From: Methanothermobacter sp. MT-2
Lineage (GTDB): Archaea > Methanobacteriota > Methanobacteria > Methanobacteriales > DSM-23052
Length of the DNA stretch: 64,000 bases
Reading direction: 5' to 3'
NCBI GenBank assembly: GCA_003584625.1
Contig: AP017647.1
Coordinates: 1-64,000 of the forward strand
This document shows positions 1 through 64,000 of this stretch, piece after piece. The position numbers were made by a program, and so were the translations under genes. The stretch's first letter is position 1; each line of letters begins with the position of its first letter. The notes below the pieces were generated by a model. That model was not told the DNA's origin. It did no database searches and was given only the letters and a program-made list of their open reading frames with translations.

Positions 1-25
1 AACATTCTAATTTATTCTTTAGGGT

Positions 26-3000
26 TTAGAGGAATAAATCAAGTGAGCTTTGTTTGGATTTGTCACTTTCAAATAGGGAGTCCACACTAAATTCAAGTAT
101 ATTAATTCTTTGCATGAGGTAAGGGTCAATGGGGTATCTTCCAGCGAGTTCCTTTGATATTTCTAAGTATTTGATCACTGAACCTTTAGATACTGTTAGT
201 ACAAGGTTTCCGCCACAATTACATTTTCCTGTGAGTGGTATTCTCCTGTATTTCCGGTTACAACGAGTGCATCTCACCTTCTGTTTTGTGAATGCCCTTA
301 TGTTACCCATCATATCTGGGAGAAAATGTGAGAGTAAAACACCCTCCACTACTCTTCGCTGATCCACTGCCCTTATCTTTTCTGCAAGTTCGATCTGGGA
401 GTCGACTTTCTCCTTCATTGTAGGTAACAGTTTATATAAGCAGGTTTTTGGTCCTGCGCTGATATTTGAAGTGTCATGGGAGAACATTAGATTTTCATAT
501 TGTTGTGGGGTGCCGAGACGTTTTTTAACATTATCAATTAAGCTAGTAACCTTTGATGGTTTCTCATATTTCAATGTTTTTTCGTAAAATTCGAGTGGTA
601 AAAAATGCATTGTATCTATGTTATGTGATTCGTCATCGATTTCCTCTGGGTCTATCCTTGATGATAGGACGAGCGGGGCGTCCATGCTCCCTCCCCTACT
701 ACTTGGAAGATATGTTTTAGAGAAGTTTAACAGGGCATCTAGGAGTAATATTATGGCATCTTCGTCACTGTCACAGTTTCGCCTTTTAGCTGAATGGAAG
801 TATGGGTGTGCATAACATGCTGATGCTTCAGTGAATCCTATTATCCTTCCGAGGACTCCTGCGGAGGTGTGGGGTGCAAGTCCAATTATCAGGTGCCCGA
901 TGAGATCATCCCTATTTTTGATATTATAAAATCTTTCGAGTTTGTAGAAGTGTTCGAGTAAGTCGTCGACGAATGATGCGACTTTCATGAGATAATCTGC
1001 ACATTCTCTAGATATTACCACATCTTGGACCTTTAATTCCACTATCTGATCCTCGTCTTTTAGGGGTTTGCCCTGGAAGTCTGCTGTGTAACCTAGCTTT
1101 TTCAATTTTTCTATGCTCACACCAATCTCTGAGGGTTTAAAATGTGTGAGTGGTAAATCTGTGGAATCATGTCTTATTGTAGCATCCTTAAATGTGAAAA
1201 CTTCATTTTTGGCTCTGAGAACGCCCTTTTCTAGCGGTTCTGGGAATTTATCATTGGATATCATCCCCTCGACTCCCTTTATTTCTTCGAGTTTGCGTAC
1301 TCTCACGCTTTCGGTGGCGTTCTTTAAAAGTTGCATGAGGTTGATGGATCTTTTAGTTGGTTTGCCTATCTCTGTTTTTTCACCACATTGTGGACATTTT
1401 GACTGCATGAAACTTATTTTACATTTAGGACATTTCGCGCGGCCTATCTCAACTCTGATATTTCCTTGTTTGGCTGCGTCGATAATGTTACGTCTGCTAC
1501 CACCATTTTTGCCTATTGGGAATAGTACGTGTGGTGCTGGGCGCATTTTTCTTTCTTTGCTCTTTTCAGGTCTTCCAACGCGGGCTCCAATATATGTAGG
1601 GGCTTTTTTCATTATCTTGACGGGCGCCACCTTGTTTATCGCTTTAATGGGGTCTTCGCCATTACTCAATGGTTCTTTAAGGGTGTTTAGGAGGGCGTAT
1701 GCATCATCGGCTCCTATTATAACCTTGCCCTCTCTAAGTTTGTGCGGCACTCCCAGTATCTCCAGGATCCTTTTTGGGGGTGCTAGGGGTAATTCTAGTT
1801 TTCCATTTTCTTTTTTTCCACCTTGGAGCCATTCGTAGAGGTTGTTCAGGTCTTCTATTGAAACGTCATGATAGAAGTAGGTGTAACGTGGATGTAATGG
1901 TACATTGTATTCAAGTGAAATCTTGAATGCTTCCTTTGCATCTAATTTTATTTCATTCCAGCGCCCCTTGAAACTTTTAAGGTTTAATGGATCTTCATTG
2001 GCATTGTATTTTCTTGAATTTAGGATTGATTGGATCCACCATTCTTCGCACCAGGCAGCTGGCATTAATACATGATTGTTCCTTAAAAATTCTCCAAATG
2101 CTACTAACATGTCACCCAAGAATAATATTTCCTCTACTTCTGCTTTGACCTTTTTGGCCTTTTTGACTGTTTCAACTCTTACCACGTCCCCGTTTTTGAG
2201 TTTGACTATTGGTCCTTCGATTGTGTCCACTGGGACTACGCAGTTGCCTTTTCCTGGTCTTTCAATTTTCATTTGTGTTCCTACTGCTAGGAATTCGAGT
2301 ATTTCCATGGTCGCTGGGTTCACGCCCATAGCTGCTAAGCCAGTGTTTCTTGAACGACCGTATCTTAGTCTGAATGCTCCTTTTTCTGATGGGCATCCTA
2401 GGACTGGTCTGCCCCCTATTATATCCTCTATATATTTGCTGTCAGCTTTTATGGCGATTTCATCTTTTTTATCGGATTTTAGTGTTTTTGAGAATTTTTC
2501 TAGCCAATCCCATCCTTCGAGTTTCAGTTGCTTGGCATATTTAAGTACTTTGGGGGCTTTTTGGATGACTCCTTCCACCATTGCGAGTAGGGCTCCTCCA
2601 CGGATGTGATTGGTTTCAACACGTTTAAGATCTCTGTGTGAAACTTCTATTTTGTCTGTTGGTTCCCCTGTGATCTCTATTGGGATATTTCGAGCGGCTA
2701 ACCTCACTTCATCAGGTTTTGGAGAATATTGCAAGTTTGTAACCTCTGATTCATATAATTCCACTTCTTCAACATAACGTTCTATTTCCCTGTCAACAGG
2801 CTTGTAACGATCCAAACCTATCTTCATCCTTATATAATCAGCTATTAAAACCGCTAATGCTGATGCTGTCCCACCAGCACTCCTTATAGGCCCTGCAAAA
2901 TATACTGCAAGATAATTTGATTCATCAAAATTGTTTTTGATAGCCACCTTTGCAATACCTTCTAGGGGCGCTGCCACAACACCTTCTGTTAATATTGCAA

Positions 3001-3319
3001 GGGCTGTTCTCAGCGCCTGATCCGCAAGCTCCTGTCTTTTCGCCCATAATCTGTCCTCATCTTTTTCATCTATTTTTTGAGAGGCTATCTCAGCAGCTAT
3101 CTTAAACGCCATCTCCTCTCTACCATACTCTTTTTCGAGGGATTTTATCCGCTGGGCTATACCCTCAGGTCCTACTAGTCCCTCCACCCTCTCTGCAAGA
3201 TCCTTTGCTAAGGGTATCTCAGGTTCTATTGAAGCATCTAGACCCTTAGCCCTAGCTTTCTTGGCTATATCATAAAGTTTATTTGTTTCCTTCTCCAATT
3301 CTCTAAAATACTCCATCAT
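26..3319 (-). CDS. polC: DNA polymerase D (Pol II) large subunit DP2
   Basis: Catalytic subunit of the archaeal replicative polymerase PolD, which works with the small proofreading subunit DP1. About 1,097 residues, the normal family length, with no intein. The acidic catalytic motif NCDSDED lies near residue 850. A zinc-binding CPKC...CPQC pair sits in the middle and a second four-Cys zinc site (CTRC...CNCG) near the C-terminus. The last residues, QSSLDLFL, fit a PCNA-interacting peptide. The reading frame is open up to 3352, but the ATG pair at 3319/3316 is preceded by AGGTT and begins a typical N-terminus (MMEYFRELE), so I prefer that start. It is transcribed away from secG. DP1 is not in the window. 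Confidence 0.96.
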   Translation of the reverse strand: MMEYFRELEKETNKLYDIAKKARAKGLDASIEPEIPLAKDLAERVEGLVGPEGIAQRIKSLEKEYGREEMAFKIAAEIASQKIDEKDEDRLWAKRQELADQALRTALAILTEGVVAAPLEGIAKVAIKNNFDESNYLAVYFAGPIRSAGGTASALAVLIADYIRMKIGLDRYKPVDREIERYVEEVELYESEVTNLQYSPKPDEVRLAARNIPIEITGEPTDKIEVSHRDLKRVETNHIRGGALLAMVEGVIQKAPKVLKYAKQLKLEGWDWLEKFSKTLKSDKKDEIAIKADSKYIEDIIGGRPVLGCPSEKGAFRLRYGRSRNTGLAAMGVNPATMEILEFLAVGTQMKIERPGKGNCVVPVDTIEGPIVKLKNGDVVRVETVKKAKKVKAEVEEILFLGDMLVAFGEFLRNNHVLMPAAWCEEWWIQSILNSRKYNANEDPLNLKSFKGRWNEIKLDAKEAFKISLEYNVPLHPRYTYFYHDVSIEDLNNLYEWLQGGKKENGKLELPLAPPKRILEILGVPHKLREGKVIIGADDAYALLNTLKEPLSNGEDPIKAINKVAPVKIMKKAPTYIGARVGRPEKSKERKMRPAPHVLFPIGKNGGSRRNIIDAAKQGNIRVEIGRAKCPKCKISFMQSKCPQCGEKTEIGKPTKRSINLMQLLKNATESVRVRKLEEIKGVEGMISNDKFPEPLEKGVLRAKNEVFTFKDATIRHDSTDLPLTHFKPSEIGVSIEKLKKLGYTADFQGKPLKDEDQIVELKVQDVVISRECADYLMKVASFVDDLLEHFYKLERFYNIKNRDDLIGHLIIGLAPHTSAGVLGRIIGFTEASACYAHPYFHSAKRRNCDSDEDAIILLLDALLNFSKTYLPSSRGGSMDAPLVLSSRIDPEEIDDESHNIDTMHFLPLEFYEKTLKYEKPSKVTSLIDNVKKRLGTPQQYENLMFSHDTSNISAGPKTCLYKLLPTMKEKVDSQIELAEKIRAVDQRRVVEGVLLSHFLPDMMGNIRAFTKQKVRCTRCNRKYRRIPLTGKCNCGGNLVLTVSKGSVIKYLEISKELAGRYPIDPYLMQRINILEFSVDSLFESDKSKQSSLDLFL

Positions 3320-3407
3320 AACTATAACCTTGAAATTTCTCATCTTCGACAAAGTGAACTACCCCTTGCATATTCCCCCGGTTTCGCAAGGGGATCTTAC
3401 AAAAGAT

Positions 3408-3418
3408 AAAATATATTA
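3408..3418 (+). promoter_or_regulatory. TATA box for secG-purB
   Basis: An AT-rich TATA-like element (AAATATATTAT) lies about 55 bases before the secG ATG in the polC/secG divergent gap. It is the only obvious promoter for secG and the closely following purB. The match is by eye. Confidence 0.4.
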
Positions 3419-3470
3419 TACCATGAATGATATAAAAGTCTTATAGACTAATCTATTTGGGTGATCAGCA

Positions 3471-3629
3471 ATGGCTAAAAAGGATAAAAAAACACTTCCA
3501 CCAAGTGGCGCTGGACTTGTAAGATATTTCGAGGAAGAGACAAAAGGTCCTAAACTCACACCAGAACAAGTAATTGCAATGAGCATAATATTAGCCGTAT
3601 TCTGCCTACTACTCAGGTTCTCAGGTTAA
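3471..3629 (+). CDS. secG: Preprotein translocase subunit Sec61-beta/SecG
   Basis: This 52-residue gene encodes the small tail-anchored subunit of the archaeal SecYEG translocon. The translation begins MAKKDKKTLPPSGAGLVRYF, has the acidic EEETKGPKL linker typical of archaeal Sec61-beta, and ends in one membrane helix (residues about 33-50) with a very short outside tail. The ATG follows a strong ribosome binding site, GGGTGATC at 3459-3466, with four bases between. purB starts 16 bases after the stop, so the two are probably co-transcribed. Confidence 0.92.
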   Translation: MAKKDKKTLPPSGAGLVRYFEEETKGPKLTPEQVIAMSIILAVFCLLLRFSG

Positions 3630-3645
3630 CCATATGGTGATCTGG

Positions 3646-5004
3646 ATGGCTATCCACCCCATCGAATTCAGATACGGCACCCCAGAGATGAAAAGAGTAT
3701 GGGATTCTGAGAACAAACTCCAAAAAATGCTAGAAGTGGAAGCGGCCATAGCCGAGGCGGAAGCCGAACTAGGAATCATACCAGAGTATGCTGCAAGAGA
3801 AATTAAAAGGAAAGCCAACACAAAATATGTGAAACTCGAAAGAGTGAACCAAATCGAGAAAGAGACAAAACATGACATAGCAGCTCTCATAAAAGCACTC
3901 GCAGAACAATGTGAAGGCGACGCAGGAGAATATATACACTTTGGAGCCACATCAAACGACATAATAGACACTACAAATTCTCTACTTTTTCAAGAATCCA
4001 TAAAAATCTTAAAAGAAAAAATCATCAAACTAACAAAACTCTTACTAAAATTGGCGGATGAAAACAAGAAAAGGGTTTGCATTGGCCGAACCCATGGACA
4101 ACATGCACTACCCACCACATATGGTATGAAATTCGCCCTATGGGCTGATGAAATGCATCGGAACCTTGAAAGATTAAAAGCAGCCCAGGAGAGATTATGT
4201 GTGGGTATGATGACGGGAGCTGTAGGCACCACAGCAGCACTAGGTGAAGATGGCTTGAAAGTACATCTAAGAGTATCTGAGATACTCGGCTTGGAACCAG
4301 TATTGATATCAAATCAGGTCATCCAAAGGGATAACCATGCCGAATTCATGATGGTGTTGGCTAATATCGCCACTACCCTCGAAAAAATAGCCCTAGAAGT
4401 TAGGAATCTCCAAAGGACCGAGATAATGGAAGTTGGGGAGAGATTCGACCCTGAAAAGCAAGTTGGCAGCAGTACAATGCCCCATAAGATGAACCCTATA
4501 ACTGCAGAGCGTATATGCGGTCTAGCTAGGGTTGTGCGTTCACATGTTATAGTTGCGCTCGAAAATAATCCCCTCTGGCATGAAAGAGACCTTACCAACT
4601 CATCCCCAGAACGCATAATATTCCCAGAAGCATGCATACTAACAGATTACCTCCTACAACTAACATTAAAGTTAATAGAAAACCTCGTATTCTTTGATGA
4701 AAACATAGAAAAAAACCTCAACCTTACAAATGGTCTTATAATGGCAGAAAGACTAATGGCAGAACTTGCAAAAAAGGGTATGGGCAGACAAACAGCATAC
4801 CAAATCGTGAGAGAATGCGCAATAGAAGCCAACACAAACAAAAAACCACTAATAGAAGTGGCAGCCAAAAAAAAGGAAATAAAAGAATATTTAAACTATG
4901 ATGAACTTGAAGATATAATGAACCCATATACATACATAGGATCAGCCATAAAAATAGTTGAAAATGTGCTTAAAAACTCAGAAAAATGGTTCAAAATGAA
5001 CTAA
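3646..5004 (+). CDS. purB: Adenylosuccinate lyase
   Basis: Catalyses two fumarate-releasing steps of purine synthesis: SAICAR to AICAR, and adenylosuccinate to AMP. 452 residues, standard length for the fumarase/aspartase superfamily. The superfamily signature SSTMPHKMNP is at residues 275-284, and an early TSNDIIDT motif and the GRTHGQHALP catalytic histidine motif are present. The frame is open from 3634, but the ATG at 3646 has GGTGATCT immediately upstream and begins MAIHPIEFRYG, as in other archaeal PurB proteins. It lies 16 bases after secG. Confidence 0.96.
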   Translation: MAIHPIEFRYGTPEMKRVWDSENKLQKMLEVEAAIAEAEAELGIIPEYAAREIKRKANTKYVKLERVNQIEKETKHDIAALIKALAEQCEGDAGEYIHFGATSNDIIDTTNSLLFQESIKILKEKIIKLTKLLLKLADENKKRVCIGRTHGQHALPTTYGMKFALWADEMHRNLERLKAAQERLCVGMMTGAVGTTAALGEDGLKVHLRVSEILGLEPVLISNQVIQRDNHAEFMMVLANIATTLEKIALEVRNLQRTEIMEVGERFDPEKQVGSSTMPHKMNPITAERICGLARVVRSHVIVALENNPLWHERDLTNSSPERIIFPEACILTDYLLQLTLKLIENLVFFDENIEKNLNLTNGLIMAERLMAELAKKGMGRQTAYQIVRECAIEANTNKKPLIEVAAKKKEIKEYLNYDELEDIMNPYTYIGSAIKIVENVLKNSEKWFKMN

Positions 5005-5028
5005 GATCATCATCCTGATCATATAACA

Positions 5029-7422
5029 TTATTTTTCTTCTTTCACTGGTGGAGTGTATGATCTTAGAAGTAATGAGAGTGATACGACTGTTACAGAACT
5101 CAATGCCATGGCCAAACCTGCAAATTCCGGTCTAAATGTTAATCTGAAAGTTGGATAAAGAACACCAGCGGCTACCGGTATAAGAATCATATTATATGCA
5201 AAAGCCCAGAAAATATTCCATTTAACGCGTGATACGACCTTACGGGCTAATTGTATGGCCGAAGGAACATCAATAGGATCATCCTTTACTAGTACTATGT
5301 CTGCCGCTTCTATTGCAACATCCGTACCGCTTCCAATTGCAATTCCAACATCGGCTGCTGCAAGTGCCGGAGCATCATTTATACCATCACCAACAAATGC
5401 AACACCACCATCATCCTGCATCCTAGAAACTAGATTGGCCTTATCCTCAGGTAAAACTTGGGAGAGTACTTTTTCTATCCCTATTTTCTCTGCCACGGTT
5501 TGTGCTGTTATAGGATTATCTCCAGTTACCATGATGGTTTCTAAGCCCATTTTCTTCAAGGCCTCTATGGCTTTCTGGGAATTTTCTTTTATTTTATCCG
5601 CGACTCCAATAATTCCCAGAAGTTCATCGTCCCTACCAACCAATACTATGGTCTTGCCCTCCCTTTGTAACTTCAGGATCACATCCTCAGCATCAGCTAA
5701 TGGTATATTATTCTCCTCGAAAAATTGTATATTACCTAATAGGATCTTATGGGAGTTTAAATATCCTATCAGACCCTTTCCAGGGATTGATTTAAGTTCA
5801 TGGATTTTATTGTAGGGTATTTTCTCCATTTTTGCCCTTGAAGTTATGGCTTTTGCTATGGGATGTCTTGAATTGGATTCTATAGTAGCGGCTGCTTGAA
5901 GAATGTCCATTTCATTGCTTTTGATGGGTATTATATCGGTCAAGTATGGTTTACCCTCGGTGAGTGTCCCTGTTTTGTCAAAAAGCACGGCCTTTATCTT
6001 TTCAGAAACTTCTAGTATTTCGCCTTTTTTGATTAGAATACCGAGTTCAGCGCCTCTACCTATACCCACAGTAACAGCTGTTGGTGTTGCAAGTCCCAGG
6101 GCACATGGACATGCCACTACCAATGTGGATATGAGAACAGTTAATGAAAACAGCAAGCCCATACCTTCAAGGTACCAGAATATAAAAGCCGCGAATGCAA
6201 TTATAAGAACCATGGGTATAAAATAGGACACTGCCCTGTCAGCTATCCTTTCTAAAGGGGGTTTAGATCCCTGGACTTCTTCAACCAATTTTATGATCCT
6301 TGATAGGAACGTTTCCTCTCCTATGTGGGTTGTGCGGATTTTTAGGAGGCCATCTGTGTTTATCGTCCCTGCCACGACACTTTTCCCTTTATCTTTAAAG
6401 ACTGGGAGTGGTTCGCCTGTTATCATTGATTCATCAATGTGTGCCTTACCATCAATGATAACACCATCCACAGGTATTCTATCCCCAGTTTTGACAATTA
6501 GTATATCATCTTTTCTGACGGTTTCCACTGGTACTTCCATTTCCTTACCGTTCTTGAGTATGGTTGCGGTGTCTGGTTGAAGTTCCATTAATTTTTTAAT
6601 GGCATCTGAAGTTTTACCCTTGGCCCTTGCCTCAAGATATCTTCCAAGTGTTAAGAAAGCTGCTAACATTAATGCGGTCTCATAGAACATGAACTTAGAG
6701 GATAGAATATTAAATGTGCTTAATAGACTGGAGGTGAATGCGACTCCAATCCCCATAGAATACATAACATCCATGTTGAGCGTTTTGGCTTGAAGTGAAC
6801 GTATAGCAGCGCTGAATATAGGATAACTCACGTATAAAAATGGTAAAATTGATATAAGGAACATTAAATATCCCATGTATGGGAATTCTATGTTAAGGTA
6901 CATGAGTATCATCAGCGGAATCGACACCCCTAAACCCACAATTATCCTCTTCTTTTTGGATCTAAGATCCTCAGAAAGCTTTTCATCAACTAATTCCCCC
7001 TCAACACCTAGAAATTCATATCCTAGATCCTCTATAGCTTTTCTGATGTCTTCTATGGATATTATATCCTTATTATATTCTATGTATGCTGTTTCAGCCC
7101 CTAGGTTTACTGTGGCATTTACTATACCTTCAAGCTGTCCTAATCTTGATTCTATGGTCTTGGCGCACATTGCACATGTCATGCCACCTATCTTGACACT
7201 CACCTTATCATTTAAAACCTGATACCCTGTCTCTACTATTACTTTTTCTATGTCCTTAATCCCAATCTTCTTGGGATCATATTCTATACTGGCCTTTGCT
7301 GTTGCAAAATTTACACTGGCGTCTTTCACACCATCGAGTTGGTTGAGCGCATCTTCTATCCTTAAAGCACACCCTGCGCAGCTCATCCCACCTATTCTAA
7401 TATTTGTTTTCATGATCTTCAT
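5029..7422 (-). CDS. copA: Copper-exporting P1B-type ATPase
   Basis: Membrane ATPase that exports Cu+ from the cytoplasm. 797 residues. Two N-terminal heavy-metal domains carry GGMSCAGC (Cys15/Cys18) and GGMTCAMC. The transport core has the TM6 metal site CPC (in VACPCALGL), the phosphorylation motif DKTGT, the SRHP loop, GDGINDAPAL, and YN and MALSS residues in the last helices, a pattern typical of Cu+ pumps rather than Zn/Cd pumps. The start at 7422 overlaps the stop of the upstream amidohydrolase as ATGA, implying translational coupling. An internal ATG at 7413 is an alternative start. No CopZ or CopY-like gene is nearby. Confidence 0.94.
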   Translation of the reverse strand: MKIMKTNIRIGGMSCAGCALRIEDALNQLDGVKDASVNFATAKASIEYDPKKIGIKDIEKVIVETGYQVLNDKVSVKIGGMTCAMCAKTIESRLGQLEGIVNATVNLGAETAYIEYNKDIISIEDIRKAIEDLGYEFLGVEGELVDEKLSEDLRSKKKRIIVGLGVSIPLMILMYLNIEFPYMGYLMFLISILPFLYVSYPIFSAAIRSLQAKTLNMDVMYSMGIGVAFTSSLLSTFNILSSKFMFYETALMLAAFLTLGRYLEARAKGKTSDAIKKLMELQPDTATILKNGKEMEVPVETVRKDDILIVKTGDRIPVDGVIIDGKAHIDESMITGEPLPVFKDKGKSVVAGTINTDGLLKIRTTHIGEETFLSRIIKLVEEVQGSKPPLERIADRAVSYFIPMVLIIAFAAFIFWYLEGMGLLFSLTVLISTLVVACPCALGLATPTAVTVGIGRGAELGILIKKGEILEVSEKIKAVLFDKTGTLTEGKPYLTDIIPIKSNEMDILQAAATIESNSRHPIAKAITSRAKMEKIPYNKIHELKSIPGKGLIGYLNSHKILLGNIQFFEENNIPLADAEDVILKLQREGKTIVLVGRDDELLGIIGVADKIKENSQKAIEALKKMGLETIMVTGDNPITAQTVAEKIGIEKVLSQVLPEDKANLVSRMQDDGGVAFVGDGINDAPALAAADVGIAIGSGTDVAIEAADIVLVKDDPIDVPSAIQLARKVVSRVKWNIFWAFAYNMILIPVAAGVLYPTFRLTFRPEFAGLAMALSSVTVVSLSLLLRSYTPPVKEEK

Positions 7423-8633
7423 CCTAGAATATTCTTGATTATTTCACCATTCTTTACTACGAGGAGTATGTTTTCAGGGTTAGCGAGGCTTTTTATATCT
7501 TCAAGGGGGTTTTCTTTTACCACGATAATATCCGCAAACTTACCTTTATCAAGACTTCCTATCTTATCATCCCATCCAATACATTCAGCAGCATTTAATG
7601 TGGCGGATTTTATGGCCTCTGAGGGTTCCATTCCAATATCACATAAGTATGAAAGTTCTCTGAGATTTTGGCCATGTTCCATAACCCCAGAATCTGTACC
7701 CATAATTAATGGGACACCTTCCTGGTATGCGACTTCTATGTTTTCTTTGTGAACCTTTGCAATTTCCAGTGCATCTTTTCTGCTGTAACTAGGAAGTTCG
7801 CCTTTCTTTGCTTTCTTGGCAAGTTCTGCTGTCACAAGGAGCGTTGGCACTAAATAAACTTTCTTATCCCTCATTTCAGCCGCTGTTTTTCTGTTAATAT
7901 ATGTTCCATGCTCTATCGAATCTATACCGGCTTTTATACAATTTTTTATACCTTCAAGTCCATGTGCATGTGCCATGGTCTTTTTACCCTTAGAACGGGC
8001 CTCTGCTACTATAACCTTTAATTCTTTTTTGGTGAATTGGATATTATCAGGTTTATCATTGGCACTCATCACACCTCCGGTGGCCATGATCTTTATAACA
8101 TCTGCACCAGCTCTTAAAACTTCCCTAGCTTTTTTCCTCACTTCAGCTGTACCATCACATATGCCGTTAGGCAATCCAGGATATTTAAGTTCAATATTTA
8201 ATCCTGACTTCATGTGAAAATCGAAATGACCACCTGTTATCGAAAGTGGAGTCACGCTTATCTGTATTCTAGGAGCGGGTATTACACCATTTTGGGAGGC
8301 GAGTTTAACCCCGAAATCCGCCATCCCAGCATCTCTTATTGTGGTTATCCCTGCATCGAGGGTTCTGCGCATATTATCTATAGCATTATAAAAATAGAGG
8401 GATAATGGAGTTTCTATCCTATCCTCTAATTTAAAGCCCCTTTCCATGATATGTACATGGGCATCTATAAAGCCGGGGAGTATGAAATAATCATTTGCAT
8501 CAATAATATTAAACTCATCTTTTCGTTGATGTGAAATGGACTCTATTATATTCCCCTTTATCAAAACTGAACCTCTATAATGATCATTCGCCCTTAAATC
8601 TATTATCTCACCATTTATTACTAATTTTTCCAT
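7419..8633 (-). CDS. Metal-dependent amidohydrolase (imidazolonepropionase/prolidase-like)
   Basis: A 404-residue member of the amidohydrolase superfamily, predicted to hydrolyse a cyclic amide or dipeptide-like substrate in the cytoplasm. Metal ligands are visible as DAHVHI (HxH), the lysine in IKIMATGG (bridging-lysine position), AHAHG, IEHGTYI and the catalytic aspartate in GTDSG. N- and C-terminal strands form the usual beta-sandwich, with ADIIVVKENPL near the end. The natural substrate cannot be told from sequence. The stop overlaps the copA start by four bases, so the pair is an operon, though no metabolic link to copper is evident. Confidence 0.85.
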   Translation of the reverse strand: MEKLVINGEIIDLRANDHYRGSVLIKGNIIESISHQRKDEFNIIDANDYFILPGFIDAHVHIMERGFKLEDRIETPLSLYFYNAIDNMRRTLDAGITTIRDAGMADFGVKLASQNGVIPAPRIQISVTPLSITGGHFDFHMKSGLNIELKYPGLPNGICDGTAEVRKKAREVLRAGADVIKIMATGGVMSANDKPDNIQFTKKELKVIVAEARSKGKKTMAHAHGLEGIKNCIKAGIDSIEHGTYINRKTAAEMRDKKVYLVPTLLVTAELAKKAKKGELPSYSRKDALEIAKVHKENIEVAYQEGVPLIMGTDSGVMEHGQNLRELSYLCDIGMEPSEAIKSATLNAAECIGWDDKIGSLDKGKFADIIVVKENPLEDIKSLANPENILLVVKNGEIIKNILG

Positions 8634-8920
8634 GAAGACACCCTAGTTTATAATCTATGTATTATTTTAGCTTCCGTTGTGTAAAATCTTATGGGTGCAT
8701 GATTCTGTAGATATTGAGTATTTTCTTCTAAATTACTATTGCTAAACCCTCACACAGTGAGTGGAATACAGCAGAATGCATAATATAACATGTCTGAAAA
8801 TAGCCACTTTTGCATATTCACAATTCTTCATGGGAAGCACTTAGCCCAGCTCTCCTAAATCTTACAAGTTGTTTAGTATCCAAAAAAATATATATAGGGT
8901 GGGTTTAGATCCCCACACAC

Positions 8921-10933
8921 TTATTGTTTTCGTACGGAGATCAATCCCCCAAGAACTAGGAGAATAGATATTACCATCCCCTCCAATGGCAAGCCTGTGC
9001 TTTCCATTTCAACAGTCCCAGTAGTGGCTGTTGCGTTAGTAAAATTCGAACTTCCTTGAATATTTACCAAAGTTTGAACGATTTCATGATCTGCGGCAGT
9101 GACTGTGGCAATACCCGCACCCTCATCAGCCCTTAAAATTGTGGTTGCCATACCATTGACCCAAGGAACAATCACTGACTTACTACCCAGATTTCCCAAG
9201 TTAGTGGTGAAAATCACCTTAGGTCCGCTGAAAAACAATTCAACGTCTGCACTATGATCACCACCTGCTGCATCATAGTAAACGTCAGCAGTGATGATTG
9301 AACTTTCACCAACATTTATGGTGGATGGGTTGGCTCTAATATTCAGAACCAGCCATGGATAATAATCTAAAGTTCCATTACCCACGAAGAATTTACTGGC
9401 ATCTGGGCTATTGGTACCATACCAGTTGTACCTGGCATTTGTATTACTGTTTTCTAGTTGATGAAAGAGCTTGTCCAGATCGTCTCGTATGGGTTTTAGG
9501 ATGGGCTCCAGTTCTGGATGTTTCTTGATGGCATCGTCGAGGGGTTTAAGCATTTCATCGATGCTGGGTCCGAAGTTGGAAAATAAAAAGTTCTGGATAT
9601 AAGAGTCATAGTTGACTATACGATTGTATTTTATTGTTCCATTCGCTGAACAAATTACAATACCTATCCCTGAACCATGGCCTTCCAGGTTATTCCCATA
9701 AATTTTAGTGGTATTAAAACCAGCAGCTACCATTGAAACATCATTAGCTCCATGCACTCCATTTATTGTGTTGTAAATCATGTTCAGATGATCCATTGCC
9801 GTACCTACAATACCCGCAGCTATGCTAGGAGAATTAATATCTGAAACGTTGTTATTTTTCAAAGTCGCATTATATAACAAGCCTAAACCTAACATAGCGA
9901 CTGATGCGTTGGCTTTACCGATACTGGAAATTTGGTTATCTTCTAGCCTTAAATCTCCTAAAGCAACAGCTACTATTCCAACTGCTTGCTGCCCAGCTAC
10001 TATATCAGATATCATATTTTTAGAAATCATAACTGTTCCATTTCCTACTATGGCGGCTTCAAGTGAATAAACTGAACTGTTGGTCGACCCTTCTAAAAAG
10101 GAGATTTCATTTCCGGAAATCAGGACAGTATTACTGTTACTTACCAATTCCATTCCTATAATGGCGCTGAAGGCGCTGATACCGCTGATAATATTCTCAT
10201 TGACTATTAAATTGGTGACATTGGCCACTTCTGGATTTCCACCAGCACCTTTACTCTTTCCCAGCTGCAATCCAAATACGGCGCCAGTAGGCGCGCTTAT
10301 ATTGGATAAAGTGTTTCCAGTGAAATTGAAGTCTGTTAAACTCCCATTTGTAGAAATAGTAACTCCATTTACGATTCCTTCACCAATCAAGTTAACTATG
10401 TAATTCCCAGAAACAGTGAAGAAACCATGAGAAAGGTTGCCCAGTATACCGTTTTCGGTCTGACCAGATATTATATTATCCAGAAGTGTAATGTTACCCC
10501 TTGAAACAATGATTCCTGTTTTACCACCGTTAATTTGATTGTTTTTAACGATACAATTATCTGCACTTATATTAACTCCGATACCATTCTGTGGGTTGTT
10601 TATTATGAAGCCATCTATGATACTGCCACTGCCATCACCAGTAATATCATTTACTATGGTGAATCCTGTGTTGTTTGGCTTTACTTCCACTTCATCGCCT
10701 GTATTGGCTTGTATGGTGAGTTTTTTATTTACTATAACATCTTCAGGGTAGGTTCCGTTGTGTACATTGATCACGTCACCGTCAAGTGTATTAGCATTAT
10801 CAATTGCTGATTGAATGGTAGTGTAAATCTGATCAGAACCCACCTCCCATTGGGTTGCTGATACGCTGCCGATACTTAAAAACAAAACAGCAACCAAAAT
10901 TAAACTTTTAAAAAATTCCAATTTTCTTTTCAA
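8921..10933 (-). CDS. Secreted right-handed beta-helix surface protein
   Basis: Large extracellular protein of the adhesin-like type common in Methanobacteriales. The N-terminus KRKLEFFKSLILVAVLFLS is a signal peptide ending near SVSA. Then IQSAIDNANTLDGDVINVHNGTYPE starts a parallel beta-helix (NosD/pectate-lyase-like) of many short repeats with N-rich turns. A beta-sandwich region follows, with ANPSTINVGESSIITADVY resembling invasin/Ig-like repeats. The end has a hydrophobic segment and a basic tail (SVRKQ), a likely membrane anchor. I place the start at the TTG at 10933 behind GGTGGTAAGGA; the frame is open to 11023. Ligand and role are unknown. Confidence 0.75.
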   Translation of the reverse strand: MKRKLEFFKSLILVAVLFLSIGSVSATQWEVGSDQIYTTIQSAIDNANTLDGDVINVHNGTYPEDVIVNKKLTIQANTGDEVEVKPNNTGFTIVNDITGDGSGSIIDGFIINNPQNGIGVNISADNCIVKNNQINGGKTGIIVSRGNITLLDNIISGQTENGILGNLSHGFFTVSGNYIVNLIGEGIVNGVTISTNGSLTDFNFTGNTLSNISAPTGAVFGLQLGKSKGAGGNPEVANVTNLIVNENIISGISAFSAIIGMELVSNSNTVLISGNEISFLEGSTNSSVYSLEAAIVGNGTVMISKNMISDIVAGQQAVGIVAVALGDLRLEDNQISSIGKANASVAMLGLGLLYNATLKNNNVSDINSPSIAAGIVGTAMDHLNMIYNTINGVHGANDVSMVAAGFNTTKIYGNNLEGHGSGIGIVICSANGTIKYNRIVNYDSYIQNFLFSNFGPSIDEMLKPLDDAIKKHPELEPILKPIRDDLDKLFHQLENSNTNARYNWYGTNSPDASKFFVGNGTLDYYPWLVLNIRANPSTINVGESSIITADVYYDAAGGDHSADVELFFSGPKVIFTTNLGNLGSKSVIVPWVNGMATTILRADEGAGIATVTAADHEIVQTLVNIQGSSNFTNATATTGTVEMESTGLPLEGMVISILLVLGGLISVRKQ

Positions 10934-11199
10934 ATTCCTTACCACCCAAATAATTAACAACATCCTAGTTATATGGTAACATTTCTTATTTAATGTTTTG
11001 GGACGGTAAAACTCAGAGGACATATTAAGGTGGATCGGTTTTCTAGCATAAGATTAATTTATGAGTAATGATTTCATTGACATGAATTCATCTCTTCCAT
11101 CTAAAACCATGATTTTACTGTCATCTTTTCCAAAAAAAGTGGAATGCACACATTTCGTCAAATTATTTTATGATCAATAAATAAACCAGTTAGAACCTA

Positions 11200-11598
11200 T
11201 TAAAGAATCTTAATGATACCTGCATAACCATCGACCTCAATTTCCATGGATTCTCTGATAACCTTCATAACATCCTCTTCTGGTTTATCAACTAGGGGTA
11301 TGCCCGCAATTATGGCCCCGGTAGCTATTATAGGTTCTGCTTCCATGCAAATGATAGCCGCTGGTGCTTTTTTGTTCTTAGTTAACTGGTAGATCACATA
11401 GGATCCTACAGTTGACCCTTTCCCCCCAGGGATTATAAGAACCTTGTCTTTGATGCTTTTACCCTTAAGCGGGTGTCTAGAATCAACAATGATCCCTGTT
11501 TTAGGATCAACTCCCCCAAGAAAGCTCAAAGGTTCGCTTGATAATAATGCCTTTCCCCGGGCTTTGCCCTCTGACAAAACTCTACATTTTATCTCCAT
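11200..11598 (-). CDS. Phosphomevalonate dehydratase small subunit (aconitase X swivel domain, DUF126)
   Basis: A 132-residue swivelling domain of the aconitase-X family. In archaea the small and large subunits together dehydrate (R)-5-phosphomevalonate in the modified mevalonate pathway that makes isoprenoid lipids. Visible features are the VDSRHPLKG segment containing the active-site serine region, [12 protein letters not shown], and [19 protein letters not shown]. The start chosen is the ATG at 11598 (MEIKCRV), 11 bases after the truD stop; the frame stays open further upstream inside truD. The large subunit is not adjacent and not in the window. Confidence 0.85.
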
Positions 11599-11609
11599 TT
11601 TATCATCTT

Positions 11610-12839
11610 CTAAATCGATTTTTTCATTATCTCCCTCAGCACCGCTGTTGCATAGCACCCTTTTGGTATTGAAAACTCTACTAATATCCCCTCATCGGTC
11701 GCCTGGACTGAAGTATCCCATACCCTGAATCTTATCGGCCTACGTATACCATGACTGCCTAAACGGGGCATTTTCTCGCATTTGAAAAGATCTAAGGTTA
11801 TCCCCTCCTCTTTGAGTATCCTTTTTTCGATTTCACCAACCTTTCCTGTTGCAAGCGGCACTTTGCTACCATATAATGGTGCTGTTGGATGGGCCTCGAA
11901 CCTTTTTATCATTTCATCCAATTTCCCAGTGTTTATGATGTGTTGTTGGTTGTCAACTAGGATATCTCCTTCTATATACTTGTTGATACCGAATTTTGCA
12001 CGTTCACTCACAACCTTGTTAAAGAGATAGGATTGGTATGCGTGGACGAACATTCTCTTCAGGGGCTTTGGTAGTGTTTCTATTACACGAACATAGGATT
12101 TTTCCGAAATTCCTTTTCTTTCCTCTTTTATAAGTCTTTTGAGCATCATACGTTCATATCTCATGCTGGGTGGCATCAGTTCATAGGCTTCTTCCAGTTT
12201 ACACTCATCGTATGCTCTTCTCGCCTTTTTTATATTTTCTGGTTCATCCTCATAAGGGCGGCCAATATACAAATCCACAGCCCCCTTAAGGTCTCCAAGT
12301 ACTATGGCCTTGCCTACAAGGTGCGTGTTGGCTCTTGGAGCGCCAAATCGTTGCCAACCATAATAATTAGGCACTCCAATCTTTGATAATTGTTGGAGTG
12401 TGTTCTCAGCTTCTTCTTTTGCACTTGGTTTCACGTCCCTTATTGTTATGCGGAATCTGTTACCAATTAGTTGTCCCATCCTCAACTTTTTTTCGTGTCT
12501 GGTTATCTTAAGGAATTTAACATTGTATAATCGTTCATCTAATCCCTTGATTTCCTCTGGTTCGATGTTACTTATGCATATCCATTGTCTTGTAACTGCT
12601 GCTTTGTCTTTCATCCCGGCGAATCCCATCCTCCAACGTGGCAAACCTAAATCCCTTGCAATATCTAATAGAACGTCTAAGGTTGTTCTATTCTTTTTTT
12701 CCATCCAAATCCACACATTAGGCCCTTTACCGGTTGGTTTGATAAGTGGGATTTCTTCCACATAAAAATCTTCAAGTTTTACTCTGATCTTACCTCCAGT
12801 ACCTTCACCTTCTGTTACGTAAGTTTCTGCGTTTAACAT
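11610..12839 (-). CDS. truD: tRNA pseudouridine synthase D
   Basis: Makes pseudouridine at position 13 of tRNA. 409 residues, of which roughly 120-300 form the TRUD insertion domain. The catalytic aspartate is Asp78 in the motif [15 protein letters not shown]. Other family blocks are FYVEEIPL near the N-terminus, NRFRITIRD and YYGWQRFG. The start [13 protein letters not shown] is the only sensible ATG. The dehydratase small-subunit gene follows 11 bases downstream, so the two are likely co-transcribed. Confidence 0.94.
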
Positions 12840-13037
12840 TTATCTCCCATCTAACCCAGCTTTTTTTTTTGAATGAGATTAATCTTCCCAGATATTAAAC
12901 TCTAATGAAAAAAATTAGACGATTTTATGAACTTCAAGTGACCATAACACTAGATAACATTAAATAGTTCATTTTGAAAAATCTAACCTCAAATATAAAA
13001 ATGGGGAGAATATCTGTTCCATGAACCGTTGGTTCTG

Positions 13038-13369
13038 TTATATACGACCAGAACCGCCACAAATAGGGCAAATTTCTGTTATCAACGTTCCGTTCTCATC
13101 ATTATATCCTATGTACCCTTTTCCGCCACAAGTAGGACATATTTGCCTTGAGTTGAACTGTTACCCTGGTCTGGGCTAGACGCCCGACTTGAACCGCTCC
13201 CCTGGTCCTGCACTTGAACTGCACTATTCCCTGGTCCGCCGCTATCATTTAATGAAATATTTTTATCTGCGCTTTTATTATCTGTGATGTTGTTTTGACC
13301 ATTCATTTGGAAAAACGCACATCCAACAGCTAAAATTACCAATCCAATGGTCAAATATTCTTTTTTCAT
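13038..13369 (-). pseudogene. Small secreted zinc-ribbon protein interrupted by a frameshift
   Basis: The first frame (13369 to 13109) encodes 86 residues: a signal or lipoprotein-like N-terminus (MKKEYLTIGLVILAVGCAFF) followed by a low-complexity Gly/Ser/Gln/Asn linker. From about 13150 the -1 frame continues to a stop at 13038 and encodes two DnaJ-like cysteine pairs, ICPTCGGKGYIGY and EICPICGGSGRI. A single missing base between about 13135 and 13165 would explain the break, because the second frame has an in-frame TAA just upstream and so cannot extend further back. It may be a real mutation, an assembly error or, less likely, ribosomal frameshifting. Function unknown. Confidence 0.6.
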
Positions 13370-13582
13370 TCAGATCCCCTTCTTTTCTGGAATTAAACAT
13401 GATCTTTATGCTTTCTAGTGAACTAATCTCATCTTAGCGAGTGGAGATTGTTCTGCTTCCTAGAGGAGGGCTTACCCTTCTTCACCAATATTTAAGGGGG
13501 TTCATAAAGGGCAGCTGGCCACTCTCTCCACAAGCATTTAAGACTGTCCCATCACTCAAACCCTATATTATGGATGTATATT

Positions 13583-13614
13583 ATATAAAGCTATTAGCAT
13601 ATAAAGCTATTAGC
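13583..13614. repeat. Perfect 16-bp tandem duplication
   Basis: The sequence ATATAAAGCTATTAGC occurs twice back to back (13583-13598 and 13599-13614) in the gene-poor stretch. It looks like a replication-slippage duplication. No role is evident. Confidence 0.8.
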
Positions 13615-14116
13615 CGCACTAAACCCCCCTTGTTATATCCCTTCCCTTTTTCTGAAGGAAGGCTTAGCACCAATGATATAGTTAAATATTTCTCTATACA
13701 TTCCTCTTGTAGCCCTGCTCCTTAACGAGAGGAGTATGGGATCCAAGACTGGTCGAAAAGGGGTTCCATAAGTGCGAAGCCAAGGTTGAACTTCTCAACT
13801 CTGTAAGCTTCCATGTTGGGAAGCCCCAAAGGTAAGCCTTGGAGGGGGAGGTCACATTCCCCATTGTAAGAAAGAATTGTGCAATCTCTATGGGAGTTTT
13901 AGGATCAGCACATTTCAACGTGTCATGTGCAAAGGTGAACTACTCCCTGTTTATGTAAGAAGTTTTTTTGCTTCATTTATGAGAGCATCCTAGCGGGTTT
14001 TCTCAACCTTGGACAGAAGTACCCCTAGATGTCCCCGGGCGTAACTTCAAGACCACCCCCCAGGACCTATCTGTTGGTACAATGTTTATGGGAATATTAT
14101 ATAAACTATCTCTTCT

Positions 14117-14154
14117 CTGTTATATCCCCCCACCTTTTAGGGGGGGTTTAACAG
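14117..14154. repeat. 38-bp inverted repeat (two-part hairpin)
   Basis: Outer arms CTGTTA (14117-14122) and TAACAG (14149-14154) are exact reverse complements and enclose inner arms CCCCCC and GGGGGG around an 8-base loop. It could be a terminator, a regulatory RNA stem or the end of a lost mobile element. It lies about 60 bases before the TATA box of the next gene. Confidence 0.6.
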
Positions 14155-14210
14155 TAACAAAAAGGTTAATTTTAAGTTTCGAGAAAATAATCGAGATTCA
14201 TATGGAAAAT

Positions 14211-14219
14211 TTTATATAG
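14211..14219 (+). promoter_or_regulatory. TATA box of the PMBR-M14 gene
   Basis: TTTATATAG lies about 50 bases upstream of the ATG at 14269, in a good position for an archaeal promoter with a short leader. Identified by eye. Confidence 0.45.
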
Positions 14220-14268
14220 CACCTCTTTTAGATTTTTGATATCATATTTCCAGAGGGGAGATGAAAAA

Positions 14269-15375
14269 ATGAAAAAGTTTTTATTATTCCTCATAATATC
14301 CTTTATCTTTATTAATTGCGCACATGGCGCTAATCTTTCATACAATGAGATATCAGTAGCTTCGAAAGTAATTGAAGATTATACATCATCTAATGGTAAA
14401 ATACCCACAGGAATAATCTTGAATAATAAGAGCATCTCCATGGACACTTACTTATATGGCGCGGCCACCACAACAATAAACTTGAACACTAACAAAAAAA
14501 CGAATATAACCATCAAGGATTATAATCCGCCAACAAACCCCCCGAGTAATACAGCAACTGGAAAACTCACAAAAACAACATACCTACAGGTAGCGCAGAA
14601 CATCAAAAAATACATGGAAACCAATGGAAGATCACCCAGCTATGCCACCACAACAATAGGAAAAATAAACTATCCAAGCCTGATCTACACCTACGCCAAA
14701 ATAATAAACTTCTACAAGACCAACGGAAGACTACCAAACTCTATAACAGTTACTGCAATTTCAAGTTTAGAAAACACAACAAATAACGGTGGTGTGGTTA
14801 TAGGTAGGACAGATTGTGGTGTGGTTGTGCGCGAAGGCCCCTATGGTAATCCTAATTCCTCTGATAAAGTGGCTTTTATAGTGGGTGTGCACCCTCGGGA
14901 GTCACAAGCTCATAATGCTATTGTTGAAGCTATAAAGGCTCAAAACCAGACTCTTAAGAAATGCTACTATATTTACAGGATAAATGTTACGAAGTATGCT
15001 TCTGATTATGAAAAAGGGAGAACTAATGGCGAATTATTAGCCAGCCAATATGCAGTTCCTGACATAAAAAAGATGCTGCCAAACCTTGTGATTGACGTTC
15101 ACTCCAACAAGGGAGGATATTCTGAAAAAAACTTTTTATTCGTCCCCTATAATTCCACAGAAGCCAATGAAATAGCTAATATGATAACAAGTAAAACAAG
15201 TTGGTTAACAATTTACACACCCCCAACATCAACCAGCGCCGAGTATGTTACCATACCTTTAATAAAAGCAGGCATACCTGCAATTATATATGAAACATAT
15301 GCATACGATCCATACACCCAAATACTACAAAGAGCCACAGAAATTCTTTCAATAATAGATAACCTAATCCTTTAA
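14269..15375 (+). CDS. Secreted pseudomurein-binding protein with zinc-carboxypeptidase-like (M14) domain
   Basis: A 368-residue predicted extracellular protein. It has a signal peptide (MKKFLLFLIISFIFINCAHG), then two pseudomurein-binding repeats: LSYNEISVASKVIEDYTSSN at about residues 24-75, and a [22 protein letters not shown]-type repeat at about 100-160. The C-terminal 200 residues resemble M14/AstE-type metallocarboxypeptidases: GVHPRESQ supplies the HxxE zinc motif, VIDVHSNKG a third histidine, and IIYETYAYDP a candidate catalytic glutamate. Known pseudomurein peptidases (PeiW/PeiP) are cysteine enzymes, so this would be a different chemistry. The start at 14269 follows GAGGGGAGATG. 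The second repeat is nearly identical in DNA to copies in the gene at 17218. Confidence 0.75.
   Translation: MKKFLLFLIISFIFINCAHGANLSYNEISVASKVIEDYTSSNGKIPTGIILNNKSISMDTYLYGAATTTINLNTNKKTNITIKDYNPPTNPPSNTATGKLTKTTYLQVAQNIKKYMETNGRSPSYATTTIGKINYPSLIYTYAKIINFYKTNGRLPNSITVTAISSLENTTNNGGVVIGRTDCGVVVREGPYGNPNSSDKVAFIVGVHPRESQAHNAIVEAIKAQNQTLKKCYYIYRINVTKYASDYEKGRTNGELLASQYAVPDIKKMLPNLVIDVHSNKGGYSEKNFLFVPYNSTEANEIANMITSKTSWLTIYTPPTSTSAEYVTIPLIKAGIPAIIYETYAYDPYTQILQRATEILSIIDNLIL
14562..14750 (+). repeat. 189-bp pseudomurein-binding repeat unit, copy 1
   Basis: Coding repeat nearly identical at the DNA level to 17520-17708 and, over its last two thirds, to 17985-18173. The conserved core runs from ACATCAAAAAATACATGG to the CTACCAAA segment. 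The low divergence, including at third codon positions, points to recent duplication or gene conversion. Confidence 0.85.
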
Positions 15376-15467
15376 CCCCCCCCAATTTTCTTTTTGATAA
15401 TCCCTGAAAAAAATGACTTGTTAAACTAATAGAAGAAAGGTTCATTGTCTAAAAAATGTTTTTCCTT

Positions 15468-16817
15468 TTATCGTCTGTCAACTATCCTCTTTGGCCTTCC
15501 TTTTATCTTGTAAAATTCTAGTGCACCTGGACTCTTAAATTTGAATAGTATCTCGAATGTTCCATCTAGGTAGGTGTGGTATAGTTCTTTTTTTTCTTTG
15601 AAAAATTTTCTGAGGAAATTCTCTTTTATAAGCTCCTTGTCACATTTTTTAAGTTCTTTGCATTCAAGTGATACTTGCATTGTAACGGATCCCTCATCCT
15701 CGTCTCCGTATAAGAATGCCTCATACTCTCCTGTCAGATATTCCATGTTTTCCCTTTGGAACACCGCTGCTTCAACATCAACCCTATTAAATGGGTGTCC
15801 AGATACCCATACAGTCTCAGCTTCTCTTTCAGGGCTCATTATACGCATATGAGTCCTTCCACATTTACATTCATCCCTTGAAAGCACAACTGTAGTGTCT
15901 TCAGTGTCATAATTTAAAAGTAGAATTCCAGTCTTCTTCCCTACTGGGAGAAGTGTTGTGAGAACTATGCGACCGCATTCACCATCATCGACAAAATCTT
16001 CGAGGTGCGGATCATAAACGTCAAGGTGGACAAGATCCTCTGGAACATGTAACCCGGCCTTCTCCACGCATTCTCCACACATTGTACCCTCAGTACTACC
16101 ATATGTATTGAATATATCCACATCCCAAATCTCTTCTAGGTATTCTCTTGCTTCTGGCGCGAAACTTTCACCACCAACTACTAGCCTTTCTATGCTGGAT
16201 TCTTTAGGGTTGAGGCCATGATCCTCCATCCTCCTCGCAAGCCTTAAAAGTTTGAATATACTTGCAACAATGCTGGTAGGTTTATAATTTTCTATTATAC
16301 GCACTGGGAATGTGCATTTACCTTCTGGGATTATTGTCATGCCAATCTTGTGCGCCGCAAGAGTCATTGTATTAGCACCTATATTCATACCATATGATGC
16401 GCAGATGACAACCCTATCCCTTGAATCAAAGCCTTGGGATACAAATGCCCTCGCATATTTTTCTGCATAACGTTGCCAGTCATCCCAGGTTAAAAAGAAG
16501 GATTTTGGACGTCCACTTGTACCGCTTGTCTCATGTATTGTGAAGATATCCTCCCATGATGTGGCCTTGAACTCGAAGCTTTCAGTTTCTGGGGGTTGGT
16601 TCTCCCTTACGGTTCCCCCATTTATAATTGGTAATTCCCTTAAATCTTCATGGGATCTTATATCCGAAGGTTTTATTTTATTTTTCTGGAACCATTTAGT
16701 GTAGAATGGGACATTTTCATATGCATATTTAATGGTATAACGGATGCGTTCTTCTACTAGTGCATCAATGTCTTCACGATCCATTGTTTCAATTTCTGGG
16801 TTGAAATAGGATACCAT
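15468..16817 (-). CDS. Phenylacetate-CoA ligase family protein, coenzyme F390 synthetase-like
   Basis: A 449-residue member of the ANL adenylate-forming superfamily, PaaK branch. In methanogens this branch includes coenzyme F390 synthetase, which adenylylates F420 when the cell meets oxygen. The ATP-binding loop is ETSGTSGRPKSFF, followed by FNTYGSTEG and the LLNYDTEDTT block. Three cysteines with the CKCGRTH motif suggest a metal site in the middle. The start at the ATG 16817 follows GTGAT; the frame is open a little further. The substrate is inferred from family and taxon only. It could equally be an aryl-CoA ligase. It stands alone, next to a tRNA gene. Confidence 0.75.
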   Translation of the reverse strand: MVSYFNPEIETMDREDIDALVEERIRYTIKYAYENVPFYTKWFQKNKIKPSDIRSHEDLRELPIINGGTVRENQPPETESFEFKATSWEDIFTIHETSGTSGRPKSFFLTWDDWQRYAEKYARAFVSQGFDSRDRVVICASYGMNIGANTMTLAAHKIGMTIIPEGKCTFPVRIIENYKPTSIVASIFKLLRLARRMEDHGLNPKESSIERLVVGGESFAPEAREYLEEIWDVDIFNTYGSTEGTMCGECVEKAGLHVPEDLVHLDVYDPHLEDFVDDGECGRIVLTTLLPVGKKTGILLLNYDTEDTTVVLSRDECKCGRTHMRIMSPEREAETVWVSGHPFNRVDVEAAVFQRENMEYLTGEYEAFLYGDEDEGSVTMQVSLECKELKKCDKELIKENFLRKFFKEKKELYHTYLDGTFEILFKFKSPGALEFYKIKGRPKRIVDRR

Positions 16818-16847
16818 GGAAATCACATATTGTATTTTAAATGGGTA

Positions 16848-16919
16848 TGCCCTGACCGGGATTTGAACCCGGGTGATAGGATCCGCAGTCCTACGTGATA
16901 TCCGCTACACTATCAGGGC
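16848..16919 (-). tRNA. tRNA-Arg (anticodon GCG)
   Basis: The reverse complement folds as a full cloverleaf. The acceptor stem is GCCCTGA/TCAGGGC, the anticodon stem TAGGA/TCCTA holds the loop CTGCGGA (anticodon GCG, reading CGC/CGU arginine codons), and the T arm is CCGGG-TTCAAAT-CCCGG. The discriminator base is A and the CCA end is not encoded. The D stem is imperfect (GTGT against CAC). No intron. It lies between the PaaK-like gene and a PMBR gene. Confidence 0.93.
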
Positions 16920-17173
16920 CCTATAGATGATATTGTATATTGATTATTAATATTCTTTTCCTCACACAAAAAAAGGAGATTTAATATGCGAAAATTTTCA
17001 TAATTGTAATCCCAAGTTTATATATTCATGAAATGTCACAGAAGCACCCCCCAAAATTAGATGTAGGAGGATACAATTACCCACAAAAAGAATGATTTGT
17101 CAGAAATTGGAAGTAATTTTATCATTTTTTTCCGATTTTATGCAAGTAATATTCATCCAATTTAAAGGTAAAC

Positions 17174-17182
17174 TTTATATAC
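17174..17182 (+). promoter_or_regulatory. TATA box of the PMBR-TIM barrel gene
   Basis: TTTATATAC sits about 36-44 bases before the ATG at 17218, an ideal spacing for an archaeal promoter with a short leader. Confidence 0.5.
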
Positions 17183-17217
17183 TTGTTTTGTTTTATAAAG
17201 GGCTACATGGTGTTAAC

Positions 17218-18981
17218 ATGAAAAAAGCATTGTATCTGACTGTTTTCATAACAAGCCTTTTAATACTTATCAGCAACGCCTCAGCAGCCCAATTATCATA
17301 CAACGAAATCTCAAACGCCTCAAAAATAATAACAGACCAAGCCTCAAAAACAGGCCAAATACCATCCCAAATCACAGTAAACAACAAAAACATCACCCTA
17401 GACGACTACCTATACGCCGCAAGCACCACCACAATAAACCTAAACACCAACAAAAAAACAAACATAAGCACCAACAACTACAAACCACCAACAAACCCCC
17501 CAAACAACACAGCAACCGGAAAACTCACAAAAACAACATACCTACAGGTAGCACAAAACATCAAAAAATACATGGAAACCAATGGAAGATCACCCAGCTA
17601 TGCCACCACAACAATAGGGAAAATAAGCTATCCAAGCCTGATCTACACCTATGCCAAGATAATAAACTTCTACAACACCAACGGAAGACTACCAAATTCT
17701 GTAACGGTAAAAGGTGTGAAAATTGCAAATGTTCCTGAACCAGACACGTCATTCCAGTTATCCTATAATGAAATATCCCTAGCCTCACAGACAATAACAG
17801 ATCACATAACTCAGAATGGTAAAATACCTCCCCAGATAACAATAAGCAACAAAAATGTTACACTGGATGACTATCTGTATGCCGCGGCTGCCACAGCAGT
17901 AAATTTGAATGCTAGCAAGAAAACAAACATACCCATCAACAATTACAAACCGCCAATGGATCCCTTGACAAGTACAGAAATTGGAACGCTCACAAAAACT
18001 GAATATTTACAGGTGGCAGAGAACATCAAAAAATACATGGAAACCAATGGAAGATCGCCCAGCTATGCCACCACAACAATAGGGAAAATAAGCTATCCAA
18101 GCCTGATCTACACCTATGCCAAGATAATAAACTTCTACAACACCAACGGAAGACTACCAAACTATGTAACAGTAACAAATGTGGATTTGGAGTCTCCAAT
18201 GGCGCATGGTGGAATATGGGTTCACGCTTCCATGATGGATAAAGTTAATTTCACCACTCTCAAAAATAAAGGTATAACAGACATATTTTTAGAACAACAG
18301 GCTTTTACCAGAGCGGAATATAGCACAAAACTTTTAAAGTTTCTCCAAGACGCTTCAAATGCAGGTCTCCGTGTGAATGCATGGGTAATTTGCCTCCAGG
18401 AAAATGGTACGTGGCTTGATCCAGGAAATGAAAGCAACATTGAAAAACTGATAAACAGAGTCCAAAACCTTATGAATTTTCCTGGAGTCAGTGGCATCCA
18501 CCTTGACTATATTCGTTATCCAGGAACCGCTTATAACGTTCCAAATGCAACAAATATAATAACAGGAGTGGTTCAGAGAATATATGAAACCGTGAAAAGT
18601 GTGAATCCAACATTTCTAGTATCAGCAGCGCTAATGCCAGAAATGCAAGGAAATGCTTATTATTATGGTCAGGATTATGGTCAGCTTGCAAGGTACCTTG
18701 ATGTTTTGATACCAATGGCTTACAAGGGTAATTATAATATGACAACGGATTGGATAATGGCAGTGACAAGGTATGTGAAAGATAACTGTGGTGGCAAGGA
18801 AGTGTGGACAGGCTTGCAAACCTATAAATCAGATTCTGATACAAATCCGATTCCTAAGGCAGAGCTTGAATCTGATATAATGGCTGCCTTAAATGGTGGA
18901 GCAACTGGTTACGTGCTTTTCAAGTATGGTCTCATTGACAGCGCATTTTGGGATGGGAACCCATATCGTCTACCAAATTAA
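17218..18981 (+). CDS. Secreted protein with four pseudomurein-binding repeats and a glycoside hydrolase-like TIM barrel
   Basis: A 587-residue predicted extracellular protein. The signal peptide [23 protein letters not shown] is followed by four pseudomurein-binding repeats (two LSYNEIS-type alternating with two LTKTxYLQVA-type) up to about residue 320. The C-terminal 260 residues start at [20 protein letters not shown] and contain [27 protein letters not shown] and [12 protein letters not shown]. These are strand-end motifs of the putative GHL10/DUF4015-type glycoside hydrolases, with the Asp of HLDYIRYP a plausible catalytic residue. The architecture suggests cutting of the pseudomurein glycan or another wall glycan; no activity is shown. 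The start at 17218 has TGGTGTT upstream; the longer frame from 17092 lacks a signal peptide at its start. Confidence 0.78.
17520..17708 (+). repeat. 189-bp pseudomurein-binding repeat unit, copy 2
   Basis: The best match to copy 1 (14562-14750) in the neighbouring gene; the two differ at only a handful of bases, mostly silent. Confidence 0.85.
17985..18173 (+). repeat. 189-bp pseudomurein-binding repeat unit, copy 3
   Basis: The last two thirds are almost identical to copy 2 at 17520-17708. The first 40 bases have diverged ([11 protein letters not shown] instead of [11 protein letters not shown]), which looks like a conversion-tract boundary. Confidence 0.85.
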
Positions 18982-18995
18982 AATTTCCCCCCAAT

Positions 18996-19913
18996 TTATT
19001 TTTTGAAGTATGGGTGTCTATTTTTTATTGTTTCAATGAATAGTTTGCGGAGTTTTTCTAGGCTATCTTCTTGAAGCGCCTTTCTAATGTCGATGAGGTT
19101 GTCATTTCTCAATAGGCAAGGCTTTAATTTGCCTTCTGGGGTTACTCTCATCCTTGTACAGTTTGCGCAAAAGCGGGTGTTGTCCATTGGTTTCACGATT
19201 TCGATTTCCCCACCATTAATATAATATTTCTTTCTATCTTGCATAAATCTCCTTATTTTCACCTTATCAGCTATTTTGGCAAGTTTTTCTTCGATTTCGG
19301 CGAGGTTGTAATGGTATTTTTCAAAGCCGTTGTCTGGGCATTGTTCAGTGCTTAAAAGTTCGATGAGTTGTAGTATGACTCCTTGTTGATTGCAGAATTT
19401 GAACATGTCCCAGATTTCATGGGAATTTATACCCTCCATGAGCACCATGTTAACCTTGATTGGGTATAAACCTGCTTTAACAGCAGCCCTTATACCATTT
19501 TTAACATTTTCTAGCTGATTTTTACCTGTTATGAACTTGTATGTGGTGGGGTCAAGTGTATCAAGGCTTATGTTAACTCTGTCAAGGCCTGCTTTTTTGA
19601 GTTGGAAGCTATATTTGTCAAGTAGGGTGCCGTTGGTTGTGATTGCTATGTCTTTGAATCCTATGGTGTTGATTTTTTCTATTATTTTGATTATGTCATT
19701 GCGGAGTAGTGGTTCGCCGCCTGATAATCTTATTTTTGTTATGCCTAATTCGGATGCGACTTTGCATATTTTTTCTATTTCATCTGGTGTCATTTCCTGT
19801 GAACTGGGGATTATACCATCTTTATGGCAATATAAACAGTTTAGGTTACATTTTGTGGTTACCGAGATTCTTAATGATGTGACTGGTCTGTTGTAATCGT
19901 CGTAGATTTTCAT
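18996..19913 (-). CDS. moaA: GTP 3',8-cyclase
   Basis: Radical SAM enzyme of the first step of molybdopterin synthesis, acting on GTP together with MoaC. 305 residues. The N-terminal SAM cluster is CNLNCLYC, with GGEPLLR as the SAM-binding strand. The C-terminal second cluster, which binds GTP, is seen as FCANCTRMRV...CLL. The start is the ATG at 19913 behind GGAG, overlapping the stop of mobB as ATGA. Its place beside mobB and two tungsten/molybdenum pterin enzymes fits cofactor supply. Confidence 0.95.
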   Translation of the reverse strand: MKIYDDYNRPVTSLRISVTTKCNLNCLYCHKDGIIPSSQEMTPDEIEKICKVASELGITKIRLSGGEPLLRNDIIKIIEKINTIGFKDIAITTNGTLLDKYSFQLKKAGLDRVNISLDTLDPTTYKFITGKNQLENVKNGIRAAVKAGLYPIKVNMVLMEGINSHEIWDMFKFCNQQGVILQLIELLSTEQCPDNGFEKYHYNLAEIEEKLAKIADKVKIRRFMQDRKKYYINGGEIEIVKPMDNTRFCANCTRMRVTPEGKLKPCLLRNDNLIDIRKALQEDSLEKLRKLFIETIKNRHPYFKK

Positions 19914-20596
19914 TTTTCTCCTCTTATTATGATTTCTATTTTGTTGATTTTAGTTTCTTTTCTTTGGAGGGATTTAACCATTCCAGTGATGGTTTTTGAT
20001 AGGATTTCTTGGACGAATGGGTTGAGTGGTATTGGATGGCCATTTATGCGTAACATTGCTTTTTTGAATTGGCTTTTGCAGTTTATATCATCTGCATCTC
20101 CTTTAATTTTGGCCTTCGCAAATTCTTCGCAGGATTCAAATCCGCATTTTCCACAGTTTAGGTCTAGTAGGAGGCCGTAGGTTCTTTTTTCTATTATTTG
20201 GAGGAGTTTTTCGAATTCTTCTTCTTTGAGGGAGAATGGGTCTACTTTTTTTATAGTGAATTCGTTTTTTATGGAGGTTGATATGTTGGCGAATTTCAGT
20301 TTTTTGAATCCTTCTATTATTAGGAAGTCTATTTCTTGTATGAATGGTATGGTTGATATTATCCATTTTATGTCTTTTTCTGTTGGGGAGAGGAAGAAGG
20401 TTTCTTTTCCAGTTCCTGTGATTATTTTCGCCCCTGCTTTCTTGTGTCTTTCTGTGTCTTTACCTGGAAAGTCGAAGCTATGGCTGTGTTTTATTGTGCC
20501 AACCTTGTGGCCTTTGTCTGTTAATGCTTTTATTAGTCTTGTTACGAGTGTTGTTTTACCAGTGTCCTTTGTACCTATCACGCTAAGTATCTTCAT
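19910..20596 (-). CDS. mobB: MobB-like GTPase with C-terminal Fe-S domain
   Basis: P-loop protein linked to making the guanine dinucleotide form of molybdopterin. 228 residues. The N-terminal MobB domain has Walker A GTKDTGKTTLV and a typical HSHSFDFPGKDT segment. The C-terminal part adds four cysteines (CGKCGFESC...C) of the type that binds a [4Fe-4S] cluster in corrinoid and Rnf proteins, an addition absent from bacterial MobB. The ATG at 20596 directly follows GGTGACC, so the upstream extension to 20647 is not used. It is coupled to moaA and diverges from the formate dehydrogenase gene across about 75 bases. Confidence 0.88.
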   Translation of the reverse strand: MKILSVIGTKDTGKTTLVTRLIKALTDKGHKVGTIKHSHSFDFPGKDTERHKKAGAKIITGTGKETFFLSPTEKDIKWIISTIPFIQEIDFLIIEGFKKLKFANISTSIKNEFTIKKVDPFSLKEEEFEKLLQIIEKRTYGLLLDLNCGKCGFESCEEFAKAKIKGDADDINCKSQFKKAMLRINGHPIPLNPFVQEILSKTITGMVKSLQRKETKINKIEIIIRGEK

Positions 20597-20671
20597 ATGG
20601 TCACCAAGACAAAGGTTTATTTTTAGATAATGATAAATTTTCTCCATAAAATAAATTTTTTAAGGATGTCT

Positions 20672-23335
20672 ATGAAGGGGAAAGTAGAGTTTATCTTAGA
20701 TGGTCAAAGGATTGAAGTTGATGAGGGTAAAAGTATATTGGAGGCCGCCCTCGAAAACGGCGTATACATACCGCATCTTTGTTTCAGGCCGGGTTTGGAT
20801 GCCTTCGGCGCCTGTAGATTGTGTCTGGTTGAAACAGCTGATGGTAGGCTTGTAACTGCATGCGAGACTCTAGTAGAAGATGGTATGAGGGTGATATCCG
20901 ATTCTCAGAGGCTTAATGGGATTAGGAGGGTTATAGCTTCATTGTTGATAAGTGAACATGTGGGGGATTGTCTTAGATGTCCTAGCTCTGGAGAATGTAA
21001 ATTACAGGAGGTGTCCTCTTATCTTGGCATCAGTGATGAGGATTTGATGGGGCTGAGGGAACTTAAAATTGATGATTCAATTGATGATTCTAACCCGTTC
21101 TTTATAAAGGATAATGGGAAGTGCGTGCTCTGCGGCTTATGCATCCAATCTTGTGATATTATAGGCGTTAATGCGATAGATTTCACATTTAGAGGTGCTA
21201 AGACCAAGATTGGCACATTTATGGACAAACCCTTGATGGATTCCATCTGCGTATCTTGTGGTGAATGTGTTGAAACATGTCCTGTCGGCGCCCTTATAAG
21301 CAGGTTAGAGAAGCCATCAAGGGAAGTCAAAAGCGTGTGTCCATATTGTGGTGTGGGCTGTGGGATTTATCTCGGAATCAAGGGTAATAGGATAGTTAGC
21401 GCAAGGGGAGACCCTAAAAATCCGGTTAATTATGGAAAACTTTGTGTTAAGGGGAGGTTCGCCTTAGACTTCGTGAACAGCGAAGAAAGACTAGAAAAAC
21501 CACTCATAAAACAAAATGGTAGTTTCAAAGAGGTTGGGTGGGATGAAGCCATTTCATTCATAGCAGATAAACTTTCAAAGTATGATGGGGATGAATTCGC
21601 GGCTATAGCCTCCGCGAAGTGTACTAATGAAGAAAATTATCTGCTACAAAAATTTACTAGAGTTGTGATGAACTCCAATAATATTGATCATTGTGCAAGG
21701 CTCTGTCACGCCCCATCCCTCGTGGCGCTCAGCAAAACCCTCGGCAGCGGCGCCATGACCAATTCAATCAACGAACTTAAAAATGCTGATTGTATCTTCG
21801 CAATAGGAACCAACACAACAGAAACACACCCCATAATCGCATATAAAGTTATAGAAGCCGTTAAAAACGGTTCAAAACTTATAGTGGCCAATCCTACAAG
21901 GATAGAGCTTGTAAGACATGCTGATGTTTACCTTAGGAATAAACCCGGCACTGATGTGCCTTTAATCTTGGGAATGTGCAAGATCATATTAGAGGAGGAT
22001 CTTATAGACCATGATTTCATAAAAGAAAAAACTGAAGGTTCCGAATCTTTCATAGAATATCTTCGTAGTCTTAGATTAGATGAGATAGAATCTATAACGG
22101 GTGTGCCCCGAGAGGATATTAGGAGGGCTGCTATACTCTATGCCTCTTCTCCCAACTCGTCGATAATCTATGCCATGGGTATAACACAACATATCAATGG
22201 AACTGATAATGTCTTTGCACTTAGCAATCTTGCACTTTTAACAAGCAACCTTGGAAGAGCCCATACAGGTGTTAATCCATTAAGAGGACAGAATAATGTC
22301 CAAGGATCCTCAGATATGGGCGCATTACCCAATTTATATCCAGGATACCAACCGCTTGAAGATGCGAAGGAAAAATTTGAAACAAAATGGAAGTGTAAAC
22401 TACCCAAAGAAAATGGGCTGACGTTACCTGAAATATTTGAAAATATACTCAAAGGTAAAGTAAAAGCATTGTATATAATGGGCGAAAATCCCATTTTAAG
22501 CGAACCAGACATAGAGAATGTGGAAAAAGCCCTTAAAAGCCTTGAATTTTTAATCGTGCAGGATATATTCCCAACTGAAACTTCAAAGTTTGCAGATGTT
22601 ATTCTACCGGCTTGTTCATTCGCAGAAAAAGATGGTACATTCACAAACACTGAACGAAGAGTCCAAATGATAAGATCTGCTGTTAAACCACCAGGATATG
22701 CCAAACCAGACTGGTGGATCATATGCAAGATAGCAGAAAAAATGGGAGCCTCAGGTTTTGAATTTGAAAACCCCCAGGAAATTTTTGAGGAGATAAGGGA
22801 ACTTGTACCATCTTATAGTGGCATATCATATGAAAGGTTAGAAAGTGGGGGAATACAATGGCCATGTAGAAGTACAGAGGATCCTGGGACGGTCTATCTT
22901 TATAAGGATAGTTTTGCGAGGGAAAATGGTAGGGCGAAGTTTATAATACCATCATTTAAGTTAGTTGAGATTCCTGATGAGGAGTATCCCTTTATGCTTA
23001 TCACAGGTAGAAGTTTATATCAGTATCATACTAGGACTATGACAAGTAAAATTAAGGGTCTTGAAGAGTTTGAGGATTGGAAGTTTCTCCAAATGAATCC
23101 TAGGGATGGTGAGAGGTTGGGAATTTGTGAGGGCGATTTTGTGTTGGTTAGATCTAGGCGAGGGTCTGCTAGGGTTAGGGTGAGATTTAATGAAGCTTTA
23201 ATGGAAGGTGTTACTTTTATGAGTTTCCATTTCGCTCTTGCCAATCGTCTTACAAGTTCTAAGAGAGATCCTCTTTCTGGGATGCCTGGTTTGAAGGTTT
23301 CTTGTGTTGCTTTAACCCCACAACAGGATGTGTAG
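20672..23335 (+). CDS. fdhA: Formate dehydrogenase catalytic subunit with NuoG-like N-terminus
   Basis: An 887-residue molybdopterin oxidoreductase predicted to interconvert formate and CO2. The N-terminus matches NuoG/HoxU: a [2Fe-2S] domain (LCFRPGLDAFGACRLC), a His-Cys3 cluster (HVGDCLRCPSSGEC) and two ferredoxin clusters (CVLCGLC, CVSCGEC). The catalytic part opens with the CPYCGVGC cluster and carries the formate dehydrogenase signature with Cys345-His346, so cysteine replaces selenocysteine as metal ligand. This layout is that of NAD(P)-dependent or bifurcating formate dehydrogenases, not the usual short F420-type FdhA of methanogens. No fdhB is adjacent; NuoE/F-like partners are at 49.9-52.2 kb. 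I chose the ATG at 20672 behind AAGG; 20666 is also possible. Confidence 0.85.
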   Translation: MKGKVEFILDGQRIEVDEGKSILEAALENGVYIPHLCFRPGLDAFGACRLCLVETADGRLVTACETLVEDGMRVISDSQRLNGIRRVIASLLISEHVGDCLRCPSSGECKLQEVSSYLGISDEDLMGLRELKIDDSIDDSNPFFIKDNGKCVLCGLCIQSCDIIGVNAIDFTFRGAKTKIGTFMDKPLMDSICVSCGECVETCPVGALISRLEKPSREVKSVCPYCGVGCGIYLGIKGNRIVSARGDPKNPVNYGKLCVKGRFALDFVNSEERLEKPLIKQNGSFKEVGWDEAISFIADKLSKYDGDEFAAIASAKCTNEENYLLQKFTRVVMNSNNIDHCARLCHAPSLVALSKTLGSGAMTNSINELKNADCIFAIGTNTTETHPIIAYKVIEAVKNGSKLIVANPTRIELVRHADVYLRNKPGTDVPLILGMCKIILEEDLIDHDFIKEKTEGSESFIEYLRSLRLDEIESITGVPREDIRRAAILYASSPNSSIIYAMGITQHINGTDNVFALSNLALLTSNLGRAHTGVNPLRGQNNVQGSSDMGALPNLYPGYQPLEDAKEKFETKWKCKLPKENGLTLPEIFENILKGKVKALYIMGENPILSEPDIENVEKALKSLEFLIVQDIFPTETSKFADVILPACSFAEKDGTFTNTERRVQMIRSAVKPPGYAKPDWWIICKIAEKMGASGFEFENPQEIFEEIRELVPSYSGISYERLESGGIQWPCRSTEDPGTVYLYKDSFARENGRAKFIIPSFKLVEIPDEEYPFMLITGRSLYQYHTRTMTSKIKGLEEFEDWKFLQMNPRDGERLGICEGDFVLVRSRRGSARVRVRFNEALMEGVTFMSFHFALANRLTSSKRDPLSGMPGLKVSCVALTPQQDV

Positions 23336-23345
23336 ATAGCACACA
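23329..23345. promoter_or_regulatory. Operator-like palindrome A upstream of the fwd TATA box
   Basis: TGTGTAGATAGCACACA is an inverted repeat (TGTGT/ACACA). It overlaps the fdhA stop codon and ends five bases before the TATA element. A related site lies downstream of the promoter at 23409. Confidence 0.55.
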
Positions 23346-23349
23346 ATAC

Positions 23350-23357
23350 TATATATA
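23350..23357 (+). promoter_or_regulatory. TATA box of the fwd operon
   Basis: TATATATA lies about 80 bases before the fwdH ATG, giving an expected transcription start near 23380 and a leader of about 50 bases. It sits between two matching palindromes. Confidence 0.6.
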
Positions 23358-23408
23358 CTTTTCTATTTTTTCTTGGTAGAAATATTTTAAATAAAATAAA
23401 CATGAAAG

Positions 23409-23423
23409 TGTGATTAGCACACA
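23409..23423. promoter_or_regulatory. Operator-like palindrome B in the fwd leader
   Basis: TGTGATTAGCACACA shares its TGTG...AGCACACA ends with site A, with a spacer two bases shorter. It lies just before the GGTGACC ribosome binding site of fwdH, where a bound repressor could block transcription. Confidence 0.55.
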
Positions 23424-23433
23424 TGGTGACCCG

Positions 23434-23889
23434 ATGCCAAAGCATATAGTTTCCGGACTAAGATACCTTGCAGCAGTAAACCTAACAAAACAGGGACACA
23501 CACAAAAAGAGGTAGCCAAAAGACTAGGCATCAACAGATCCACCGTCTCCCACTACCTAAACGGTAGAAACCTTTCAATAAAATCCATAGAAATTGCAAA
23601 GGTAATAACAGAATTATGCCCAAGAGACTTCCTACTTCTAACCTACGCCCTCATACAAGACATAGACAAAACAAAAATAATAGTCAAAAGTTGCCAAAAA
23701 AAGAAATTCAAAGCCTCAGTGAAAAATTCATGCATCGGATGCGGTATCTGCATAGACAGCTGCCTTATGAAAGCCATAAAACTAGATGAACTAAAAGCAA
23801 AAATCGACTCAAAATGGTGTTGTGGTTGCCTCATATGTGTTGAAATGTGTCCAACAAACTCTATAGAAATTGAGGAGGTAGAAGATTGA
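23434..23889 (+). CDS. fwdH: FwdH: helix-turn-helix/ferredoxin protein
   Basis: First gene of the tungsten formylmethanofuran dehydrogenase operon. 151 residues. The N-terminal 60 residues form a clear helix-turn-helix ([20 protein letters not shown]). The C-terminal half holds two ferredoxin motifs, [11 protein letters not shown] and [12 protein letters not shown]. Known fwd operons start with fwdH, but its role in the enzyme is not settled. The combination suggests a redox-sensing regulator or an electron carrier with DNA binding. The ATG at 23434 has GGTGACC upstream. The stop shares one base with the fwdF ATG (TGATG). Confidence 0.85.
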
Positions 23890-24944
23890 TGGAGACGACA
23901 GAAGTAATAGAAGAAGGAGGGAACATCACCGTCGAAAGAGCCGGCGAAGAATCCCGAAAATTGTTATTCAACAACGGTCTCTGCGCAGTCTGCGGCTTGT
24001 GCGAAGAAATCTGCCCAGTAGAAGCCATCGAAACCAACCCCACAGGCGCCATGATCAGAACAGAACAAGAAACCAGCAAAATAACAATAGACGAAGGAAA
24101 ATGTGTACTATGTGGAATGTGCAGTTCAATATGCCCATTCCAAGCACTAGACCTCCAAATAGACGGCACATCCATAAAAGAAATCCCAGGATACCCACAA
24201 CTAATAAAATCGGCCGAAATCGACGAAAACGAATGTATAAACTGTAAAGCCTGTGAAATAGCATGCCCACAAGATGCCATAACCATAACAAGAGAACTAC
24301 CAAAAAGAAAAGACCTCATAACAGGAGAAATAGAAATAGACAAAGACACATGCATCTACTGTGGAATATGTGAAGAAATGTGCCCAGCAGACGCCATCGA
24401 AATAACCTACGAAGAGCCAACATCAATAAACCCAGTCATAGCCAGCGACATCAACGTAGACGAAGACAAATGCGTCCACTGCGGAATCTGCAAGAGAGTA
24501 TGCCCAGTCGACGCAATAATGCAAGTATGCAGAATCTGCCCATACGGAGAATACGAAATTGAACTAGAACCAGAAATAACAGGAACATCCTACATAGACC
24601 CAGAACTATGCGTCAACTGCGGATGGTGCCAAGAAATCTGCCCGGTAGACGCAGCCAAAGTCACAAAACCATTCGAGGGCGAACTAATCCTTGACGAAGA
24701 AACATGTCAAGGATGCGAAACATGCGTTATGGTATGCCCATGTAACGTACTATCATTCCCCAAACCAGAAAAAGTCGGAGACAAACCAGAAAAACTCCAC
24801 AAGGATGAAACATTCTGTATATACTGTGGTGCATGCGAAAGATCTTGTCCAGTAGATGCAATAACAGTTAAAAGGAAAAAAATCAACTACACACCAACCA
24901 AATCAAAGGCATGGCAAAATGCATTCGAATCCTTAACAAAATAA
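23889..24944 (+). CDS. fwdF: Formylmethanofuran dehydrogenase polyferredoxin FwdF
   Basis: Electron-wire subunit of the Fwd complex. 351 residues with eight CxxCxxCxxxC[P] ferredoxin motifs in tandem, from [12 protein letters not shown] to [12 protein letters not shown], which matches the eight [4Fe-4S] clusters known for FwdF. It carries electrons from reduced ferredoxin or the heterodisulfide reductase complex to the tungsten site in FwdB. The ATG at 23889 is preceded by GAGGAGGT inside the end of fwdH. The codons are unusually rich in A and C, giving long false frames on other strands. Confidence 0.95.
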
Positions 24945-24959
24945 TGGGGGTTTATCAAA

Positions 24960-25208
24960 ATGGCTATCGAATTAAAAGCATATCCAGACCTTTGTCACGG
25001 ATGTGGAAACTGCGTCGTAGCATGTCCAGTAAATGCCTTAAGAAGCTCTGAAATCGCAGGAGGTAAAGGACCCACAGACGAAGTAGAAGTCATAATGGTA
25101 GTAGAAGATGGTACCATCAACATAAAAAATTCAGATCTCTGCGGAAAATGTGGAACATGCGTTGAAAGTTGTCCTGTAGACGCAATAAGATTGGAGGAAT
25201 CAGAATGA
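24960..25208 (+). CDS. fwdG: Formylmethanofuran dehydrogenase ferredoxin subunit FwdG
   Basis: An 82-residue ferredoxin with two [4Fe-4S] motifs, CHGCGNCVVACP near the start and CGKCGTCVESCP near the end, separated by a linker of about 45 residues. It bridges FwdF and the catalytic subunits. It starts 15 bases after fwdF and its stop overlaps the fwdD start as ATGA. Confidence 0.94.
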   Translation: MAIELKAYPDLCHGCGNCVVACPVNALRSSEIAGGKGPTDEVEVIMVVEDGTINIKNSDLCGKCGTCVESCPVDAIRLEESE

Positions 25209-25600
25209 GAGCAATACTAAATACTGGTAGAACAATATGGCAAGGACAAGCCATAGAAGCCGGGAAAGACCTTAAATTATACGTGGATGCCGCTGCAATA
25301 GTCTACATGAACCCCGAGATGATGAGAGCACTCGGAGTAAGAGAAGGAGACAACGTAAAAGTCATATCAGAATATGGAGAAATAGTGGTAAAAGTCGCGG
25401 AGACAAAAGAAGCCCTACCAGAAAACATGATATTCATTCCAATGGGTCCATGGGCCAACAGCGTTGTAAGACCAAGCACAGACTCAACAGCAACACCAAG
25501 CTTCAAAAACATCCCAGTAGAGGTCATACCAACAGATGAAAAGGTACTTGACATGCCCACATTAATGAAAAAGGCCTATGGCAAATTTGGTCAAATCTGA
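25205..25600 (+). CDS. fwdD: Formylmethanofuran dehydrogenase subunit D
   Basis: A 131-residue subunit equivalent to the C-terminal molybdopterin-dinucleotide-binding domain of larger oxidoreductases; with FwdB it encloses the tungstopterin cofactor. Family blocks include MRAILNTGRTIWQGQ at the start and a PMGPWANSVVRP motif contacting the pterin. The ATG at 25205 overlaps the fwdG stop and is preceded by GGAGGAATC; a longer frame from 25169 lies inside fwdG. Confidence 0.93.
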   Translation: MRAILNTGRTIWQGQAIEAGKDLKLYVDAAAIVYMNPEMMRALGVREGDNVKVISEYGEIVVKVAETKEALPENMIFIPMGPWANSVVRPSTDSTATPSFKNIPVEVIPTDEKVLDMPTLMKKAYGKFGQI

Positions 25601-25612
25601 GGGAGGATTAAA

Positions 25613-27325
25613 ATGGAGCTTATAATAAAAAATGGATTTGTTTACTGCCCCCAAAACGACATTGACGGAGAAAAAATGGACATATGTGTCAAAGACGGTA
25701 AAATAGTTGAAAGCGTCAGCGACGATGCAGATGTTATCGACGCCTCCGACAAAATAGTAATGCCAGGTGGTGTGGACCCACACGCCCACATAGCAGGACC
25801 CAAAGTAAACATAGGAAGAACCTACAGGCCAGAAGACAGTAAAAAAGCCGCTGCCAAGTTTAAGGGTGGCAGAACAGGGAGCGGATTCTCAGTCCCATCA
25901 ACATTCATGACAGGCTACAATTACGCAAAAATGGGTTACACTACTGCAATGGAAGCAGCAATGCCACCATTACTTGCAAGACACACACACGAGGAATTCT
26001 ATGACACTCCCCTAATAGACCATGCAGCTTACCCATTATTTGGTAACAACTGGTTCGTAATGGAATATCTCAAAGAAGGAGATATTGACAAATGCGTAGC
26101 ATATGCTTCATGGCTCCTAAAAGTCACAAAGGGCTACACCATAAAACTCGTGAACCCTGCAGGTACAGAAGCTTGGGGATGGGGTGGAAATGTCCATGGT
26201 ATACACGAACCCGCACCATACTTCGACATCACACCCGCAGAAATCATAAAAGGACTTGCAGAAGTTAACGAAAAATTACGGCTTCCACACTCAATACACC
26301 TACACTGTAATGACCTCGGACACCCTGGTAACTATGAGACGACACTTGCGTCATTCGACGTCCCCAAGGGCATAAAACCTAACCCAGCAGTAGGAAGCAG
26401 AGACACGATCTTATATGCCACACACGTACAATTCCACAGTTACGGCGGAACAACATGGAGAGATTTCGAATCAGAAGCCCCAGCAATCGCAGATTATGTG
26501 AACAAAAACGACCACCTAATCATAGACGTTGGACAAGTGACACTAGATGAAACAACAACAATGACAGCAGACGGTCCAATGGAATATGACTTACATTCAC
26601 TAAACGGCCTCAAATGGGCCAACTGCGACGTTGAACTTGAAACCGGCGCAGGAGTAGTCCCATTCTTATACGTGCCAAGAGCACCAGTCCCATCAGTCCA
26701 ATGGGGAATCGGCCTAGAATTGTTCTTATTAATCAAAGACGCCAATAAAGTATGTCTTACAACAGACCATCCAAATGCAGGCCCATTCATTAGATACCCA
26801 AGGATCATGGCTTGGTTAATGAGCAACAATTATAGGATGGAATATATAGAAGAAAAATTACACAGCTGGGCCCAGAGAAAGAGCAGCATAGCGACAATTG
26901 ACAGAGAATACACATTCTATGAGATAGCCCAAGTTTCAAGATCCACACCTGCAAAGGCACTTGGATTAAGTGATACTAAAGGACACCTTGCTCCTGGTGC
27001 AGATGCTGACATAGCAATATATGATATCAATCCAGAGACAACTGACCCATCCAAAGATTACATGGAAATCGAAAATGCATTCGCAAACGCAAGTTACGTC
27101 CTAAAAGATGGAGAAATCATAGTAAAAGATGGAAACGTTGTCAAGGCAAGAGAACATGGAAGAACATACTGGGTTGACACCCAAGTAGAAGAAGACATAT
27201 ACAAAGAAGTCCTAGCTGACGTTGAAAGAAAATTCAAACAATACTATTCCGTAAACTTCGAAAATTACCCTGTACAAGATGCATATCTGCCAAAATCTGC
27301 TCCAGTTAAAGGGGTGATATTATGA
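25613..27325 (+). CDS. fwdA: Formylmethanofuran dehydrogenase subunit A (formyl transfer)
   Basis: 570-residue amidohydrolase-type subunit. It condenses the formate made at FwdB, delivered through an internal tunnel, with methanofuran at a binuclear metal site. The metal motifs are DPHAHIAGP at the N-terminus, the lysine region GYTIKLVNPAG, and HLHCNDLGHPGNYE. The C-terminal block DTKGHLAPGADADIAIYDI is typical. It starts 12 bases after fwdD and its last four bases overlap the fwdC start. Confidence 0.96.
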   Translation: MELIIKNGFVYCPQNDIDGEKMDICVKDGKIVESVSDDADVIDASDKIVMPGGVDPHAHIAGPKVNIGRTYRPEDSKKAAAKFKGGRTGSGFSVPSTFMTGYNYAKMGYTTAMEAAMPPLLARHTHEEFYDTPLIDHAAYPLFGNNWFVMEYLKEGDIDKCVAYASWLLKVTKGYTIKLVNPAGTEAWGWGGNVHGIHEPAPYFDITPAEIIKGLAEVNEKLRLPHSIHLHCNDLGHPGNYETTLASFDVPKGIKPNPAVGSRDTILYATHVQFHSYGGTTWRDFESEAPAIADYVNKNDHLIIDVGQVTLDETTTMTADGPMEYDLHSLNGLKWANCDVELETGAGVVPFLYVPRAPVPSVQWGIGLELFLLIKDANKVCLTTDHPNAGPFIRYPRIMAWLMSNNYRMEYIEEKLHSWAQRKSSIATIDREYTFYEIAQVSRSTPAKALGLSDTKGHLAPGADADIAIYDINPETTDPSKDYMEIENAFANASYVLKDGEIIVKDGNVVKAREHGRTYWVDTQVEEDIYKEVLADVERKFKQYYSVNFENYPVQDAYLPKSAPVKGVIL

Positions 27326-28134
27326 GCGAAATAATATTAACTCCTCTAGATCAACCAGACGTGCCATTAGAAGCCTCCAACATAAAACCTGACGTATTCG
27401 CCGGTAAAACCATCGATGAAATCAAAAACATCCAAATATTCCATGGGAACACTCCCGTTAAATTATCAGATTTCTTCGAAGTAGCTGGTGAATCATCAGA
27501 GAACCCATCAGAAATCAGAATAGTCGTTGAAGGTGACGTGGACAGGACAAAAAGGATAGGTAAAGGGATGAGCGCCGGCGAAATCCTCATAAAAGGCGAT
27601 GTCAACATGTATGTCGGCGCAGAGATGAAAGGTGGTAGAATAACAGTTGAAGGAAACGCTGCATCATGGGCAGGGCAAACCATGATGGGCGGTGAACTGG
27701 AAATCCTAGGAGACGCCGGAGATTACGTAGGATCAGCATACCGTGGAGACTGGAGAGGAATGCAAGGCGGCACTATAATCGTCCATGGAAACGCGGGTAA
27801 CGAGATAGGAGAATACATGAACGGTGGCAAAATCATTATCAAAGGCGACGTGAACATAATGACAGGAATCCACATGAACAACGGACTTATCATAATCGAA
27901 GGAGACGCTGTTGCAAGAGTTGGCGCCGAGATGGCAGGAGGAACAATAGTCGTAAATGGCATTGTCCAAGAATTCCTCCCAGGATTCGAATACCTAGGCG
28001 TTGAAAAGGATATTGAAGTCGATGGACAAACCATACCCGGAGCTTTCTACAAGTTCCTTGGGGATCATGCTATTAAAGGCGCGAAAGGGACAGTATACGT
28101 GGCCGTTAGAGGTAACGGTCATATAGTCCTATAA
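27322..28134 (+). CDS. fwdC: Formylmethanofuran dehydrogenase subunit C
   Basis: 270-residue subunit built of repeating GXXMXGGXIXXXG units (for example GAEMKGGRITVEG, GEYMNGGKIIIKG and GIHMNNGLIIIEG) that form a beta-helix like the C-terminal domain of glutamate synthase. It is a structural scaffold of the Fwd complex. The start at 27322 overlaps the end of fwdA as ATGA, showing tight coupling. Confidence 0.95.
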   Translation: MSEIILTPLDQPDVPLEASNIKPDVFAGKTIDEIKNIQIFHGNTPVKLSDFFEVAGESSENPSEIRIVVEGDVDRTKRIGKGMSAGEILIKGDVNMYVGAEMKGGRITVEGNAASWAGQTMMGGELEILGDAGDYVGSAYRGDWRGMQGGTIIVHGNAGNEIGEYMNGGKIIIKGDVNIMTGIHMNNGLIIIEGDAVARVGAEMAGGTIVVNGIVQEFLPGFEYLGVEKDIEVDGQTIPGAFYKFLGDHAIKGAKGTVYVAVRGNGHIVL

Positions 28135-28149
28135 ATGGAGGTAATTATC

Positions 28150-29448
28150 ATGGAATACGTGAAAAATGTTGTCTGCCCCTTCTGCGGAACCCTATGTGAC
28201 GACATCGTCTGTAAAGTGGAAAACAACAAGATAGTGGGTACAATAAACGCTTGCAGGATCGCTCACAACAAATTCGTGCACACAAAGGGCGCGACACGCT
28301 ACACAAAACCACTCATAAGGAAAAACGGAGAATTTGTCGAAGTAACCTACGACGAAGCAATAGAAAAGGCCGCCAAGATCTTGGCAGAATCAAAAAGGCC
28401 TCTATTATATGGTTGGAGTTGCACTGAATGTGAAGCACATGCAGCAGGCATAGAACTTGCAGAAGAGACTGGAGCCGTCATTGACAACACAGCTTCTGTC
28501 TGTCATGGCCCTTCAGTACTCGCATTACAAGACGTAGGATACCCCACATGCACATTAGGTGAAGTTAAAAACAGAGCGGATGTCGTGGTCTATTGGGGAT
28601 GCAATCCAATGCATGCACACCCAAGACACATATCACGCCATGTATTTTCTAGAGGATTCTTCAGAGAACGTGGAAGACCTGACAGGACACTTATCGTAGT
28701 TGACCCAAGGGAAACAGATACTGCAAAACTTGCAGACATCCACTTACAAGTAGAATTTGACAGGGACTACGAACTTATTGATGCAATGAGAGCATACCTA
28801 CTCGGACATGAAATATTATACGATGAAGTGGCAGGAATACCAAGAGAAACCATTGAAGAAGCGGTTGAAGTCATGAAAAACGCCCAATTCGGGATACTAT
28901 TTTGGGGTATGGGTCTAACGCATAGCAGAGGTAAACACAGAAACATTGACACAGCCATTATGTTAACTGAAGACTTGAACGACTTCGGTAAATTCAACCT
29001 AATACCAATGAGAGGCCACTATAATGTTACAGGGTTCAATCAGGTGGCTTCATGGGAGAGCGGATTCCCTTACTGTGTCGATTTTTCAGCTGGCGAACCA
29101 AGGTACAACCCAGGGGAAACTGGTGCCAATGACCTTCTCCAAAATAGGGAAGCAGATGCCATGATGGTTATAGCATCTGATCCAGGCGCACATTTCCCAC
29201 AAACGGCTGTTGAGCACATGGCAGAGATTCCGGTGATAGCTGTTGAACCCCATAGGACGCCAACAACTGAACTGGCCGATATTATAATCCCACCTGCAAT
29301 CGTTGGTCTTGAAGCAGAGGGCACAGCTTATAGGATGGAGGGCGTGCCTATAAGGATGAGAAAAGTCGTTGAAACAGACCTATTATCAGATAGAGAAATC
29401 GTGGAAAAAATCATGGAGAAGGTAAGAGAATACAAGGCATCAAAGTAG
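28150..29448 (+). CDS. fwdB: Formylmethanofuran dehydrogenase tungsten subunit B
   Basis: The CO2-reducing, formate dehydrogenase-like subunit of the Fwd complex. 432 residues. One [4Fe-4S] cluster is bound by CPFCGTLC and a further cysteine. Cys118 in the motif SVCHGPS is the expected tungsten ligand, so this is the cysteine and not the selenocysteine isoform. The start at 28150 follows GGAGGT; the ATG at 28135 lies before the ribosome binding site and is unlikely. Last gene of the operon, with a strong terminator overlapping its stop. Confidence 0.95.
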   Translation: MEYVKNVVCPFCGTLCDDIVCKVENNKIVGTINACRIAHNKFVHTKGATRYTKPLIRKNGEFVEVTYDEAIEKAAKILAESKRPLLYGWSCTECEAHAAGIELAEETGAVIDNTASVCHGPSVLALQDVGYPTCTLGEVKNRADVVVYWGCNPMHAHPRHISRHVFSRGFFRERGRPDRTLIVVDPRETDTAKLADIHLQVEFDRDYELIDAMRAYLLGHEILYDEVAGIPRETIEEAVEVMKNAQFGILFWGMGLTHSRGKHRNIDTAIMLTEDLNDFGKFNLIPMRGHYNVTGFNQVASWESGFPYCVDFSAGEPRYNPGETGANDLLQNREADAMMVIASDPGAHFPQTAVEHMAEIPVIAVEPHRTPTTELADIIIPPAIVGLEAEGTAYRMEGVPIRMRKVVETDLLSDREIVEKIMEKVREYKASK

Positions 29449-29477
29449 GTCTTCGAGAGAAGACCACCTTATTTTTT
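29448..29477 (+). terminator. Terminator of the fwd operon
   Basis: GGTCTTC-GAGA-GAAGACC forms a perfect 7-bp stem with a four-base loop at 29448-29465, directly after the fwdB stop, followed by a run of T (29470-29477). Confidence 0.8.
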
Positions 29478-29570
29478 TCTATTTAATTTTAAGAGACTTT
29501 TCCTTAATTGACACTTTATAATGTTCTAATTTTTGTGAATATAAAATTCCCCACTATTTTGGTGATAATC

Positions 29571-29848
29571 TTGAAATTTGAACACGTTGAAGGCAAATTA
29601 AAGGTAAAGTAATACTCTTTGCACTCAGCACATGTAATTGGTGTAAGAAAACCCGAGAACTCTTGGAAGAAATTGGAGTCGCCTATGATTATGTCTATGT
29701 GGATCTCATAAAAAAAGAGGAAAGAGTTGGAGTCCTTCATGAATTGAAAAAATGGAATCCTTCATTGTCGTTACCCACCATTGTAATAAACGATGAAAGG
29801 GTAATAATAGGCTATGATGTTGTTTCCATTAAAATGGCCCTTGAATAG
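29571..29848 (+). pseudogene. Glutaredoxin-like (NrdH-type) gene with a single-base frameshift
   Basis: The start is a TTG at 29571 behind GGTGAT, encoding (M)KFEHVEGKLK before a stop at 29610. From about 29600 the neighbouring frame continues GKVILFALSTCNWCKKTRE to the stop at 29848. It carries the thioredoxin-fold active site CNWC and the cis-proline segment LPTIVI. The expected join KLKGKVILF needs one more A in the short A run at 29600-29602. As written, the gene cannot make an intact protein; an ORF from the internal ATG at 29663 would lack the active site. It may be a sequencing error, so the gene could be functional. Confidence 0.7.
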
Positions 29849-30221
29849 AGCATGACCCCCTCAGAATCAAGTGAAAATTTGTAATTAGACCTATATACTT
29901 GGATTCATGCCATTGAAGCTCTTCCCACCACTAAGTTAAAAATGAATTTTTTTTATTGCTTTGATTCCAAGTTACTAAATCATTATTTCATCTTCATGTG
30001 TTCACAGAGTTTTGGGGATTCTTAGATCTTCTGTCCTAGTGAAAATGCTCCCCCCTTTTGTGCACATCCCACCTTTCCATGAAAATTTGTGATAAATCTC
30101 ATACTCGATTTGTCTCTTGGCAAAAGCCATTCTATTGACTACCCTAGAATCTTTGAGATTATGTTTTCTGTACATTCATCTAAAAAAATTAGGTTTTAGA
30201 TTATCTCTCGAAAAAAAAATG
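29849..30221. other. Intergenic stretch with one weak remnant
   Basis: About 370 bases without a confident gene. The only notable content is the 57-codon minus-strand frame listed separately at 30002-30175. The rest is AT-rich spacer. Confidence 0.5.
30002..30175 (-). pseudogene. Short ORF, possibly a remnant of a transposase-like gene
   Basis: A 57-codon frame beginning MYRKHNLKDSRVVNRMAF and ending GGSIFTRTEDLRIPKTL. The segment VVNRMAFAKRQIEYEIYHKF loosely recalls the helix before the zinc finger of IS605 TnpB proteins, but the catalytic and cysteine motifs are absent. No ribosome binding site is obvious. It may simply be chance. Confidence 0.2.
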
Positions 30222-30317
30222 CTAATGAATGTCACGGATATTAAGAATGTGAGAGAGGAGTGATACGACTATGAACCCGATTAGTATTATGGAGATTATT
30301 TGCATTGTTTGACTCAT
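30222..30317 (-). CDS. 31-residue membrane peptide coupled to the upstream conserved gene
   Basis: The ATG overlaps the stop of the 30318-30607 region gene as ATGA. The peptide reads MSQTMQIISIILIGFIVVSL followed by LSHILNIRDIH, a single membrane helix with a short polar tail. The coupling and hydrophobic pattern argue that it is translated. I do not recognise the family. Confidence 0.5.
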   Translation of the reverse strand: MSQTMQIISIILIGFIVVSLLSHILNIRDIH

Positions 30318-30607
30318 TTTTGGGCCTCCTCTTTGTCATCTACTGCTTCTATTATGCATATGTTTCCTTTACATTCATGTTCTAGTTCTATAAGGTAGTC
30401 TTTGAGTTTTTCCACGTCAATTGTTGTAAGTCCTTTTATCATTTCGCTTTCGATTTTTACTTGTATAACCCCTTCATTGTTTGTTATTACCTTTCCTGGG
30501 ATGTAGACTCTTCCTAGTGACAATCTTACAGTGTCTCCTGGTTTTACTTCTTCTTTGATGTAACGGAGGAGTTCTTCGCATGTAGCGCATTTTTTTTCAG
30601 TTTTCAT
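30314..30607 (-). CDS. Conserved methanogen protein, probably DUF2097
   Basis: 97 residues, soluble. Its features are a CATCEELL pair of cysteines near the N-terminus, a central beta-rich KPGDTVRLSLGRVYIPGKVI segment resembling a small barrel, and a late CKGNICIIEA cysteine pair. The pattern fits DUF2097, found in Methanobacteria, whose function is unknown. It lies 19 bases downstream of nrpR on the same strand, so it may share the nrpR transcript, and it is coupled to the small membrane peptide that follows. Confidence 0.7.
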   Translation of the reverse strand: MKTEKKCATCEELLRYIKEEVKPGDTVRLSLGRVYIPGKVITNNEGVIQVKIESEMIKGLTTIDVEKLKDYLIELEHECKGNICIIEAVDDKEEAQK

Positions 30608-30626
30608 ATGCTCACCTTAGCTTCTA

Positions 30627-32324
30627 TTATATTTCATTAATTGATAAAAACTTATTTATATCCATGAGGGATTCAACAGCTTTGATTTTGATGTCTAATC
30701 CCTTCTCTTTTACTGCTGCGATGGGATTTAAGCCACCTGATATGATGATTCCGGCCTTGTATCTTTTTACTTTGGCATTGTAGAGGATTTCGTTTGTTTT
30801 CCCGGTTTTTAGGATGTTGAATCCGGTTTCTTGGAGTTTTTCAATCACTTCTAGGGTTTCTTCCCTTGCAATGTATGGTATCTCTCTTAAACTTGCTAGT
30901 ATTCTACCAGATCCTTTAAGGGAGTCATGGACTTTTGTCATGTCCTTTGAAATGTATATTTGGTGGGGGTCGAGTGATGATCCATTATATGCTGTAAGTT
31001 CCACGAATCTTCGCATATCACCTTTTATTTCGAGTAATCCGCTATAGGTGGGTGTTGACATGATACCATGATTTATAAGGATTCCGTCAATTGTTAAACT
31101 ACATATGGTCGCTATACCCACCTCATTCTCGTTTAAGTCTATGATTTTAAAATAGGGTAATGGTGAATATTCTGGTTTCTTTTCACATATTTCCTTTATG
31201 ATTTTAATGGCTGTGTCAAGATTTTTTCTTTTTAAGATTGAAATGTTTGCTATGATTTTTCCCCTCATCTTATCTGGTTCAAAGTCTACTTTTTGGATGA
31301 GATTCCATGCCTTTGCTAGGAGAAATCTAACCCTTTCTTTATCAGATGATTTTGGCTCTTTTAACAGGGTCTTGCTGGGAGCGACTAGGTTAAGTTTGTT
31401 GAATTCTATTAAATTTTCTGCCATTTTTATGTCGGTCTTATATCCTGCTTCTTGGGCTGCGCATATGGGTGTTATACCCCCTATAATGGCTATGCCAACC
31501 ATGCTATCTTCTACTGGTATTCCAAGGACATTTTCTCCACTTCCACCTATTTTAAGTATTCCGCCGATTTTTATTCTTTGGAGTTTGTTGAATAATTTGA
31601 GGGCTCTTTCAACTCCTGTCTCTGGTATGAGGCGGAAGTTTGCGGGTATCTTCCCATTACCCTCTTTTATCACGTCAAGGACTGATGTCATTTCCCCGGC
31701 TGTGAAGGCTTCAAGTGGCATCATCGAAGTTTTCTTATAGGCTATAAGTTCTGTGAACCTTTTTGGTGTATAATCTTCTATTTCGACTAGTCCAGCGAAG
31801 GTGGGGAGTATTGGTATGCCCTCCTTGAGGAGTAAACCATCGATTGTTGTCCCGCAGACTGTTATTATATTATAATCTTGGTCTGTTTTCTCCAATTTTA
31901 TATGTGGACTTACACATAATCCCTTTTTGAATGCTTCTTCGATAATTGGGAATGCTTCGGGTGGAATAGTTGATGTGTTCACCACGATTTTCCCTTCACC
32001 TGTTTCAGGGTTGAGGCTTGTATAGTGCATCATTTCCTCAAATTTTGAGAATATAAAATCGACTTGATCATATACAAGACCCCTTTCCATCTCCTTTAAT
32101 CCCTTTTTTGTTATTTTGCGGCCGGAGTATCCTATACGCTTGGTGAAGCCTTTTTCGTCGAGTATGCGCATGTGATATCTGACTGCTCTCTCACCTAAAT
32201 TGTAACCTTTCTTTTTAAGTTCTTCAGCTATTGTCTTCGCTCCGAGGATCTTGTCATGTTCTGCTAGTATCCTTAGAATTTCCATCATTTTCTTGTCAGT
32301 TTCCCTAGGCACGCTTGACACCAT
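30627..32324 (-). CDS. nrpR: Nitrogen regulatory repressor NrpR
   Basis: Repressor of nitrogen-assimilation genes in euryarchaeal methanogens, released from DNA by 2-oxoglutarate. About 565 residues. An N-terminal winged helix-turn-helix (ILAEHDKILGAKTIAEELKK) is followed by two tandem NrpR (DUF128) domains: residues about 80-310 (VNTSTIPPEAF to GGITPICAAQEAG) and about 330-560 (ANISILKRKN to GGLNPIAAVKEKG). This is the full two-domain form. The exact start is uncertain: ATG 32324, or a GTG a few codons later that follows GGTG. No nif or gln genes are in the window. Confidence 0.9.
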   Translation of the reverse strand: MVSSVPRETDKKMMEILRILAEHDKILGAKTIAEELKKKGYNLGERAVRYHMRILDEKGFTKRIGYSGRKITKKGLKEMERGLVYDQVDFIFSKFEEMMHYTSLNPETGEGKIVVNTSTIPPEAFPIIEEAFKKGLCVSPHIKLEKTDQDYNIITVCGTTIDGLLLKEGIPILPTFAGLVEIEDYTPKRFTELIAYKKTSMMPLEAFTAGEMTSVLDVIKEGNGKIPANFRLIPETGVERALKLFNKLQRIKIGGILKIGGSGENVLGIPVEDSMVGIAIIGGITPICAAQEAGYKTDIKMAENLIEFNKLNLVAPSKTLLKEPKSSDKERVRFLLAKAWNLIQKVDFEPDKMRGKIIANISILKRKNLDTAIKIIKEICEKKPEYSPLPYFKIIDLNENEVGIATICSLTIDGILINHGIMSTPTYSGLLEIKGDMRRFVELTAYNGSSLDPHQIYISKDMTKVHDSLKGSGRILASLREIPYIAREETLEVIEKLQETGFNILKTGKTNEILYNAKVKRYKAGIIISGGLNPIAAVKEKGLDIKIKAVESLMDINKFLSINEI

Positions 32325-32424
32325 CACAAAAGAAAAATTCAAATTAAATTATTACACCTTATGTTATATATTTTATGTAGGGTATAAAATCCAAGGTTTT
32401 AGTATATAGTTATACTATTGTGAT

Positions 32425-32940
32425 ATGATGGGGGGGAATTTGCGTCGTCACAGGCTTTCTATATTTTTTATTTTAACTTTTTTATTTTCATGGATTTTTC
32501 TGGGCGCCTATCATGATGAGCCCCAATGGTTTCGGTCAAGGTTCATTAGAGGCCCTTTTTGGAGAGTACTTATAATCCTGCTGCTTTGGTCCGGCACTTA
32601 TGGCTTTTATTTTAACTTTGATTTATGCTGGTAAATCTAGGGTAAAGTCGCTTTTAGATGAGGGTTTGAAGTGGCTGTTTCATCCATTATGGTGGCTTAT
32701 AGTCTTATTATTGTTTCCGGTTATTTTGTGGTGTTTCATTGTTTCTTGGAATCTTATCTGGGGATGTTCTGCCACATTTTGAGCGGGTTTCAAATCCCTT
32801 TATGATCCCACACGTCTTCTTGTATATCTTACTTTTTGGCGGGCCTTTCAGAGGAATTTGGATGGAGAGGTTATGCTCTTCCACTTCTGCAGGAAAGTTA
32901 TAGTGGGATTTATTCTGCGTGTGAATCTCAAAACTTCTAT
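32425..32940 (+). pseudogene. Decayed CPBP-family intramembrane protease
   Basis: Membrane-protease fragments lie in successive frames. 32425-32634 gives the N-terminal helix (FFILTFLFSWIF), 32590-32782 gives FGPALMAFILTLIYAG and two more hydrophobic segments, and about 32838-32895 gives the catalytic motif LSEEFGWRGYALPLLQE (EExxxR). At least three frame changes separate them, so no intact product is possible. This is a true degraded gene rather than one sequencing error. Confidence 0.75.
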
Positions 32941-32941
32941 T

Positions 32942-33517
32942 TTAGAATAGAGTGGATGCAATGTACATGCTGACTCCGGCAATTATGGGTATGGTTAGGT
33001 TATCTTCTAGGGGTGTGTATGCCTCTGCTAATGCTCCTATAACCGCTCCTGTAAGAGCTGTGGGTGGATTAACTTGTGTTAATGCTCCGATGAATCCTAG
33101 GAGTGTGAATGCTATTGAACCTTCGAATGTTTTATTAGGTTTATAGGGTAATCTATGTTTGCCGTAGATTTTGCCAATGATGGTAGATGCGGCGTCTCCT
33201 ATTGTTAAGATGATTATAGCAGCGTTTGCAATTGGAATGTTAAATCCGAAAAGGGAGTATGTTAGGGCCAACCCGAGGAAATAATATATAAATCCTCTTT
33301 CGCTGTTATCTCTTCGACAAGTTCTTAATATCCATGAGAAGAATGGTATGTGGTGTCTGCGGTCGTATTGATAGATTATCTCTCCTATAATTGCCGCCAC
33401 TAGACCGATTAATATGAGGTTTTGCACTCCCAGCCATGGCTGTATTATCACAAAGATTATGCCAGTAGCATGTATGGCTTGTCTTAGGATTTCTTTTTTA
33501 TGTTTCAAATAAAACAC
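32942..33517 (-). CDS. Dolichol/polyprenol kinase-like membrane protein (SEC59/DGK1/VTE5 family)
   Basis: 191 residues with about six membrane helices. It carries the CTP-dependent lipid kinase signature GDAASTIIGKIYG...NKTFEGSIAF. Relatives phosphorylate dolichol, diacylglycerol or phytol; in an archaeon the likely role is salvage of a polyprenol or archaeal lipid alcohol, an inference from family only. It begins 25 bases after the purL stop on the same strand, so it may be the last gene of a mat-ileS-purL transcript. Confidence 0.8.
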   Translation of the reverse strand: MFYLKHKKEILRQAIHATGIIFVIIQPWLGVQNLILIGLVAAIIGEIIYQYDRRHHIPFFSWILRTCRRDNSERGFIYYFLGLALTYSLFGFNIPIANAAIIILTIGDAASTIIGKIYGKHRLPYKPNKTFEGSIAFTLLGFIGALTQVNPPTALTGAVIGALAEAYTPLEDNLTIPIIAGVSMYIASTLF

Positions 33518-33542
33518 CCGACAAAAAAAAGAATATGGGGGA

Positions 33543-35684
33543 TTACATGTACTTTTCTATCACTCCATGGTATGTCTTTTGAAGTTCCTCTACTGGGAGT
33601 ATTAGGTTGCCTATCTGTAGACTTTCACCACCAACACTGCCTATAATTGAAGATGGAACCTCTATTTCATCTATTATATTATCAGCCAGGTCATATTTTG
33701 CTGTTATAATATATCGGCCGTGTGATTCTGAAAATAGGAGCTGGTGCTTGTTTTTGCAATTGTTTGGGATCTTGTTGATATTGATTTCAGCTCCGAGGCC
33801 TGATTTTATGCTCATCTCCGCTAACGCCACAGCTAATCCACCTGTAGAACAGTCGTGTATGGCTGTGATACCATCACCAAACTCTTCTATTATGCTGTAA
33901 ACGGATTTGGCTGCCTTTAGTTCCTCTTCGAACATTACTTGTGGGGGTTCCCCGTAGACGAGATTGTGCACCCTTTTGTAATATTCAGATCCTCCCAGTT
34001 CCGCTCTTGTGAACCCGACAATGATTATTTTATCATCTTCTGCCTTGAAATCCATGGTTTTTATCTTTTTAAGTTTCAGTGAGCCTGCAACTCCTACAAT
34101 AGGGGAAGGATTGACTGTTACGCCTTCTGTTTCATTGTAGAAACTTACATTACCACTTATAACAGGAGTTTTAAATGTTTTAGCCGTCTTTGCCATTCCC
34201 TTAACGCATTCAGTGAATTCCCAGAATACTGTGGGTTTTTCAGGGTTGCCGAAATTGAGGCAGTCTACTATGCAGAGTGGCCAGGCCCCCATTGATACAA
34301 CGTTTCTTATGGCTTCTGCCACTGAACCGGCTCCACCATGGTAGGGGTTGAGTTTTGTATGTATACTGTTGGAGTCTACTGTGATTGCTATGCCATTTTC
34401 GTTGTCGATTCTTAAGACTGCTGCATCATCTCCAGGTTTTACCACGGTGCGTATTTGGACTTCATGATCATATTGTCGATAAACCCATTCTTTACTCGCA
34501 ATGTTAGGTGAAGACAAAACTTTAATGAGAGCTTCTCTCATTGGGGGATGTTCTATTTTCACTTCTTTTCGCGGATATGATGGTTTTTTAGCTTCTCTTA
34601 TGATAACTGGTGGGTCTGCGAGGAGTTTGGCTGGGAGATCTGCTATTATTTCACCATTTTTTATTACCTTCATTTTGCCGTCATCTGTGACTTTGCCTAT
34701 GATGGCTGCTGGAAGTTCATATTTCTCGCATATTTTCATGGCTTTTTCTATGTCCTCTGGTTTTATCACGAATAACATTCTTTCTTGGGATTCTGATAGC
34801 ATTATCTCGTATGGTGTCATTCCTTCTTCACGTAGTGGTATTTTTTCGAGTTCGACTATTGCACCGTTATCGTATTTCGCTACAATTTCTGATATGCAGC
34901 ATGTGAGTCCACCCCCTCCAAGATCCTTGACTCCTGAAACTTCCACTTTGTCCATTATTTCAAGGCTGGCTTCTAGCACCATCTTTTTTGTGAATGGGTC
35001 CCCTATCTGTACTGCTGGCCTGTCTTCTATCTCTGAAGAGCTTGTGAGCTCCTCTGATGCGAATGTGACTCCGTGTATTCCGTCTCTCCCTGTTCTACCA
35101 CCCATGAGCAAGAATATTTCGCCTGGGTTGGGGGCTGCTGCTCTTTTTATCTTTTCTTTTTTGACTAGGCCGACGCACATGACATTTACGAGTGGGTTGT
35201 ATTGGAAGTTTTCATCGAATTCAACTTCTCCTGCTACTGTTGGGACTCCTACCCTGTTTCCATAATCTGATATTCCTTTCACTACATTTTCGAAGAGGTA
35301 TCTTGATTTTTGGTCTTCTAGGTGTCCGAAGTGTAATGAATCTAGGAGTGCTATTGGCATGGCTCCCATTGAAAGTATGTCGCGGAGTATCCCACCTATG
35401 CCTGTGCCCGCTCCTCCATAGGGTTCTATGGCTGATGGATGATTATGGCTTTCTATTCCTATGGCAAGGGCGAATTCTGGGGTTATTTCAACGACTCCTG
35501 CGTCGTCTCCCGGTCCTATTATGACTTTTTTGCCTTCTGTGGGGAATAATTTGAGGATGGGTCTGCTGCTTTTATATGAGCAGTGTTCTGAGAACATGAC
35601 GTCGAGCATCCCATATTCAAGGGGGTTAGGTTCTCTTCCAAGTTCTTTTTTTATGAATTTGATTTCTTCATCTGTTAAAACCAT
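33543..35684 (-). CDS. purL: Phosphoribosylformylglycinamidine synthase subunit II
   Basis: Converts FGAR and ammonia (from PurQ) with ATP to FGAM in purine synthesis. 713 residues, the standard length of the small archaeal/Gram-positive PurL. It contains the two AIRS-like halves: [14 protein letters not shown] with the catalytic histidine, [32 protein letters not shown], then the second half with [10 protein letters not shown] and [13 protein letters not shown]. It starts 13 bases after ileS. PurS and PurQ are not in the window. Confidence 0.96.
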
Positions 35685-35697
35685 CTAAACACCAAGA

Positions 35698-38600
35698 TTA
35701 TGATTCTAGGATGGATATTGTGAGTTTTTCGTCGGAGATTTTCCACTTTTTGACGTAGCCTATCTTTTCTCCCTTGAATGAGAGCGTTTTTGCCCTTACT
35801 TCATTTTTAATGAATTCTTCATGGGGTTCTACAAGTCTTTTGAATTTGTTACTGCATTTAATATCTACGTTAATGTGTGCTTCAACGTCAAGATCGAGGT
35901 CTTTTCGCATATCCTGGATGCGGCGGATGAGTTCCCTTGCCATAGCTTCACTTAATATCTCATGGGTCAGTTCTGTATCTACAAAGACGCTTCCACCATC
36001 GAATTTGGCTGTTACAATATCCTCTGGCAACTCTGTCTCGAATATGATATCCTCCTTTCCCAATTGGATTTCTTTGTCTTTGATTTTGAGTTTGTATGAT
36101 CCTTCCTGTTCCAAGATGGATTTTATTTCCAATCCATCTGTTTCTTGCAGTTTTTTCATTGCTAGGGGCATGTCGCCTCTGAGTCGTGGTCCTAGAGTTT
36201 TTGGATTGGGTTTAGCATTTATTTTCATCCTCTCAAATTCTAAGGTCACATCTAGTTTTTTTGTGTTTGCTTGGTCAATAACAACGCTTTTGAGTGATTT
36301 CACAGCCTCTAATATTTTTTTGTCTTCTGATACTACTGTTATGTTTTTCACTGGCCATCTGAGCTTGTATTTTGCCTTGTCCCTTGCACGTGCACATGCT
36401 TCGATAACATCTCTTATAATATCCATTTTATCTTCAAGATCCTTATCTATGAATCCCGGATGGTATTTCCATTCTAGCATGTGTATGCTTTCTGGTACGT
36501 TGGGGTCAGCGCCCCTTACTAAATTCTGGTATATGTCCTCTGTCAAATGCGGTGTTATAGGTGACATTATAAGGATTAGGGTTTCAAGGACGTTGTAGAG
36601 GGCGTAGTATGCTGCTATCTTATCTGGATCGTCCTTTTCGATCCATGTCCTGCTGCGTATGAGTCTAACATACCATCTGCTAAGATCTTCCACTATAAAA
36701 TCATGAAGTTCTCGAGTGGCCTTGTGGAATAATAGTTTTTCAAGGGCATTTGTGACATTTTCTGCTACTGAATTTATCCTTGATAGTATCCACTGGTCTT
36801 CTGGTCTAAATTTAAATTCTTTGTGTTCATGAGGGTTGAAATCGTCTAGAACCATATAGGTGGTTGCGAAGACGTACACGTTCCAGAGGATGTTGAACAT
36901 TTTATTAATGTTTTTAAGTTCTTCCCATACAAATTTAAGATCTTCCCATGGTTTATTGGCCCATAGGAGGTAGAATCTGAGGACGTCAACGCCATATTTT
37001 TCTATGACTTCCTCGGGTTCGACTACATTCCCGAGGGATTTGCTCATTTTACGACCTTCTTCATCGAGAGTGAATCCATGCATGAGAACCTTCTGGTAAG
37101 GTACTTGGTCTAGGGCGATGATTCCGCAGCCAAGTTGTGAATAGAACCAACCTCTTGTTTGGTCATGGCCTTCTGTTATGAAGTCATATGGGAACCATTT
37201 ATTGAACAGTTTTTTTTCTTTGGGGTAGTAGAGTGATGCCCATCCAGCAACCCCTGAGTCGATCCAGACATCTAGTACATCTGGTGTTCTCCTCATTTTT
37301 GAGCCGCATTCACATTTTAGGATTATTTTGTCAACGTAGGGTCTGTGTATGAAGTCTCCTTTGAGTTCTTCTTGGCTTATGTTTTCTTTTAGTTCATCTA
37401 TGGATCCTATGACTTTGATTTGGCCACATTTTTCACATATCCATATGGGTAGGGGTATGCCCCAATATCTTTGTCTTGATATTGTCCAATCCTTGGCGTT
37501 TTCGATCCAGTTGCGGAATCTGCTTTCACCAGCCCATGATGGGATCCATTCAACCCTTTCGATCTCCTTTAACATTTTGTCTTTTATTTCTGTGATCTTT
37601 AGGAACCATTGTTGGGTTGCGAGGTATATTATTGGGGTTTTGCATCTCCAACAGAATCCGTAACGGTGTCTGATGGTATCGGCCTTGAATAGCAAGTTTT
37701 TTGATTCAAGGTCTTTTGTGATGTATGGATCGGCATCTTTTACGAATTTGTCTTTGTATTTGCCTGCTTCTTCTTTGAATATGCCTGCTTCGTCTACTGG
37801 ACAGAATATTGGTAGACCATACTTTTTACCGATTTCGAAGTCTTCTGGTCCATGTCCTGGGGCTGTGTGAACGCATCCAGTTCCTTCTGTGAGGCTTACA
37901 TGTTCTCCTAGGATTATATGGTGTTTAATGTCTTTGTGGTATGGTACTTCTTCTTTGAGTGGATGTTCATATTCTAATTTTTCAAGTTCGTGGCCTTTAA
38001 CCCTTTTTATTATTTTGTAGTCTTCTAGTATTGTGTCTGCTAGCGCCTCTGCCAGGAGGTATGTTTCATCACCTACTTTTGCATATACATAATCAAAATC
38101 AGGGTGTACTGTTACTGCCATGTTGGCTGGGAGTGTCCATGGTGTTGTAGTCCATACTAGAATGAAATGATTCTCTTTTTCTAGTGGGAATTTTACATAT
38201 ATTGAGGGGTCTTCCTTTTCATGATAATCTATTTCCGCAAGTGCGAGGGCTGTTTCACAACGCGGGCACCATGTTATGACTCGTAGGTCATTTATGAGTA
38301 GGTTCTTTTTATGTGCTTGTTTGAGGGTCCACCAACAAGATTCCATATAATTGGGATCAAAGGTTATATAGGGTTTGTCCCAGTCCATCCAAACCCCTAG
38401 TTTTTTGAATTGTCCTGTCATTATCTCCTTGTTTTTTGTGGCGAATTCCCTGCATTTTTCCACAAATTTGTCTATCCCTATCTTTTCTATTTCTTTTTTG
38501 CTTTTTATGCCAAGAAGCCCTTCTACTTTATGTTCAATTGGGAGGCCGTGGGCGTCCCAGCCTGCTTGTCTTCTAACATTAAATCCGTTCATGCTCTTAA

Positions 38601-38814
38601 ATCGGAGGTAAGCATCCTTTATGATCTTGTTCCATGCTGTTCCAAGGTGTATGCGGCCGCTGCAATATGGTGGACCGTCTAAAAATGAATATCGTGGCTT
38701 GTCCTTTTTTATTCTTTTAATTCTCTCGTAGATGTCCCTTTCTTCCCAGAAGTCTTGGACTTTTTCTTCGATACGCTGGGGTTGGTATGTTCTTTCAGCC
38801 TCTTGGATTGGCAT
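35698..38814 (-). CDS. ileS: Isoleucyl-tRNA synthetase
   Basis: Class I synthetase charging tRNA-Ile. 1,038 residues. The HIGH motif appears as HLGT in [18 protein letters not shown] and the KMSKS loop as [14 protein letters not shown]. Editing domain (about 190-400) with [17 protein letters not shown]. Several zinc-type cysteine pairs (CPRC, CWRC, CEKCG and CECG). The long C-terminal region has the archaeal/eukaryotic form. It lies 37 bases downstream of mat and 13 upstream of purL, suggesting one transcript. Confidence 0.97.
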
Positions 38815-38851
38815 TGTTAACTCTCCCTTCTACAAAAAAAGGTGTGGGAAA

Positions 38852-40057
38852 CTAGAATGTTTTAAGTTTTCCTTTTATCAGCATCTCTGTTATATCCCCT
38901 ATATTGTCGAACCATTCATCCATTATCCTTGAAATGTCTTCTTGGACTTCTTCTATCTTGTAGCCTTCTTCGAGTAGTATCTGTGAAGTGGCTGCTTTGG
39001 GTTGATTGATTGGTTTCCCTATCTGGCTTAGGATCATTATATGGATTTGTTTGATGCCATCAACGTTTTTGACTATGTCTGATGCCATCTGATTAGCTAA
39101 TAGGTTGTATATTTTACCTACATGGTTTATAGGGTTCTTACCAGAGGTTGCCTCCATTGACATGGGCCTGTTAGGTGTTATAAGCCCGTTCGCCCTGTTA
39201 CCGCGTCCCACGGAGCCGTCGTCTCCCATTTCGGCTGAAGTTCCCGTGACTGTTATATAAACTGACGGTTTTTCTTCATCGTATTTGTCGGCTGTGTTTA
39301 TGAATATATTAATGTCTCTGTCAGTGTACTTTCTGGCGAGATCTAGGATGTTCTCTTCGAGAATGCTTTTGATTTCAATGTATTCTTCAAGATCTGCTAC
39401 ATATTTATCAACCATAGCAACTGCGACTGTGAGGGTTATTTCATCTTCTTCTCTTAGACCCATGACTTTTATGTCTTCCCCTACTGCCGGATATTTTCTT
39501 TTGAATTTCTGGGAATTTAGCAGCTTTTCGGTTTCAAGTACTATGTTTTCTGTTTCTGAGAATGGGGCGAATCCCACTCCGAAGGAGGTGTCATTGGATA
39601 AGGGTGCGCTATCCCTTCTTGTGAAAACGTCTCTTAATTCTCCTGAACCATGACCTATCTTGCATTCCACTATAGTGCATGTTTCAACGTCAAGGTTTCG
39701 GATATTCTCCTTCAAATATTCTTTAGCGGCTCCTATAGCGATACGGTCAAGTCCTATTTTCTTCCTGTCCACTTCTGAGATACCCCTACCTGTTAGGAGT
39801 ATGTTTATGGGTTTTAGTACTTCGCCGCCGCCGAATTTTGGGGTGGATTCACCTGCTGTTATCTGGACTTCATCGGTATTATGATGCATTATAGTCCCAA
39901 AATGTTCAAGATAAGCATTACAGAGGGCTCTGCTAACAGACTCTGCTATACCATCACTTATACTATCAGGATGACCTATACCCTTCCTTTCAACTATCTC
40001 TATCTTTTGTTCCTCGATTGACGGTTGTCTAAGTGGTTCTATAATTATGTTTCTCAC
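38852..40057 (-). CDS. mat: S-adenosylmethionine synthetase (archaeal type)
   Basis: Makes S-adenosylmethionine from methionine and ATP. 401 residues with the archaeal MAT sequence, which is very different from bacterial Met[17 protein letters not shown] near the N-terminus, [12 protein letters not shown] in the middle and [18 protein letters not shown]. The start follows GGGAGGTTACTATT (reverse strand). First gene of the probable mat-ileS-purL transcript and divergent from a DUF192 gene. Confidence 0.96.
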
Positions 40058-40156
40058 AATAGTAACCTCCCGGAGTCTATGAAAATAATCATGATAGATA
40101 TATGATTTTTTGAACTGATAATATAAATAAATTCATCCCTCTAAAAGGGTGACCAG

Positions 40157-40510
40157 ATGAAAATTTTAAACAAGACAAGGAACAAATGTCTTGGAAATGT
40201 GAAAGTTGCAAATACATTCATTTCAAGATTTAAAGGACTAATGCTCAAAAAAAACATAAAAGAAGGCCTGCTCCTAGAAATACCAAAAGGGAGGGGGCGT
40301 GGAGGTTCAAGCATTCACATGTTTTTCATGAGGATACCCCTAGACCTCATATTCCTAGATGATGAAAAAAAGGTCGTGGACCTGGCCACACTCAAACCAT
40401 GGCAGATATACACACCTAGTAAACCGGCCAAGTACGTGATAGAACTTCCAATTGGGAGTATAAAAGATTCGGGGACGAAAATAGGCGACATTATAGAATT
40501 TTACAGGTAA
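40157..40510 (+). CDS. DUF192 family protein
   Basis: 117 residues, a small beta-barrel domain of unknown function, without a signal peptide. The family motifs RFKGLMLKK near the start, [18 protein letters not shown], and the final [12 protein letters not shown]...GDIIEF are all present. The ATG at 40157 follows GGTGACC. Its stop overlaps the 3' end of the convergent DmrX-like gene by about ten bases. Confidence 0.85.
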
Positions 40511-41193
40511 TCCCAAAATTCCATAGGGGTTTTAATGATCTGGATGCCCTCTATCTTTTCGAGGCGCCTTGTATTCTCCACGTCTATGCTCCTCATCCTG
40601 AGGGTTATGGTACTTCCACCTGATACCGCACCATATGGACAAGCCTTCTGACAACTACCACAACCTATACACTTTAAAAGTTGTATCTCTACCCCGGGTA
40701 TTATCGCATCCTGGGGGCAAGCTGCCGCGGCTTCACATGTTTCACATTTCCTGCAAATACTCAATTCTAACTTAGAAGGTATCACAGTTTCGACTTCACC
40801 CTCCTCTAGGTCCACAGGTAATATTATTGTTCTAACTTTACCTTTACCGGCTTGTGCAACTGCATTTGTGACAAGAGTGTCTGCTATCCCATGAACTATC
40901 TTAGCCACGGTATTTGCGGTGGCAGGAGATACTATAAGCAAGTCATAACGGCCCAGGGATAATCTTCCAGTTATCGGGAAACTGAAACCTTCATCCTTTT
41001 CTAGTACTAGTTCTCTGTAGTAGCCTCCTTCCAATTTTTTAACACGTTCAAAAAGGCCATACATTTTTAATACTTCTTCAGCCGCCCTTGAGATCATTAT
41101 TGTGACTTTGTGTTCTTTTGCAAGTTTTTCAAGTTCCTCGACACTTTCAAGGAGTAAGTGTCCGGCTCCTGTAAATGCCCAAGCTATCCTCAT
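40501..41193 (-). CDS. dmrX: Archaeoflavoprotein with ferredoxin domain, DmrX-like dihydromethanopterin reductase
   Basis: 231 residues. The N-terminal flavoprotein fold ([37 protein letters not shown]) binds FMN. The C-terminal part carries two [4Fe-4S] motifs ([30 protein letters not shown]). The layout matches the MJ0208/DmrX family, which reduces dihydromethanopterin to tetrahydromethanopterin. The ATG at 41193 is 13 bases after the glyA stop, so the gene sits with serine hydroxymethyltransferase, an enzyme that uses tetrahydromethanopterin in methanogens. That context supports the assignment. Confidence 0.75.
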
Positions 41194-41206
41194 CCTAGAT
41201 CCTTCC

Positions 41207-42478
41207 CTAGATGATGTCCAAGTATTTATAAGCTTCTGATTCTTCAAATGCATAATGGACTTTCGTATAATCCGCCATGAACTCTGAAACTTCCCCTTTA
41301 ACATCCTTTTTATCTATGAGCACCATTTTGATGTACTCTGCTATCTGGGCCATCTCTGACTCTTTCATTCCACGCCTTGTAACCTCCTGGGTGCCTATGC
41401 GTATACCTGATGGGTCGTTTGACCTGTTAACATCATCCCATGGTAGCAGATTTTTATTCAATATAATATTGTTTTCCTCAAGTTTTTTCGCGATTTCAAC
41501 AGCTCTTCCAATATCTGAAACATCCATCACAAGCTGATGAGACTCAGTAAATCCAAGATCTTCACATAAAACATTGAACCCCAACTCATAGAGGTTTTCA
41601 GCGAGTTTCTTAGCATTTCTTATTGTGTCCTTTGCATAGGCTTCCCCAAATTCTAACATTTCAGCTGCCGTGATCCCTAATCCAGCCACATGATGAAGAT
41701 GGTGATTACTTACAAGGCCTGGGAATACAGCTTCATCTATTTTATCTGCCAGTTCACCGCCACACAAGATTATGCCACCTTGTGGCCCTGGGAAGGTTTT
41801 ATGGGTGCTGCCTACCAGAACATCAGCACCTTCCCCTAGTGGATCCTGGAAACATTTACCTGCAATCAAACCCAGTACATGGGCTCCGTCATACATTATA
41901 CTGGCACCTACTTCATCAGCAGCTTCCTTTGCTTCTTCCACAGGATGTGGGAACAAGAAAAGGCTACCCCCAAGGAGTACTAGTTTGGGTTTTAATTCCA
42001 TTATCTTCTTTTTCATTTTTTCAGCGTCAATATTCATCTTATCTGCGTCGAATGGGTGGGAGTGGATCTTTAATCCCCTCACTCCAGCCGCGCTCACACT
42101 TGCATGGGATAAATGACCCCCATAGGGGATTTCCAGGGCCATGATGCTATCACCTACGTTTGTAAGGGCGAAAAATGATGCCAGGTTCGCCACGACGCCT
42201 GAGGTGGGTTGTACATTGGCATGTTCTGCATTGAAAAGTTTTTTGCATAGGTCTATTGTCAATTCTTCGATTTTGTCTATGTAATAGCAGCCTTCATAGA
42301 ATCGTTTACCTGGAAGGCCCTCTGCATATCTGTGTGAGAGATCTGAGGTGAGGGCTTCTTTGACTCGCGAACTTGTAATATTTTCACTTGCAATCAAGTT
42401 AATGCTTTCTTCCATCCACTTGTTATGGTCTTTCATGAAATTTCGGATTTTCTCGGCGTAAATTCGATTATTCATCAT
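41207..42478 (-). CDS. glyA: Serine hydroxymethyltransferase
   Basis: PLP enzyme interconverting serine and glycine with transfer of the one-carbon unit to tetrahydromethanopterin. 423 residues. The PLP lysine lies in [16 protein letters not shown]; the N-terminal SINLIASEN and [14 protein letters not shown] blocks are typical. The start is one of two adjacent ATGs behind GGGAGATAAAC. It is followed closely by the DmrX-like gene. Confidence 0.96.
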
Positions 42479-42664
42479 TGTTTATCTCCCCATCATAACT
42501 CCCCAAAACTTATATGTTGGGGGAATCTATTTTTCATAGTTTATAGTTTCAATTAAATTTATAGTATTCTAGTCGGGGTTATGATCTTTTTTGTGAGAAT
42601 AAAAAGGTAATATTTTTAGCGCAGGAAGCCAAAAAAATTGGATTAAAAAAAGACAAGATTTTTT

Positions 42665-43360
42665 TTAGTCTTTTAAGGCTGTTTTTTTCAATTCTTCTAG
42701 ATTGTGTATGATCCTTTCAAGATGTTGATATGGTATGCTGATCATTACTTCTTCGTCTTTGAGGTTTTTCATGTGCCTTCTTGAGCCAACATCTGCAAAG
42801 CTGTAGGTTATCTGTCCTGTGAGGTATGGGCGTGCTGCCATTGTACTGCATATTGGGCCGACACCAGCTCCCATGGCCTCTGAAATGCTGTCATATGCAT
42901 GGGCGTGTAGTAGTTCCATTGCCTGTTTACCATTGCATATGATGACTATTACATCTGGTGTGAATTCTGCCTTGGATAATGGTGCGAATAGTATGCTTGA
43001 GAAAATTTCTGGTTCTATTGCTATGTTTTCGCGCCATGACCTTTGGACTGATTGTATACTGTCATGTACTCCCATGTTAACGAGGAATGCTCCTGTTCTC
43101 ATGTTCTTTGGGAATTCTTTGGGGTCTTTCATACCAGAATATCTCGCGCCTCCAAAGCATTCTTCCTCTTCTGCCGTTGAATAAAATACTTCCCCTTCTA
43201 TAGCCTTATCTACTTTTCTGCAAAATCTGGATTTTTCTTTTTCTCTGGGCATATTCTTTGGTTCTTTCACTGCCCATGTGATCGCTACTGGTTCTTTTTC
43301 CAAATTCAATAAACTTTTAAGTTTTTCAGCAACCTTTTTATTCAAAATAAAAGCCCCCAT
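42665..43360 (-). CDS. DUF169 protein next to hdrA
   Basis: 231 residues, soluble, function unknown. DUF169 features are the opening repeat LKSLLNLEKEPVAITW, cysteines in RFCRKVD, EEECFGGARYSG and PICS, and a C-terminal half ending VMISIPYQHLERIIHNLEEL. The conserved cysteines could bind metal or a cluster. It begins 25 bases after hdrA on the same strand, so the two are probably co-transcribed. A functional link to methanogenic electron flow is only inferred from this position. Confidence 0.75.
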   Translation of the reverse strand: MGAFILNKKVAEKLKSLLNLEKEPVAITWAVKEPKNMPREKEKSRFCRKVDKAIEGEVFYSTAEEEECFGGARYSGMKDPKEFPKNMRTGAFLVNMGVHDSIQSVQRSWRENIAIEPEIFSSILFAPLSKAEFTPDVIVIICNGKQAMELLHAHAYDSISEAMGAGVGPICSTMAARPYLTGQITYSFADVGSRRHMKNLKDEEVMISIPYQHLERIIHNLEELKKTALKD

Positions 43361-43385
43361 AAAAAAAGGAATTTAGGAGGGGGGG

Positions 43386-45362
<1,977 letters not shown>

Positions 45363-45379
45363 TTAAACCACCTTTTTAA

Positions 45380-45478
45380 GGTTTGGATGTGACTATAATG
45401 TGATGTAAGATGTTATCGATCTCTAATATCTTGGACTGGATTTTTTGGTTTGGATGTGACTATAATGTGATGTAAGAT
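45380..45478. repeat. Perfect 32-bp direct repeat in the hdrA leader
   Basis: The same 32 bases, starting GGTTTGGATGTGACTATAAT and ending TGTGATGTAAGAT, occur at 45380-45411 and 45447-45478, 35 bases apart. Both copies lie between a TATA-like element (near 45528-45538 for the minus strand) and the hdrA ATG at 45362. They may be paired regulator sites or a recent duplication. Confidence 0.9.
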
Positions 45479-45561
45479 CTATCACAAGAATAAATAAAAG
45501 TTTCTATCAGAGCATTTAAGTAAACTTTATATATGATAATTTTATGTCTGTGGTCTCAAGT

Positions 45562-46470
45562 TTAACCTATGAAAGCTATTATCAATGGTAGGGTTATTAG
45601 ACTGAGTGCTGTGCTCATGAATACACAGGCGGCGGTTAGATTAATATCAAGGTTATTTTCAATGGATAAAACCATGCTGAGCATTGCAGATGGCATTGCA
45701 GCTTCTATAATTGCAACAGATTTTTCCAAGTTTGAAAAAAGAAACAATATTATAAGTAGGGTGGCTAGAAGTGGGGAGATTAAAAGTTTAAAGATGCTCA
45801 CAATCGCTGCATCTTTCAATGAAGACCTTATAACCTTAAAATTTAATGATAAGCCCAAGGAGATCATTATAAGTGGAATAGCCGCCCCTGAAAGATAACC
45901 TATAACATTTGAGATGATCCCAAGGGGTAAACTAAGAGCATTAAAGATCACCCCTAAAAAAAGAGCCCACAACGGCGGGAAAAAAAGCGTCCTCTTTAAA
46001 ATCCTCTTATAATCCTTGCCAAAAATAAATGCTAATATAATACCCATGATTAAGAAAACGAAAACAGACCCCATATCATATAAGATAGCTCTTAAAAGAC
46101 CAGCATCCCCAAAAACCCCCAAAACCACAGGATAACCCATAAAACCCGAATTGACCATGGCAGCTGGTAATATTACACTCCAGGCCCGTCTCTTATCATA
46201 ATATGCCATCTTAGTCCATATGAATGCCATTATCCCAACCAAGAAGCTTATGGTCACAGAGACAAGCGGCATTTTCAAAAGGGCTGATATGGTTGAAATT
46301 TCTGAATTATAAATTGAATTAAAGATCAAGGAGGGTATGGCAATATTCACAACCACCTTATTAAGAGAATAGGCGTCCTTTTCCCTGAGAACGCCTAAAA
46401 TCTTCAGAAGATAACCAAGTAAAATCATCAGAATTATGGAGAAGATGGTCTCAAAGGAATTCATATGCAT
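45562..46470 (-). CDS. AEC-family (auxin efflux carrier-like) permease
   Basis: 302 residues, about ten membrane helices in two inverted halves of five, separated by a basic loop (FGKDYKRILKRTLFF). The typical MVNSGFMGYPVVLGVFGDAGL segment with its conserved Asn-Gly-Pro helix break is present, and the last half has AMPSAMLSMVLS. Archaeal relatives transport small organic anions such as malate, but the substrate here is not known. It lies about 40 bases downstream of radA. Confidence 0.82.
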   Translation of the reverse strand: MHMNSFETIFSIILMILLGYLLKILGVLREKDAYSLNKVVVNIAIPSLIFNSIYNSEISTISALLKMPLVSVTISFLVGIMAFIWTKMAYYDKRRAWSVILPAAMVNSGFMGYPVVLGVFGDAGLLRAILYDMGSVFVFLIMGIILAFIFGKDYKRILKRTLFFPPLWALFLGVIFNALSLPLGIISNVIGYLSGAAIPLIMISLGLSLNFKVIRSSLKDAAIVSIFKLLISPLLATLLIILFLFSNLEKSVAIIEAAMPSAMLSMVLSIENNLDINLTAACVFMSTALSLITLPLIIAFIG

Positions 46471-46509
46471 ATTATATCTCTCAAAAAAAATAAGTGAATG
46501 GGGGAAGTT

Positions 46510-47445
46510 TTAGTCCACTATACCATCATTTGTTATTTTGAAGACACATTCACCCTCTGGTAGGTGTGGGCTGTCAACTAGTCTTGCTATCCTTTTACCA
46601 GCCAAACCTTTTTTCAGCCATATCCTATAGGTTGCTGCATGTCCAAGCACATGGCCGCCTATGGCCTTTGTCGGACTTCCGAAGAATGCATCAGGCCGTG
46701 CCTGGACCTGGTTAGTTACAAAGATAGCTGTATTATATGTGTTAGCAATACTTTGTAGTGTATGTAAGTGTTGGTTTAATTTTTGTTGTCTTGTTGCAAG
46801 GGATTCCCTTCCCACATATTCTGCCCTGAAATGGGATGTGAGTGAATCCACTACAACCAATCTTATATCTTTACCTTCTTGTATGAGTTCATTTACTTTT
46901 TCTGCCATTAGTATCTGGTGACTTGAGTTGAAGGCCCTTGCAATGTATATTTTCTCCATAACTTCTTCGATGTTGAGTTCGAATGCGTTAGCTATCTGTT
47001 CAACCCTTTCTGGTCTGAAGGTGTTCTCTGTGTCTATGAACACGGCTTCTCCATTGAGTCCTCCCCTATCTTCTGGTAGTTGCACTGTGACGACGAGTTC
47101 ATGGGCTAATTGACTTTTACCGGATCCGTATTCTCCGAAAACTTCTGTTATGGCTTGGGTTTCTATTCCGCCGCCTATGAGTTCATCTAGTGCCTTGCTC
47201 CCTGTTGTTATCCTCCCAACATCTTTCCGTCTTTCCATAACATCTAGGGCTGTTTCAAAATCTATCTTCTCGGCTTTTCTAGCGGCTTCTATGATCTTCT
47301 CAGCCACCCCCTCACCTATATCGGCTTTAACTGACAGTTCCTTGGCCGTGGCTGTTGCAAGGCGCATCATATCCCCAAATCCGGCTTCTCTAAGTTTCTG
47401 CGCGGTCTTGGCTCCTACATTTGGTAGATCTTCGAGTTCAACCAT
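46510..47445 (-). CDS. radA: DNA repair and recombination protein RadA
   Basis: Archaeal Rad51/RecA recombinase that forms filaments on single-stranded DNA and drives strand exchange. 311 residues, no intein. N-terminal helix-hairpin-helix domain ([17 protein letters not shown]), Walker A in [14 protein letters not shown], Walker B in [16 protein letters not shown], and the L1/L2 region with [11 protein letters not shown]. It starts 24 bases after the RPA gene; the pair encodes proteins that act on the same ssDNA. Confidence 0.97.
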
Positions 47446-47469
47446 TTTTATTCTCCCTTTCTTTTAAGT

Positions 47470-49836
47470 TTAAAATTGGATATTAACAATCTTTTTGGGA
47501 TTGAATCTTAGTTCTTCATTATATTCGTCGAAATTAGTATTTCCAATGACAGTTATATGTGCTCCATTAAGATCTTCAACTTTGTCGTGTAAAGCTCCTT
47601 CGTCTCCTGTCTTGTTAATGATATCTACTACTTCTTTGGTTTTCATTCCGAGTAGTTTTTCAGCTTCCCTTCCAAAGAATGTTATTCCTATTTCCCCTGT
47701 GTCATCACTGATCCTGCCGGGTATTATGAGTAGGTAGCGTGGTTCGTCTATTGATTCGCCACAGAAATTGCATATGTTTTCCTCGCTGACTTCTAGGCGT
47801 GTATTACACCTGGGACACCTGTAGGAGATTATCCTGTCACCATAAAGATCTGTTAGCTCCCCAGAAATTTTCACATTCTTTGATTCCTCATCAAGATCTC
47901 CTATACTCTTGGATGGGTAGACCATGTCCTCTATTTCCTCGAAGCCTGGTAAATCTTCGATTTCTTCTTCTTTGATGACTTCAATTTGTGAATTCCGACC
48001 TATACTAAGTTCAAGGTTCTCGTTTCTATATCTGACCCTGGGATTCTCTATTTTCACAGCATCTCCTATGTTGAGGGGTATGTCTGCCTTCTCATCCCAT
48101 AGTGTTACCCTTATAACCCCGGTGTCGTCTGCCAGCTCCATAATCCGTAGTATACCAACACCATCATCCCTTTGGAATTCTCTGGGCTCATAAAGGTCTA
48201 TGACTCTACCAATAACTTTTATTTTTCTGTCATCTTCTTCTATCTCATCAATTTTTTTCTTTGTGTAGATGAAATCTTCAAGTTCTTGTATGCTTGGAAG
48301 TTCCTCTATATCTTCTGGTAGGGGTTTCATTATCCTAGAGGTTTTACCCACACTTAATTCGATGTCATATAAGCCTAGGCGGACTCTAGCATTCTCTATT
48401 TTTATAGCATCTCCCACGTTTAATGATTTGGTTGCCTTCTCATCCCATAGTGTTACCCTTATAACTCCGGTGTCGTCTGCTAATTCCATGTTTCTCAGTA
48501 TACCGACACTATCTTCTCTCTGGAATTCTCTGGGGTCTTCAAGTGATAATATGCGGCCGACAACGTCAACTTCTTCGCCTTCATCCTCCATTTCTAGTAT
48601 TGAGGATATTTTCATGGGTTTTAAATGTTCCTTGTATTCTCTGAGGACTTTTAGGAGGCTTGTGTCTTCTTCTGGGTTTATTATTATCCTGGTGTTCCAG
48701 TTGGTGTTTATGCGATGGGATGAGGTGTAATTGTCAAATTCAACGTTTCCGCCTTCTATTTTTATTATGTCGCCTTTTTTTATGTCTAGGTCTGCGTCAT
48801 CGTGCCATAGTGTTACTCTAGTAGTTCCTGTGTCATCCATTATTTCGAGGGATCTTAGGGAGCCTGTTGTCCCGTCGGCTCTTTCAAAGTTTATTTTATC
48901 ATGGACTTTTGTAACTAGGCCGATTACGGTCACGTCTCTTTTCTCGTGGAGGTCTCCTATTTTTAATATTTTCTCTTCCACCTGTGGGACTTTGAAGTCG
49001 CCTTTTATGATCCTTGTAAGGCCATGGTGTGTTAGGTATATTTCTCCTTCTCTTTTTCTTGTTTGGGCGCCTAATATTTTTATGGCGTCTCCTTCTTTTA
49101 GGGGGAGGTCTTTTATTAGTTCTGTGTCCCTGTTCCAGAGTGTGTAGGTTATTTTTCCTGTTTCATCTTTTAGTTCCAGGGATGCTACTTTGCCTTCTTT
49201 ACCATTTCTTTCGAATGTTCTTATCCTGGATATGCGTGTTATCCTTGCTATGATGTTGACTTCTTGGTCTTCTTCTTTGATCTCTGCTATGGGTATGATC
49301 TCTTCCTTGTATTCTGGGATGTGTGGATGGTCTTCTGGGTTTAATACTTTTACTGTGGCGCGGGGTTGTAGGTGTATTTCTTTTCTGCCTGCGAATCCTC
49401 CCCTTACTTGGAAGCCTTTTATTTGGATTATGTCGCCTTCTTTGAATTTTTTGAGTAATTTTATGTTAGGTGTCCAGAATACTGCTCTTATCTTCCTGGT
49501 GTCATCGGCTAATAGGACATTCGCTACTTTCCCTTCTTTCCCGGCACGGTTAACGAAACTTCTTGTGTTGGATATGCGGAATACTCTACCTATAATTTTA
49601 AGGTTTCTGTCAGCTCCTTCCATTTCAGCTATCTCAGCGATCTTATAATCTTTTTCTTCTGATAATGGTTCATTTTTCTGGTTTAAATATTCCCCTACTA
49701 TCATGCGGGCTATGTCAATATCATCCATGAAACCCACATCATATTCCTCTTTTATTTCCTCAAACCGCTTTAAGAATTCTTCCTTTGAAATCTTATCCTT
49801 CACCTTCTCATATTCCTCTAATATTTCCTTCTTCAT
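47470..49836 (-). CDS. rpa: Replication protein A, multi-OB single-chain form
   Basis: Single-stranded DNA-binding protein of replication and repair. 788 residues with what I count as six OB-fold repeats, each seen as [V/I]xVIGRVxxL...FxRxDGxxGxLRxMELxDDTGxIRVTLW. Repeats four and five are especially similar (EFQREDSVGILRNMELADDTG against EFQRDDGVGILRIMELADDTG). The last fold contains a zinc finger with CPRC...CNFC. It is one uninterrupted gene, whereas the orthologue in M. thermautotrophicus has been reported as split over two ORFs. It precedes radA on the same strand. Confidence 0.93.
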   Translation of the reverse strand: MKKEILEEYEKVKDKISKEEFLKRFEEIKEEYDVGFMDDIDIARMIVGEYLNQKNEPLSEEKDYKIAEIAEMEGADRNLKIIGRVFRISNTRSFVNRAGKEGKVANVLLADDTRKIRAVFWTPNIKLLKKFKEGDIIQIKGFQVRGGFAGRKEIHLQPRATVKVLNPEDHPHIPEYKEEIIPIAEIKEEDQEVNIIARITRISRIRTFERNGKEGKVASLELKDETGKITYTLWNRDTELIKDLPLKEGDAIKILGAQTRKREGEIYLTHHGLTRIIKGDFKVPQVEEKILKIGDLHEKRDVTVIGLVTKVHDKINFERADGTTGSLRSLEIMDDTGTTRVTLWHDDADLDIKKGDIIKIEGGNVEFDNYTSSHRINTNWNTRIIINPEEDTSLLKVLREYKEHLKPMKISSILEMEDEGEEVDVVGRILSLEDPREFQREDSVGILRNMELADDTGVIRVTLWDEKATKSLNVGDAIKIENARVRLGLYDIELSVGKTSRIMKPLPEDIEELPSIQELEDFIYTKKKIDEIEEDDRKIKVIGRVIDLYEPREFQRDDGVGILRIMELADDTGVIRVTLWDEKADIPLNIGDAVKIENPRVRYRNENLELSIGRNSQIEVIKEEEIEDLPGFEEIEDMVYPSKSIGDLDEESKNVKISGELTDLYGDRIISYRCPRCNTRLEVSEENICNFCGESIDEPRYLLIIPGRISDDTGEIGITFFGREAEKLLGMKTKEVVDIINKTGDEGALHDKVEDLNGAHITVIGNTNFDEYNEELRFNPKKIVNIQF

Positions 49837-49940
49837 TGCCGTCCCTCAAATAAAATATTAATCCTCTAACCCTAATAAAATTGGTGAGAGCATGTGAGAA
49901 CTATTATAATAAAAACTAGTATTAAAATAATATATAAATA

Positions 49941-51779
49941 TTATCTCCCCCATTCACCTGGCACCTTTAATATAGCGCCCTCTTTACAGACATCAATACA
50001 AGAACCACATTTCAAACATTTTCCCTGATCTATAGTATGTACCTCATCTTTAACCCCTTTAATAGCATTATTAGGACAAGCCTTCAAACAAACCATACAA
50101 CCTGTACATTTCTCCTCATCAATAAAATAATGCATTAAATCCCTACAATATGCCGCAGGACACCTCCTATACTTTATATGCTCAATATACTCATCCCTGA
50201 AATACTTAATGGTGGTGAGAACAGGATTCGGGGATGTCTGGCCAAGTCCACAAAGTGAAGCCTCCTTAACTGTCTCGGCAATCTTATGGAGTGTCTCAAT
50301 ATCTTCTAGACTTCCCTTCCCTTGGACTATATCCTCAAGGATAAGGAGCATTTGCTGGGTTCCAACACGACAAGGCACGCACTTACCGCAAGATTCACGT
50401 TGTGTGAACTCAAGAAAATAACGTGCGATCTCGACCATGCAAGAATCATCAGATAATACAACAAGACCCCCAGAGCCCATGATAGCCCCAGCAGAAGTAA
50501 GCGAATCATAATCGATTTCCGTGTCCATCATTGAAGCTGGAAGACAACCACCAGACGGCCCACCAATCTGAACAGCCTTTAATTTTCCACCATCACGTAT
50601 GCCTCCACCTATATCAAATATAACCCTTTTAAGTGTTGTGCCAAGAGGCACTTCAATAAGGCCTGTTCTTTTAACGTCTCCTACAAGCGAAAATGTTTTT
50701 GTGCCCTTACTGGATTTTGTGCCCATCAAACTAAATTTTTCAGATCCTCCCTGGAATATTAATGAAACCGCCGCGAAGGTCTCCACATTGTTTATTACAG
50801 TGGGGTTCCCCCATAATCCACTTGTTGTCGGGAATGGCGGTCTTGTCCTTGGCATGCCTCTTCGGCCTTCAATTGAGGCTATGAGAGCTGTCTCCTCACC
50901 ACATACGAATGCACCAGCACCCTTTTTTATTTCAATATCAATACTTGGAATACCCAAATTCCACAAATCTTTTATAGCCTTCTCTAACCTTTTCAGAGCC
51001 ATAGGATATTCGGCTCTGCAATAAATATATGCTTTTTCGGCCCCAATTGCATGAGCTCCTATGAGTATGCCTTCAATAACAGAATGTGGGTCGCCTTCAA
51101 GAAGAGAACGGTTCATGAAGGCGCCGGGATCTCCCTCATCTGCATTACATATAATATATTTTTTCTCGGAATCTGATTTCCTGCATAGATCCCATTTAAG
51201 CCATGTTGGGAACCCTGCACCACCCCTTCCACGTAAACCGGACTCTTTAATAGTCTCTATGATTTTGTCAGCTCCAATTTCAAGCGCCTTTAAAAAACCA
51301 GCGTAACCTCCTGTTGCAAGGTAATGTTTAATGTCTTCTGGGTTTATCAAACCACATCTTCGGAGTATATATCTAGATTGAGGCCTCATGAAATCAGATT
51401 CGAAGAAACTCCCCCATATATCCTCTTTTTTTACTTTTAGGGTGCCCAGGATGTTTTCTTTGACTATTTCATCTTCTATGATATTTGTTTTGACGATTTT
51501 TTTCGCCAAGTTTTTATTCACTGGGCCATAAAATGTTCCCTTTTTATTTTTGAATATTCCTATGAGGGGTTCTGCATAACATGAGCCTATGCACCCGACA
51601 GGTATTATCCTTGCATCGATGTCTTCTTTTTTTATTTCGTCCTCCATGATTTTTATGATTTCATTCGCTCCTGCCGATAGGCCACATGTGGCTGATCCTA
51701 CAAGGATTGATGGGGTTTTTCCTTGGAAGATGGAATAGTATTCTTTTTTTGCGTTTTGGACAATTTTTTTGAAGTTCAT
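49941..51779 (-). CDS. nuoF: NuoF-like FMN/Fe-S oxidoreductase subunit
   Basis: 612-residue diaphorase subunit resembling NuoF/HydB/HylB. N-terminal thioredoxin-like [2Fe-2S] domain (SATCGLSAGANE...GCIGSCYAEP). FMN and NAD site blocks GRGGAGFPTWLKWDLC, CNADEGDPGAFMNRSLLEGD and GAGAFVCGEETALI. The SLBB domain is followed by the [4Fe-4S] motif ESCGKCVPCRVGT. Two extra ferredoxin clusters end the protein (CTGCMVCLKACP, CLKCGSCIDVC). This layout occurs in soluble NAD(P)-dependent or bifurcating hydrogenases and formate dehydrogenases. It follows nuoE by nine bases. The NuoG-like catalytic partner at 20672 is the best candidate in this window. Confidence 0.88.
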   Translation of the reverse strand: MNFKKIVQNAKKEYYSIFQGKTPSILVGSATCGLSAGANEIIKIMEDEIKKEDIDARIIPVGCIGSCYAEPLIGIFKNKKGTFYGPVNKNLAKKIVKTNIIEDEIVKENILGTLKVKKEDIWGSFFESDFMRPQSRYILRRCGLINPEDIKHYLATGGYAGFLKALEIGADKIIETIKESGLRGRGGAGFPTWLKWDLCRKSDSEKKYIICNADEGDPGAFMNRSLLEGDPHSVIEGILIGAHAIGAEKAYIYCRAEYPMALKRLEKAIKDLWNLGIPSIDIEIKKGAGAFVCGEETALIASIEGRRGMPRTRPPFPTTSGLWGNPTVINNVETFAAVSLIFQGGSEKFSLMGTKSSKGTKTFSLVGDVKRTGLIEVPLGTTLKRVIFDIGGGIRDGGKLKAVQIGGPSGGCLPASMMDTEIDYDSLTSAGAIMGSGGLVVLSDDSCMVEIARYFLEFTQRESCGKCVPCRVGTQQMLLILEDIVQGKGSLEDIETLHKIAETVKEASLCGLGQTSPNPVLTTIKYFRDEYIEHIKYRRCPAAYCRDLMHYFIDEEKCTGCMVCLKACPNNAIKGVKDEVHTIDQGKCLKCGSCIDVCKEGAILKVPGEWGR

Positions 51780-51788
51780 ATGGACACT

Positions 51789-52235
51789 CTATGAATTTTT
51801 GGGGAGTAATCGTTTTATTTGTCGCGGTTTTATCCTTGATACTACTTTTTCGTTTATCATGGCGCATGGTGCGAGGGAACAGCATCCGATGCATCCAACG
51901 GCTTCGAGTGAATATTCCAGGTCTGGGGTTGTTTCACCTTCTTTTATCTGTAGGTGTCTTTGGATGGTGTCTATTATCTGATCTGATCCTTTAACATGGC
52001 ATGCTGTGCCAGTACATACGATTACATGTTTTCTACCAATTGGTTTGAATCTGAAGTGCGCATAGAATGTTGCAATACCATAAATTTGACTTTCACTAAC
52101 CCCTGTGAATTTTGAAAGCTCTTTTAATGCTTTCTCTGGTAAATATCCATACTTTTCTTGGATTTCTTGGAGTAGTGGGATTATATCTTCCCTTTTACCC
52201 TTATAGGCTGCGAATATTTTCTTTAAACTTTGCAT
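51789..52235 (-). CDS. nuoE: NuoE-like [2Fe-2S] subunit
   Basis: 148-residue thioredoxin-fold subunit. Cysteines in CTGTACHVKG and EAVGCIGCCSLAP bind one [2Fe-2S] cluster. The N-terminal helical part (LLQEIQEKYGYLPEKALKELS) is typical for NuoE/HydC. It starts behind GGGAGGTTATCA and is followed by nuoF, forming a two-gene operon transcribed away from the fdhD-like gene across about 90 bases. Confidence 0.92.
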   Translation of the reverse strand: MQSLKKIFAAYKGKREDIIPLLQEIQEKYGYLPEKALKELSKFTGVSESQIYGIATFYAHFRFKPIGRKHVIVCTGTACHVKGSDQIIDTIQRHLQIKEGETTPDLEYSLEAVGCIGCCSLAPCAMINEKVVSRIKPRQIKRLLPKNS

Positions 52236-52328
52236 TGATAACCTCCCTAGGAAGGATTATGTGATTTTTAGTATCAATTTATCTTCTATGTTTTACAATA
52301 TAATTCCTTTGAAAAGGGGAGGTTTTAT

Positions 52329-53078
52329 ATGAAATTATATAGGGAAGTCTCTGCATTTAGGGTTAATGGAAAGCTTGCTAAGATCAAAGAAAGAGTTGTT
52401 AAAGATTCTGAGATCCACATCATAATAAATGGGACCATTTCAAGACGTTTCTATGTTACTCCAAGTAAATTGAAGGAGTTTACAGTAGGATACCTCTTGG
52501 GTGAAGGTTTAATCAAAAAAGTATCTGATATAAAACTTTTAGATATAAATAGAAAGACCATAAATGTGGAAATAAACTTAGAAGATGCAAGTCTATCAAG
52601 GGAATCTGTTATAGGATCCGATAGTATGGGGGGTTGGAGATATAAGATAGAATCTGTAGAACATGTTGATTCCACCTTCAGCATAACAAAAGATGAAGTT
52701 TTCAAGGCATTCAACAAACTAGTCAAGGGCGCCAGGTTATGGAGGATGACAGGCGGGGCCCATGTAGCTGCATTAGTATGTGAGGGTAAATTCGTGCTTG
52801 CGGAGGATGTGAGTCGACATGTTGCAGTTGACAAGATAATAGGGGCTGGTGCACTAGATAAAGTTGATTTCGCGAGGAGTTTTATAGTTTATAGTGGGCG
52901 CATGCCCGCTGACATGCTTATAAAAGTTGCAAGGGCTGGTATACCAATCATAGCATCAAATGCCGCCCCAACATATTCTGGTTATAAAGTTGCAACGGAT
53001 GCGGGTCTCACCATGCTAGGATTCGTAAGGGATGGAAGATTTAATATTTACACCAACCCAGAAAGAATAAAAGTCTAA
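52329..53078 (+). CDS. fdhD: FdhD-like formate dehydrogenase accessory protein lacking the CxxC motif
   Basis: 249 residues, FdhD/NarQ family. FdhD moves sulfur from IscS to the bis-pterin cofactor of formate dehydrogenase. Family blocks are FTVGYLLGEGLI, the RMTGGAHVAAL motif and EDVSRHVAVDKIIGAGAL. In the usual cysteine-pair loop (SSCGxCG) this protein has SDSMGG at residues 97-102, and its only cysteine is Cys151. So either sulfur transfer works differently or the protein keeps only cofactor binding. The ATG follows GGGGAGGTTTTAT. It is divergent from nuoEF. Confidence 0.87.
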   Translation: MKLYREVSAFRVNGKLAKIKERVVKDSEIHIIINGTISRRFYVTPSKLKEFTVGYLLGEGLIKKVSDIKLLDINRKTINVEINLEDASLSRESVIGSDSMGGWRYKIESVEHVDSTFSITKDEVFKAFNKLVKGARLWRMTGGAHVAALVCEGKFVLAEDVSRHVAVDKIIGAGALDKVDFARSFIVYSGRMPADMLIKVARAGIPIIASNAAPTYSGYKVATDAGLTMLGFVRDGRFNIYTNPERIKV

Positions 53079-53143
53079 TTATTTGTAAAAATTTTAAGAT
53101 TTTCAAGCGGATGATCAAGGGAAAATCTTCAATAAGGGGGTGT

Positions 53144-53728
53144 TCATTCAAAAACGTTATGCATTTCCATCATATCTTTTTCCTTTTTGTTTAATTTTTC
53201 CATAAGCTCTGCTATTAACCCGTCCAAGAATATTAGAGCCGATATCTCAAATAGTGTGCCTAGAGGCGTTTTTGAGTGATGGTTTCCCTTCATTTGCCTT
53301 TTTATATAATTTTGTTCACCATCTATCTTAGTTTTTCCTTTTATTGTTACGGTAAGGTCTGCGATTTTTGAGAGGGATGATTTTGGATGTGATGTTATTG
53401 CAACCACATCTGAACCCCTTTTCTTAGCTATTCTGGCCGCTTTTAAAATGTAACTTGTCTCTCCAGACCCTGAGATTGCTATAAGACAATCCTTCTTTTT
53501 TATAGCGGGTGTTATGGTCTCCCCAACTACAAATACTTTCATGCCCAAGTGCATGAGTCTCATTGCAAAGGCCTTCGCAACGAGCCCTGAACGCCCAAGA
53601 CCGATCACAAATATGCTTGCGGAAGATGTTAACTTCTCAATCAATTCTTTTATGGTCTTTTCATCTATGCTCTCTGCAACTTCCTGCATATTCTTGATTA
53701 TTGTATTGATGGTATCTTTTATTATCAC
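53144..53728 (-). CDS. hxlB: 6-phospho-3-hexuloisomerase
   Basis: 194-residue SIS-domain isomerase of the reversed ribulose monophosphate pathway, by which many archaea make pentose phosphates from fructose 6-phosphate. Key blocks are VIGLGRSGLVAKAFAMRLMH, VVGETITPAI and AISGSGETSYILKAA, all characteristic of PHI rather than of other sugar isomerases. The partner synthase (hxlA/fae) is not adjacent. It diverges from the ModE/LysR-like regulator. Confidence 0.88.
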   Translation of the reverse strand: MIIKDTINTIIKNMQEVAESIDEKTIKELIEKLTSSASIFVIGLGRSGLVAKAFAMRLMHLGMKVFVVGETITPAIKKKDCLIAISGSGETSYILKAARIAKKRGSDVVAITSHPKSSLSKIADLTVTIKGKTKIDGEQNYIKRQMKGNHHSKTPLGTLFEISALIFLDGLIAELMEKLNKKEKDMMEMHNVFE

Positions 53729-53827
53729 AGCTGATGCACCTTGTCCCCCTTTTTATATGATGACAACTCTATACATGTATAAGTTTTTTGAATTTATCTT
53801 TATAAAAGCATTGTACTCTGGATCAGT

Positions 53828-54676
53828 ATGAAAGAAAAGCCACTTGTTGGGATTTTAATAGATGGTATTGAATTAGACCATAAATTGCTTGAAATGTTAG
53901 AATTGGTCTCCAGGACATGCTCCCAGAGGAGGGCAGCCAAAAAGATTGGTATAACACCCCAGGTATTTAATAGGCGCATACTAAAATTTGAGGATAAACT
54001 AGGATTTAAACTGATCAAAAGTGGTAAAAGCGGCTCTGAGCTCACACCAGAAGGTGCCGAAATCCTTAGAAGATACCATGAATACCAAAACCTCCTGGAA
54101 AAAGGCGATAAGATTTTGATAGCTGCTGGTTACATATCCTCGCAGCTTATAGGAGCGCTTCTTGAAAGTTATGGGTTAGACGCTGCATTATACACTTGTA
54201 GCGACTATGAAGCATTCCACCTTTCAAAGAAATGTAGATTAGACCTCATAACACTTGATGATCCATTAATAGCCTTCAGGAACAACCTTGATTTCATACC
54301 AATCGCCTATGACCACCTCGCACTCATACCAGATGCCAAGATAGAGGGTATCCATGAACTTGACAATGCAAAGTTTGTCGCAGTGGAAAACTCCTCACAA
54401 AGACTAGCATGGAGAATATTAAGGGAAAATGGCATAAAATTTAAGATCGTCCAAAGGGTTAAATCGCCATTCCAAGCATTCCAGATAATAAAAGAAACAC
54501 CAAATCTCTACACTTTCCTCAATGCAAGCAAATTCCCAGGAAACAACATACTAAAAGAAGAAACAAGACACGTAATAAGCATAATACCATTCCATGAGCG
54601 CGTCAAAGATTTCATAGAGTTCATATTCAGCGAAGGACAAACCATAATCAAAAAAGAAGGATTTGAAAGACTCTAA
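53828..54676 (+). CDS. ModE/LysR-like regulator with periplasmic-binding-like sensor domain
   Basis: 282 residues. An N-terminal winged helix (LELVSRTCSQRRAAKKIGITPQVFNRRI) of the ModE/LysR type is followed by SELTPEGAEILRRY. The C-terminal 190 residues resemble a substrate-binding fold (ILIAAGYISSQLIGALLES, LDLITLDDPLIAF). Similar proteins in archaea respond to molybdate, tungstate or other ligands; the ligand here is not known. Its neighbourhood of tungsten enzymes makes oxyanion control plausible but unproven. Confidence 0.65.
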   Translation: MKEKPLVGILIDGIELDHKLLEMLELVSRTCSQRRAAKKIGITPQVFNRRILKFEDKLGFKLIKSGKSGSELTPEGAEILRRYHEYQNLLEKGDKILIAAGYISSQLIGALLESYGLDAALYTCSDYEAFHLSKKCRLDLITLDDPLIAFRNNLDFIPIAYDHLALIPDAKIEGIHELDNAKFVAVENSSQRLAWRILRENGIKFKIVQRVKSPFQAFQIIKETPNLYTFLNASKFPGNNILKEETRHVISIIPFHERVKDFIEFIFSEGQTIIKKEGFERL

Positions 54677-54793
54677 AATCAAAAAATTCCTCTATTGGAA
54701 GAAACATTAATATAAACTAATAAGCAATAATACCCATATACCTCCACACACAAAAAAAACTCTGTTCTCCCAATCGTTTACAAGGTGATTTTC

Positions 54794-55720
54794 TTGAGTG
54801 AAAGAGACCTCCTATCCATCGGACACACAGCCATTGACTATATAATCCAAATAGACGAATTCCCACCCCCAAACTCATCAGTAACCATAAAAAACATGAA
54901 AAAAATGCACGGAGGCGCCGCAGCAAACGTCGCACTAGTCGGATCAGCCCTCGGCCTCAAAACCTCACTGGTATCAGCAGTAGGAGGAGACTTCATAGGA
55001 TCAGGATACCATGAAAAACTAAAAAAATTCAAGATAAACACAAATTCAATGATCATCATAAAAAATGAAAGCACACCCACAGCATTCATAATGACAAACA
55101 AAAACAACGACCAAATAAGCTACTTCTACTGGGGAGCGGCCAAAAACTTCAAAAACGCCGAAATACCATACCAGACAATACAAGAAGCCCATGCAGTCCA
55201 CCTTGCCACAGGCGACCCATCCTTCAACGGCAAATGTGGAGAAATCGCCCGAAAAGAAGACAAACTCATATCATTCGACCCAGGACAAGACCTCCACCTC
55301 TACACAAAAAAACAACTAGAAAAAGTAATTAAAGTAACCAACATACTATTCGGCAACCACTTCGAAATAGACAGGATCCAAAAGAGACTTTCAATAACCA
55401 TAAAAGAACTACAAGAAATGGGGCCAAACATCATAGTACAAACCTATGGAAGAAAAGGCAGCATAATATACGCAGAAGAAAAAATAAAAATAGATGCAGT
55501 ACCATGCAAAACAGTAGACCCCACAGGCGCCGGAGACTCATACCGTGCAGGGTTCCTACGAGCCTACCTTGAAGGAGCAGACCTCGAAAAGTGTGGAAAA
55601 TTCGCATCCACAGTAGCATCATTCATAGTGGAAGCAGAAGGCACACAAACCAACATACCAGACCACAAACTAGCAAAAAGCCGATATGAAACTTACTGGA
55701 ACGAAAAACTAAACTTCTAA
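54794..55720 (+). CDS. PfkB/ribokinase-family sugar or nucleoside kinase
   Basis: 308-residue cytoplasmic kinase. N-terminal [28 protein letters not shown], and the C-terminal phosphoacceptor motif [13 protein letters not shown] with the catalytic aspartate are clear. The substrate is not evident. The start is most likely the TTG at 54794, four bases after GGTGAT (54784-54789); a GTG within that ribosome binding site at 54785 is less likely. First gene of a plus-strand operon running through thiC and lysS to 60221. Confidence 0.83.
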
Positions 55721-55737
55721 AAAAAAGGTGAACCTTC

Positions 55738-57039
55738 ATGACACAAATGGATGAAGCCAAAAAAGGTATCATAACAGAAGAAATGAAAGCCATCGCCAAA
55801 AACGAAAACGTCACAGAAGAATTCATAAGAAGAGGCGTGGCAGAAGGGAAAATAATCATACCAAGCAACATCAACCGAGAAGTCAAACCAGTCGGCATAG
55901 GCCAAGGCCTCAGAACAAAAGTAAACGCAACCATAGGAACCTCCACAGACATAATAGATCTCAAAATGGAGGAAGAAAAAGCAAAAATCGCAATCGAAAA
56001 CAAGGCAGACACACTCATGGAACTCTCGGTCGGAGGCGACCTAGACAAAATCAGAAAAAGAATCCTAGAAATCTCCCAGATACCAGTAGGCAGCGTACCA
56101 GTATACCAGGCAGCAATCGAAACCATAAGAAAAAAAGGCGCCGCAATCTACATGGACGAAGACATAATGTTCAAAACCATAGAAAAACAAGCAAAAGACG
56201 GCATAGACTTCATGGCCATACACTGCAGCATAAACATGGAAACCCTCAAAAGATTAAAAAGACAAGGCCGCGAAGGAGGCCTCGTAAGCAGGGGCGGGGC
56301 ATTCATCTCAGCTTGGATAGTTGAAAATGAAACAGAAAATCCGCTTTACAAAGACTTCGACTACATCCTAGAAATAGCAAAAGAATACGACTTCGTATTA
56401 TCACTCGCAAATGGTATGCGCGCAGGGGCGATCGCAGACGCAACAGACCGCGCGCAAGTCCAAGAACTCATAATACTCGGAGAATTAATCGACAGGAGTC
56501 GAGAAGCCGGAGTCCAAGCCATGGTAGAAGGTCCAGGACACATACCATTAGATGAAATAAAAGCAAACGTCATACTACAAAAAAAGTTATGCAAAGGAGC
56601 ACCATTCTACATGTTAGGGCCTATAGTAACTGACATAGCAGCCGGCTATGATCATATTGTAGCTGCGATAGGGGCCGCAGCATCCGCGGCCGCTGGCGCG
56701 GATTTCATCTGTTATGTAACACCAGCAGAACATCTAGCACTCCCATACCCAGAAGATGTTAAAGAGGGTGTTATAGCCACAAGGATAGGTGCATATGTAG
56801 GTGACATGTCCAAGGGGATACACAACGGCGAAAAAGATCTCATGATGGCTAATGCACGTAAAAAATTGGACTGGGAATCACAGTTTGATGTTGCAATGTG
56901 CCCTGCAGATGCTAGGAGAATAAGAGATGAGAGGCCGCCGGAGGATCCTGACACTTGCACGATGTGTGGAAATTATTGCGCAGTTAAAATAGTGAACGAA
57001 TGGCTTGAAAGCGCAGAGGAAGATATCTTCACATATTAA
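55738..57039 (+). CDS. thiC: Phosphomethylpyrimidine synthase
   Basis: Radical SAM enzyme that converts AIR to hydroxymethylpyrimidine phosphate in thiamine synthesis. 433 residues, the short archaeal form. The C-terminal cluster motif is CTMCGNYC. Other blocks are [30 protein letters not shown] and [11 protein letters not shown]. The ATG follows GGTGAACC. It is 17 bases after the kinase gene. No TPP riboswitch is seen upstream. Confidence 0.96.
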
Positions 57040-57069
57040 ACCATAATATTACTTTTTGGGGCAGCGGTG

Positions 57070-58653
57070 ATGGGATTGAAACATTGGATTGAAAGGATAG
57101 CCGATAAACTTAAAAAAATGGACATAGAAGAACATGTCATTGCCAGTGGAACCTCCATATCAGGAGCCATACATATTGGGAATTCATGCGACGTTTTCAT
57201 AGCCAACGCCATAACAAAAAGCTTGCTAGAAGATGATTTAAACGCCAAGACGATCTGGGTAGCTGACGACCATGATCCTCTACGTAAGGTACCTTATCCG
57301 CTCCCTGAAAGTTACAAGGAATATCTTGGAATACCATACTCTAGGATACCATGCCCAGAAGACTGTTGCGGGGGATTCGTCGAACATTTCCAAAAACCAT
57401 TCCTTGAAAGTCTCAAAGAGTTTAATATAAAACTTGAAGCATATTCTGGAGCCCAAATGTACAAGGATGGATCATACAACGAATACATCCGCATCTCCCT
57501 TGAAAAGGCAGATAAGATAAGGAGAATATTCAACAAGTATCGTGAAAATCCCCTCCCAAAAGACTGGCTACCATATAATCCCATCTGTGATAAATGTGGT
57601 AGAATAAACACAACCTATGCATATGATTTCCATGGTGATAAAATCTCTTATAATTGTAACTGTGGATTTAATGGTGAAACAGATATCAAAATGGGAAATG
57701 GTAAACTTACTTGGAGGGTGGAATGGGCTGCGCGATGGAAAATGTTAAATGTCACCTGCGAACCATTCGGTAAAGATCATGCGGCAAGCGGAGGATCCTA
57801 TGATGTCAGCAGCGAAATATCCAGGGAAATATTTGATTATCCACCACCCTACCCTGTACCATATGAATGGATAACCTTCAAAGGAGAGGCCATGTCAAAA
57901 TCAAAGGGCATATTCTTCACACCAGGACAATGGCTAGAAATAGGACCTCCAGAAAGTTTGAATTATTTCATATTCAGGAGCAAACCAATGAAACACAAGG
58001 ACTTCAACCCTGAAATGCCATTCCTAGACTTTATGGACCAATTCGACCGCACAGAAAGAATATACTATGGCATGGAATCAGCCACGTCAAAAAAAGAAGA
58101 AGAAAAATTGAAGAGGATCTACAAGACATCTATGATACAAGAATTTGAGGACCTGCCATTACGTCCATCCTATAGGTTCATGGTAGTGGCCTATCAGATA
58201 GCCGGCGAAAACCTTCAGAGAATCTATAAAATCCTCAAGAAAAATTCACAATTACCCCCAGAATTCGATGATAAAAACTTAAATGATCTGAAGAATTTTC
58301 AAAGAGAACAACTCATTGAAAGAATAGAACACGTGAAAAACTGGCTGGGAAAATACGCCCCAGAAATGGTGAAATTCCAAGTCCAAGAAAAACTACCCCC
58401 AGTAGAACTATCAAAAGAACAAAAAATGTTCCTCAGCGAAGTCGCTGACATCATAGAAGAAAGAAAATTAACTGCAACAGAACTACACGACGAAATCTAC
58501 AAGACACTGAGAAAACACAACCTAAAACCAAGAGAAGGATTCCAGGCAATCTACAAAGTCCTTATAGGGAAAAAGATGGGTCCAAGAGCAGCATCATTCC
58601 TCCTATCCCTTGACAAAGAATTCGTCATAAAAAGACTAAAACTGGAAAAATGA
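57070..58653 (+). CDS. lysS: Lysyl-tRNA synthetase, class I
   Basis: Class I LysRS, the form used by most euryarchaeotes. 527 residues. The HIGH motif appears as HIGNS ([11 protein letters not shown]) and the KMSKS loop as [11 protein letters not shown] zinc-type CDKCGR...CNCG pair lies near residues 175-200. The start is the ATG at 57070, directly after a GTG. The stop overlaps the start of the UGSC-family gene (ATGATG), showing translational coupling. Confidence 0.96.
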
Positions 58654-59141
58654 TGATCCTAAGTCCACTCGCAGAAACAGAAAAAAAAGAAACCAGTATA
58701 AACAAGATAGGGAAAATAGAGAAAATCACCCTATTCAACAATACAAAACCCAACGCAGACATAATACTCGAAGAAATCCCAAAAAACCTAAAAGGTAATA
58801 TAAAAATCTTAAGATCCACAAAACCCGCAGGAGCACCCGCAACAGACAAAAAAATACAAGAAGCAGCACAATCAGACCTCTGCATACTAGCACTTGGAGA
58901 CTGCGGATCCTGCACAACATGGCTCATACTAGACGCCCTACGCCTCGAAAAAACAGAAACCCCAACCATAACCATCTGCTCAGACAAATTCAGCAAATTC
59001 GCAAAAGAACTAGCCACAGCACACGGAGCACCAAAGCTCAGGATAGTCGAAATAAAACACCCAATAGCCGGCCTAGAAAAACAAAAAGTTATCAAAAAAA
59101 CAAAACAGACAATAAAAGACATCAAAAAACACATACGGTGA
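58650..59141 (+). CDS. UGSC-family protein, cysteine form
   Basis: 163 residues. The motif [19 protein letters not shown] has CGSC at residues 85-88 followed by a tryptophan, which is the cysteine version of the UGSC motif of a poorly understood selenoprotein family. The fold looks like alternating strands and helices (a Rossmann-like domain). A redox or sulfur role is possible from the CxxC pair, but no reaction is known to me. It overlaps the end of lysS and lies six bases before its likely partner gene. Confidence 0.75.
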
Positions 59142-59147
59142 AAGACA

Positions 59148-60221
59148 ATGAAGGGATGCGGATGCTACATCAACCCCCAACCTGATTCTCTCGAAAAAAT
59201 AAACATGGAATTCTACCAGAAAGGCTTCACTGACGGCTTACCCATCATACCACCCACACCAGAAAGAGTGGAAAAATTCTACAGATATTCCCTAAAGGAT
59301 CCAGAGGATGTTATAGCAGTTTTACCACCACGAAATGGTAAAGCAACCATAGAAAAGATCGCGGTAAACGCGGTCATGGCAGGATGCCCTCCACAGTTAA
59401 TGCCATTCCTTGAACATGCCATAATGGCCATCACAGAAGAAAAATTCAACTTAGCAGCATTAAATGCAACGACACATCCAATAGCAGTTGCCATAATAAT
59501 CAACGGGCCAATGAAAGACGAGATAGGATTCAATTATTCAACAGGATGCCTCGGCCCTGGAAACCTTGCAAACGCAACACTTGGAAGAGCCCTAAGACTC
59601 TGCTTAATCAATATTGCAGGGGCCATGCCAGGGGTGGGGGATCATGCTACCATGGGGTCTCCTGCAAAATACACTTACTGTTTTGCAGAAAATGAAGATG
59701 AAAATCCTTGGGAGCCATTACATGTTGAAAGAGGCTTCCCAGAAAATTCAACTACAGTGACGGTCATGGGTGCAGAAGCTCCATACAATGTAAACGACCA
59801 TAGAAGTATTAAGCCAGAGGATATACTAGACACAATAATACATACTATTTCAACTGCTGGTTCAAATAATAGTCACGTGCCGGGTGAAATATTAGTTATA
59901 ATGGGTCCAGAGCATGCAAATTCCATTGCAGATGAAGGTTGGGAAAAGGAAGACGTGAAAGATTATATACATGAAAATGCCATGGTTCCATTGGATTTGG
60001 CTGATAGGGGTGGTCGTTCATTCGATAAAAAGCTTGCTGAGGATAATATGGTGCGGATAACACGCTCAAGGGATGATATAGTGATAGTGGTTGCTGGTGG
60101 GATAGGTAGACACACACTTGTAGCGCCTGGATTCGGAGAATCTTCAAAATCCATTACCAAACCTTTAAAATTAAAAAATGGGCCCTATGCAACCTCCATA
60201 GAAAATTACTTGAAAAGATAA
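59148..60221 (+). CDS. UGSC-associated protein of unknown function
   Basis: 357 residues, cytoplasmic. It opens with a cysteine pair ([11 protein letters not shown]), then [16 protein letters not shown], an [18 protein letters not shown] block and a [19 protein letters not shown] block, which look like conserved active-site stretches with cysteines and glycines. The end is [18 protein letters not shown] recognise it as the usual neighbour of UGSC-type proteins, not by a known reaction. The six-base gap to the preceding gene implies the two act together. Confidence 0.7.
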
Positions 60222-60585
60222 TCTTCACAAAAAAAACAACAGTTTATTCTTTTGTAAGAAAAACAGATAACAGCAAATGATCCCCCTAAAAAATGCTTTT
60301 ATGACTTGGCCATTCTATGATAAACTTTCAATTAAACCACCCAAAAAGAAAATTATGGCCGTAATTCATTGAAAAAAGTGATGACAGCAATGTGATTGTT
60401 TAATTTGCCCTCTGATCCTTTTTTAACAAGAAAAAAACCAAGTGATTTTATCAGTTAAGGATGTTAACTATATTTGTGTATCTATTACGAAGTAAAATTA
60501 TTAATGAGAAATGGTCAATAGAGTTAAATTTAGGGTTAAATTATATTTTAATATACAATTTAGCCATCTAAAATTAAATATAGGC

Positions 60586-60705
60586 TCATATTGAAGGATA
60601 TTTATTAAGCTGCAATGCTAATTCCATGGTGTCTAACATGTCGTCATGTTTACCTTGGGGGAAGTAGACATATGCATTTATGAAATCTCTAATTTGGGAC
60701 GCACT
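60586..60705 (-). pseudogene. Fragment resembling the C-terminus of a terminase large subunit
   Basis: The frame after the stop at 60706 reads SASQIRDFINAYVYFPQGK followed by HDDMLDTMELALQL, ending at 60586. A pattern of FP-x-G-K-H-D-D-x-x-D-x-x-x-x-A is typical of the nuclease domain end of viral terminases. No start, ATPase domain or other viral genes remain. It is likely a provirus trace. Confidence 0.45.
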
Positions 60706-60966
60706 TCAGGTAATAGCATTTAAACTTACCTCAAAGTTATTTGAAAGCCACTCTATCACCTTTTCAAGTGGTTCATCAAATGCCTTTGCTATAAATTCTC
60801 GAAATAAACCATCAATTCAATTATTATCAAATTACCAGTACCTAGAAGATCTAATCACCTGATTTAGTACGGACTTGCTCAAAATGATTAATATATCTTG
60901 CCCAAGAATTATTGGATTATATTTTATCCACTTTTCTAAATCATTTTCAACCACTCGGACTGTCAA
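60706..60966 (-). pseudogene. Decayed NucS/DUF91-like endonuclease gene
   Basis: Pieces in three frames follow in order: VRVVENDLEKWIKYNPIILG and QDILII (60966-60883), EQVRTKSGD (60880-60854), LDLLGTGNLIIIEL (60854-60789), then AKAFDEPLEKVIEWLSNNF and EVSLNAIT (about 60800-60709). Together they match the NucS/DUF91 pattern of a terminal EDLE helix, the IDLL...IxIEL nuclease core and a WLS...INAV tail. At least two frameshifts and an internal deletion have destroyed it. The ~880-base stretch 60222-61102 holds nothing else I can support. Confidence 0.5.
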
Positions 60967-61102
60967 AATATCATCCTATTTAAATCTACATTTTATTCAA
61001 TGGCCTTTATTCTGCGAAGAAAAATTTGGCCATGAATCCATGAAAGCCCCCTCTGCTGTTTAAAAGAATGATTTAATTTCAGCTCAGAATCCATAAAAAA
61101 TT

Positions 61103-61612
61103 TTAATTGGCTAGTTTTAATTTCTTTAGACACTTTTTACAGAACATGTAAGTTTTTTTGTCCGTATCTATGATGCTGTTGCTGAAATACATTACACAAA
61201 ATGGATTGCTGCAATGGGCTAATCCAAAGGTGTGGCCGAGTTCATGTATGGCTTCTTTCAGCATTCTTTCTATGAATATTTTCTTATCTGGATGTTTTAA
61301 TCTGTACAGGGATATTATGGCAAATTTTCCAGGGGATTCTGCTTCTCCAAATACGAAATTTAGACCTGGTGCATATAAATCTGCGTCGGTTATCCCTAAT
61401 ATGCGATCAAAGTCTTCTTTTATGACACTCTTTAAAAATAATAGTATTTTTGTTGAATTATATTGACCTCTTAGTGGATTATAGGCATGTTCTGGAATAT
61501 CTAAAAATTGGCTAGAGATTATAGTTTTAGTGTTAAGAGTTTTACTTATAGAGTTTTTCAGGATTTCTAGGATTTTTCCTTCAATTTTTCCAATTGCTTG
61601 TATAAGTATCAT
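61103..61612 (-). CDS. amzA: Archaemetzincin zinc protease
   Basis: 169-residue putative metzincin peptidase. The zinc site is HELGHTFGLAH at residues 123-133, with Glu124 as the catalytic residue. Four cysteines (134, 139, 158 and 161) in the pattern CxxxxCVM...CxxC form the structural zinc site typical of archaemetzincins. No signal peptide, so it probably acts inside the cell; the natural substrate is unknown. It lies 24 bases downstream of nrdD on the same strand. Confidence 0.93.
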   Translation of the reverse strand: MILIQAIGKIEGKILEILKNSISKTLNTKTIISSQFLDIPEHAYNPLRGQYNSTKILLFLKSVIKEDFDRILGITDADLYAPGLNFVFGEAESPGKFAIISLYRLKHPDKKIFIERMLKEAIHELGHTFGLAHCSNPFCVMYFSNSIIDTDKKTYMFCKKCLKKLKLAN

Positions 61613-61636
61613 TGCGTTCTGAGTTAACCCTTTAAT

Positions 61637-63952
61637 TTATAGGTTGTAGCGTTTTCTGTCGAGTAGTTCTTGTCTTTTGCCTTTGTTCCATCCTCCGCTT
61701 GATGATTTGGCTCTTCCGACCTGTTGCACGTATCCTGTTATGCGGTCGTACCATTCTACTTCATCTTTTTCGCCGCAGTTGGCGCAGGTTTCCTGTAATC
61801 CCCTCATTAGGGTTTTACATCTGAGACAGAAGCTTAGGGTGTTGCTGTAGGCCCAGAATCCTATGTCTGTATTTTTGCAGATGTTTTTTGTGAATTTTTG
61901 GAGGGCTTGGGCGTCTGGTTGTGCTTCTCCAAGCCATGCATGGAATATGTGTCCTCCTGGTGTTATTGGATGATATTTTTCCTCTATTCTTATCTTTTTC
62001 ACAATATCTACTTCGGAGTCTACTGGGACGTGACTTGAATTGGTATAATAGTATGAGTCTTCCTTTCCTTGGAGTATGGCCTTTTCACTGTGTAATTCAC
62101 TGTCTAGCATTGCGAATCTGTGGGCTGTGCTCTCTGCTGGCGTCTGGAGGACGCTCCATCGCAGTCCTGTTTCTTTTTTGAGTTCCTGGGCGCGTTCATA
62201 TAAATATTTTATTACCTTGAGTCCGAATTTGTTGGCATCAGGATCTGTGATGCTGTTTCCTGTATGATATTCTAACATTTCGTTTAAGCCGACATATCCA
62301 AAGCTTAGGGTTGCATTTTCTATCCTATAATAGTTTTCGCCTTCAATCTCTTGTGTGAGGAATGGTAATAAATTATAGTCGTTTAGACATTCAAGGGCCT
62401 GTTCTCTTCTCAATTTTAACACGTCTATTGCAAGATCTAGGTATTCGTCTAGATAATCGAATATTTCATCGTCGTCTTTTGCCTGGTAGGCTATTCTTGG
62501 AAGGTTTAATGTTACATATGCAAGGTTTCCTGTTCTGAGACAATCTTTTTCCCAGTCTCCTGTCCAATTATCTGATAAGAGTGTTCTGCACCCCATGTAA
62601 TTGGACATTTCGCCCCTGTAATCTGCTAGCATGTTAACAAAGTATGCTGTCCCATACTTAGCAGCTAATTCATGTACAAGGTGTAGGTCATCTTCAAATT
62701 CGTCCTTGAGGGTTTCCCTGCGAATAACATAGATTGTGTTCGGGAATAAGTGGGGTTTGCCATCAGCGTCTCCTTCAAGGAGCACTTCAGTAAATGCCCT
62801 TGTAACTTGCCTAGCCTCTTCATAAAAGTCTCCGTAGACTCCTACGTGTTCGCCTCTGGGTCCGTAGGCCGGTACATCTAGTAGGAAGTCTGGTACTGCG
62901 AATTCTAGGTTTATGCTTGTGAATGGGACTTGGCTCCCTCTTGCGGCGTATGCCATGTTTAGGTTGAATATGAACATTTGCACTGCTTGTTTTATCTCAT
63001 CATAGGATAGGTTGGCGGCGAATGGTGCTACGAATACGTTCCAGAGGCTCATGGCCTGGCCGCCTGACATGTTCTGTTGGGCTGCTAACATTATCTCCCC
63101 GGCATGGTTCATGAGGGTTTCAAGGTGTTTTGGCGGTCCGGCGACTGATGTGTGGTCTCCTGTGCCGTCGACTTTGAGGCCGTGTTTTATGAATAATCTT
63201 AGATCATGTTGCAGGCAGTTTAGTGGTCGGGCCGCGAAGAATTCTAGGTCGTGTATGTGGATGTCTCCTGACATGTGTGCGTCTGCTAGGCGGTGTGGTA
63301 GTATGTGGAGTAGGGTGTATTGTTTGAGTGCTTCGTCGGCTACATATTTGTGGACTGTTTCTGGGTTGTGTATCATGTTTGCGTTGTCTCTGGAGCCTTG
63401 GGTTATGAGTTCTGTTATGTTGTATACTGGTATTCCGAGTCTGGTGTATTTTTTTCTTAGGGTTTCTAGGCCGTGTTCGATGAGTTTGGTGTTGACCATT
63501 TCCCTTATCATTGGTGCTGTGAGGTATTCTACGTTGAGTTTTTTGAGTTCTTTCCAGACTTCTGTTGCTATTTTTTCTGCTAGATGTGGAGTGGCCCCTG
63601 CTTCTTTGATTAGGCTGTTTTCTATTTTTTTCTGGTCGAATGGTTCTATTGTGTCTCTTGATGTTCTGACTTTTAGTTTTCTGGCGGCTAGGTATTTGTC
63701 TGCTGTTTTTTCGTCGATATCTTTTAGTGAGGTGTATACTAGCATTTTTATTTCTTTGGTTGATATTCCATCATAGGCTGATTTAGCTACTTTTGAGGCT
63801 ATTTTTTCAGCTGCCCAGAGGGGTGAGCCTACCATTAAAAGCGATTTAACGAGTTTTTCGTGGCTGAATTTTTCTCTTATTCCATTGTTTTTCAACACGC
63901 CGATATCCGCTTTTGAAGGAAGCGCGGCTAAAACGTGTGAATCTTTAATCAC
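61637..63952 (-). CDS. nrdD: Anaerobic (class III) ribonucleoside-triphosphate reductase
   Basis: Glycyl-radical enzyme reducing NTPs to dNTPs without oxygen. About 771 residues. It has an N-terminal ATP-cone repeat region (about 25-170), then the barrel with HDLEFFAARPLNCLQHDLR and GGQAMSLWNVFVAPFAAN. A C-terminal zinc site CLRCKTLM...CANCG precedes the glycyl radical motif RITGYV (Gly at about 740) and the closing WNKGKRQELLDRKRY. I favour the GTG at 63952 because GGTGAT lies three bases before it; the frame is open to 63970. The activase NrdG is not in the window. A TATA-like AATATATAATT is at about 63978-63990. Confidence 0.94.
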   Translation of the reverse strand: MIKDSHVLAALPSKADIGVLKNNGIREKFSHEKLVKSLLMVGSPLWAAEKIASKVAKSAYDGISTKEIKMLVYTSLKDIDEKTADKYLAARKLKVRTSRDTIEPFDQKKIENSLIKEAGATPHLAEKIATEVWKELKKLNVEYLTAPMIREMVNTKLIEHGLETLRKKYTRLGIPVYNITELITQGSRDNANMIHNPETVHKYVADEALKQYTLLHILPHRLADAHMSGDIHIHDLEFFAARPLNCLQHDLRLFIKHGLKVDGTGDHTSVAGPPKHLETLMNHAGEIMLAAQQNMSGGQAMSLWNVFVAPFAANLSYDEIKQAVQMFIFNLNMAYAARGSQVPFTSINLEFAVPDFLLDVPAYGPRGEHVGVYGDFYEEARQVTRAFTEVLLEGDADGKPHLFPNTIYVIRRETLKDEFEDDLHLVHELAAKYGTAYFVNMLADYRGEMSNYMGCRTLLSDNWTGDWEKDCLRTGNLAYVTLNLPRIAYQAKDDDEIFDYLDEYLDLAIDVLKLRREQALECLNDYNLLPFLTQEIEGENYYRIENATLSFGYVGLNEMLEYHTGNSITDPDANKFGLKVIKYLYERAQELKKETGLRWSVLQTPAESTAHRFAMLDSELHSEKAILQGKEDSYYYTNSSHVPVDSEVDIVKKIRIEEKYHPITPGGHIFHAWLGEAQPDAQALQKFTKNICKNTDIGFWAYSNTLSFCLRCKTLMRGLQETCANCGEKDEVEWYDRITGYVQQVGRAKSSSGGWNKGKRQELLDRKRYNL

Positions 63953-64000
63953 AAAATCACCACTTTTCAAGTGCGAATTATATATTTTTTTTGGAGGTGG

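Follow-up and report, generated by a model that had tools for sequence, protein, structure and literature searches.

Does an archaeon that builds a pseudomurein wall make its own enzyme for the peptides of that wall? The characterised pseudomurein-lytic enzymes are cysteine peptidases of phages or prophages. The question arises from one gene in the stretch of DNA analysed here (the window, 64,000 nucleotides from Methanothermobacter sp. MT-2), an open reading frame at 14269-15375 on the forward strand that runs from ATG to TAA and encodes 368 aa. A first-pass annotation had proposed that its product combines pseudomurein-binding repeats (PMBRs) with a zinc-carboxypeptidase-like domain. This combination was borne out: Pfam recognized PMBRs in three stretches of the protein (E 5e-19), the C-terminal domain was modelled with an M14-type fold, and the key residues of the motifs singled out by the annotation are invariant.

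The protein has the layout of a secreted, wall-bound enzyme. Upstream of the gene, and on its strand, a TATA-box-like TTTATATA (14211-14218) and a purine-rich, ribosome-binding-like AGAGGGGA (about 14252-14259) were picked out by eye as putative signals. The coding sequence begins with a predicted Sec signal peptide (14269-14331, MKKFLLFLIISFIFINCAHGA), likewise recognized by eye from its basic N-terminus and hydrophobic core, which would export the protein. There follow, all on the forward strand, PMBR 1 (aa 23-54, 14335-14430), PMBR 2 (aa 100-131, 14566-14661; best Pfam stretch aa 96-127), and a partial PMBR 3 (aa 140-162, 14686-14754), each found by Pfam and positioned with a local repeat profile, and then the candidate catalytic domain of M14/AstE fold (aa 172-368, 14782-15372), assigned from the AlphaFold2 model and its Foldseek matches. 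Three PMBR motifs are the number needed for binding the pseudomurein of methanogens (PMC3124540), and the three repeats would hold the protein on that polymer. A genome search found the M14-fold domain in a single copy in the window's genome; two more species of the genus have orthologues of the same architecture that are 71-75% identical along the full length, and a decayed copy of the domain, interrupted by six in-frame stops, lies in a sister species (L006, G002:C3:30420-30683).

Two further genes near this one deserve mention. A second PMBR protein (17092-18981, forward strand) is encoded two genes away; it has four strong PMBR stretches and a C-terminus weakly like DUF4015, a putative glycosyl hydrolase (20.6 bits against a cut-off of 27), and is by sequence a candidate glycan-acting partner of the window protein. 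The PMBR block at 14566-14760 is near-identical in protein sequence to both PMBR blocks of this second protein, a resemblance that suggests recent duplication or gene conversion. On the reverse strand, 13109-13369 encodes a small Ser/Gly-rich protein of secreted type, whose homologue in the genome of the decayed copy (L076:7688-8047) closes with a DnaJ-like CxxCxGxG region, seemingly absent from the window's reading frame.

Sequence searches did not place the C-terminal domain in a described family. Peptidase M14 (PF00246) matched neither the window protein nor any of 27 relatives in Pfam searches and was absent from the window's genome at E 1e-8, the AstE/AspA model (PF24827) matched only 1 of the 27 family members (E 0.094, below the cut-off), NCBIfam gave no match for the window protein, and searches of the PDB by sequence or profile returned chance matches only. 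Nor did Pfam detect in the window protein the C71 domain (PF12386) with its C-H-D triad. DUF2119 (PF09892) reached 18.7-20.2 bits (E 0.0004-0.0012), a sub-threshold match against a cut-off of 30.5 that covers the half of the domain from HxxE to DxH. The window's genome has a genuine DUF2119 gene elsewhere, and DUF2119 was rejected as the nearest relative in favor of AstE-like proteins, its profile-profile probability being 1%.

Structure was more informative. AlphaFold2, supplied with an alignment of the window's M14-fold domain and five relatives (alignment A1), returned a model with a mean pLDDT of 92.6 and a pTM of 0.90, and the PDB matches listed by Foldseek for this model were almost all M14 or M14-like hydrolases (E 7.8e-7 to 4e-4). 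They comprised putative metallopeptidases (2qvp, 3b2y), carboxypeptidases (4b6z, 4a37), carboxypeptidases A and B, AstE (1yw4), and the peptidoglycan enzymes MpaA (4axv, 5hxd) and Csd4 (4wcn, 4q6m), with a weaker match to the N-acetylmuramoyl-L-alanine amidase CwlV (1jwq). A viral structure library gave AstE-like proteins, zinc carboxypeptidases, and cell-wall autolysins. Because TM-scores to PDB folds were moderate (about 0.5-0.6 by query length) and rmsd was 4-7 Å for most, the model makes the domain a distant member of the M14 fold. A sugar-binding fold would have spoken against the annotation; the model instead has an M14/AstE-type α/β fold. What the domain shares with M14 is the carboxypeptidase α/β fold, in the model, and the HxxE + H + Glu pattern, in the alignment. 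The label M14-like thus stands for the fold (AlphaFold2, Foldseek) and not for sequence, where Pfam Peptidase_M14 is missing and AstE_AspA marginal, and the family looks, from the model, like an M14-fold metallohydrolase outside Pfam M14.

Does this fold carry a plausible active site? The motifs HPRE, VDVHS, and IYETY named by the annotation are present in the window's reading frame. HPRE (aa 208, 14890-14901) supplies H208 and E211 as candidate zinc ligands, DVHSN (starting at aa 276, nt 15094) supplies H278 as the candidate third ligand (15100-15102), and YETY (aa 341, nt 15289) supplies E342 as the candidate general base (15292-15294), which we take to be the equivalent of CPA Glu270; R251 in GRxNG (15019-15021) is a candidate for the arginine that would bind a substrate carboxylate. 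All lie on the forward strand. All 53 distinct proteins compared, drawn from all loci including the remote Methanopyrus-like ones, share these five residues, which is beyond chance; in domain numbering the five are H37, E40, R80, H107, and E171, invariant in the 27 relatives of alignment A2. In the predicted secondary structure, HxxE opens a helix after a strand, H107 closes a strand, and E171 lies in the last strand, as it does in the model. M14 enzymes place HxxE, His, and Glu on equivalent secondary-structure positions.

Profile comparisons gave a divided result: Pfam models of M14/AstE did not reach the family, while the H, E, H, E positions did align with AstE-like profiles. Against an archaeal AstE-like set, hhalign gave a probability of 84% (E 7.6e-6, from a single local comparison rather than a database search), pairing HPRE with HGNE, the DVH region with DFH, and the YET region with CEV; against canonical AstE-like proteins, the profile-profile probability was 30% (E 5e-4), with the same residues falling on HGDE, DLH, and YEA. 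Another AstE_AspA-like family of about 250 aa (L128-L145 in many Methanobacteriales, HGNE...DFH...CEV) is common in the same genomes. The invariance bears on whether the domain is catalytic at all: a dead zinc- or peptide-binding sensor, or a structural wall protein, would have no need of five catalytic-type residues, general base included, that never vary, and we find such a protein hardly credible.

The annotation had also cast the enzyme as cellular rather than viral, and the distribution of the domain fits that view. A single-sequence search found the domain in 149 of the order's 151 genomes, and a profile search in 150 of the phylum's 152, with 1-7 matches per genome; every one of the 91 good assemblies has it, and the two genomes without it are 67-74% complete. 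Among 396 relatives searched, 244 of them outside the phylum, the only further matches came from a single genus (5 genomes, E 1e-11 to 1e-14), and the remaining 239 archaeal genomes had no domain match at E 0.001. The extra genus is probably Methanopyrus, one of its genomes probably being that of Methanopyrus kandleri AV19. Pseudomurein is restricted to Methanobacteriales and Methanopyrales (PMC12996149), and on that reading the range of the family coincides with that of the polymer. Neither IMG/VR, searched with a single sequence and with a profile, nor the INPHARED phages held a relative of the domain, and a viral origin was rejected on that basis. Because the domain occurs in all examined well-assembled genomes of pseudomurein makers and in none of the 239 other archaea, it is very probable that these cells make it as a wall-peptide enzyme of their own.

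The architectures of the relatives strengthen the link to the wall. The majority have 220-300 aa and carry a single hydrophobic segment near the N-terminus that would leave the domain on the outside. Most relatives would thus be anchored at the outer membrane face, often with a distinct PMBR membrane protein as neighbor: in 12 genomes (7 of g19, together with g8, g10, g12, and g16; the g19 partner matches Pfam PMBR at E 6e-17), a gene for such a protein immediately precedes theirs in the same orientation. Several PMBR partners (L009, L025, L026, L033, L048) start with a CxxC...CxxC zinc-ribbon-like segment followed by a membrane segment, which suggests a cytosolic zinc ribbon joined across the membrane to wall-binding repeats. 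Fusion of PMBRs to the domain in one chain occurs in three species of the window's genus, and in the tree these proteins group together with good support, a membrane-anchored paralogue being their sister. Longer single chains of 760-1010 aa in g7, g8, and g11 (L078:1679-4330, L079:2081-4363, L019, L023) run from PMBRs through the domain and more PMBRs to a Transglut_core domain, which Pfam recognizes in two of them (E 4e-23 and 5e-26) and whose motif the other two also carry; the L079 protein matches the Pei family C71 weakly as well (E 0.04). The transglutaminase-fused proteins form a supported clade separate from the fusions of the window's genus, so the history of PMBR fusion includes more than one gain or loss. 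In a paralogue clade (L072:4327-5256, L083, L080), the domain is followed by Big_5 Ig-like or chitobiase-C-terminal/Fn3-associated domains. Transglutaminases are the proposed cross-linkers of pseudomurein (PMC2812497, PMC11915815). Because the domain often has a PMBR neighbor and in some relatives is fused to a transglutaminase-like domain, it plausibly works with a cross-linking or cross-link-cutting enzyme during wall assembly.

Genomic position adds a connection to wall biosynthesis and to an earlier record of the family. In genome G148, probably that of M. thermautotrophicus Delta-H, one copy of the domain (L071:5020-5718, about 469.0-469.7 kb) has a single gene after it; beyond that gene, the opposite strand encodes a MobA-like nucleotidyltransferase, then an uncharacterised protein and a Mur ligase, roles that were assigned by eye and from PF08245 matches. 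The distance from this copy to the MobA-like gene is about 1.3 kb and to a Mur-ligase gene 3 kb, with Mur-ligase domains at 473560-477049. The window gene itself is far from the Mur-ligase genes of its own genome. A recent pangenomic survey lists an orthogroup, OG0000169 or 'Zn peptidase', as pseudomurein-specific, Sec-secreted, and of unknown function, and places it in M. thermautotrophicus three genes from the MobA-like OG0001146 of cluster B (mSystems 2025, PMC11915815). Because the place of the G148 copy near cluster B and its secreted, pseudomurein-restricted character match this description, the family very probably is, or includes, OG0000169; it is thus already on record as an uncharacterised orthogroup and not unreported. 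The table entry for OG0000169 gives no domain, and a term search of the paper's main text yielded no mention of the fold, catalytic residues, PMBR pairing, or PMBR or transglutaminase fusions. In the other open-licence papers searched we likewise found neither the fold, the invariant site, the PMBR pairing, nor the transglutaminase fusions; a mention in a subscription journal is possible.

Might the wall be only a place of display? M14 enzymes are often digestive, which would suit a general secreted peptidase serving nutrition or protein processing. PMBRs also display other surface proteins, MTH719 among them (PMC3124540). The strict restriction of the domain to pseudomurein makers argues against such a peptidase, as do its syntenic neighbors (a PMBR partner, the Mur-ligase region) and its fusion to Transglut_core, and we hold it to be very improbable.

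We consider it likely that the window protein is a self-made, secreted, zinc-dependent peptidase or amidohydrolase of M14/AstE fold that serves the cell's own pseudomurein wall, probably by trimming stem peptides. The computations give an architecture of secretion type, the fold, catalytic-type residues that do not vary, confinement to pseudomurein makers, and linkage to PMBRs and transglutaminase; zinc, catalysis, pseudomurein stem peptides as the substrate, and the bond cut are what we infer. In the proposed mechanism, the C-terminal domain would bind zinc through H208, E211, and H278, with E342 as general base, R251 would grip the free carboxylate of the substrate, and the enzyme would act where the L-Glu/Ala/Lys stem peptides have their exposed end, removing or cutting residues there either ahead of cross-linking or after it. 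Carboxypeptidase-like trimming is the most likely action. Three points favor the removal of an exposed terminal residue: one arginine, R251, is invariant and would hold a free carboxylate; the wall enzymes nearest in fold are stem trimmers; and cross-linking is proposed to require the loss of such a residue (PMC2812497).

The same evidence leaves some room for cleavage elsewhere in the stem. Alignment A2 shows no evident counterpart of the canonical M14 pair Asn144-Arg145, and R251 is its one invariant arginine; the fold is common to AstE/AspA amidohydrolases, the murein tripeptide amidase MpaA, and, more weakly, CwlV (1jwq); and a transglutaminase-like fusion, one of them weakly C71-like, fits turnover of cross-links. 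All of this could suit a cellular autolysin, a pseudomurein amidase or endo(iso)peptidase that severs the stem from talosaminuronic acid or cleaves an internal gamma-Glu or epsilon-Lys bond. This is a serious rival that we nevertheless regard as rather unlikely, since the invariant arginine has carboxylate-binding-like spacing that points to a terminal carboxylate, and the zinc motif is the HxxE of M14/AstE and not the spaced motif of amidase_3.

If stem trimming is correct, a broader picture may be sketched, which we offer tentatively and would not yet call probable: a universal, self-made metallo-carboxypeptidase of pseudomurein builders that sets the number of cross-linkable stems, is coupled in some genera to a transglutaminase-like cross-linker, and forms a counterpart, of unrelated descent, to the bacterial pair of penicillin-binding carboxypeptidase and transpeptidase. 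A metallo-enzyme present in essentially all pseudomurein makers and absent from the other sampled archaea would be a strong candidate for the enzyme that the cell itself uses in peptide processing. Its domain of about 200 aa is tractable for biochemistry, and it might serve as a tool to open methanogen walls or as a target against rumen methanogens.

Three further known systems invite comparison. AstE and AspA (succinylglutamate desuccinylase and aspartoacylase) share the fold and the H, E, H, E positions with the family, but they are cytosolic whereas the family is secreted and wall-associated. The M14 peptidoglycan enzymes MpaA and Csd4 share the overall fold, the HxxE...H...E pattern, and a role on cell-wall peptides; they differ in sequence (about 10% identity), in the canonical Asn-Arg pair, which was not seen in the family, and in the type of wall, murein stems containing D-amino acids. 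Pseudomurein stems are built of L-amino acids only (PMC12996149). PeiW and PeiP, which act on pseudomurein, resemble the window protein in placing PMBRs N-terminal to a catalytic domain; they are EDTA-sensitive, activity being restored by Ca/Mg (PMC2989375), so a chelator assay alone would not separate the window protein from Pei. The annotation's contrast with these viral endoisopeptidases was nonetheless fair: C71 enzymes are transglutaminase-like cysteine peptidases with a C-H-D triad that come from prophages, whereas the window protein has a metallo-fold and no viral relatives that we could find.
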